From: Phycisphaerae bacterium
GTDB lineage: Bacteria > Planctomycetota > Phycisphaerae > Sedimentisphaerales > Anaerobacaceae
NCBI GenBank assembly: GCA_018055905.1
Contig: JAGPGT010000008.1
Span: 1 to 34,899 of the forward strand
Length of the DNA: 34,899 nucleotides
Direction: 5' to 3'
Of this stretch, positions 1 through 34,899 are shown piece after piece (the stretch's first letter is position 1; every line of letters begins with the position of its first letter). The translations under genes and the position numbers were made by a program. The notes beneath the pieces were generated by a model. That model was given only the letters and a program-made list of their open reading frames with translations. It made no database searches and was not told the origin of the DNA.

Positions 1-725
1 TCCCACCAAAGGCGTCCCGTCGTCGTGTGGATAAAGGCATAGAAACCCCAGAAAACCCCGCCGACCGCCGGCAGGATCAGATACCACCAGTTTCTCAGAA
101 ATGCGCTGGTGGCCATCAGCATGATGGTCGGCATCGGCAACAGATTCTCTTTTCCGCGAAAGATCGCGGTGAATCGGGGCAACACGAAGCACAGCAGGAA
201 AACGGTCACACTGATGGCCATCACCGCGATGATCACGGGGTAGACCATCGCGCTCTTGACCTGGGACCGCGTCTCCGCCTCTTCATCGAGGTACTCGGCG
301 AGTTTTTGCAGCATATCGCTCAGCGAACCGGAGGCCTCGGCCGCTGCGACCATGTTGATGTAGAGATTGGAGAAGATCTCCGGATGCTCGGCCAAGGCCT
401 GGGAAAAGCTGTTGCCCTCTACAATGCGAGTCTTCAGATCGTTGATGATCGCCTTGAATTTCTGATTCTCTTGCTGGCCCCCGATGCCTTCCAGAGCATC
501 CTGGATGCTGATGCCGGCGCGGATCATCACAGCCAACTGGCTGGTGAAATGGAGGATATCCTTGCGGCTGGGGCCGAATTCGACCCGGAAGCCCTTGAGC
601 TTGTCGGAGAAAGAGGCGTTGACGCCGCTTCCCGCGGAGCGGCGTGCGTTTTCGGTGGAACTGCGGCCCTGCCAGTTCTCCGAAACACTGGTTTCTTCGT
701 GTCGTGTGATCGTCTGTGTTGCCAT
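1..725 (-). CDS. pilC: PilC/GspF-type inner-membrane platform protein, 3' part outside window
   Basis: This is the inner-membrane platform of a type IV pilus or type II secretion machine, the protein on which the PilB and PilT motors act. The frame is open from the ATG at 725 to the left edge, giving the first 241 residues of a protein normally near 400. After a polar N-terminus of about 60 residues comes the first GspF domain (about residues 60-185), with the typical FTSQLAVMIRAGISIQDAL, VEGNSFSQALAEHP and AAAEASGSLSDML segments. A transmembrane helix rich in V, I, F and L follows (about 185-210), then the start of a second hydrophobic stretch. It lies 55 bases downstream of pilT on the same strand and is the last pil gene visible. 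The unusually long polar N-terminus may be lineage specific. The family call is firm; whether the machine makes pili or a pseudopilus is left open. Confidence 0.93.
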   Translation of the reverse strand, partial: MATQTITRHEETSVSENWQGRSSTENARRSAGSGVNASFSDKLKGFRVEFGPSRKDILHFTSQLAVMIRAGISIQDALEGIGGQQENQKFKAIINDLKTRIVEGNSFSQALAEHPEIFSNLYINMVAAAEASGSLSDMLQKLAEYLDEEAETRSQVKSAMVYPVIIAVMAISVTVFLLCFVLPRFTAIFRGKENLLPMPTIMLMATSAFLRNWWYLILPAVGGVFWGFYAFIHTTTGRLWW

Positions 726-780
726 TTCGTGTTCTCCGTGTGCGTGGTCCGCGTTTCAAGCCAGACGCACAGTCCAATCG

Positions 781-1887
781 CTATCGCGTGGCAGTGGCCA
801 CTGCTTTCGATGTGTCGGGGAGCTTGCCGGCCGCGACCAGCGTCTTTTCCATCTTGCCGGGATTGCTCGACCGCACGATCGCCTCGTCCCGATCGATGAA
901 CCCCTTGAAGTACATCTCGGCGATACTGTTGTCCATGCTTTGCATGCCCAGCCGCCGGGAAGTCTCGATGATGTTCGGAATCTCGTAGATGCGGTTCTCG
1001 CGGATGCAGTTGCGCGTTGCGGAGGTACACAGCAGGATCTCGGTGCAGGGCACCATGCCCGGCTGGTCGATCCTCTTGAACAGAGTCTGGGAGATAACCG
1101 CCTGCAGGGTGTTGGCCAGCATCGTTCGGATCTGGTTCTGCTGCCCGGCCGGGTAGATGTCGACGATACGCTCGATGCTCTGCGACGCGTTGATGGTGTG
1201 CAGCGTACTGAACACCAAATGGCCGGTTTCGGCGGCGGTAATGGTGAAACTGGTCGTCTCAAGGTCTCGCATTTCGCCGACCATGATGATGTCCGGGTCC
1301 TGACGTAACGCGTGTCGCAAGCCGGAGGCGAAGTTCGGGCAGTCGGAGCCGATTTCACGCTGCTCGATCATGCACTTTTCATTCTCGAGATGGTATTCGA
1401 CCGGGTCCTCCAGCGTGATGATACGCTTGCTGTAGCGTGAGTTGATCAGGCCGATCATCGCGGCCAGCGTTGTACTTTTGCCGGAACCGGTATGCCCGGT
1501 GACCAGGACCAGCCCGCGGGGCAGGTCCGTCAATTCCTTGACGATCGGAGGCAGGTGCAGATCATCGATGGTGTGCACCTGGTTGGGAATCACGCGAAAC
1601 GACAGCGCAACCGTGTCCCGCTGATAATGGGCGTTGACACGAAAGCGGTGCCCTCCGGGAATCGAAGTGGAGAAGTCCAAATCCCGGTTCTCGTCGTACC
1701 GTTTCATCTTCTCCGGCCCGACCATGGACAGGACCATCGCCCGTGCCTCCTGATTCGTGATCGGCGGACAATCCATGTCGATCAACTCCGTGTCTTTTCG
1801 CAACACCGGCGGCATACCGACGTTGATGTGCACGTCGCTGGCTTTGTTTTCGATGGCCGCTTCCAGGATCGTCTTGATGTCGATCAT
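781..1887 (-). CDS. pilT: Type IV pilus retraction ATPase PilT
   Basis: Hexameric cytoplasmic ATPase that powers pilus retraction. The 368-residue length is normal for PilT. The Walker A loop GHTGSGKST lies at residues 131-139, the Asp box is ITLEDPVEY (about 157-165), Walker B is PDIIMVGEMRD (about 198-208), and the His box is TGHLVFSTLHT (about 221-231). The PilT-specific C-terminal AIRNLIRE motif is present as ATRNCIRE, which distinguishes it from the assembly ATPase upstream. The N-terminal PAS-like domain begins with the usual ASDVHINVG. The gene follows pilB after 89 bases and precedes pilC by 55 bases, so the three are probably one transcript. A dedicated PilT argues that this operon builds retractable pili and is not purely a secretion system. 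Confidence 0.95.
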   Translation of the reverse strand: MIDIKTILEAAIENKASDVHINVGMPPVLRKDTELIDMDCPPITNQEARAMVLSMVGPEKMKRYDENRDLDFSTSIPGGHRFRVNAHYQRDTVALSFRVIPNQVHTIDDLHLPPIVKELTDLPRGLVLVTGHTGSGKSTTLAAMIGLINSRYSKRIITLEDPVEYHLENEKCMIEQREIGSDCPNFASGLRHALRQDPDIIMVGEMRDLETTSFTITAAETGHLVFSTLHTINASQSIERIVDIYPAGQQNQIRTMLANTLQAVISQTLFKRIDQPGMVPCTEILLCTSATRNCIRENRIYEIPNIIETSRRLGMQSMDNSIAEMYFKGFIDRDEAIVRSSNPGKMEKTLVAAGKLPDTSKAVATATR

Positions 1888-1976
1888 ATGAGCACTTCCT
1901 GTCGGCGATTGACGGGGGTGTCGTCCGCCGCGACCGTAACCGGCGCGCGGGCGTTCATCAATCGCCCATCATGGAT

Positions 1977-3854
1977 TCAGTGGATGTTCTCGACGAACTC
2001 TTCGTCCTCGTTTTGCCCGTACACTTCGGTGACCCGGAGAACCTCTTCGATCGTGGTGATTCCTTTCTTGACCTTCTTCATACCGTCGTCGAAAAGGGTG
2101 TCCCGCCCGCTCTCGCGGAACGCGCGGCGCATCGCGCCCACCGATGCGTCCCGGTTGATCATGTCACGGAATTTGTCGTCCAGGATCAGCAGTTCGAAAA
2201 TGCCCGCGCGCCCAACGTACCCGGAACCGCGACAGGCGTCACAGCCTTTGCCGTGGACCAATTCGTTCGGATTGATCCCTACGCGTTCGATATACTTTTT
2301 CAGCCGGTCCGGGCTTTTATACGTCTCCTTGCACTTGGGACAGATCCGACGGACCAGACGCTGAGCCAGTGCCGCATTCATCGATGCCGCCAGCAGGTAC
2401 GGCTCGATGCCGATATTCACCAGTCGGGTGACGCTGCTGGCCGCGTCGTTGGTATGCAGGGTGGAAAGCACCAGGTGGCCGGTCAAGGCGGCCTGCACTG
2501 CGATGCGTGCGGTCTCGTTGTCGCGGATTTCGCCGACCATGATCACGTCGGGGTCCTGACGCAACAGACTTCTCAGCGCCGCCGCAAATGTCAGACCGGT
2601 CTTCTCGTTGACCTGAACCTGGTTGCAGAAGCCCAGCTCGTACTCGACCGGGTCCTCGACCGTCGAGACATTGAGCTTCTCGCCGTCCATTTCCCCCAGG
2701 GCCGAGTAAAGGGTCGTACTTTTGCCCGAGCCGGTCGGACCGGTGACTAGAAGAATTCCATGCGGCAGCTTCACTTGTTGGCGGAACGCCTCGCACGCCT
2801 CCGGTTCCATCCCCATCGAATCCAATCCCCGACGGATAGACTTGCTATCGAGAATACGAATCACGGTCTTTTCGCCGTGGTTGGTCGGCAGCGTGGAAAC
2901 GCGAAGATCGATGGCCCGTCCGCCGATGATCGCAGCGACCTTCCCGTCCTGAGGAAGACGCCGCTCGGAGATATCCAGATTGGCCATGATTTTGATACGC
3001 GATACGATGGCGGGGTGCATCTTCTGCGGCGCCTCCATCGCTGCAAAGAGGACACCGTCGATGCGGTAGCGGATTTTCGTCTGTTTCTCTTTGGGTTCGA
3101 TGTGAATATCGCTGGCCCCTTCGTGGACCGCGTTGCTGATCAGGTAATTGACGAATTTGATGACGGGCGACTGGCCGGCCATCTTCTCCAGGTCTTCGGA
3201 GACATCCTCGACGTCCTGGACGACCTCGACCTCGGTCATGTCGCTCATAATGTCTTCGAGGACCGCTTCGGTGGGCTGCTCGCGGAAGGCCTCGCAGATG
3301 ACCGCGATGTCCTCCGGCGGACAGACCACGACGCGTAACTCCATCCCGACCTGGCGTCGGACGTCCTCCATTGCAAAGACATTGGCCGGTTCGCTGGTGG
3401 CGACGACGAGCGTGTCGCCCTCGATGGCGATCGGGACGATATTGCTCCGCTGGATGAAGTCCGTTTCCAACTTCCCGAAGGCCGCCTTTTCCACGTCCTG
3501 GGGCGTGATATGGCGGAACTCCTGCCCGTTGAGTTTCGCCTTCGCTTCGAGAATGTCGTTGACGCCGATGAGTCCTTCCTTCAGCAACGCAGTGGTCGGG
3601 TCGGCTCCGGGCTTGCTCAGGGTCTCCCGACGAAGCCGACCATACTGCTCGTCGCTGATCTTGTTCATCTCGAGCAAGACGTCCACCACATCGCGTACCT
3701 GAACGCGGCTTGTCGGCTCGGGGGAATACAGATCGCACAAACCCCGCACTTCGGCGTCGTCGGGATAGACCGGCGCCATCGCCGGCTGACCCGCGCCCGA
3801 CCGATTCGCCACAGGGGATTTGACCTTTTCTTTTGAGGATAGGAATCGCAACAT
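1977..3854 (-). CDS. pilB: Type IV pilus assembly / type II secretion ATPase PilB (GspE family)
   Basis: Cytoplasmic hexameric ATPase driving pilus extension or pseudopilus assembly, 625 residues. A charged N-terminal segment is followed by an MshEN-type domain (about 85-190). The N2 domain carries GASDIHIEP (246-254). Walker A is GPTGSGKST (372-380), the Asp box is STVEDPVEY, Walker B is PDVIMVGEIRD (435-445), and the His box is TGHLVLSTLHT. The tetracysteine zinc site expected of PilB/GspE is present as CPKC (505-508) and CDAC (538-541). Its ATG at 3854 shares a base with the TAA of the upstream PilP-like gene (TAATG), so translational coupling is likely. The C-terminus is slightly extended and acidic. 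Gene context with pilM, N, O and T favours the name pilB over gspE. Confidence 0.94.
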   Translation of the reverse strand: MLRFLSSKEKVKSPVANRSGAGQPAMAPVYPDDAEVRGLCDLYSPEPTSRVQVRDVVDVLLEMNKISDEQYGRLRRETLSKPGADPTTALLKEGLIGVNDILEAKAKLNGQEFRHITPQDVEKAAFGKLETDFIQRSNIVPIAIEGDTLVVATSEPANVFAMEDVRRQVGMELRVVVCPPEDIAVICEAFREQPTEAVLEDIMSDMTEVEVVQDVEDVSEDLEKMAGQSPVIKFVNYLISNAVHEGASDIHIEPKEKQTKIRYRIDGVLFAAMEAPQKMHPAIVSRIKIMANLDISERRLPQDGKVAAIIGGRAIDLRVSTLPTNHGEKTVIRILDSKSIRRGLDSMGMEPEACEAFRQQVKLPHGILLVTGPTGSGKSTTLYSALGEMDGEKLNVSTVEDPVEYELGFCNQVQVNEKTGLTFAAALRSLLRQDPDVIMVGEIRDNETARIAVQAALTGHLVLSTLHTNDAASSVTRLVNIGIEPYLLAASMNAALAQRLVRRICPKCKETYKSPDRLKKYIERVGINPNELVHGKGCDACRGSGYVGRAGIFELLILDDKFRDMINRDASVGAMRRAFRESGRDTLFDDGMKKVKKGITTIEEVLRVTEVYGQNEDEEFVENIH

Positions 3855-4573
3855 TATTCAGACAGCTTCAAAGTAATCGTCCAATCTTTGGTTTCCGACG
3901 CGGTGTCGCCCGCAAGGGCCCCGTTCCAGGCCAGTTCGACAAAGTTGTTGCCGATCTGCTGGACCGTGAAGCCCTCGATGCTCTGGCCCTGCTGGAGAAT
4001 CTGATCGTTGATCATGCAGGAGTGTCCGTTGTCAGACCGCATGATGCTCAGTAACCGCAACGTACCGGCCTGCTCCTGCATCTTCTGACGTCGGATCATC
4101 TCGGCCTGCATCTGGGGATCTTCGCTGATGATCACAGGACCTTTGATCCCTTTCACCCTGACCCCTTCGACCTCGAACGGATTCTTGGACAATTCGCTGA
4201 CCTTCACCTGGAACACGTCCGAGAACTCGTAGAACTTCGTAAGGATCGCCTCCATACGGTTGGTCATCTCCGACCGCACGCCGGTCAGACGACCGATGGC
4301 GGCTTCGATCTTCATCTCGTCGGTCACGCCCGGCTTGGCCGAGGCCGCCTGCGGCTGGCTGCGGCGGATCATGAACATCAGACACACCAAGCCGATGGCG
4401 ACGAGGATGGCGACCAGGATGGTGCTCCGGCGGACGTTCTGGCGGTTGGCCGCGACGGTCAGGTAATCCTGAGAGTCCGAGCCGCCGGCGGACAAAACAT
4501 CCTTTGTCCCACTCGGCGCGGGCGAAGGATCGGAGGAAGTTCCGGTTTCTGGTTCACGCATGAAAGACAGCAT
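3854..4573 (-). CDS. Single-pass membrane protein in the PilP position of the pilus operon
   Basis: The 239-residue protein has a Ser/Pro-rich cytoplasmic N-terminus of about 48 residues, one transmembrane helix (STILVAILVAIGLVCLMFMI, about 51-70) and a periplasmic domain. The end of that domain (LLSIMRSDNGHSCMINDQ to QIGNNFVELAWNG) resembles the small beta domain shared by PilP, GspC and GspB, in which a short statement about the mature ligand loop is followed by a binding strand. It occupies the PilP slot directly after pilO and is coupled to pilB by a TAATG junction. I infer that it is the lineage's PilP analogue linking PilNO to the outer-membrane part. It lacks a lipobox, which proteobacterial PilP has, so the name is not transferred. 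The operon membership is certain; the function is inferred. Confidence 0.8.
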   Translation of the reverse strand: MLSFMREPETGTSSDPSPAPSGTKDVLSAGGSDSQDYLTVAANRQNVRRSTILVAILVAIGLVCLMFMIRRSQPQAASAKPGVTDEMKIEAAIGRLTGVRSEMTNRMEAILTKFYEFSDVFQVKVSELSKNPFEVEGVRVKGIKGPVIISEDPQMQAEMIRRQKMQEQAGTLRLLSIMRSDNGHSCMINDQILQQGQSIEGFTVQQIGNNFVELAWNGALAGDTASETKDWTITLKLSE

Positions 4574-4602
4574 AAATCAACTCCAGCAATTCACGTTCGC
4601 GG

Positions 4603-5154
4603 TCAGGCGGTTTTGTTCTGAAAGAAAATGCTCAGGATGAATTCGGCCCCGATTTCGCTGGCACTGTCACTGGACTTGTCCAGTTTGAGTTCCCGCAACT
4701 TCATGATGCGAGGCAGTTTCTCCAGCTCCAGCAGAAATGAATAGAACGAGGTGAAATCGCCCACCAACTTCATCGTCAACGGCTGCTCGATGTAGCCGCT
4801 GTTGTCCTTTTGGACCAGGGTCTTGATTGTCTTGGGCTTGAGTCCCTGCTTCTGAGCGATCACAGTGACCTGCTCGAGCACTTTGTGCACCTCGCTGGTC
4901 GGAGGCAGCTTGCTCTCGAAGAACCGAACCGCTTCCTGCAGTTGCTCGACTTGCTTGTTGAAGTCCTCCGCCTGGCTGGTGGCCGCCTCGAAGTCGGCCA
5001 GCTTGGCCCGCTTGCCTTCCACCCGGCGCTTGGATTCCGCCAGATTTTGGTTGGCGGGCTTGATCATGTACTGGTACCCTGCGGCCGCCACCCCCACCAG
5101 AAGGACGAAGAAGATTGCCTGTCGTAAACCGCTCGTCATAATATCTGCTCCCAC
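4603..5154 (-). CDS. pilO: Pilus alignment protein PilO
   Basis: Bitopic inner-membrane protein that pairs with PilN to connect the cytoplasmic PilM ring to the periplasm. The 183 residues show a short cytoplasmic start, one transmembrane helix (about 10-28, FFVLLVGVAAAGYQYMI), a coiled coil (about 33-80, rich in K, E, A and Q heptads) and a ferredoxin-like periplasmic fold. The segment PLTMKLVGDFTSFYSFLLEL matches the PilO hallmark where a conserved strand precedes the helix. The gene lies 39 bases after pilN and 29 bases before the PilP-like gene. An in-frame ATG five codons inside (MTSGLRQ) is an equally acceptable start. Confidence 0.9.
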   Translation of the reverse strand: MGADIMTSGLRQAIFFVLLVGVAAAGYQYMIKPANQNLAESKRRVEGKRAKLADFEAATSQAEDFNKQVEQLQEAVRFFESKLPPTSEVHKVLEQVTVIAQKQGLKPKTIKTLVQKDNSGYIEQPLTMKLVGDFTSFYSFLLELEKLPRIMKLRELKLDKSSDSASEIGAEFILSIFFQNKTA

Positions 5155-5193
5155 ACTACAAAGTCCCGATCCGACTCTGATGTCCGGGACGCG

Positions 5194-5913
5194 TTAGAAC
5201 TGGTAAATCGAATGTTGGGCCTTGGCCCGAATTTCGTCGATGTCTTCCTTGGTCAAATGGATATCCCGGTTCAACATGGCCGTGAGTTTGAACTGTCGGA
5301 ACGCGGTGTCCTCGATCTTCTTCTCCTTCGATTCGACCAGCGCGACGTTCTCGAGCAGAACGGAGCGGCCGAGATGTTCGATATATGCGGCGACCTGAAG
5401 ATCGCTGGGCGCGATTCCCTCGATGTCCATCTGGATCAGCATCGATTTTTCCGGAGAAGATTTTGAATCGGCCTCCGGGACGGGTTTGCCCTGGGCGGCC
5501 TGATATTTCGTAGGTTTGAGTGCCGTGGTCGGCGTCCGCGATGAATCCTGCTTTTGGGTCAGATCCAGTTTGATCAGCGAGACCCCCGGCGGAAGCGTGT
5601 TCGTCAACGAAGCCAAAAGAACGCTGCGAGGAACCGGTTCGAGCAGCTCGGCCGTCGTCAAGGCCGTCCGCATCATCTCCTGACGACGGGTCTGAAGATC
5701 TTCGAACTGCTTGATCGACTCCTCCATTTTCGCCATCCGGGCGTTCACCAACGCCTCTTCCGCGACACAGGCCCGTTGACGAATCCGAATCGTCACAAAC
5801 GAGCCTCCCAGAGCCGCCATCACGACCAGAAACAGGATCAGACACATCAGATTGGCCCGGCGGGATTCGTTGCTCTGGATGTAATCGTCCGGCACAAAGT
5901 TGATATTCGACAT
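5194..5913 (-). CDS. pilN: Pilus alignment protein PilN
   Basis: Partner of PilO. The N-terminus MSNINFVPDDY is the conserved cytoplasmic hook (NLLP-type in other PilN proteins) that docks into the PilM groove. It is followed by one transmembrane helix (about 21-42), a coiled coil (about 45-80) and a periplasmic ferredoxin-like domain. The family strand is visible as LPPGVSLIKLDL and the later helix as PSDLQVAAYIEHLGRS. At 239 residues it is longer than proteobacterial PilN (about 200), mainly because of a polar insertion around residues 122-155 rich in P, K, T and S. It lies between pilM (81 bases upstream) and pilO (39 bases downstream). Confidence 0.88.
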   Translation of the reverse strand: MSNINFVPDDYIQSNESRRANLMCLILFLVVMAALGGSFVTIRIRQRACVAEEALVNARMAKMEESIKQFEDLQTRRQEMMRTALTTAELLEPVPRSVLLASLTNTLPPGVSLIKLDLTQKQDSSRTPTTALKPTKYQAAQGKPVPEADSKSSPEKSMLIQMDIEGIAPSDLQVAAYIEHLGRSVLLENVALVESKEKKIEDTAFRQFKLTAMLNRDIHLTKEDIDEIRAKAQHSIYQF

Positions 5914-5994
5914 CGTGTGTACCCCATCATTGATGACGGATGATCGCGAGATACTCGGACCCTCGGCCGATCATCGACAATCCATCATCCTGAA

Positions 5995-6939
5995 TCAATT
6001 CAGACTCAGGCTCAGCCCGAAGGCCAACGCCCAGCTTGTTGCAACGTTTCTTCGCTCCAACCCGAGATGATCCGGATTCTGGATCTCCACCGCCGCCATG
6101 CAGTCGCCCATCTGCGCCTGGATTTCCAACTGCTTGGCGATCGTGCGGTAGACATCTGCCTCCACGGCCAGTCCGGAAAGGAAGATCAACCGCTCGAGCT
6201 GGATGTTCTTGTACAACGACAGAAACTCCCGTCGGCACGCCGTCATCTCCATGACGAGCCGCCCCACCGCGGTCTCTTCCTTGAGCTGTTTGGCCCCGAT
6301 GGGAATATAGTGAGCATACAAGGGATTTTTGTGCCGGCAAATCACCAGGTGCGTACAGTCCAACTGGATATCCAGCAACAGAACAACCGCTTCGAGATCC
6401 GTCTTGCGGCGTCCGAAGAAACGGGCGTAACAGTTGGCCAGCGCCACCGGCCAGACGCCGATGGACTTGATCGTCAACCCGGCCCTCTCGTAGATCGCCA
6501 AATGCCGGTCGATCACCGTCCGCTCGGTCGCCAGCACGATGACGTTGTCCTGCTCGGCCGGGATGTATTTGATCAGCGTGTTTTTCTCGATGGGCTCGAA
6601 GGGCAACTTCTGTTTGATCTTTGCGAAGATCGCATCCTCGATCTTTCCGTCGAATTTCTTCGGCCAGCGCAGATGATCGATAAACACCTCGCTGGCCGGC
6701 AGGGCCGCGACTACCTCCTTGCTTTTGAATTGCCCGCTGGCGGTCGATTCCCGCATCACGTCGATCGCCCACCGTTGCCATCGCGCGGTCCCCGCCGTGA
6801 TGTCTGCGGGACGATTGACGCATTGTCCGGCGATCAGGTGCGTTTCCTCCGTGCCGTTGGCCAGTTGGGCCAGCTTCACGCAGTCATTGCCCAGATCGAC
6901 CCCAATCAGACATGATTGTTTTCTGCCAAATCCAAACAT
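5995..6939 (-). CDS. pilM: Actin-like pilus protein PilM
   Basis: Cytoplasmic actin-like ATPase that forms a ring under the inner membrane and binds the PilN N-terminus. The phosphate-1 motif IGVDLGNDCVKLAQL sits at about residues 12-26 and the connect/phosphate-2 region is VVLLLDIQLDCTHLVICR. At 314 residues it is slightly short for PilM (about 340-360). It is the first gene of the pil operon, preceded by a 420-base gap that holds a candidate promoter and a foldable leader. A GGGTGA ribosome site lies just upstream of the ATG. The C-terminal part (about 215-310) keeps the SGLAVEADVYRTIAKQL segment where subdomain 2 of actin-like proteins normally closes. Confidence 0.9.
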   Translation of the reverse strand: MFGFGRKQSCLIGVDLGNDCVKLAQLANGTEETHLIAGQCVNRPADITAGTARWQRWAIDVMRESTASGQFKSKEVVAALPASEVFIDHLRWPKKFDGKIEDAIFAKIKQKLPFEPIEKNTLIKYIPAEQDNVIVLATERTVIDRHLAIYERAGLTIKSIGVWPVALANCYARFFGRRKTDLEAVVLLLDIQLDCTHLVICRHKNPLYAHYIPIGAKQLKEETAVGRLVMEMTACRREFLSLYKNIQLERLIFLSGLAVEADVYRTIAKQLEIQAQMGDCMAAVEIQNPDHLGLERRNVATSWALAFGLSLSLN

Positions 6940-6958
6940 ATTCCGTCACCCTAGAAGA

Positions 6959-7012
6959 AATGTGAGCCGGCTTCGTCGCCGAAGCGATGACACGTCATGA
7001 CTCTCTCACATT
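6959..7012 (-). promoter_or_regulatory. Candidate structured leader RNA upstream of pilM
   Basis: On the minus strand this stretch can fold as a three-way junction. The closing stem is AATGTGAG paired with CTCACATT (7012-7005 with 6966-6959, 8 perfect pairs). Arm one is ATGACGTGTCAT (4-5 pairs). Arm two is GCTTCG-GCGA-CGAAGC, six perfect pairs capped by a GNRA tetraloop. It ends about 20 bases before the pilM start codon, next to the ribosome site. I do not recognise it as a known riboswitch class; the c-di-GMP motifs I know do not match. The pairing is seen in the sequence, the regulatory role is inferred. Confidence 0.4.
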
Positions 7013-7115
7013 GTCCGTTCGGACCCCCTTTCGTGTACCGTGGCCCGATGAGGCCGAGTCTTCTTTTGGACCGGCCGGCATTCTGTGCTTCGACAGTCTG
7101 CCCGGCGTCGTTTAA

Positions 7116-7145
7116 AGTATATGAAATGGAATTGCGCCAAACCAA
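7116..7145 (-). promoter_or_regulatory. Candidate sigma70-type promoter for the pil operon
   Basis: Read on the minus strand, TTGGTT (7145-7140) and TATACT (7121-7116) are separated by 18 bases. Transcription would start near 7109 and give a leader of about 170 bases that contains the foldable element before pilM. The -10 box is good and the -35 moderate. The rest of the 6940-7359 gap shows no convincing gene. Confidence 0.35.
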
Positions 7146-7359
7146 AAGCGGCACGACCGGTCCGGAAAATTGGCGACTTCGGAGAAAGGGCCGATAACGA
7201 AGCCCGCACGACGGGAGTGTGACCGCGCCAGGCCTTGAAAAATGCTTGCGCGTGAAAATTTCCCCAGGGGAAACACACCGATCCCCCTCCGACCAGGGAA
7301 AGACGACGGGACTGCACAAAGAAAAAAACACAGTCGACGCCCCGGCGGCGACGGACACG

Positions 7360-8403
7360 TTATGGGGCTTTCGCAGACGCCTTCGCCGAGAGATTCCATT
7401 CCGGCTTGGGGCGTCGGGTCATCAAGTCCTCGATCGCCGTTCGCACCGGTTTGCCTTCGAACAACACCTCATAGACCGCCTGCGTGATCGGCATCTCGAC
7501 GCCTTGGCGAGCCGCGAGGTCCACGACGGATTTGCAGGTCGAGACCCCTTCAACGACCGACGCGGTCGCATGCTGCGCCTGCTCGGGAGTCAACCCCCTG
7601 CCGATCCGTTCGCCGAAAGACCGGTTGCGTCCGCTCGGCGAGATGCACGTCGTCACCAAGTCTCCCAAACCGGTCAGGCCCGCGAAGGTGTACTCGCTGG
7701 CGCCCAAAGCCAAACCCAGGCGTGTGATCTCCGCCAGCCCCCGCGCCAACAGTGCCGCCTTGGCGTTGTCGCCGGCGCCGACGCCGTCGATGATACCGGC
7801 CGCAATGGCGATGACGTTCTTCATCGCCCCCGCCAGTTCGACCCCGACCAGATCGGTGTTCGTGTACACCCGAAACCACGAGCAGTTGAACGTCGCCTGC
7901 ACCCGCTGCGCGAGGGCTTCGTCCTGGGCTGCGGCGCAGGCGGTCGCCGGCAGTTTGCGGGCCAGCTCATCCGCAATGGTCGGCCCACTCAAAGCCGCCA
8001 GTGGAATTCCCGCGCCCAGAACATCGCGTAGAATTTGGCTGGGCCGCTGCAACGTGCCGATCTCGATGCCCTTGGTCACCGAGACAATCGGAACACCCGC
8101 CGGGACGTGCTTGCCCAGCCGGCGCCAGACCGACCGCATGTATTGGCAAGGAACTGCCGAGACGATCAGATCCGCGCCCACCATCACCTGTTCGTCGCGA
8201 TGTTCGAAGGCCAGCGACTCCGGCAGCTTGTAGCCCGGCAGAAACCTGAAGTTCTCCCGTTGCCGCTCAATCTCATGTAGCTGCCCCGCGTCGTAACCCC
8301 ACATCCGCGTGGGGATGTTTTTTTCGCAAAGCAGGATGGACAGCACGGTTCCCATCCCGCCGTCGCCGATGATGGCGACATTCCGATACCCCCTGGCCTG
8401 CAT
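7360..8403 (-). CDS. gpsA: NAD(P)-dependent glycerol-3-phosphate dehydrogenase GpsA
   Basis: Reduces dihydroxyacetone phosphate to sn-glycerol 3-phosphate, the backbone for phospholipids, in the cytoplasm. The protein is 347 residues from the ATG at 8403, chosen because a GAGGTGG ribosome site sits just upstream and because the Rossmann motif VAIIGDGGMGT then falls at residues 9-19, as usual. The substrate-binding lysines expected in the family are in SVTKGIE (K111) and GAMKNV (K195). The segment AGDNAKAALLARGLAE and the TGLGDLVTTC turn complete the C-terminal all-alpha domain. The GxGxxG loop reads GDGGMG, a common variant. The frame stays open for 74 codons upstream, but that part is non-conserved and overlaps the promoter. 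Confidence 0.95.
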   Translation of the reverse strand: MQARGYRNVAIIGDGGMGTVLSILLCEKNIPTRMWGYDAGQLHEIERQRENFRFLPGYKLPESLAFEHRDEQVMVGADLIVSAVPCQYMRSVWRRLGKHVPAGVPIVSVTKGIEIGTLQRPSQILRDVLGAGIPLAALSGPTIADELARKLPATACAAAQDEALAQRVQATFNCSWFRVYTNTDLVGVELAGAMKNVIAIAAGIIDGVGAGDNAKAALLARGLAEITRLGLALGASEYTFAGLTGLGDLVTTCISPSGRNRSFGERIGRGLTPEQAQHATASVVEGVSTCKSVVDLAARQGVEMPITQAVYEVLFEGKPVRTAIEDLMTRRPKPEWNLSAKASAKAP

Positions 8404-8466
8404 GACCACCTCGATGATCCCGATCGAATCTGACGCGGCGCCCCACAGCGGGTCCCCGCCACCCCG

Positions 8467-8495
8467 ATTAGAACCGCCGACGCCCATTAAGTCAA
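8467..8495 (-). promoter_or_regulatory. Candidate promoter of gpsA at the head of relic copy A
   Basis: On the minus strand TTGACT (8495-8490) and TCTAAT (8472-8467) are spaced by 17 bases, putting the start near 8460 and a leader of about 57 bases before gpsA. The TTGACT box lies at the upstream border of the relic gene on the other strand; the second relic copy (28830-29036) has the same box in the same place. Confidence 0.45.
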
Positions 8496-8504
8496 CCGGA
8501 ACGC

Positions 8505-8756
8505 GTGACGTTGGGCGATGTGTGGAAATTGTTGAAATCCAGAGGGTCGGAACGTAACGTCGGACTGGCCATATTGATCGGGATCTCCTCGGAGAAGGAA
8601 GTGTCCAAAGTCTGGAGCCCCTCACGGTTCCTGGAAGAGTTGGGGCGGGAACTCCATCGCTCCCACCTGCGAGAAATGTGCGCAGAGAGGATCCGACGTC
8701 TGGGCCAAACCCCGTACCGGCTCCGACCCGCCAAAATCATCCAACAACACAAATGA
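8505..8756 (+). pseudogene. Relic of a dispersed mobile-element gene, copy A
   Basis: An open frame of 83 codons from a GTG encodes GDVWKLLKSRG, then GLAILIGISSEKEV, SRFLEELGRELHRSHLRE and a basic tail. The stretch 8514-8680 aligns without gaps, at about 80% nucleotide identity by eye, to the minus strand at about 29038-28870, where the same protein sequence recurs. This shows that it is a dispersed repeat with a conserved reading frame. The pattern of Arg/Gly-Leu-Ala helix followed by SRFLxxLG and a His-Arg helix recalls the N-terminal domain of DDE transposases, whose catalytic part is missing here. That assignment is from memory and moderate at best. It has no ribosome site and sits tail-to-tail with the alpha-galactosidase (11 bases apart) and head-to-head with gpsA. 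A small standalone protein remains possible. Confidence 0.55.
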
Positions 8757-8767
8757 CTCGCCGATCG

Positions 8768-10744
8768 TCACTGAGCTCGTAGGCGAAGGAGAGCCACCCC
8801 GTGGCGGGGTACTGTCGTTGCAAAACGGTCTGTGAAGACACCCAAGTCCTTCTGCCGCCAGAGGTCGCGGATTGCCTGTTTGCCCTTGACGCCAAGCAGC
8901 GACCAGTCCATCGCCATTTCCTGGGGCGTCTCGGCCATGTTGAACAGGCCCACCGCCAGGGAGCCGTCCGCCAAGGGTTTGGCCAGGATCAGTGTCAGGT
9001 CGTCCTGGGCCAAAGGTCGGGCCTGTTTGCCCAGCGGATCCTGGTCGATCTCGATCACTTCGGGACTGCACAAAATGCCCAACGTAAAGTCGTCCAACAG
9101 GGCCATGTCGCCCGAGAAAAACAACGGCGCCGCCATCAAGCACCACATGGACATGTAGCTGTATTGCTCATTGGGAGTCAGCTTGGTGGGAATCGCAGGG
9201 TCGTCCTGGCTGCGGGCATTTCCGACATAGCCGATGAGAATATAATCCGGATCGTTCCACCCTCCAGGGCCGGCGTATTCGTAGCGTTGAGCGTTGCTCA
9301 GGCCGATGTGATAGAAACCCGGCAACAAGGTGTCCTGGGCCAGGCCCAGATCTCCTGTGGTTCGCCAGCAGTGGCCGGTTTCGGCGCCCCAGGTCCAGAC
9401 CTCGCCCATGCCGTATTGGCACAGGTTGTGGACGATGTCGCGGTCGAGCGTCTTGAGGATATCGCCCATTTTTTGGTAGGGCCGTTTCATGTGTTCGAGG
9501 GAGTGGCCGCCTGCGACCTCGCTGTATGAACACCAATCATATTTGAGAAAGTCGAAACCCCATTCGGCGAATTTCTCCGCGTCGATCCGCTCGTGCTCAT
9601 AGCTGCCGACGTAACCGGCACAGGTCCACGGGCCCGGCGATGTGTACAAACCCGCCTTGAGACCTTTGCTGTGGATGTACTCAACCATGCTACGGATGTC
9701 CGGGAATTTGGAGTTCGGCAGGATCGCCCCTTTCTCGTCACGGTAGGGCTCGTCCCCCCTTTTTTTCATCCAGCAGTCGTCAATGTTTACGTACTCGTAT
9801 CCGGCGTCCGCCATACCCGAGGCGATCATCACGTCCGCAGCCTGTCGCATGTGCTGTTCTGTAACGCGGTGGTAATGGATATACCAACTGTTCCAACCCA
9901 TCGGCGGGGTCAAAGCCAACGTGTCGCCGACGATGATTTTGAAGGGGCGTTTGGCGGTTCCGTGGGCGTTGGCGGCGCTGAGAATCACGGAGTACTCTCC
10001 TCGCTCGACGGGTGTTCGGCCCTCAATGATACCGGTGACGGGATTGAGGCGGAGGTCTTTCGGCAGGCCGACCGCTGCGAACTGGATGGGTCGGGTCCCG
10101 GTACAGGGGATTCGATACAGGAAGGGACGTCTCGGCCTTGCACCGTAGACCGTGGGGCCGTTGATCCGAGGTTGCGGGCCCGGCTTGGGCGTCAGGATCA
10201 CCTTTTCCTCCGCGGGTGGTTGGGGAGCATCGATGGTCCGGGGCCTCTCGCCCGTGAAGACGAACCGGGCCTGAGCCCAGTTGGCGTGGTCGAAATCGAC
10301 TCCGTCGCCACCCGAACCGGCCAGGAGCATCACACGCCGCACGCCGGCCAGGGGTACGTCCACGACCTTGGGTTCCTGCCCGCCTTTTAAGATCCCGCTG
10401 TCGAAGAGTTTCTTGCCGTCGCCATAAACTCGAAAAGCCACGGTGCCCCGGCCGCCGGCCGCGTCGTCCACCCCGACGCTGGCCTGGAAGCATTCCACCT
10501 TGCCGTCCAGGTCGATGTAGAGCACCGAATCCGCATGGGTCCCCACGCCATCCTCGAAGACCCGGCCCGCGATGGAAAGGGCCTTGCCGGTGACGCTTCT
10601 GTTCCTCTGCGGTTGTCCCCAGCCGCTGGACATTTTTGTGAGATCCAATTCCGAGAGAGGAACGCTCGCTGCGATTGCGGTCTTGCCGACGAGGAGGGAC
10701 AGGACGATTGTTGTGTAGACCGACGGGCGAAAATGCGTAGTCAT
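8768..10744 (-). CDS. Secreted GH27 alpha-galactosidase with N-terminal NPCBM domain
   Basis: Retaining alpha-galactosidase (or alpha-N-acetylgalactosaminidase) acting on galactosides outside the cytoplasm. The start at 10744 (658 residues) has an AAAGGG ribosome site and yields a signal peptide (about 1-26, ending AIAA). An NPCBM carbohydrate-binding domain follows (about 27-165, SSGWGQPQRNRSV to GGDGVDFDHANWAQARF), then a short Ig-like domain (about 195-272, LRLNPVTGIIEGRTP). The GH27 barrel starts at TPPMGWNSW (279-287). The nucleophile Asp is in FLKYDWCS (D403) and the acid/base region in PGGWNDPDY (about 493-501). The C-terminal beta domain ends VPRHGVALLRL. The frame is open upstream for another 318 codons, but this carries no domain and crosses the RRM gene. 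Likely regulated from the inverted repeat at 10857-10878. Confidence 0.94.
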   Translation of the reverse strand: MTTHFRPSVYTTIVLSLLVGKTAIAASVPLSELDLTKMSSGWGQPQRNRSVTGKALSIAGRVFEDGVGTHADSVLYIDLDGKVECFQASVGVDDAAGGRGTVAFRVYGDGKKLFDSGILKGGQEPKVVDVPLAGVRRVMLLAGSGGDGVDFDHANWAQARFVFTGERPRTIDAPQPPAEEKVILTPKPGPQPRINGPTVYGARPRRPFLYRIPCTGTRPIQFAAVGLPKDLRLNPVTGIIEGRTPVERGEYSVILSAANAHGTAKRPFKIIVGDTLALTPPMGWNSWYIHYHRVTEQHMRQAADVMIASGMADAGYEYVNIDDCWMKKRGDEPYRDEKGAILPNSKFPDIRSMVEYIHSKGLKAGLYTSPGPWTCAGYVGSYEHERIDAEKFAEWGFDFLKYDWCSYSEVAGGHSLEHMKRPYQKMGDILKTLDRDIVHNLCQYGMGEVWTWGAETGHCWRTTGDLGLAQDTLLPGFYHIGLSNAQRYEYAGPGGWNDPDYILIGYVGNARSQDDPAIPTKLTPNEQYSYMSMWCLMAAPLFFSGDMALLDDFTLGILCSPEVIEIDQDPLGKQARPLAQDDLTLILAKPLADGSLAVGLFNMAETPQEMAMDWSLLGVKGKQAIRDLWRQKDLGVFTDRFATTVPRHGVALLRLRAQ

Positions 10745-10856
10745 GCATGACCCTTTCCACAGGCGACAAAGCGGGAGACCGCGCCTCACCGGACCAATGA
10801 TGTTATCAAAACCCCCCGTCCCGGACAAGTCGTTCCTGGGGGGAATCTGGGCCCGA

Positions 10857-10878
10857 TGCGAAAATGTCAAATTTCGCA
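10857..10878. promoter_or_regulatory. Operator-like inverted repeat between GH27 gene and RRM gene
   Basis: TGCGAAA and TTTCGCA (7 perfect pairs) flank 8 bases, which is the size and style of a LacI-family operator. The minus strand of the spacer contains a consensus -35 box TTGACA (10870-10865), though no good -10 follows it. Further towards the GH27 start lie a C6/G6 inverted repeat (10812-10817 with 10838-10843) and another weak minus-strand promoter (TTGTCC with TAACAT). A repressor controlling the alpha-galactosidase here is inference. Confidence 0.35.
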
Positions 10879-10879
10879 C

Positions 10880-10908
10880 TTGCAGAACATGGATTGTCCG
10901 GCTATGGT
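10880..10908 (+). promoter_or_regulatory. Candidate promoter of the RRM gene
   Basis: TTGCAG (10880-10885) and TATGGT (10903-10908) are separated by 17 bases. The predicted start near 10915 leaves a leader of about 210 bases before the RRM start codon, long as in many cold-responsive RNA-binding protein genes. No gene is seen in that leader. Confidence 0.35.
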
Positions 10909-11128
10909 GAAAGCATGTGGTGGATTCGGAATTTGGATGATGCGTCATGAGTGTGGATCGTGTTCGGATGGATGATTGGGTTTCCCGCCTGTAATCCTCT
11001 CTCTTCTGCAGATTCTGCATGGTTTGGAACAGGTGATCGTGTTTGAGAGAAATGCAGCCAGATGCTGTGTGGTGACTGGCACCGAAGAAATCCTGGCTGT
11101 ATACGATGAAGTGATAGGAGAGAAGAAA

Positions 11129-11428
11129 ATGAACATCTATGTCGGAAATCTTCCCTTTGGGGCTACGGATGACGACTTGCAGCGGCTCTTCGCTGCGTAT
11201 GGCGACGTGAGCAGCGCCAGCGTCATCAAAGACCGTTTCAGCGGGGAGTCCCGCGGTTTCGGTTTCGTCGAAATGCCCTCGCGGGAAGACGCCATGGCCG
11301 CGATCGAAGCCCTCAATGGAACAGACTTCCAGGGGAGGTCTATCACGGTCAACGAAGCCAAGCCCAAGACTCCGCGGGAAGGCGGCGGTGGTGGCGGACG
11401 CGGTGGACGCGGCGATCGTCGATACTGA
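11129..11428 (+). CDS. Small RRM-domain RNA-binding protein with Gly-rich tail
   Basis: Single-stranded RNA-binding protein of the bacterial/cyanobacterial Rbp type, 99 residues. RNP2 is IYVGNL (3-8) and RNP1 is RGFGFVEM (42-49), both with the aromatic residues that stack on bases. The beta-alpha-beta-beta-alpha-beta fold is complete by about residue 80. A tail of Gly and Arg (GGGGGGRGGRGDRRY) follows, typical of cold-induced members. The ATG at 11129 is chosen because the RRM begins at once and because TAGGAGAG lies 7-12 bases upstream; the open frame extends 51 codons further without similarity. The likely role is RNA chaperoning or mRNA stability at low temperature, inferred from family knowledge. 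Confidence 0.95.
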   Translation: MNIYVGNLPFGATDDDLQRLFAAYGDVSSASVIKDRFSGESRGFGFVEMPSREDAMAAIEALNGTDFQGRSITVNEAKPKTPREGGGGGGRGGRGDRRY

Positions 11429-11448
11429 GCAGGCAGGCATGCCTTGAA

Positions 11449-11500
11449 CGGCAGGTCCGTGGCTCGGTGTGCTCGTCGAGACCCTGGACCTGCCGATCTT
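11449..11500 (+). terminator. Possible terminator hairpin after the RRM gene
   Basis: CGGCAGGTCC (11449-11458) and GGACCTGCCG (11486-11495) are perfect complements around a 27-base loop, followed by a short T-rich run ATCTTTC. The loop is long and the T-run weak, so termination may be inefficient. Between 11500 and 11719 I see no gene, only the convergent end of the oxidoreductase. Confidence 0.4.
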
Positions 11501-11719
11501 TCGAACGTCGGCAGTGGTCGCGGTAATGCGATTTTCACACTGCGGTTGCCTGCAGCGGAATCCCGACGTCGGCGTTTGTCTGCGTGAGGGAGTTTTCCCC
11601 GTTGGATGCGGTTGAGTCGCTTGTTGCGGGTGTTGTCTGTCCTTATTCGGATCGGAAAGAGCGACTCTCCCGAAATAGGAGCTCGGTGTTTCTGTCACTC
11701 GCGTCCGGAGCAGACCGGT

Positions 11720-12949
11720 CTACAGCACTTGCCCTCCTTTGCCTTGCTGGATGAGGGGAATATAGTGTTCAATCTCGTTGAGAGTCGCCGGGTCGGTAAG
11801 ATCAACCACCCTGCGTTTTTCGTGCGACAAATACGCGGCCATGATCAGTAAGGTGATCTGCTTGCCGTATGCGAGGTTTAGCAAGGCGTCGCGGCCCTGT
11901 TCGAATGCGTTCAGCGCGTCGATCCATTCGGCGACATATCCGTACAACCCCGCTTCGTCGGGCTGGAGGATCAACGATCCACGAGAGGCCTGCGATTTCT
12001 CCAGAGCCAGCTCGCTGTCGCTGACGGCCGCCGCCGCCGCGTCGCTGATGAACAGGCCCGTGGGTGACTGGAGGGAATTGACGGTGTACGAATACCCCGG
12101 CCCGAAGGTCTCCATAAGCAGCCGCAGGCCCGGTGCGTCGTACATCCAGGAGTTCGTCGCCTGAACGATGCTGCGATGTTTCGTCTCGGGATCTTCGAAC
12201 TCAATCGAAACGCTGGAATAATCTTCCGCCGGCGTCTTGGAATAATCCACGCCGCGCTGCTGGAGCTGGCTGCGCCAGGGCTCTTTGCCCCATTTGAGCA
12301 GAGCCATCGTCGCGTTCACTCGCAGAGGTCTCAGGTAGGTCAGCGGTTTGCCGGCCGGAGTCACCATATACATGCCACAGGCGATGCTGTGACAGCCCAT
12401 GTCGCAGCAGACTCCGCCGCCCTGGGTGGTGGGGTCCCAGAACCACGGCTCGTGCGGCCCGCCGTGCTCTTCGGCGCTGCGGGCCAAGTGCGGCGCCCCC
12501 ATCGCTTTCTCCACCTGCGCCAGTTGGATGCGGGACTGGACCACCGAGGGCATGTGGATCTGGTTCTCGAAATAGGCGGTCGGGACGTTCATCGCTTTGA
12601 CGATTCGCGTCAGGGTTTCGGCCTCCGCACAGTTTCGGGCCAGTGGTTTTTCCACGATGATGCCCTTGATCCGCGTGCCGTCCTCGACCGCGGCGGCGAT
12701 CTGTCGGATCATGTCCAGGCGGGCGAAGTTTGGCGCAAAAACACACACCACATCGACTGCCTTGACCAATTCCGCGATGGTTCCATAGACTTTTGTGTCC
12801 CCCAGACGGTCCTGGCGGGCCTTCTGCGCCAACGTCTCGGCGCCCTTGAGTGCGCAAACTCCCGCCAGTTCCGCGTTCCGCACGGACCGCAAAGCCCGCT
12901 CGTGGAACGTTGCGACGAAACCCGCTCCGATCATTCCAATCTTCAACAT
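11720..12949 (-). CDS. Gfo/Idh/MocA-family oxidoreductase
   Basis: NAD(P)-dependent sugar or sugar-acid dehydrogenase, 409 residues, no signal peptide. The Rossmann fold opens with KIGMIGAGFVA (3-13). The family EKP motif is at 100-102 in IIVEKPLARN. The second, beta-sheet domain contains the metal/substrate region GGGVCCDMGCHSIACGMY, with the His that usually acts in catalysis. Close relatives are often misnamed inositol or glucose-fructose dehydrogenases; the substrate cannot be read from the sequence. It stands alone on the minus strand between the RRM and release-factor genes, so the neighbours give no substrate hint beyond the general saccharolytic setting. Confidence 0.9.
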   Translation of the reverse strand: MLKIGMIGAGFVATFHERALRSVRNAELAGVCALKGAETLAQKARQDRLGDTKVYGTIAELVKAVDVVCVFAPNFARLDMIRQIAAAVEDGTRIKGIIVEKPLARNCAEAETLTRIVKAMNVPTAYFENQIHMPSVVQSRIQLAQVEKAMGAPHLARSAEEHGGPHEPWFWDPTTQGGGVCCDMGCHSIACGMYMVTPAGKPLTYLRPLRVNATMALLKWGKEPWRSQLQQRGVDYSKTPAEDYSSVSIEFEDPETKHRSIVQATNSWMYDAPGLRLLMETFGPGYSYTVNSLQSPTGLFISDAAAAAVSDSELALEKSQASRGSLILQPDEAGLYGYVAEWIDALNAFEQGRDALLNLAYGKQITLLIMAAYLSHEKRRVVDLTDPATLNEIEHYIPLIQQGKGGQVL

Positions 12950-13244
12950 CGGCAGATCCTTTCAAGACGAGAGCTGAACTCGGGACCTCGGTTTTCTCGC
13001 CCGCCCGGGCTGGGAACGGGCGGCGAATCGCGTCCCCTATCTACCGTAACCGGCCGGCCAATGCAAGCGCAAAGCCGACAAAATGTCGCCCTTGTATAAC
13101 GCGGTGCCAAACGGCGGCCAGTCGGTCGCAGACGGTAGGCACCGGTCCCTGGATTCTGTACAATTCCGGGGATACCGAAGACTTGGGGCGACGACCGCGG
13201 CTTCCATTGCCTCCGGCGGCCTGTGGGGAGTTGCGAAAGTGTCG

Positions 13245-13297
13245 TCGGATTGACCTTGTGGATGTTGTTGATTGCCTTGTGAATCAGGTCAATCCGG
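13245..13297. repeat. Inverted repeat with internal direct repeats upstream of the GGQ-protein gene
   Basis: CGGATTGACCT (13246-13256) and AGGTCAATCCG (13286-13296) are 11 perfect pairs separated by 29 bases. Inside, CCTTGTG occurs twice (13254-13260 and 13275-13281). The element ends about 60 bases before the GGQ-protein start. It could be a leader hairpin or a two-site operator. Elsewhere the 12950-13357 gap shows no gene. Confidence 0.4.
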
Positions 13298-13357
13298 TCA
13301 CAAAGTGGTGTGTCGGCGCGGTCACGTTCCGTATCGATCGAAAGGAAAACGCACACG

Positions 13358-13720
13358 ATGAATTTCGGCATAACCCCCAAAAAGCAACAGGAACTGGAGG
13401 CCCGGATGGCCAAGGTCGGCCTTCGCGAGCAGGATCTACTTGAGAAATTCATCCATTCCGGTGGTCCCGGCGGCCAGCGGGTGAACAAGACCTGCAGCTG
13501 CGTCTACCTTAAACATCTGCCCTCCGGCCTGGAAGTCAAGATGCAGCGAGATCGCCAGCAGCGCCTTAACCGCTACTATGCCCGCAAACGGTTGTGCGAG
13601 ATTCTGGAGGAACGTTATTTCGGTACCAAGAGCGCCGGTGCGGTGCGTTCCGAGAAGATTCGCAAACAGAAACAGCGACGTCGGCGTCGCACCCGCAAGA
13701 ACATGACCACGAAGCGATAA
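13358..13720 (+). CDS. GGQ-domain release-factor-like protein (ArfB/RF-1 domain family)
   Basis: Stand-alone class I release-factor catalytic domain, 120 residues. The GGQ loop (SGGPGGQRVNKT, GGQ at 38-40) hydrolyses peptidyl-tRNA in the ribosomal active site. The protein lacks the stop-codon-recognition domain of RF1/RF2. It ends in a strongly basic tail (RKQKQRRRRRTRKN) like the one ArfB inserts into the empty mRNA channel, so ribosome rescue is the likely role. The C-terminal helix RLNRYYARKRLCEILEERY differs from E. coli ArfB and is closer to the unnamed release-factor-like proteins seen in Planctomycetota. The ATG at 13358 follows an AAAGGA site 11 bases upstream; the frame extends 16 codons further without similarity. 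Confidence 0.9.
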   Translation: MNFGITPKKQQELEARMAKVGLREQDLLEKFIHSGGPGGQRVNKTCSCVYLKHLPSGLEVKMQRDRQQRLNRYYARKRLCEILEERYFGTKSAGAVRSEKIRKQKQRRRRRTRKNMTTKR

Positions 13721-13758
13721 TAGTTGATTCACCATACGCAACTCCATTACGCAAGGAT

Positions 13759-13775
13759 TACGTACAACTACGTAC
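13759..13775. repeat. Short palindromic direct repeat TACGTAC x2
   Basis: TACGTAC occurs at 13759-13765 and again at 13769-13775, so the starts are 10 bases apart, one helical turn. Each unit contains the palindrome TACGTA. It sits just after the GGQ-protein gene. Whether a protein binds it is unknown. Confidence 0.3.
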
Positions 13776-13958
13776 ATGCGTCTGCCGTCGCTGAGGTGCT
13801 CGAGAGCAGGTATTTGCAAGTTCCCTTTCTTGAGTGGTAATCGCTCCGTAAATCCGCCCGATTGCGACCCGAAATGTTCGAGGCCTCAGGAAGGGGCGGA
13901 ATCTCCGACTTGAACTGGGAATTGGCGAGGAACCGAGGTGTAATTCCCCTGATTTTGC

Positions 13959-13988
13959 TTGACGAACCGAGAAGGTTCCAGGTAAACT
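13959..13988 (+). promoter_or_regulatory. Candidate promoter of the cold-shock gene
   Basis: TTGACG (13959-13964) and TAAACT (13983-13988) are spaced by 18 bases, giving a leader of about 100 bases before the GTG start. A leader of this size fits the temperature-responsive 5' regions common in csp genes. The rest of 13776-13958 shows nothing I can name. Confidence 0.4.
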
Positions 13989-14094
13989 TGATTTGTTTTT
14001 GGTGGGGAGCGTGCTTTCCTCCCTCAAAAAGGATGCTCCTCAGCAAAACCACTGCGTTACATTTTTAGTAGCGAGGGGTCAAAGGAGCAGCACT

Positions 14095-14298
14095 GTGAGC
14101 AAAGGCAAGGTGAAGTGGTTCGATGCAAAGAAAGGGTTCGGCTTCATTACGCCGGATGACGGAGGCGAAGACCTGTTTGTGCATTTCTCGAACATCCAGG
14201 CCGACGGATTTAAATCGCTTCTGGAAGGTCAAGTGGTAGAGTATATGGTAGGTCAAGGACGCAAGGGGCCGCAGGCAACGCAGGTACGCCTGTGCTAG
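14095..14298 (+). CDS. csp: Cold-shock domain protein (CspA family)
   Basis: Small OB-fold RNA chaperone, 67 residues, the usual length. RNP1 is KGFGFI (13-18) and RNP2 is LFVHFS (27-32), both intact, with the leading [11 protein letters not shown] typical of the family. The GTG at 14095 is selected because AAAGGAG lies 7 bases upstream and the cold-shock fold begins at once. An in-frame ATG 34 codons upstream would add unrelated residues. A strong terminator follows within 30 bases, so this is a monocistronic gene. Confidence 0.95.
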
Positions 14299-14323
14299 GA
14301 CAACTTTGGTAGGACCGAAGGTC

Positions 14324-14364
14324 AAACGGGTTCCGTCGAAAAGGCGGGACCCGTTTTTGTTTTT
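14324..14364 (+). terminator. Rho-independent terminator of the cold-shock gene
   Basis: AAACGGGTTCC (14324-14334) pairs with GGGACCCGTTT (14346-14356), 11 pairs with one G-T wobble, loop of 11, followed by a T-rich run (TTTTTGTTTTT). It is the clearest intrinsic terminator in the window. Confidence 0.85.
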
Positions 14365-14442
14365 GCCGTTAGACGACCACCGGTTTATTTGTCATAATTT
14401 CCTTGCAGGCCCGAGATGTGGGGCTTGTGTCTGGGGGTGATT

Positions 14443-14901
14443 ATGTATTTACGTTTCTTTGGCCTGGTATTTCTCTTGACCGGACTGGCAACGTGCACAA
14501 GCGGCTGCTTGGCGGTTGCCGTGGGGGCCGGCGCCGCCGGAACCGTTGCCTATATGAAGGGGGACCTGGAAGTCGAGGAACCCTACGACATCGAGAAGAC
14601 CTACGCTGCCGCACGCACCGCTGTGGAGGAATTGAAACTGAAGATCATCGAAAGCCAGACGGGCGCCGACGCCTTATCCGCTCGAGTGGTGGCTAGGGAT
14701 TCGTCGGATAAAAAGGTCGAGGTTCGTCTCAAAGCCATCACCTCGAACACGACCAAGCTTTCCGTCCGGGTCGGCACGTTCGGCAACGACGGCAAGGAGC
14801 GCCGCATCTACAATACGATTCGGGATCATCTCAAAGCCTCCGCGAAGAAGCCTGAGGAAACTCCGTCTGCGTCCGGTTCTCCGCAGGCGTCGACGGGGTG
14901 A
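14443..14901 (+). CDS. DUF3568-family lipoprotein
   Basis: Predicted lipoprotein of 152 residues. A hydrophobic leader (MYLRFFGLVFLLTGLATC) leads to the lipobox TSGC, with the acylated Cys at about residue 22. Next comes a Gly/Ala-rich segment (AVAVGAGAAGTVAYMKGDLE) and a compact domain with DIEKTYAAARTAVEELKL, which I recognise as DUF3568. The domain has no known activity; members are small envelope proteins. The tail (about 130-152) is Pro/Ser/Thr-rich and likely disordered. The start at 14443 is preferred over the ATG at 14416 because it gives a compact signal and a GGGGGTG stretch lies before it. It ends 9 bases from the convergent membrane-protein gene. Confidence 0.8.
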   Translation: MYLRFFGLVFLLTGLATCTSGCLAVAVGAGAAGTVAYMKGDLEVEEPYDIEKTYAAARTAVEELKLKIIESQTGADALSARVVARDSSDKKVEVRLKAITSNTTKLSVRVGTFGNDGKERRIYNTIRDHLKASAKKPEETPSASGSPQASTG

Positions 14902-14910
14902 CCGAACAGG

Positions 14911-15306
14911 TCATTCGCCTTCGGTCTGCTTTCGGATTTCGCGCAATTGCCTCATGATCTCGTTGATTCGCCATTCGAGCGAGGACAGGATCCAGAACAC
15001 GAAGTGGGCCACGCGCATCTGCGAGTGGATGAGGTAGATGATTTTGATCGAAAGCGTGACCGTCGCCACCTCGATCATGGGCAACTGCCAGTCTCTTCCG
15101 CCCAGGATGGACAAGAGAACCGAGATCCCGACAATCGCGATGAACAAGATGTTGATCAAGCGAGCCTGGGTCTTGGGCACACCACCGATGGTGCCGATGA
15201 TCGAGCGGATACGTTCCCTCTCCTTCTGGAAGTTCTCGAGCTCCTTACGAAGATCCTCCAGTTCGCTTTCGAGGTGCTCACGCCTCTGGTGGGATTCGTC
15301 TGCCAT
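14911..15306 (-). CDS. Small coiled-coil protein with two membrane helices
   Basis: The 131-residue protein has a charged N-terminal coiled coil (about 5-37, EHLESELEDLRKELENFQKE) and two predicted membrane helices (about 49-69 INILFIAIVGISVLLSIL, and about 75-95 MIEVATVTLSIKIIYLI). The C-terminus is amphipathic and charged (SSLEWRINEIMRQLREIRK). I do not recognise a named family. It is the last gene of the zinc-ribbon/sialidase/LemA/HtpX transcription unit, 98 bases after htpX. The ATG at 15306 is chosen because of the GAGAG upstream; the frame reaches back to 15501 but overlaps htpX. A link with the membrane protease is suggested by position only. Confidence 0.75.
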   Translation of the reverse strand: MADESHQRREHLESELEDLRKELENFQKERERIRSIIGTIGGVPKTQARLINILFIAIVGISVLLSILGGRDWQLPMIEVATVTLSIKIIYLIHSQMRVAHFVFWILSSLEWRINEIMRQLREIRKQTEGE

Positions 15307-15404
15307 GACTGCTCTCTCAAATCCGATTCTCTGTCGTGTCGGCCCAATGCGTTCGGCAGGGACAGGATACCGTCGGCGGTTGCGTCGTTCAAGCTGCGCG
15401 TCTG

Positions 15405-16628
15405 TTACGAATGGATCGGGAGAGTCCGGCTGCACCGGGGACATCGGACTGTGTCGGACGGGAACTTCGGCGGGATCTTGAGTTTCAGTCCGCAGCCGCA
15501 CGTCAGGAACGAGAACCCATTGACCTTTCGCATGATGTCGCCGACGTCGTGGATCTGCTTGGGAGGCGGGGGCTCCTTGGCGGGTTCGGCTTGCGTCCCA
15601 CGAATCTGCACTGCCTCGTCAGCCAAGGCTGCCGCCGGCATGATGCTCTTGCCGCGGGTTACGCTCGCGTACGCATTGGCATAGTCCTTGTACGAGACGC
15701 CCTGGGACATGCTCCGCAAGATGCGGATTCGTTCCGAGATCGGCGGATGGGTGCTGGTCCAATCGGACAACCCTTTCTGCCCACGCTTCTTGAACGGGTT
15801 CGCAAAGAACATCGGGGCTGTAACCGCATTCGCCGCCGCTAGTTGCGGCGAGGGGTCGGCTGCGATTTTCTCCAGAGCACTGGCGAGCCCCTCGGGGTAA
15901 CGTGTCAACCTCGCGCCGCCGGCGTCGGCTAGGTACTCCCGTCTCCTCGATAGAGCGAAATAGAGCAATTGCGCCATGATCGGCGCCAGGATCGCCGCCG
16001 CGACCGCGATCACGACCAAGACGACCTGCGCCTGGCTTCCGCCTCGACTGTCGGAGGAGTACCGCCGGCGGGAGCCCATCGAGCCGTAGAACATGCCCCG
16101 CAGGAAGACCTGCGAGAGCAGCACCACGCTTCCGAGCATGATGCCGGCCAGAGTCACATAGAGGATGTCACGGTGGAGAATGTGGCTCATTTCGTGTGCG
16201 ATCACGCCCTGGAGTTCGTCGCGGTTGAGTCGTGCCAGCAGTCCGGCGGTGACTGCGATGGAGGCCGATTGAGGGCTGCGACCGGTGGCAAAGGCATTGG
16301 GGGCCGGATCGTTGATGATGTAGATCTTGGGCATAACAGGCAGACCCGCCGCAATCTTCATCTCCTCAACCACGTTGAACAACTGCGGGTGCACGTCGTG
16401 GGTGACCCGCTTGGCGCCGCTGGTGGCCAGGAGGATCTGATCGCCGGAAGACAGACTCACCACAGTCAGACCCAGCCAGACCATTGCGGCGATGCCCAAG
16501 CCGAAGAGGCTCCCCTGCGGCCCGACGGTCGCCATCCCGATCACAGCCCCCAGGGCCAGCAACACCATCGCCATCAACGCCATCAACAGGACGGAGTTGC
16601 GCTTATTGGTTCGGATCAGTTCCCACAT
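15405..16628 (-). CDS. htpX: HtpX-like M48 membrane metalloprotease with C-terminal zinc ribbon
   Basis: Zinc-dependent endopeptidase of the inner membrane, in E. coli part of membrane-protein quality control. The protein has two N-terminal helices (about 12-60) and the active-site motif HEMSH (145-149), where the two His bind zinc and Glu acts as base. Two more helices (about 158-176 and 202-226) precede the third-ligand segment RREYLAD (E231). The following THPPISERIRIL segment closes the M48B domain. Unusually, about 100 residues follow: a Pro/Glu linker and a CxC-x16-CxxC zinc ribbon (C377, C379, C396, C399), which E. coli HtpX (about 290 residues) lacks. It starts two bases after the lemA stop, so the pair is co-translated. 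LemA-HtpX pairing is widespread. Confidence 0.92.
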   Translation of the reverse strand: MWELIRTNKRNSVLLMALMAMVLLALGAVIGMATVGPQGSLFGLGIAAMVWLGLTVVSLSSGDQILLATSGAKRVTHDVHPQLFNVVEEMKIAAGLPVMPKIYIINDPAPNAFATGRSPQSASIAVTAGLLARLNRDELQGVIAHEMSHILHRDILYVTLAGIMLGSVVLLSQVFLRGMFYGSMGSRRRYSSDSRGGSQAQVVLVVIAVAAAILAPIMAQLLYFALSRRREYLADAGGARLTRYPEGLASALEKIAADPSPQLAAANAVTAPMFFANPFKKRGQKGLSDWTSTHPPISERIRILRSMSQGVSYKDYANAYASVTRGKSIMPAAALADEAVQIRGTQAEPAKEPPPPKQIHDVGDIMRKVNGFSFLTCGCGLKLKIPPKFPSDTVRCPRCSRTLPIHS

Positions 16629-16630
16629 CG

Positions 16631-17197
16631 TCAGGAGAAGTTAACCTTTGGCGCCTCGCGTTCCAGGGCGGTCTCTACCTGGAAGAAGTCCCGTTTGGTG
16701 AAGACGAACATCCCGGCGACAATGTTGGACGGGAACATCTGGATCTTATTGTTGTAGAAGAGCACCTGGTCGTTGTAGTTCTGTCGCGCGAAGGCGATCT
16801 TGTTCTCGGTGCTGGTCAACTCCTCCTGCAGGGCCAGGAAGTTCTGATTGGCCTTGAGTTCGGGATAGTTTTCCACGACCAGCATGAACTTGCTCAAGGC
16901 GTCCGCGAGCTGGCTTTCGCTTTTGGCGATCTCGGAGACGCTCTTGGCGCCCATCGCCGCGCTGCGGGCTTTCGTGATGGATTCGAAAGTCTCCCGCTCG
17001 TGTTTCATATAGCCTTTGGCAGTTTCAACGAGATTCGGAATCAGATCGTGCCGGCGTTTGAGCTGCACATCGATTTGTGCCCAGGCGTTGTCCACCTGGT
17101 TTCGCGACCCCACCAGGCCGTTGTAGATGCCGATCCCGACGATCGCCACCAGGCCCAGGATGCCCAATACGACAAGTAACGCCACCAATCCAACCAT
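16631..17197 (-). CDS. lemA: LemA family protein
   Basis: Membrane-anchored helical-bundle protein of 188 residues, the usual LemA length. An N-terminal transmembrane helix (about 3-25) is followed by the signature GLVGSRNQVDNAWAQIDVQL and RRHDLIPNLVETAKGY, then long helices with LSKFMLVVENYPELKANQNF and ARQNYNDQVLFYNNKIQMFP. The role is poorly known; LemA genes frequently precede htpX, and LemA is thought to partner membrane proteases. Here it is two bases upstream of htpX. The micro-ORF at 17230-17359 lies between it and the sialidase gene. Confidence 0.94.
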   Translation of the reverse strand: MVGLVALLVVLGILGLVAIVGIGIYNGLVGSRNQVDNAWAQIDVQLKRRHDLIPNLVETAKGYMKHERETFESITKARSAAMGAKSVSEIAKSESQLADALSKFMLVVENYPELKANQNFLALQEELTSTENKIAFARQNYNDQVLFYNNKIQMFPSNIVAGMFVFTKRDFFQVETALEREAPKVNFS

Positions 17198-17229
17198 GGG
17201 ATCTCCCTTCTATTGCGATACAGGACTGA

Positions 17230-17359
17230 TTACGGTTTCTTTTTGGTTATGAACAGGGCCGCAACGATAGCCACGGCCGCGATACTGACCAAGATGAGCG
17301 AGACGATGATGCGTCCTTTCCTTGTAGAAACAGAATGCGTGTTGTAGTTGGAGCGTCAT
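17230..17359 (-). other. Possible frameshifted micro-ORF for a transmembrane peptide
   Basis: An ATG at 17359, with an AGGGGG site 5 bases upstream and placed 13 bases after the sialidase stop, begins a frame that looks unprotein-like after 15 codons. One base later, a second frame encodes GRIIVSLILVSIAAVAIVAALF and the tail ITKKKP before TAA (17232-17230): a well-formed single transmembrane helix with a positive tail. That frame has no ATG or GTG of its own. A shift near AAGGAAAGGA would join the two into a peptide of about 43 residues. A sequencing indel, a decayed gene or programmed +1 shifting are all possible. Confidence 0.35.
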
Positions 17360-17372
17360 ACTGCCCCCTGTT

Positions 17373-18506
17373 TTACTTTGTTTCCTCTTCTTCGTCCAGC
17401 CGGTCACAATCGACTCTGGCCAGCACGATTCGTTCATAAGGATTCTGATCTCCTGCCTCAAAAAGGCAGGCCAAAGCCCCATCGGGCAACATGGCCAAGC
17501 AGGAATAAGCGGACGGGCCGGGCCACAGGACCCTCTTGATCGGCCATGTCTTGCCTTCGTCCAGGCTCACGCGGACGGTCATATCCTGTCGTTTCGTCGT
17601 ATGAGCCGGATTGGAGAAGGCCAGGCGAGATGGGTTCATCGTGCACCGGAGAAAGCCGGCTTGGCATACGGGTTCGATCAGAGCAGGATCGTGCCGAACG
17701 CCAGACCACGTGAACCCTCCGTCGGCGCTGGTCGCCAGAGCACGGGTCGTCTGCGACCGGTCGTAGTTCCGCATGTTGATCAGAAGCGTTCCCTCCGCGA
17801 GTTCGACGACCTGGCACTCGTTGACCGCCGGGCGAATGACGCCGCCCAACTGCCAGCTTCGGCCATGATCGTCGCTGTAGATGACGTGCGAACCGTAGCC
17901 ATATGGATCGTCGGGTTCCACGTAACTGTGGTCGCACGGGATGACCAGCCGGCCCTTCCAGGGGCCTTGGGTCAGTTGGATACCGACACCGGGACCGGTG
18001 GCGTACCAGCGCCACTCGGGGCTTTTGACCTGTGCGGTGATCTCTCGCGGCCGCGCCCACGTTCGACCGTTGTCGTCGCTGGACGTGATGAAAACCCGAC
18101 GGGTATCCTTCGCGGTATTCTGCATGATCTGGTTTTCGGTATCCTTGCCGTGATTCCAGGTTAAGGGTAGCCAGATCGTGCCAGTGGTTCGATCCACCAC
18201 AGGGCAGGGGTTCCCGCAGGTGTTTTCACCGTCATCCCATACTATCTGTTGGGGGGCCCAGGTCCTGCCACCGTCGGTAGATCGTTTCACAAGCACGTCA
18301 ATGTCGCCGGCATCGGACCGACTGTCTTTGCGTCCTTCGCAAAAGGCAAGAAGAGCGCCGTCTGGAGCAACGACCAAGGCGGGAATCCGATAAGTGTGAT
18401 AGCCGTCACAGCCACTGACGAACACATCGGTCAGTGATTGGACGGGAACCACCATCGTACAGTGGAAGATGAAAAGTCTGAAAGCAAGATTTGTGACAAA
18501 TATCAC
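17373..18506 (-). CDS. Sialidase-family (BNR-repeat) exo-alpha-sialidase-like protein
   Basis: Six-bladed beta-propeller hydrolase of the GH33/BNR type. The YRIPALVV segment contains the RIP motif that carries the first catalytic Arg. Five Asp boxes follow, as STDGGRTWA, SSDDNGRTWA, SDDHGRSWQ, SADGGFTWS and SLDEGKTWP. Start choice: a GTG at 18506 has AGGAG 8 bases upstream and lies two bases after the zinc-ribbon gene's stop; it gives 377 residues beginning with a hydrophobic segment (IFVTNLAFRLFIFHC) that might serve as a weak export signal. The ATG at 18455 (360 residues) has no ribosome site and no signal. Many planctomycetal BNR proteins have unknown substrates, so sialic acid is not certain. 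It is the second gene of the unit leading to lemA-htpX. Confidence 0.88.
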   Translation of the reverse strand: MIFVTNLAFRLFIFHCTMVVPVQSLTDVFVSGCDGYHTYRIPALVVAPDGALLAFCEGRKDSRSDAGDIDVLVKRSTDGGRTWAPQQIVWDDGENTCGNPCPVVDRTTGTIWLPLTWNHGKDTENQIMQNTAKDTRRVFITSSDDNGRTWARPREITAQVKSPEWRWYATGPGVGIQLTQGPWKGRLVIPCDHSYVEPDDPYGYGSHVIYSDDHGRSWQLGGVIRPAVNECQVVELAEGTLLINMRNYDRSQTTRALATSADGGFTWSGVRHDPALIEPVCQAGFLRCTMNPSRLAFSNPAHTTKRQDMTVRVSLDEGKTWPIKRVLWPGPSAYSCLAMLPDGALACLFEAGDQNPYERIVLARVDCDRLDEEEETK

Positions 18507-18508
18507 AA

Positions 18509-18922
18509 TTATGACTCCTGGGTAAATTGGGCTGTTTTGTTTTCGAACATGTCGCCCAGGAGCTTGAGGATTCGGTCTTCTGGGTCCAGTCGGCCCCTGC
18601 GGAGGACCTCTTCCAGCTCGCCGCGATCGAACCAAAGTCCGTGGTCTCTTTCGCACCGGTCGATGGTCAATGGGGGGGGACCCTGTCCTACGAGGATCTT
18701 GGCCATCCGCTTGTCACAAATCGGGCACCGGCGGGGTCGCTCGGTCGAAGTGGCGTCCTGGCGAAACGAACGAAGGAGCTGATCTGCCTTTTCGGGGGCG
18801 TCCATCAACAATTCCAGTTCGCCCCGATCAAGCCAGATGCCGCGACAACCGACGCAGTAATCAATCTCCACGTCGCCCATCTCCAGCGTTATCATGGGTT
18901 TCTTGCATAAAGGACAGTTCAT
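18509..18922 (-). CDS. Protein with two TFIIB-type zinc ribbons
   Basis: The 137-residue cytoplasmic protein has two zf-TFIIB domains. The first has CPLC and CVGC followed by GIWLDRGELELL (about 3-40). The second has CPIC, then CERDHGLWFDRGELEEVL (about 68-108), in which the final Cys of the usual CxxC knuckle is replaced by His (CERDH). Each ends in the family's WLDRGEL/WFDRGEL helix. The family is common and mostly unassigned; some act as small adaptor or nucleic-acid-binding proteins. GGGAG lies 7 bases before the ATG. It is the first gene of the unit running through sialidase, lemA and htpX, whose last protease also ends in a zinc ribbon. Confidence 0.9.
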   Translation of the reverse strand: MNCPLCKKPMITLEMGDVEIDYCVGCRGIWLDRGELELLMDAPEKADQLLRSFRQDATSTERPRRCPICDKRMAKILVGQGPPPLTIDRCERDHGLWFDRGELEEVLRRGRLDPEDRILKLLGDMFENKTAQFTQES

Positions 18923-18960
18923 TCAGAGGCTCCCAGCCACATTGTCATAATCGCGCCCTT

Positions 18961-18989
18961 ATTCTATCGTCCTTTTGGGGTAAATTCCA
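18961..18989 (-). promoter_or_regulatory. Candidate promoter of the zinc-ribbon/sialidase/lemA/htpX unit
   Basis: On the minus strand TGGAAT (18989-18984) and TAGAAT (18966-18961) are spaced by 17 bases. The start would lie near 18954, about 30 bases before the zinc-ribbon ATG. The -35 is only a partial match. Between 19023 and 19057 there is a short, imperfect run of AGATAC/AGATAT units with no assigned role. Confidence 0.3.
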
Positions 18990-19125
18990 TGATTGCCCCC
19001 GCGCGAGTTGACGCCGAACGAAGGGCTAGAGATACAGATACAGATATAGACGTACAGATATGCGGGATATTCAAGGGTCGGCAACCTCAAATAATTCTCA
19101 CCTGACAATGGTTTTTTCATCTACA

Positions 19126-19153
19126 TTGACCGGATGAGAATCGCCTTTATATG
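19126..19153 (+). promoter_or_regulatory. Strong candidate promoter upstream of a hairpin
   Basis: TTGACC (19126-19131) and TATATG (19148-19153) are spaced by 16 bases; transcription would start near 19160. The next feature downstream is a perfect hairpin (19192-19226), and the next gene starts at 19359. Confidence 0.5.
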
Positions 19154-19159
19154 CAAAAG

Positions 19160-19236
19160 TTGATCCCCTTGTGAGGGTGGCCTGTGGATATGACGAAGAC
19201 GCAGTGCGGCGGGCTGCGTCTTCGTCTTTCGTTTCT
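19160..19236 (+). ncRNA. Candidate small RNA or transcription attenuator
   Basis: From the predicted start near 19160 the transcript runs through a small CCC/GGG pairing (CCCCTTGTGAGGG) into a perfect 13-pair stem: GACGAAGACGCAG (19192-19204) with CTGCGTCTTCGTC (19214-19226), loop of 9. TTTCGTTTCT follows, an interrupted T-run. The layout promoter, short body, strong hairpin and T-rich tail fits either an independent RNA of about 75 bases or an attenuator in the 200-base leader of the amidohydrolase gene. I do not recognise a known RNA family. Confidence 0.4.
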
Positions 19237-19358
19237 GCGTTTCGTTGCGGATTGTTTCGTTTCGTTTTTCAGTTGTTCGATCCGACCTTCGACTTTACCA
19301 TAGGATCCAAACGGCTCGCGGGGGCGAGTCTATAAAGACTGTGCCGACAGGTCTGGTG

Positions 19359-20183
19359 ATGCCCAGGATTGTCGATTTTCACACACATGCGTTCCCCGAT
19401 TCCCTAGCGGCCCGGGCAATGAAAACGTTGCTGGACGAGGCGCCGGGGATTCGGGCCTATCTTGACGGAACGACAGGTGACCTATTGCGGTCAATGGACC
19501 GGATCGGGATTGAGAAGAGTGTGGTCTGCTGTATCGCGACCCGGCCCGAGCAATTTGGACCGATCCTGAAATGGTGTGGGCAGATCCGTTCCGACCGGTT
19601 GATCCCGCTTCCCTCGGTGCACCCTGCAGACCCTGTGCTTGCCGACCACATCCGTTGTGTTGCCGACGAGGGGTTTCTCGGGATCAAATTGCACCCTTAT
19701 TACCAGGATTTCTTCGCGGATGAAGATCGAATGATGCCTTTGTACGCCCAAGTGGCGGACCTCAACCTGCTGCTGGTGATGCATACAGGCTATGATATCG
19801 CCTTTCCGCGAATTCGCCGGGCCGATCCGGCGAAGATCGTGCGGATCAAGGAACGTTTTCCTGCTTTGCGTTTCATTGCAACCCATCTGGGCGCGTGGCA
19901 GCAGTGGGATGAGGTTCGTGAATATCTCATCGGGCGACAGATCCACATCGAGGTCTCTTTTGCCTCCGACGACCTGGAACCAGAGAAGGCTAGAGCAATG
20001 ATCCTAAGCCATCCGGCGGGGTACATGCTGTTTGGGACCGATTCACCATGGACGGATCAGGGCCGCACACTCGAATGGTTAGAAGGGCTGCGGCTGCCTC
20101 CCGATGTGATGACTGGAGTTCTCGGGGGCAACGCACTGCGTCTTCTACGTCTGTCCCGAGATGAATTTATAAAGGACATTTGA
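19359..20183 (+). CDS. Amidohydrolase-family (amidohydrolase_2) metal-dependent hydrolase
   Basis: TIM-barrel metal hydrolase of 274 residues. The metal-binding pair is in DFHTHAFP (His 8 and His 10 by my count). GIKLHPYYQDF supplies the Lys/His segment after strand 4, MHTG and ATHLG the later His residues, and FGTDSPW the catalytic Asp after strand 8. This is the pattern of amidohydrolase_2 proteins, which include decarboxylases and lactonases; the substrate is not evident. There is no signal peptide. The ATG at 19359 is chosen since the barrel starts immediately and an AGG lies upstream; the frame extends 38 codons upstream across the leader. Expression is probably governed by the promoter and hairpin at 19126-19236. 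Confidence 0.88.
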   Translation: MPRIVDFHTHAFPDSLAARAMKTLLDEAPGIRAYLDGTTGDLLRSMDRIGIEKSVVCCIATRPEQFGPILKWCGQIRSDRLIPLPSVHPADPVLADHIRCVADEGFLGIKLHPYYQDFFADEDRMMPLYAQVADLNLLLVMHTGYDIAFPRIRRADPAKIVRIKERFPALRFIATHLGAWQQWDEVREYLIGRQIHIEVSFASDDLEPEKARAMILSHPAGYMLFGTDSPWTDQGRTLEWLEGLRLPPDVMTGVLGGNALRLLRLSRDEFIKDI

Positions 20184-20455
20184 CAGAATAGCTTCTTTTT
20201 TTGGCTATATCTGCCATATGCGTCCCATAATTCACCCACAGTGTCTCTCGGAGGCGTAGGATTCATTAATCAAATTTATAGTTTTGTCCGAGAAGGTTCT
20301 TTATTTCTCTGCTGATCTGCGGCACAATAAGCCGATTGTAAAGATTGCCATGATGCGTGCGAGGCCGAGAGCGCAACGCATCGTGTGTAGGTCTGTGCAA
20401 GGGCTTGTCTCGGTCGATGGTGTCAAATTATCCTGGGAGGCTTAAGGAGAGAACA

Positions 20456-21895
20456 ATGAAACACCGAGTTTGGATGGCTGGACTGGTGGGGACAATGTTG
20501 ACGGGGATCGTCGGTTCGACGGCTTGGGCCGGTGCTGGGGCTGCTTCTCCTGCGGCTCCGGAGCACACGGAATTGTTCTTCCCCGAACTCATGAAGACAT
20601 TGCACAATCCGACGTCGTGGTTGAGTATGGGAGCGGATTTTCGAGTCAGGATCGAGTACGGCGAGAACTGGATGACCCTGAACGACAGCCATATCGACCA
20701 CGAGCGCGAGTACTGGCGGTTCCGCCCGCGGTGGTGGACGAAGTGGATTCTAGGAGAAGATGTCAGCTTCAATACACGTCTGGTGTGGGAGTTCCGAACC
20801 TGGGATGAGCCGCGAACGCAGGATGTCAACTTCAACCCGGACGAAGCGCTGTTCGATTGGTTCAACATCAACCTGCGGAACGTCGGCGGGATGCCGCTGA
20901 CCGCCACCATCGGTCGCCAGGACATCATTCTGGGAGGCGGCTGGCTGATCATGGACGGGACCCCGTTGGATGGGTCGCGCACGCTGTATTTCGATGCGGT
21001 CCGGTTCACATACGACTGGATGGACACGAGCAATAAAATTGATTTGGCCTATATCAGTCAGTCCGCCGAGTCCAATCGCTGGCTCAACCCGATCAATGAT
21101 CAGGAGCGGGCCGTGACTGAGCAGGATGAGCACGGCGTAATTCTGTTTGTCACTAACACGTCCTTCAAGCCGGTGCAGCTCGATGCATTCTTCATCTACA
21201 AGAATGACAACCCGATCGATGGGCCGGTGACGAACATGCCGAATGCGTGGAGCCGCAAGGCGGAAATCTTCACATTCGGCGGCGCGATCTCCGGCCTGCT
21301 TCACGACCATTGGCGGTACCGAGCCGAAGGCGCTATCCAGACGGGCGAGAAGAGTACTGTGACGCCGGACTTGACCGTCGGTGATATGCGCGACCTCCAA
21401 GCCTATGGCGCATTGGCCACTCTGGAGTACCTTTTCAAGGATCCCCATGCGAACGCCACCCATATCACGTACGAATATGCCTCCGGTGATGACCCCGACA
21501 CTCGCGATAATGAACAGTTCGACTTGCTGTGGGGCGAGTGGCCGCGATGGAGCGAGATGCTGATCTACACGGCCTCGTTCGAGACGACCCCTGCGGAGAT
21601 GACGAATCTCCATCGGTTGAACGTCGGCCACAAGATCGATTTGAACAAGCAATGGACACTTACCTTCGACTATCATGCCCTGTGGGCCGATGAGACGGGT
21701 GTTTCGAGCCGATACGTCATCTCGGACGACAGCAAATTCCGGGGTGACCTGTTCACCAGTTGGTTGAAATTCAAGTTCAACAGCCAGCTCTACGGACATT
21801 TCCTGGGCGAGTACTTCTTTCCCGGCAATTACTATGGGAAAGCGACCAACGACGAAGCCTGGTGGTTACGGTTCAACATCGAGTATGTCTTCTGA
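20456..21895 (+). CDS. Outer-membrane beta-barrel protein, alginate-export (AlgE-like) family
   Basis: Predicted outer-membrane porin of 479 residues. The signal peptide spans about 1-25 (GLVGTMLTGIVGSTAWAGA). The rest consists of alternating amphipathic strands rich in W, Y and F and ends in the terminal Phe (WWLRFNIEYVF) recognised by the barrel-assembly machinery. The segments LSMGADFRVRIEYGENW, NTRLVWEFRTW, TIGRQDIILGGGWLIMDG and FDAVRFTYDW match the alginate-export domain (PF13372), which in Planctomycetota is found in many porins not tied to alginate. AAGGAGA lies 5 bases before the ATG. The 272-base gap before it shows no clear promoter. It confirms a Gram-negative envelope; the cargo is unknown. 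Confidence 0.85.
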   Translation: MKHRVWMAGLVGTMLTGIVGSTAWAGAGAASPAAPEHTELFFPELMKTLHNPTSWLSMGADFRVRIEYGENWMTLNDSHIDHEREYWRFRPRWWTKWILGEDVSFNTRLVWEFRTWDEPRTQDVNFNPDEALFDWFNINLRNVGGMPLTATIGRQDIILGGGWLIMDGTPLDGSRTLYFDAVRFTYDWMDTSNKIDLAYISQSAESNRWLNPINDQERAVTEQDEHGVILFVTNTSFKPVQLDAFFIYKNDNPIDGPVTNMPNAWSRKAEIFTFGGAISGLLHDHWRYRAEGAIQTGEKSTVTPDLTVGDMRDLQAYGALATLEYLFKDPHANATHITYEYASGDDPDTRDNEQFDLLWGEWPRWSEMLIYTASFETTPAEMTNLHRLNVGHKIDLNKQWTLTFDYHALWADETGVSSRYVISDDSKFRGDLFTSWLKFKFNSQLYGHFLGEYFFPGNYYGKATNDEAWWLRFNIEYVF

Positions 21896-21930
21896 CCGTG
21901 TTGCGCACGGGATTGTGATGATGTGAGAGC

Positions 21931-21969
21931 GATTCGCCGGCGGGTTTTCCTTGAATCCGTCGGCGAATC
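21931..21969. repeat. Inverted repeat overlapping the iorA promoter
   Basis: GATTCGCCGGCGG (21931-21943) and CCGTCGGCGAATC (21957-21969) pair over 13 positions with one mismatch around a 13-base centre. The centre and right arm contain the -35 box and spacer of the iorA promoter. It lacks a T-run, so it is a poor terminator for the porin gene and could be an operator. Confidence 0.45.
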
Positions 21970-21979
21970 GCCTTATAAT
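21951..21979 (+). promoter_or_regulatory. Near-consensus promoter for a leaderless iorA transcript
   Basis: TTGAAT (21951-21956) and the perfect TATAAT (21974-21979) are spaced by 17 bases. The expected start, about 7 bases after the -10 box, is 21986 or so, only about three bases before the iorA ATG at 21989. No ribosome site is present between the promoter and the ATG, so a leaderless mRNA is predicted. Confidence 0.65.
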
Positions 21980-21988
21980 CACACGATT

Positions 21989-23545
21989 ATGGCTAAGAAA
22001 GACACACTCAATCAAGCGTTGCTCTCCGGAAATGAAGCCTTGGCGCGGGGCGCCTATGAAGCGGGTCTGAAAGTCGCCTGCGCCTACCCCGGCACCCCCT
22101 CCACAGAGATCCTCGAGGTTCTGTCGGAATACCCGGAGGTCGATACCCAGTGGTCGGTGAATGAAAAAGTCGCCTTCGAGGTGGCGATGGGGGCCGCAAC
22201 GGCCGGCGTCCGTAGCCTCTTCGCCTGCAAGCACGTGGGGCTCAACGTCGCGATGGACCCGCTGATGACCGCCTCTTATACCGGTATTCTGGCGGGGTTC
22301 GTCATCGTCGTGTGCGACGACCCCGGCATGCATTCCTCGCAGAATGAGCAGGACACCCGCTGGGTGGCCCTGTATTCCAAGATACCCATGCTTGAGCCCT
22401 CCAGTCCCGCGGAGGCTCGGGAGTTCGTGAAAGAGGCGTTCGCGATGAGCGAACGATTCGATACGCCGGTGATGCTGCGAATGACGACCCGTATCTCCCA
22501 CACGAAGGAGAACGTCTCGGTCGGCGAACGAAAGGTCCCTGAGCCACCGATATTTGAGCGAAATGCCCCCAAGTACGTCATGGTGCCGGGGCACGCGTAT
22601 CAGCGGCACATCTTCGTCGAGCAGCGGCTCGTCAAGCTCGCGGCGCTCGCGGAGAAAACCCGCCTGAACAGAATCGAAAAAGGCGACGGCAAGCTCGGTT
22701 TCGTCGTCTCAGGCGTCACTTACCAGTACGTCAAAGAGAACTATCCCGATGCCTCGTACCTCAAGCTCGGAATGAGCTACCCGTTCTGTGACGAGAAAAT
22801 CCGCCGTTTTGCCAAGAGCGTCAAGAAGCTCGTCGTCGTCGAAGAACTGGATCCCTTCCTCGAAGATCACATCAAGACCTTAGGCGTCAAAGTCGCCGCC
22901 AAGGATCCGTCATTTCGCATCGGGGAACTGACGCCGGAACTGATCCCCGACGTGGTCGCGGGCAAGGCCAAGGTGGAGCAGCGGTCGGCCAAACGCAAGC
23001 CCCGTCTGTGTCCCGAATGCCCGCACTGGGCTTCGTTCGCCGCGCTCAAGAAACTTGATGCCTATGTAGCGGGCGATATCGGTTGCTACACGCTGGCCTG
23101 TCTGCCCCCGATGTCGGCTCTGCATTCGTGTGTGTGCATGGGGGCAGGCGTGACTTTCCACGAGGGGTGGCGCAAGGCCGCGCCCAACAAGCCCATCGTG
23201 GGCGTTCTGGGCGACTCGACGTTTGTTCATTCCGGCATCACCGGCCTGATCAACGCCGCCTACAACAAGTGTAAGGGGGTAATCCTCATCCTGGACAACT
23301 CAACCACCGCAATGACCGGAGGCCAGCAGCACCCAGCCACCGGCCTGACGATCCGCAACGAGCCCACGAAAAAGCTGATCCTGGAGGACGTGTGCCGAGC
23401 CTGCGGCGCCGACAACGTGGACGTCGTCGATCCCAAGAACCTGGAGGAATTCCGGGCGATCCTCGAAAAACGAATCAACGAAGATGCATTGTCGGTCGTC
23501 ATTTCCCGACATCCGTGTAAGCTGATCAAGAAGAAGGTGAGTTGA
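21989..23545 (+). CDS. iorA: Indolepyruvate:ferredoxin oxidoreductase alpha subunit, without C-terminal ferredoxin domain
   Basis: Thiamine-diphosphate enzyme that oxidatively decarboxylates aryl-pyruvates (indolepyruvate, phenylpyruvate, hydroxyphenylpyruvate) to arylacetyl-CoA with ferredoxin as acceptor. The pyrimidine-binding domain comes first (GNEALARGAYEAG, AYPGTPSTEI). The thiamine-diphosphate domain carries GDSTF (408-412) and the NN-type LDNSTTAMTGGQQHP. Proximal cluster cysteines are in LCPECPHW (C341, C344) and GDIGCYTL (C366). The 518 residues stop at RHPCKLIKKKVS, where the usual subunit (about 580-620 residues) continues into a two-cluster ferredoxin domain. That domain is absent here, and the iorB ATG follows two bases after the stop. 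The ATG at 21989 is supported by the leaderless promoter. Confidence 0.94.
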   Translation: MAKKDTLNQALLSGNEALARGAYEAGLKVACAYPGTPSTEILEVLSEYPEVDTQWSVNEKVAFEVAMGAATAGVRSLFACKHVGLNVAMDPLMTASYTGILAGFVIVVCDDPGMHSSQNEQDTRWVALYSKIPMLEPSSPAEAREFVKEAFAMSERFDTPVMLRMTTRISHTKENVSVGERKVPEPPIFERNAPKYVMVPGHAYQRHIFVEQRLVKLAALAEKTRLNRIEKGDGKLGFVVSGVTYQYVKENYPDASYLKLGMSYPFCDEKIRRFAKSVKKLVVVEELDPFLEDHIKTLGVKVAAKDPSFRIGELTPELIPDVVAGKAKVEQRSAKRKPRLCPECPHWASFAALKKLDAYVAGDIGCYTLACLPPMSALHSCVCMGAGVTFHEGWRKAAPNKPIVGVLGDSTFVHSGITGLINAAYNKCKGVILILDNSTTAMTGGQQHPATGLTIRNEPTKKLILEDVCRACGADNVDVVDPKNLEEFRAILEKRINEDALSVVISRHPCKLIKKKVS

Positions 23546-23547
23546 CC

Positions 23548-24036
23548 ATGCCCAGCAACAAGATCTACAGCATTACGTTCGGCGGAATCGGCGGCCAGGG
23601 GGTCCTCACCGCTTCGGAGTTGTGCAGTTGGGCGGCCCTGTACGCGGGCTATCACGTAAAAAAATCCGAGGTTCACGGCATGGCCCAGCGAGGCGGCTCT
23701 GTGGAGTCCCACGTACGGTTCGGAAAGCGAGTTTTCTCGCCCTTAGTCCCGACCGGTGGCGCAGATGTCCTGGTCTGTTTTTACCGGGAAGAACATCCGA
23801 GACTCAGCGTCTTCCTCAAGAAGGACGGTATCGACCTGATTGATTACCTCGACAAGGTCACCCAGGCGGTCGAGAATCCGCGGGGTGTGAACACCTGCTT
23901 GGTCGGTGTGCTCTCGACCAAGCTGCCGATCAAGGAAGAGCATTGGATGAAGGCCATTGAGACGGTTTTCAAGAACAAAGGCGTCGAAGAGAACAAGAAG
24001 GTGTTTCTGGACGGAAGGAAGATGGGGCAATCATGA
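23548..24036 (+). CDS. iorB: Indolepyruvate:ferredoxin oxidoreductase beta subunit
   Basis: Gamma-domain-type partner of IorA; the two form the aryl-pyruvate oxidoreductase. The 162-residue protein opens with KIYSITFGGIGGQGVLTAS, the GGxGGQG loop that holds coenzyme A, and contains EVHGMAQRGGSVESHVRFG, the other family hallmark. It is somewhat short (about 190 residues in many IorB). The ATG at 23548 lies two bases after the iorA stop and has GGTGAG upstream; a TTG six bases earlier would overlap iorA. Its TGA overlaps the next gene's ATG (ATGA at 24033-24036), so translation is coupled to the acyl-CoA ligase. Confidence 0.93.
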   Translation: MPSNKIYSITFGGIGGQGVLTASELCSWAALYAGYHVKKSEVHGMAQRGGSVESHVRFGKRVFSPLVPTGGADVLVCFYREEHPRLSVFLKKDGIDLIDYLDKVTQAVENPRGVNTCLVGVLSTKLPIKEEHWMKAIETVFKNKGVEENKKVFLDGRKMGQS

Positions 24037-25334
24037 TCTGGAAAGAGGACGTCGAATGTGCGACCCAGGCAGATCTCAAGGAGCTGCAATCGGGCTATCT
24101 CAGGAAGCTGATTCCCTACATCTACGACAACTGCGCCGTGTACCGGCGCAAGCTCGACGCCGTGGGGGTCAAGCCGGACCAGATCAAGTCCATCGACGAC
24201 ATCAAGCGACTGCCGATCACGACCAAGGAGGACATGCGGGACAACTACCCCTACGGCCTGTTCTCCGCGCCGCAGGACCAAATCGCCGAAATCCACGTCT
24301 CCAGCGGCACCACCGGTAACCCCACCCTTGTCGGTTACACAAAAGATGACATCAAGCTCTGGGGCGAGGTCATGGCGCGAGCCTTCTGTTGTGCGGGGGC
24401 TCTGCCGGGCGACACCATTCAGATCGCCTACGGGTACGGCCTGTTCACCGGCGGCCTCGGCGCCCACTACGGCGCCCTAGAGATGGGTCTTCGCATCCTT
24501 CCGACCTCCTCGGGCCAGACCGCCCGCCAGCTCAAGCTCATGCAAGACTTCAAGCCGCGGATCATCGCCTGCACGCCCAGCTATGTCTTGTACATGGCCG
24601 AAGAGGCCAAGGCGATGGGCATCGATCCCGCCAAAGGCAACTGGAAGATCGGGGTTTTCGGCGCCGAACCTTGGAGCGAGTCGATGCGGCGGGAGATCGA
24701 AAACGTCTGGAATATGCTCGCGACGGACATTTATGGCCTCTCCGAAATCATCGGTCCCGGCGTGGCGCAGGAATGCCAGTACAAGGATGGTCTGCACGTC
24801 TTCAGTGACGTGTTCTATCCCGAAATTCTCGACCCCAAGACCCGGGAAGAGATGCCCGAGGGTGAGCCCGGGGAACTGGTCCTCACCACGCTGACCAAGC
24901 AAGGCATCCCGTTGATCCGCTACGGCACGCGGGACATCGTCAGCATCCGTTACGACAAGTGTCGCTGCGGACGGACCAGCCCGCGGATCAGCAAGATCCG
25001 GGGCCGAACCGACGACATGATCGTCGTCCGCGGCATCAACGTGTTTCCGTCGCAGATCGAGCATGTCCTCGTGGGGATCGAGGGAACGCAGCCGCACTAC
25101 CAGATCATCGTCGACCGCCAGGCGCACAAGCTCGACGAAGTCGAGGTTCTGGTGGAGGTCGAGCAGCGGTTCTTCTCCGATGAAATCAAGCAGCTCAATG
25201 TGATCCGCGAGAAGATCCGCAAGGAAATTGAGAATGTGCTTTCGATCGGCGTGAAGGTGACGCTGGTGGAACCCAAGACCATCGCCCGCAGCGAGGGCAA
25301 AGCCAAGCGAATCGTGGACAAGCGAACTCTCTAG
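24033..25334 (+). CDS. paaK: Phenylacetate-CoA ligase family enzyme, copy 1
   Basis: AMP-forming aryl-acid CoA ligase of 433 residues, the typical PaaK length. The phosphate loop is VSSGTTGNPTLVGYT (about 89-103). YGYGLFTGGLGAHYG is the aryl-binding region, IYGLSEIIGPGVAQEC is A5, and the hinge region is RGRTDDMIVVRGINVFPSQIE. A C-terminal Lys-containing A10-like end (EGKAKRIVDKR) is present. It also carries a CRCGRTSPR cysteine pair common in PaaK. Coupled by ATGA to iorB, it most likely interconverts arylacetyl-CoA and arylacetate with AMP/ATP, allowing energy recovery from aromatic amino acid oxidation or reactivation of arylacetate. Direction in the cell is inference. Confidence 0.92.
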   Translation: MIWKEDVECATQADLKELQSGYLRKLIPYIYDNCAVYRRKLDAVGVKPDQIKSIDDIKRLPITTKEDMRDNYPYGLFSAPQDQIAEIHVSSGTTGNPTLVGYTKDDIKLWGEVMARAFCCAGALPGDTIQIAYGYGLFTGGLGAHYGALEMGLRILPTSSGQTARQLKLMQDFKPRIIACTPSYVLYMAEEAKAMGIDPAKGNWKIGVFGAEPWSESMRREIENVWNMLATDIYGLSEIIGPGVAQECQYKDGLHVFSDVFYPEILDPKTREEMPEGEPGELVLTTLTKQGIPLIRYGTRDIVSIRYDKCRCGRTSPRISKIRGRTDDMIVVRGINVFPSQIEHVLVGIEGTQPHYQIIVDRQAHKLDEVEVLVEVEQRFFSDEIKQLNVIREKIRKEIENVLSIGVKVTLVEPKTIARSEGKAKRIVDKRTL

Positions 25335-25346
25335 AGGGGGCCGTAC

Positions 25347-25778
25347 ATGAAGATCACACAGATATCGGTGTTTTTGGAGAACCGCAAGGGCAGGTTGTAC
25401 GATGTGTGCTCGCTCTTGGGTGGTCATGGGATCAACATCCGCGCGTTGACCATCGCCGAGACCGAAAGTTTCGGGGTTCTGCGGATCGTCGTGGACAAGT
25501 CCGAGTCGGCCATCAAGCTGTTGCGAGAGAATCAATTTGTCGCGAATTTCACCGATGTGGTGGCGATCGAGGTGCCCGACCAGCCCGGCGGCCTGGCCTC
25601 CATCCTCAAGATCCTCTCGGAACACGACGTGAACGTCGAGTACATGTACGGATTCGTCGAAAAATTCAGCGACAAGGCCCTGCTCGTGATGCGGTTCGAG
25701 GACACGGATTTTGCCCAGCAAGTTCTGGCCAAGCAGAAGATCCATGTCGTCACCGAGAAGGAGATCGAGGGGCTTTGA
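25347..25778 (+). CDS. Tandem ACT-domain protein, copy 1
   Basis: The 143-residue protein consists of two ACT domains and nothing else. Domain one is ITQISVFLENRKGRLYDVCS to VLRIVVD (about 3-50). Domain two is VVAIEVPDQPGGLASILKI to ALLVMRFED (about 71-117). ACT domains bind amino acids at dimer interfaces. A gene of this kind next to paaK is a recurring arrangement in anaerobes; the protein presumably senses an aromatic amino acid or aryl acid and regulates the ligase. AGGGGG lies 6 bases before the ATG. It follows paaK by 12 bases and is followed by the strong hairpin at 25777-25844. Confidence 0.9.
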   Translation: MKITQISVFLENRKGRLYDVCSLLGGHGINIRALTIAETESFGVLRIVVDKSESAIKLLRENQFVANFTDVVAIEVPDQPGGLASILKILSEHDVNVEYMYGFVEKFSDKALLVMRFEDTDFAQQVLAKQKIHVVTEKEIEGL

Positions 25779-25844
25779 GGTTTTCGAGTGGGGATTCTTG
25801 AGGGGTGACGTAGATCCCACATCACCCCTCAAGAATCGAACCTC
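25777..25844 (+). promoter_or_regulatory. Strong intercistronic hairpin between the two paaK-ACT modules
   Basis: GATTCTTGAGGGGTGA (25793-25808) and TCACCCCTCAAGAATC (25822-25837) are perfect 16-base complements around a 13-base apical region. GAGGTT (25777-25782) and AACCTC (25839-25844) extend the stem below an asymmetric internal loop; the lower arm begins inside the ACT gene's stop codon. No T-run follows, so it is not a plain intrinsic terminator. It may protect or process the upstream mRNA, uncouple the two modules, or bind a regulator as DNA. Confidence 0.7.
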
Positions 25845-25861
25845 GGTAATCGGAAATTCTG

Positions 25862-27175
25862 ATGATGGACATCCCGTTTTGGAATAGAGAAATCGAAACC
25901 GCCGAGCGGGGTCGGATCGAACAGATCCAGATCCAGCGACTGCAGGAAACCATCGGTTGGGCTCTCAAAACTCCGCTCTACCGTCGACGGCTCAGCCAAG
26001 CGGGCATCAGTTCGCCTGATGATATCAAAAGCCTCAGCGATCTGCGTCGCGTCCCCTTTACGACAAAGGACGATTTGCGGATCAGCTTTCCCAGAGGGCA
26101 CCTGGCTGTGCCCATGAACGAGGTCCTACGGGTTCATTCTTCCAGCGGGACGACGGGCATCCCGACTGTCATCTACTATGCCAAGCAGGACTTGGACAAC
26201 TGGACGGACCTGCTGGCGAGGAGCATCGTCGCCACCGGGGCCGGCCCCGGCGATGTTTTCCAGAATATGATGACCTACGGGCTCTTCACGGGTGGTTTGG
26301 GCCTTCACTACGGCGCCGAACGGGTCGGCATGACCGTCATCCCCATCGGCGGCGGCAATACGAAACGGCAGATTCAGGTGATGAAGGATTTCCAGACCAC
26401 CGTCGTACATGTCACGCCAAGTTATTTGTTGCATATCCATTCCAAGTTAGGCGAGGATGGCGTTGAGTTGAAAGACTTGGCCCTGCGAAAAGCTTTCATT
26501 GGAGCTGAACCTCACTCCGAAAACACCCGCTGCAAGCTTCAGGACCTTTTACGCATCGACGCCTATAACTCCTACGGTCTGAGCGAACTCAACGGCCCCG
26601 GCGTCGCTTTCGAGTGCGTCTGCAAGAAGGATATGCACGTCTGGGAAGACGCTTTCATCGTCGAGATCATCGATCCCAAGACGGGTGAACCCCTCCCGGA
26701 GGGACAAGAGGGCGAGGTCGTTCTGACGAACGTGGTCCGACGGGCAACGCCGATTTTGCGATATCGCACGCGGGATCTGGCGTTCCTGTACCCGCAGGGG
26801 TGCGATTGCGGCCGGACGCACAGGCGTTTGTCCCGAATCCTTGGGCGGACCGACGACATGCTGATTATCAACGGCGTCAACGTCTTTCCCTCGCAGATCG
26901 AAGAGAAGATCATGAAGATCCCCGATGTGGCTACGAACTACCAGATTCACGTCGACAAAAAGGGGGCGCTTGACCGTCTAACCGTCAAGGTGGAAATCTA
27001 TCCAAAGTTGTTTCTGGGCGAGGTCTCCACGCTCGAAGCGCTCAAGCACAGGATTGTCGAGGAACTGCGGTCTTCGATCACAATCAGTCCGGGGGTCGAG
27101 TTGCACGAGCCGGGATCGCTGCCGGTATACGAGGGAAAAGCCAAACGAGTAGTGGATGAACGGCCAAAGGATTGA
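25862..27175 (+). CDS. paaK: Phenylacetate-CoA ligase family enzyme, copy 2
   Basis: Second AMP-forming aryl-acid CoA ligase, 437 residues, a diverged paralogue of the one at 24033-25334. It shares the motif order: HSSSGTTGIPTVIYY (phosphate loop), MTYGLFTGGLGLHYG, SYGLSELNGPGVAFEC and LGRTDDMLIINGVNVFPSQIE, with the CDCGRTHRR cysteine pair and EGKAKRVVDERP end. The two copies differ through the aryl-binding region, so different acids are likely. ATG codons at 25862 and 25865 are alternatives; the ribosome site is weak (GGAA). It is 83 bases after the first ACT gene, the gap being filled by the hairpin, and 11 bases before the second ACT gene. Confidence 0.91.
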   Translation: MMDIPFWNREIETAERGRIEQIQIQRLQETIGWALKTPLYRRRLSQAGISSPDDIKSLSDLRRVPFTTKDDLRISFPRGHLAVPMNEVLRVHSSSGTTGIPTVIYYAKQDLDNWTDLLARSIVATGAGPGDVFQNMMTYGLFTGGLGLHYGAERVGMTVIPIGGGNTKRQIQVMKDFQTTVVHVTPSYLLHIHSKLGEDGVELKDLALRKAFIGAEPHSENTRCKLQDLLRIDAYNSYGLSELNGPGVAFECVCKKDMHVWEDAFIVEIIDPKTGEPLPEGQEGEVVLTNVVRRATPILRYRTRDLAFLYPQGCDCGRTHRRLSRILGRTDDMLIINGVNVFPSQIEEKIMKIPDVATNYQIHVDKKGALDRLTVKVEIYPKLFLGEVSTLEALKHRIVEELRSSITISPGVELHEPGSLPVYEGKAKRVVDERPKD

Positions 27176-27186
27176 GGCGATTGGCG

Positions 27187-27621
27187 ATGGCGAAACAACT
27201 GACGATTTTCGTCGAGAATCGGCCGGGCAGACTCAAGGCGATCTCCGAAAATTTGAACAGGAACCATATTGATATCCGGGCCTTCACGATCCAGGACCGG
27301 GGCGACTACGGCCTGCTGCGGCTTATCGTGGACAAACCCAACGACGCCTATTTGGCCTTGGCCGACGTTGGTTGTGCCTGCGCCCTCAAGGACGTGTTGG
27401 CGGTTTCGGTACCCGATGAGCCCAGCAATTTCCACAAATTAACGTCTGCTCTGGCGGCGGAGGGCATCAACATTCGCGACGCCTACGGGTTCGTCGTTCA
27501 ACCTCACAAGACCGGTATCTGTTGTATGGAGGTCGAGCAACCTCAATTGGCCAAGGCGGCCCAAGTCGCCCGCCAAGTCGGCTTCACGGTCCTTGAAGAC
27601 GAAGAACTCTACTCCTTGTGA
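27187..27621 (+). CDS. Tandem ACT-domain protein, copy 2
   Basis: The 144-residue protein has the same architecture as the copy at 25347-25778: domain one KQLTIFVENRPGRLKAISEN to LLRLIVD, domain two VLAVSVPDEPSNFHKLTSAL to TGICCMEVEQ. Residues at the ligand-binding turn (NRPGRL versus NRKGRL; DEPSNF versus DQPGGL) differ, suggesting a different or weakened second site. The ATG at 27187 follows GAGGCGA; the frame begins five codons earlier without ATG. It is 11 bases downstream of the second paaK, repeating the ligase-sensor order. Translation to the deacetylase downstream could be coupled (45-base gap). Confidence 0.9.
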   Translation: MAKQLTIFVENRPGRLKAISENLNRNHIDIRAFTIQDRGDYGLLRLIVDKPNDAYLALADVGCACALKDVLAVSVPDEPSNFHKLTSALAAEGINIRDAYGFVVQPHKTGICCMEVEQPQLAKAAQVARQVGFTVLEDEELYSL

Positions 27622-27666
27622 GATGTGGGAACGCAACCCCTGGGGCTGCATGGTTCGGAGGTGGCT

Positions 27667-28854
27667 ATGGCGGCGATGTCACGGGTGGTCTTGGCTTGCC
27701 TGTTGGGCCTTTTTCTGTCTTGCAGTTCGAGACCTATCAGGGACGCGCGTGGATCGGCGGCTTCGCGAGCCGTTTGGCCGGCGGGCATGATTGAGCAGGG
27801 TAACATTGATCTGACCAACCGGCCTGTGGTACGGAATGCCGACGGCACGGTCAGCACAGTTCGGTCGATTTCTGTCGAAATCGATGGACAGGAGGTCCTG
27901 ATCCCCACCGTCAGCGACGCAGGGTGTATACTGTCCGACGAGGAGGCGGTTCAGCAGTACCGGCGAACGGGAAAGCATCTCGGCAAGTTCAGTTCGGCGA
28001 AGGCGGCAAACCGGTATGCCAAGCGGATTCACCGAGAGCAGGAGCGGCTTGTCACGGCCAAGGGTGACGCAAGGTCGGGAGATCCGTACGCCGGGGGTAA
28101 GACGACCGACGTGCGATTCCCCTGGCCTGATGGCAAGCGGTTCGCGGTGAGTTTGAGCTTCGACGATGCACGTCCCAGTCAGGTGGACGTAGGTGTCCCG
28201 CTTCTCGACGAGTACGGCATAAGAGCGACGTTCTATGTTTCGCCATCCCGAGTGCCGGAGCGGCTCGACGCGTGGAAAGCCGCTGTGGCCGCGGGTCATG
28301 AGATCGGCAACCACTCGATGCGGCACGCCTGCACCGGGAATTTCCTCTGGTCGCGGCAAAAGGCTCTCGAAAACTATACGCTGACGCAAATGGCGAAAGA
28401 GCTGGATCAAGCGAATGTCGAGATCCAGAGGCTGCTGGGTGTTCGTGCGATGACGTTTGCCTATCCGTGCGGCCAGAAGTTCGTGGGACGCGGAAAGCGG
28501 GTCCGCAGCTATGTGCCGCTGATTGCAGAGCGGTTCACAGCCGGTCGCGGCTGGCGGGACGAGACCGCCAACGATCCGGCGTTCTGCGATCCGGCGCAGC
28601 TGTTGGCGGTAGAACTCGACGGCCTGACGTTCGAGCAACTCAAGACGCTGGTCGATGCGGCCGCCAAGCAAGGCGCCTGGTTGGTGCTGGCCGGCCACGA
28701 AATCGGCGAAAAGGGACGCCAAACGACGCGGGCCGACACGCTCAGGGCATTCTGCGAGTATGCCGCCGATGTGGAGAACGGGCTTTGGGTGGACACCGTG
28801 GCCAACGTGGCACGCTATGTGGCGGAACATCAAGCCTGCCCAAGCGGGCGTTGA
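27667..28854 (+). CDS. Polysaccharide deacetylase (NodB family) with phage-type N-terminal domain
   Basis: Predicted exported protein of 395 residues in three parts. The signal (about 4-18, VVLACLLGLFLSCSS) has a weak lipobox LSC. Residues about 40-130 form a domain with GNIDLTNRPVVRNADG, STVRSISVEIDGQEVLIPTV and RRTGKHLGKFSSAKAANRYA; I know this sequence from large phage structural proteins (from memory, not checked). The NodB barrel starts near 150: SLSFDDARPSQ supplies the catalytic Asp pair (165-167 region) and EIGNHSMRHA the two zinc His (216 and 220). AYPCG and LAGHEIG complete the barrel. GGAGG lies 5 bases before the ATG at 27667. Deacetylation of a glycan is inferred; the target is unknown. 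Confidence 0.85.
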   Translation: MAAMSRVVLACLLGLFLSCSSRPIRDARGSAASRAVWPAGMIEQGNIDLTNRPVVRNADGTVSTVRSISVEIDGQEVLIPTVSDAGCILSDEEAVQQYRRTGKHLGKFSSAKAANRYAKRIHREQERLVTAKGDARSGDPYAGGKTTDVRFPWPDGKRFAVSLSFDDARPSQVDVGVPLLDEYGIRATFYVSPSRVPERLDAWKAAVAAGHEIGNHSMRHACTGNFLWSRQKALENYTLTQMAKELDQANVEIQRLLGVRAMTFAYPCGQKFVGRGKRVRSYVPLIAERFTAGRGWRDETANDPAFCDPAQLLAVELDGLTFEQLKTLVDAAAKQGAWLVLAGHEIGEKGRQTTRADTLRAFCEYAADVENGLWVDTVANVARYVAEHQACPSGR

Positions 28855-29036
28855 TTTTGCCTTTCGCAGTGCGAACATCTCTCTCGCAGGTGGCAGCGAT
28901 GGGGCTCCCGTCCCAACCCATCCAGAAACCGCAAGACATTCCAGTCCTTGGGGACCTCTTTCTCCGAGAAGATCCCGATCCACGCGGCCAGCCCGGCGTT
29001 GCGTCGTAACCCTCTGGATTTCAACAACTTCCACAC
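28830..29036 (-). pseudogene. Relic of a dispersed mobile-element gene, copy B
   Basis: Minus-strand frame from a GTG (29036) encodes WKLLKSRGLRRN, GLAAWIGIFSEKEV, RFLDGLGREPHRCHLRERC and a short tail. It matches copy A (8505-8756, plus strand) at about 80% nucleotide identity by eye without gaps for about 165 bases, then diverges. The start of the two alignments (GATGTGTGGAA) is identical. Its stop falls 25 bases inside the end of the deacetylase gene, and its head faces the promoter of the DUF5648 protein gene. It resembles the N-terminal part of a DDE transposase; the assignment is tentative. It is probably non-functional. Confidence 0.55.
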
Positions 29037-29066
29037 ATCGCAAGCGGCTCTCTCTCCAGATTTTCC

Positions 29067-29095
29067 TTGACTTGATCCCTTCCCAATGGTATCAT
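29067..29095 (+). promoter_or_regulatory. Promoter of the DUF5648-repeat gene at the head of relic copy B
   Basis: TTGACT (29067-29072) and TATCAT (29090-29095) are spaced by 17 bases; the start near 29102 gives a leader of about 230 bases. The -35 box coincides with the upstream border of relic copy B, as at gpsA. Between 29109 and 29333 no separate gene is evident. Confidence 0.6.
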
Positions 29096-29108
29096 ACAGA
29101 CCATTGGG
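29082..29108. promoter_or_regulatory. Operator-like palindrome on the promoter of the DUF5648-repeat gene
   Basis: CCCAATGGT (29082-29090) and ACCATTGGG (29100-29108) are 9 perfect pairs around 9 bases, and they bracket the -10 box TATCAT and the predicted start. A dimeric repressor bound here would block the polymerase. Alternatively, the element could fold at the 5' end of the transcript. Confidence 0.5.
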
Positions 29109-29333
29109 GTGGATTTATTTACACAGGGTCGATCTACCATCGAAGCCTGTATTCGCAGGATAATTCTGAATCCTACGACATCGGATTTCGAACCAATCCC
29201 GGCGTCTCGTCCGGGCTGCTGCTTGGGGGAGTGCCAAGGCACCGCAGATATCTACGAGGGGACGGGAGCAAGGGACCGGCAACCGACGCCGAACCCTGCT
29301 CCGAAAAACGATCCAAGAGGTGGAGGACAAGTG

Positions 29334-30428
29334 ATGAAGACGAGCCGAATATCTATTCTGACAACGTACGTCCTGTTGCTGGCCGGCGCCGCGGGTGCTC
29401 AGACCGTGACGGTGCAGAACACTGCCGACTATCGAAACAACGGCTGGTTGGCCGATGTATGGTTTGCCGAGCCCGGTGCAATCCTCGACCATTATCCTTT
29501 CTGCCGCGGGTCGAACCAGGACTGGGGCTGGACTCACGATCTTACCAATTCCATCCCGCGAGGAGCCACCGGCATCCAATCCGCGACCCTATCAATCTAC
29601 GCATGGAAGATCGACCTCGAAGACGGTGAGGACGATGTAATCTATGTGTTGCCCCAAAAACCTACAATAATCACCAGCAGCGGCATTGTCCGCAATGGGA
29701 CCGAACTGGGGCTGCTCAAAAGTTACCTGGAGGCCCCGACCACAGTAGAGTGGAGTGCCGAGGGCCAAGTCAACGGTTACGAGAACTTCTGGTCGGTCAC
29801 GACGTTCGTGCTGCCGGCCGATGTGATCGAGGACTTGTGGGACAACGGCGAGTTGTATTTCCACGTCGACATCGATCAAACGGGCTACGAGGGCCTGCGG
29901 GCCACACTGATTCGTTCCGTCCTGCGGGTTACCTATTTCGCGCCGGAGCCCCAGACGCCGTCGTTGGCTGCGGTTCATCGGTTCTGGTCACCCATCACCT
30001 CGTCGCATTTCTACACAGTCAATGAGGCTGAGGTGCAGAGCTTAATCACCGAGTACGCATGGGCGTGGGTCTACGAAGGAGTCGCCTATGACGCGATGAT
30101 TACAGACGAAGATTGGAGAGCGATGCCTGTGCATCGATTCTGGTCCCCCCTGCTCAACAGCCATTTCTACACCATCGACGACGCCGAGAAGAACTACATC
30201 CTGACCAATTATCCCGCCAGTGTATGGGCCTACGAGGGAATCGCCTTCTATGCCTTCCCGGTAGGCTGGCAGCCGCTGGATGCCATGCCGGTCTACCGAT
30301 TCTGGTCGCCGCTGGTGAGCCATCACTTCTATACCATGAATGCGGCCGAGAAGGATTATCTCCTGGCGAACTATCCGCCGGAGGTCTGGACCTACGAAGG
30401 GGTCGCCTGGTACGCTTATGAGCCCTGA
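29334..30428 (+). CDS. Secreted protein with three C-terminal DUF5648 repeats
   Basis: The 364-residue exported protein starts with a signal peptide (about 1-22, TYVLLLAGAAGAQ). A beta-rich domain of about 180 residues follows, beginning TVTVQNTADYRNN and ending VLRVTYFAPEP; I do not recognise it, though its strand pattern with TLSIYAWKID and ELYFHVDID suggests a jelly-roll. Three copies of a 47-54-residue repeat follow (about 211-263, 264-317, 318-364): MPVHRFWSPLLNSHFYT, then a helix with AEK and a WAYEGIAFYA segment. These match DUF5648, found in secreted proteins and thought to be adhesive or carbohydrate-binding. GGAGGA lies 6 bases before the ATG at 29334. The frame is open 75 codons further upstream without similarity. 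Confidence 0.85.
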   Translation: MKTSRISILTTYVLLLAGAAGAQTVTVQNTADYRNNGWLADVWFAEPGAILDHYPFCRGSNQDWGWTHDLTNSIPRGATGIQSATLSIYAWKIDLEDGEDDVIYVLPQKPTIITSSGIVRNGTELGLLKSYLEAPTTVEWSAEGQVNGYENFWSVTTFVLPADVIEDLWDNGELYFHVDIDQTGYEGLRATLIRSVLRVTYFAPEPQTPSLAAVHRFWSPITSSHFYTVNEAEVQSLITEYAWAWVYEGVAYDAMITDEDWRAMPVHRFWSPLLNSHFYTIDDAEKNYILTNYPASVWAYEGIAFYAFPVGWQPLDAMPVYRFWSPLVSHHFYTMNAAEKDYLLANYPPEVWTYEGVAWYAYEP

Positions 30429-30473
30429 GACTCTTTAACTCCGTAGAGCATCACAAGGCCGGTCCGATTCGTT

Positions 30474-31796
30474 TCAGTCGCCCGAGGGGCGTTCGCTGGG
30501 ACGGGTCGGGCCGGCCGGATTTCTTGACGCACCAAGCGAATCAGGTCGCGGCGTGTCGTTTCTCCAGTAGTCGACGTGGTACGTCGCGCCGTCTTTGTTC
30601 CAGATCTTCGTGACGATGTCGATGTCTCCATCGCCGTCCACGTCGCCGAGCTGGGCGTCGTGCCAGCCTGGATTGTCGGTGTGGATCACCACCGGCGTGA
30701 ACGTCGGCCGCTCGCCGCCGGAACCGAGCCAGATCACGCCGCGTTCCTTGAGGCCTCGCGGCTTCATCGCCAGCTTTCCGTCGGATTCCATGTAGGTGTC
30801 GGGGTCCTCCTGCTCGCCCGCGAAGATGTCCAGGTTGCCGTCGCCGTCGAAATCCGCGACGCCGAGCGAGTGGAAAGAGCCCGTGCCGGGGACGTCGCCG
30901 GGAGCCGTGGGCGGGTCGGGCAGTTGGTGTCGCTCCCAGGCGGCGCCGCGGCCGAGGTTCTTCACCCAGTAGACGTGGGAGAGCCCCGTGTCGCAATCGC
31001 TGTAGACGATGTCGTTGTGCCCGTCCCCGTTCAGATCGACGATCCAGGACCGGATGCTGGGTCCATAAGACGCCTTGTCCACGCCAAGATACGGCCACTC
31101 ATGCCGGACCCACGCCCCCTCCCCCCTGCCGGGGTTTTCAAACCAGTAGTCCGGGATCACGATGTCCAGGTCGCCGTCCCCGTCGAGGTCGCCGACGCCG
31201 CGAGGGGTGATGCCGCCGTGGTTTTCCCGGCCCCGACCGATCTCTGTCCGCTTCATTTCGGCAACCGGATCGAACCAAGCGACCTCCTTGCCATGATAGG
31301 TGACGATGTCGAGTCGCCCGTCTCCGTTGATGTCGGCTGCGAGGATATCATGCCCCCCGCCTTCAAAGGGATGCGAGGACCACGGTTTGTCGGGATTCTC
31401 GGCCAGCCCGCCGGGATTCTCGAACCAGACGCGGTTAAAGACGATGTCCGGCCGGCCGTCCTGGGTGATGTCCACCGCCGCCGCTCCCAACGCATTGGCG
31501 AGACCCTCCGCTTGACCGATTGTGTGCCGCACCCAGACGACGTCGGTCTTTCGTTCAAACCAATAGGCGGTCTGCGTCTCGCGACGGGACAGAACGACGT
31601 CTAGGTCGCCGTCCCCGTCGAGGTCCAGCAGCGGAAGCCCGCCGGTCCCCCAGGACGAGCCCGGCAGCGGATCGGCGATCGTGAAGTGCATCCACTTCAT
31701 CTCTGCGGCGCCGGTTGTTGTCCAATCGGCTACCATCAGAACCCCGACGAATATGGGCAGGAGACCTGCTCTGAAATGAAGACTCCAGTTCGACAT
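30474..31796 (-). CDS. Secreted FG-GAP/VCBS-repeat beta-propeller protein
   Basis: The 440-residue protein has a signal peptide (about 1-30, LLPIFVGVLMVADWTTTGAA) and a seven-bladed-propeller repeat pattern. The Ca-binding motifs DLDGDGDLDVV, DINGDGRLDIV, DLDGDGDLDIV, DLNGDGHNDIV, DFDGDGNLDIF and DVDGDGDIDIV recur at about 50-60-residue spacing, with a degenerate DITQDGRPDIV. Such proteins bind glycans or act as secreted scaffolds; no catalytic domain is visible. GGAGG lies 7 bases before the ATG at 31796; the frame is open 7 codons further. It follows the methyltransferase fragment in the same direction as the GH140 gene, and its 3' end converges with the DUF5648 gene (45 bases). Confidence 0.9.
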   Translation of the reverse strand: MSNWSLHFRAGLLPIFVGVLMVADWTTTGAAEMKWMHFTIADPLPGSSWGTGGLPLLDLDGDGDLDVVLSRRETQTAYWFERKTDVVWVRHTIGQAEGLANALGAAAVDITQDGRPDIVFNRVWFENPGGLAENPDKPWSSHPFEGGGHDILAADINGDGRLDIVTYHGKEVAWFDPVAEMKRTEIGRGRENHGGITPRGVGDLDGDGDLDIVIPDYWFENPGRGEGAWVRHEWPYLGVDKASYGPSIRSWIVDLNGDGHNDIVYSDCDTGLSHVYWVKNLGRGAAWERHQLPDPPTAPGDVPGTGSFHSLGVADFDGDGNLDIFAGEQEDPDTYMESDGKLAMKPRGLKERGVIWLGSGGERPTFTPVVIHTDNPGWHDAQLGDVDGDGDIDIVTKIWNKDGATYHVDYWRNDTPRPDSLGASRNPAGPTRPSERPSGD

Positions 31797-31813
31797 GGAC
31801 CAACCTCCGTTTC

Positions 31814-31970
31814 TCAAAGCAAGTGGTCATCCACTGCGGCCAGGGAGGCTCCGTACATCAGCTCCAGCACCGATCCCTGGGCCGTTCTTCGCCTCCTCCT
31901 CGAAGAATGGGCGACCAAAAGTGAACTGCACATACGCATCGTACAGATGAGCAACTCGATCATAATCCAT
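31814..31970 (-). pseudogene. Truncated, frameshifted N-terminal fragment of a SAM methyltransferase
   Basis: After the GH140 stop an ATG at 31970 begins MDYDRVAHLYDAYVQFTFG, then RPFFEEEAKN. This is the typical start of a class I SAM-dependent methyltransferase. The frame then becomes nonsensical (stop at 31827), while a shifted frame from about the same point reads GSVLELMYGASLAAVDDHLL, containing the glycine-rich SAM-binding motif I (usually LELGCGTGR). That frame stops at 31814 and the next gene begins. So about 50 residues remain of a protein of about 230, with at least one frameshift and loss of everything after motif I. Confidence 0.7.
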
Positions 31971-31987
31971 CGCCGGCAGGTGCTCTC

Positions 31988-33400
31988 CTATCGCTTCGGC
32001 TGGCCCGGGCTCGGGAAACCGGCAGTGGCGTCGTCCAGCACGAGAATCCAGTCGTGTCCGCGACCGGATGTCGGCGGGACGAACGTCTGGATGCCGGCCG
32101 TGTCGGTGGTGTGCAAGGGCTTGGCGACGCCCTCGCGCGGATCGAACCAGGTCTCGCGGATTCGTGGCGCCCGGATGGCGTCCATGCGAACCGTAAACGG
32201 CTCTCCCCGCGGCGAGTAGACAAAGGCAAAGGAGCCGTCGGAGGCTCGTGCCGAGCGGATCTTGGCTCCGCCATGATTCGGCCCGTCCAGCACGATCGAT
32301 GAATCCGGAACGAGCTTGGTGAACGGGCGGGATTCGAACAGCCTGCGAACGTGGCCCATCTGCGACGCGCCTGGCCGATCGAGCGCCTCGTGCCACGGGG
32401 TGGATGCCCAGAGCACCGCTTTTCGCCCCGTCTGCCACATCTGCCAGATGTTGTTGTTGCCGTAGGTGTGCCCGCAGGCGCCCGCCAGGAGCGACCAGTA
32501 GGCCGCCTGACGGACGTCATAGTCGTCGAAACGTTGATCGGGGTCCGCGTTGGCGTTGTAGAAACCGACCGGGATGTCCTCATAACGGGGCTCGCCGTCG
32601 AGCGTGGGCTTGGCCGGCGTCAGGCCATAGTCCCGCTCGGCGAACAGACCATTGTCGTGGTCGCGGGCACCGTGCGAAGACTGGTACATGTTGAAGTCCA
32701 GCCAGTCGGCCTGGTGGAAGAAGTCCGAGGACAACCCCGGCCCACGCGGGTGGTATGTGATCAGATGGCTCCCGCCGTCGCCTGATCTCAATCCATCGGC
32801 CATGGCACCGATGACAGATCGCTCCCTCTGGTCGTCGGGATTGTGGTCGCCGCCGAGGATCCAGATGATCGGGGCGTCCTTATACCGCAGACCCAGAAAG
32901 CGGCCGTAGACCCTCGCATTCTCCGGGGTGAAGATGCCGGCCCCCGTCTTCCAGTACTTGCCCCACGTCGGCAGCATGCCGATGAACAGGCCCAACTCGC
33001 GGGCCTTGTTCACGACAAAGTCCACATGCCGAAAGTAGTCCTCGTTCGGCATGGTCGGATCTCTGTCGATCAGCGGTTTGTGACCGTAGGCGTTCGGTGC
33101 GTCGAGTCCATCGAGCTCGGCCAAGACCACAGCTTGGATCACGGTAAAGCCCTTGGCCGCCCGGTTCGCCAGGTAGTGGTCCGCCTCCTCACGGTTGAGT
33201 CGGTGGAACAGTTCCCACGCGGTGTCGCCTAGATAGAAAAACGGCAAACCGTCCTCGTACTCCAGGTACCGATGGTTCTCGGAGACCCGAACCTGCCGGC
33301 TTCCTTGCGCAGCCGGGGCGATGGAGACCGGTCCACCGACTACAGCCATCGCGAGAATTGCAAGGAGTATTCGCGCTCTGACCATGATTGTCCGTCCCAT
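31988..33400 (-). CDS. Secreted GH140-like glycoside hydrolase (DUF4038 family)
   Basis: Exported TIM-barrel hydrolase of 470 residues. The signal peptide spans about 1-32 (ILLAILAMAVVGGPVSIAPAA). The catalytic domain opens with RYLEYEDGLPFFYLGDTAWELF, the DUF4038 signature, and includes IWILGGDHNP and PTLDGEPRYEDIP, whose Asp and Glu are in the positions of the acid/base and nucleophile in GH140. AAYWSLLAGACGHTYGNNNIW follows. The last 90 residues form a beta domain (SFAFVYSPRGEPFTVRM) typical of the family's C-terminal collagen-binding-like domain. GH140 founders are endo-apiosidases acting on pectin rhamnogalacturonan II; substrate here is unproven. AAGGGGG lies 7 bases before the ATG. It starts 13 bases after the acetyltransferase gene. 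Confidence 0.9.
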   Translation of the reverse strand: MGRTIMVRARILLAILAMAVVGGPVSIAPAAQGSRQVRVSENHRYLEYEDGLPFFYLGDTAWELFHRLNREEADHYLANRAAKGFTVIQAVVLAELDGLDAPNAYGHKPLIDRDPTMPNEDYFRHVDFVVNKARELGLFIGMLPTWGKYWKTGAGIFTPENARVYGRFLGLRYKDAPIIWILGGDHNPDDQRERSVIGAMADGLRSGDGGSHLITYHPRGPGLSSDFFHQADWLDFNMYQSSHGARDHDNGLFAERDYGLTPAKPTLDGEPRYEDIPVGFYNANADPDQRFDDYDVRQAAYWSLLAGACGHTYGNNNIWQMWQTGRKAVLWASTPWHEALDRPGASQMGHVRRLFESRPFTKLVPDSSIVLDGPNHGGAKIRSARASDGSFAFVYSPRGEPFTVRMDAIRAPRIRETWFDPREGVAKPLHTTDTAGIQTFVPPTSGRGHDWILVLDDATAGFPSPGQPKR

Positions 33401-33413
33401 ATCTTGTCCCCCT

Positions 33414-33938
33414 TCACACGATCCCTTCTTTGACTTTCGCGTAGAGCAACTGATCGAGAATCTTACCGTTCTTGAACACGCCCGCCCGCAGTCGGCCTTC
33501 CCTTACGAACCCCGCTTTCTCCAGAACGCCCATTGAAGCCGTGTTGCCGTCGAAGACCGACGCGAAAATCCGATACAGCTTAAGGTTCTCGAAAGCCCAC
33601 GCAGTAAACAACCGAACCGCATCGGTCATGATTCCCCGCCCCCAGAATGGTTCGGCCAGCCAGTAGCCCAGTTCGGCTGTAAAACGATGAACGTCGTCGC
33701 CGAAATCCAGCCCGATGCCGCCGATAGCCTCCCGCGGCGTGGCAATTGCAAAGGCCGTCCGCGGGTCTTGGCGGGTCACGACCGACAGGAAATTGTTCGC
33801 ATCGGCCGTCGTGTAGGGAGACGGGAACCGATCTCGCAACCACATCGCGATTCTGTGGTTGTTCGCGTACCGGATGATCGCCGCAGCGTCCTCCATCGCC
33901 CAGTCTCTGATCTTGTATTCGCCAAATTCGATCTGCAT
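33414..33938 (-). CDS. GNAT-family N-acetyltransferase (RimJ/RimL-like)
   Basis: Acetyl-CoA-dependent acetyltransferase of 174 residues, the usual length for the ribosomal-protein/spermidine-like branch. The fold is read from KIRDWAMEDAAAIIRYANN (strand 1, helix 1), FAIATPREAIGGIGLDFGDD and AELGYWLAEPFWGRGIMTDA. The latter contains the acetyl-CoA loop region, close to the Q/RxxGxG/A consensus as WGRGIM. NTASMGVLEKAGFVREG is the Asn-x(4)-GFxxEG end that contacts CoA. The start at 33938 is preferred because the fold begins there; upstream ATGs at 34004 and 34097 give no conserved sequence. GNAT and GH140 genes are 13 bases apart. Substrate cannot be told from the sequence. Confidence 0.85.
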   Translation of the reverse strand: MQIEFGEYKIRDWAMEDAAAIIRYANNHRIAMWLRDRFPSPYTTADANNFLSVVTRQDPRTAFAIATPREAIGGIGLDFGDDVHRFTAELGYWLAEPFWGRGIMTDAVRLFTAWAFENLKLYRIFASVFDGNTASMGVLEKAGFVREGRLRAGVFKNGKILDQLLYAKVKEGIV

Positions 33939-34075
33939 GTCGTTCGTTCCGGCGGCATCATAGTCTGGCGGACGAAAGACCGCCACTATTTCCGTAGGCG
34001 GCATTGTGCCGAGTCGAACTATCATACGGATTATTAGCTTGAAAAGAAAACCTTCAATCTCTACACTTCTCACCA

Positions 34076-34899
34076 ATGGCACGATACAAGCATGCACTGA
34101 TGCTGAATCCCAGCTTCGGCGGCTCCACCGCCACGATGGGTGTGTTCCCTCCCACCGGGCTGGAGTATATCGCCGCGAGCGTCAAGGGGCTCGTCGACAA
34201 GATCACGCTTTTGGACCTCCGTTACGCCAAGCGGTTCCAGAATCCGCGAACGCTGAACCGGTTCATCCGAGGGGAGGTGGATCTGCTGTGCATCGGGATC
34301 CAGTGGGACAGCCGATTCGAGAGCATATGCGACTTCATCTGCCAGTTGCCCGGGGAAATCACCACGGTTGTCGGCGGCCGCAAGGCGACGGAAGAGGTTG
34401 AGTACCTCTTCAACCGCTGTCCGAACATCGATATGATCGTACGGGGCGAGGGGGAAGAAATCATCCAGCAGATTGTCAAGGGGGTCCCTCTTGCGGAGAT
34501 CCGCGGGCTTTCCTATCGCCTCTCCACGGGTGTGGTACACAACGAAAACCACGAACTTCCCGACCTGACGCACCTAGCGTTTCCCGACCGTTCCTTGCGA
34601 AGGCACGAGTACTATTGGTCTCAATACGGAATCCGTCTCAGTCGCCATACGTTCGACACGGTTCTGACAACCCGCGGGTGTCCTTTTAAGTGCAAGTTCT
34701 GCACTTTCAGTCTCAATCCGCTTGGCCAGAAGCGAGATTACACCGAACGACCGCTCGAATCGGTCATCGAAGAACTCAAAACTGTCACCGCCGACGTCGT
34801 TTTGTTCAGCGACGACAACCTGTTCACAAATCCCAGGCGAGCGGAACAACTCTGTGATTTGATCCTCGAAAACGGCATCCGAAAGCACTTCGTCGTCCA
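34076..34899 (+). CDS. B12-binding-domain radical SAM protein, 3' part outside window
   Basis: The reading frame from the ATG at 34076 is open to the right edge (about 274 residues visible). The N-terminal Rossmann-like cobalamin-binding domain shows ALMLNPSFGG, FPPTGLEYIAASVKG, VVGGRKATEEVEYLF and MIVRGEGEEII, but no DxHxxG base-off histidine, as in many members. The radical SAM domain begins at VLTTRGCPFKCKFCTF, whose three Cys (CxxxCxxC) hold the [4Fe-4S] cluster. VVLFSDDNLFTNPRRAE follows. Members perform radical chemistry such as methylation or ring rearrangement; the substrate is unknown. It diverges from the GNAT gene with 137 bases between. No ribosome site is obvious at this start. 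Confidence 0.9.
   Translation, partial: MARYKHALMLNPSFGGSTATMGVFPPTGLEYIAASVKGLVDKITLLDLRYAKRFQNPRTLNRFIRGEVDLLCIGIQWDSRFESICDFICQLPGEITTVVGGRKATEEVEYLFNRCPNIDMIVRGEGEEIIQQIVKGVPLAEIRGLSYRLSTGVVHNENHELPDLTHLAFPDRSLRRHEYYWSQYGIRLSRHTFDTVLTTRGCPFKCKFCTFSLNPLGQKRDYTERPLESVIEELKTVTADVVLFSDDNLFTNPRRAEQLCDLILENGIRKHFVV

Follow-up and report, generated by a model that had tools for sequence, protein, structure and literature searches.

How a domain of phage type came to lie inside an exported bacterial deacetylase, and what it does there, are the questions raised by the gene at positions 27667 to 28854 (plus strand) of the window, that is, the whole 34,899-nucleotide stretch of Phycisphaerae bacterium DNA that was analysed. 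Within one open reading frame, and in frame throughout, this gene encodes a signal sequence, a module of about 88 residues and a PF01522 (NodB) domain.

Organization of the fusion gene

The open reading frame listed for this region (27625 to 28854) begins at GTG 27625 and comprises 409 amino acids. The start of the gene is most likely ATG 27667, yielding 395 residues plus the stop codon, since the alignment with four congeners (five aligned) begins there; a GGAGG-like site precedes this ATG. Residues 1 to 19 (27667 to 27723) are hydrophobic and end in LFLSC, a near-canonical lipobox with Cys19, and orthologues devoid of the module carry canonical boxes of the LxGC or LSSC type (e.g., LTGC and LSSC). 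From this lipoprotein-like signal, the fusion protein is predicted to be lipidated. A variable first linker (27724 to 27783) leads to the module (27784 to 28053), which translates as GMIEQGNIDLTNRPVV...RIHREQERLV. These boundaries, already given correctly by the first-pass annotation, encode residues 40 to 129. The second linker (28054 to 28116) contains GDPYAGG, a motif also present in the module-free orthologues; the fusion of species G005 (loci L003 and L095) does not have it. The rest of the protein (residues 151 to 395; 28117 to 28851) is a NodB/CE4 catalytic domain.

PF01522 matched this domain at 28138 to 28476 with an E value of 1.3e-18 and 67.5 bits, the curated cut-off being 23.1. 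Both the Asp pair of MT1 (FDD, D166/D167; 28159 to 28167) and the HxxxH of MT2 (HSMRH, H216/H220; 28312 to 28326) were present and were invariant across 28 orthologues, and a C-terminal GH resembling MT5 was also found. The earlier description of the module as lying between an export signal and a deacetylase with these residues in place is thus accurate. The domain is apparently intact and is a putative deacetylase. For its part, the MT3 position reads AYPCG, with the usual Arg not in place; a typical NodB1.1 has RPPYG in MT3, DW in MT4 and His in MT5, and AYPYG is the NodB2 form of MT3 (PMC10967932). The MT4 motif of the fusion protein is not clearly discernible. BA0330 and BA0331 are NodB-domain lipoproteins that are inactive and structural (PMC4505593), and by analogy with this precedent, together with the absence of Arg from its usual place in MT3, an inactive enzyme is possible. 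With the CE4/NodB deacetylases (PF01522), these two lipoproteins included (PMC4505593), the fusion protein shares its catalytic family, the metal-site residues, export and a probable lipid anchor; it differs from them in the additional phage-derived module between anchor and NodB domain, in whose stead BA0330, which has no activity, bears a fibronectin-like domain (PMC4505593). A structure prediction of the full-length protein reached a mean pLDDT of only 47, the alignment being too shallow over the NodB part.

Upstream of the gene, positions 24033 to 27621 hold a tandem pair of genes of the phenylacetate-CoA-ligase-like (AMP-binding) and ACT-pair types, an arrangement that is conserved ahead of NodB within the genus, and these are preceded by a TPP/POR_N oxidoreductase gene (21923 to 23545). 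The gene set from 21923 to 27621 suggests aryl-acid metabolism. Downstream lie a gene for an exported protein with a DUF5648 repeat domain (29328 to 30428) and, on the minus strand, one for an exported FG-GAP repeat protein (30474 to 31817); the latter also matched TcdB_toxin_midN in Pfam, a match that spans the FG-GAP stretch only and probably reflects that repeat.

The module belongs to a conserved phage domain

A tblastn search of the 90-aa module against 50,697 phage records returned 19 records with 55 to 64% identity over at least 96% of the query (E values of 9e-24 to 4e-30), a similarity far above chance. The matching proteins were annotated as structural, head or DNA transfer proteins, with one IVP-C-like protein among them; the DNA transfer protein of Bas106 and the head protein of SPN1S bear the same module at 57 to 59% identity. 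A relative of the module was encoded in at least 111 IMG/VR stretches. The proposal that it is a phage domain, mostly of virion proteins, is therefore borne out by both collections, and the matches were clearly not limited to bacterial deacetylases.

In an alignment of 57 module copies, nine columns were invariant, all of them retained by the module of the window, and some 23 were nearly invariant. The near-invariant polar residues among these sequences are N7, D9, R13, D20, T25, R27, T62, K64, H65, K68 and H83; two of the three fused modules have Arg in place of K64. AlphaFold2 predicted the module with confidence (pLDDT 86.6, pTM 0.77) as a small alpha/beta domain, and Foldseek searches of BFVD with this predicted fold gave a match with an E value of 1.2e-11 and a TM score of 0.95. 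All BFVD matches below 0.001 were viral, by the nature of the library, and came mostly from named phages.

No significant match to the module was found in the PDB, either by sequence or by predicted fold, and no model of Pfam, PHROG or NCBIfam covers it; phrog_19074 was matched weakly by two of the 57 members (E value of 0.0018). The wall-binding families LysM, SH3b, SPOR and PG_binding likewise gave neither a Pfam match nor a solved-fold match, and none of the 57 members matched the LPD models of Pfam at an E value of 0.1. A literature search found no report on the module motif or on such a fusion.

The pairwise dN/dS values among the three fused species were 0.085, 0.138 and 0.181 for the module and 0.089, 0.175 and 0.143 for the NodB domain. 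The signal and linkers gave values of 0.26 to 0.73, and those of the first linker, computed together with the signal, ranged from 0.28 to 0.68. The module is constrained as tightly as the enzyme, under purifying selection.

A phage domain in an old bacterial gene

In all nine congeners, of which six lack the module and three have it, the NodB orthologue was found at one and the same locus, and the ACT-pair gene immediately upstream (27190 to 27621, plus strand), our syntenic marker, adjoined it in all congeners (eight searched). Orthologues are 64 to 89% identical within the genus and the nearest genera, and those in other genera of the family are also devoid of the module. The empty site is preserved: SCSSRPIRD-[module]-GDPYAGGKTTDVRFPWPDGKR of the window corresponds to SSCHPLSVDRSPQADPYAGKSVPSTRFPWPDGRR in G004. 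The module was present in 3 of 89 genomes of the family, in 3 of 397 sampled from the class (all with this same fusion) and in 1 of 392 in a sample of the phylum, always at this locus. In a phylogeny with phage sequences, the three fused modules formed one clade (99/98) inside the phage module diversity, the nearest phage module being that of L014, a virion protein with an SLT transglycosylase domain.

These data bear on two further readings of the fusion. The window genome is a fragmented draft of 352 contigs, so that a phage contig might have been joined to a bacterial gene by the assembler; however, the insertion point is identical in three separately assembled species whose genomes differ by 10 to 20% in protein sequence, which already contradicts an artefact and leaves it a negligible probability. 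That a phage delivered the entire gene, as the first-pass annotation had entertained, is very improbable. The module is phage-like and some phages do encode distant NodB proteins, but these are less than 27% identical to the NodB part in the phage records, a pattern scan of IMG/VR yielded no relative of it, and module-free syntenic orthologues occur throughout the genus and in other genera, so this reading is contradicted as well. Given those orthologues and the lack of a close viral relative of NodB, it was the domain and not the gene that would have moved from phage to bacterium. Judging from the sequences compared, the NodB gene is bacterial, long established and conserved in synteny, and capture of a phage domain by it is very probable.

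The GC3 of the module equals that of the host genes, and composition therefore shows no sign of a recent arrival. The fused species sit in a five-species clade together with two unfused ones, and the branching order within it was not resolved; because of this, the module may have been gained once and lost later, or it may have passed laterally from species to species. A clade of the three fused species is mildly disfavoured by the NodB tree (p-AU 0.048) and not by the upstream genes (p-AU 0.20). Between G001 and G005 the synonymous divergence was 0.48 for the module and 0.98 for NodB (65 sites only), a faint hint of module exchange between species.

Phage proteins carrying the module

Across 90 loci, the module was found alone, in proteins of about 107 to 130 aa, or at the N terminus, in the middle or at the C terminus of proteins of up to about 1,790 aa. 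It had been described as repeated within phage proteins; a single copy per protein was found in every locus examined. Stand-alone genes include L023:4920-5282, L031:4890-5282, L041:3666-4007, L086, L088 and L090, among others, and the stand-alone copies examined adjoin portal, head-closure, head-tail adaptor, connector, tail or terminase genes. In the large, injected polyvalent phage proteins L077:4905-10262 (with DarB-like and ParB parts) and L056:4932-8795 (LPD38) the module is the N-terminal domain. Both are of the kind described for phage polyvalent proteins and their LPD domains (PMC5512222); the module differs from the latter in that no Pfam model, LPDs included, matched it, and in its presence here in a cellular enzyme. 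Besides two Planctomycetota fusions, ten of the loci lie in bacterial genomes, and most of these match viral-contig proteins over much of their length; L006, L010, L012 and L013 match them only partially and are not proved to be prophage.

The long carriers were dereplicated to 37 and compared with 65 long neighbouring ORFs. A peptidoglycan-cleaving Pfam domain was identified in 8 of the 37 (up to 11 by Pfam tallies) and in none of the 65 neighbours (Fisher p 1.8e-4 for 8/37 against 0/65). SLT domains occurred in L014, L038 and L065, that of L038 together with M15 (both read across from its scanned relative L035), and the remaining wall-cleaving carriers were L010 (VanY), L064 (GH108), L083 (CHAP), L093 (tail lysozyme) and L073 (VgrG3-like). 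The module of the fusion protein is the one carried by phage ejection or internal virion proteins that bear SLT, M15, CHAP or lysozyme domains, and by their kin. These carriers are virion proteins; in the fusion protein, the module is paired with a NodB domain of the host that follows a signal sequence. The association with wall-cleaving domains is real in this sample but confounded, because the carriers are ejection proteins.

Possible roles of the module

We propose that, in a single planctomycete genus, a lipoprotein deacetylase that already existed and was passed on vertically acquired, in frame and within its linker, a phage virion or ejection domain of about 88 residues, and that purifying selection has retained the phage-conserved residues of this domain. 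The lipid would anchor the protein to the envelope, and the module would bind peptidoglycan or an associated glycan as an envelope-contact domain, thereby holding the NodB domain on its substrate; phage modules would do likewise for the peptidoglycan-cleaving domains alongside them. Taken as a whole, that a captured domain kept by selection acts as an envelope-contact module in a deacetylase has close to an even chance. Wall or glycan binding, with a putative ligand, is our best guess at a somewhat less than even chance, and it is favoured because the module is joined in the host to a surface glycan enzyme and occurs in phages in a setting where wall-cleaving enzymes are enriched. Several observations count against it: the link between carriers and wall-cleaving domains may reflect ejection proteins only, the module is also N-terminal in the DarB-like and LPD38 polyvalent proteins (L077 and L056) and forms stand-alone genes of 107 to 130 aa near portal, connector or terminase genes, settings for which a wall binder would have no obvious need, two close congeners do without the module, and NodB-domain lipoproteins can be inactive, as are BA0330 and BA0331 (PMC4505593).

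Part of this evidence is shared by a rather unlikely reading, namely, that the phage module is a protein-protein domain of virion assembly or ejection that serves in the bacterium as a folded spacer or an interaction or oligomerisation domain and not as a glycan binder. The carriers are united less by a wall-cleaving domain than by their association with virions or virion gene clusters, with stand-alone copies beside portal, connector and terminase genes, polyvalent DarB-like carriers and a position that is free within the protein; yet a mere spacer should not retain phage-specific polar residues at a dN/dS of about 0.1. Those same residues, many of them near-invariant across the 57 sequences, could instead belong to a small catalytic domain working in the envelope beside NodB, but its small size, the lack of a catalytic fold match and the Arg at K64 in two of the three fused modules make this improbable. 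Quite doubtful, finally, is an anti-phage decoy, in which a copied virion domain, tethered to the membrane, would compete with incoming ejection proteins, much as lipoproteins of superinfection exclusion act. The lipoprotein topology and the patchy presence among congeners are compatible with it, and Ltp-type lipoproteins participate in superinfection exclusion (PMC3952083); against it, the deacetylase to which the module is fused is conserved and housekeeping-like and lies at a metabolic locus, and the module evolves more slowly than is typical of arms-race decoys.

Significance of the fusion

Both halves of the protein are of known kinds, a NodB enzyme and an exapted phage part; neither their combination nor a named family for the module was found described in the libraries and papers searched. 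In mobile-element exaptation by prokaryotes (reviewed in PMC8987985), as here, a phage part is taken over by the host and retained under purifying selection; what has been placed in a host enzyme here is a single small virion domain and not an entire phage gene or particle. The locus offers a clean, datable transfer of such a domain into a cellular enzyme, with sister species preserving the empty site. Its soluble bacterial context provides a handle for testing the ligand of a highly conserved, library-unnamed phage domain away from the virion. We tentatively suggest that an undescribed, widespread phage domain that touches the envelope during ejection may have been exapted by a planctomycete lineage for targeting a deacetylase to its substrate. 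If the module does bind the wall, this would explain how many ejection proteins may position their wall-cleaving domains.
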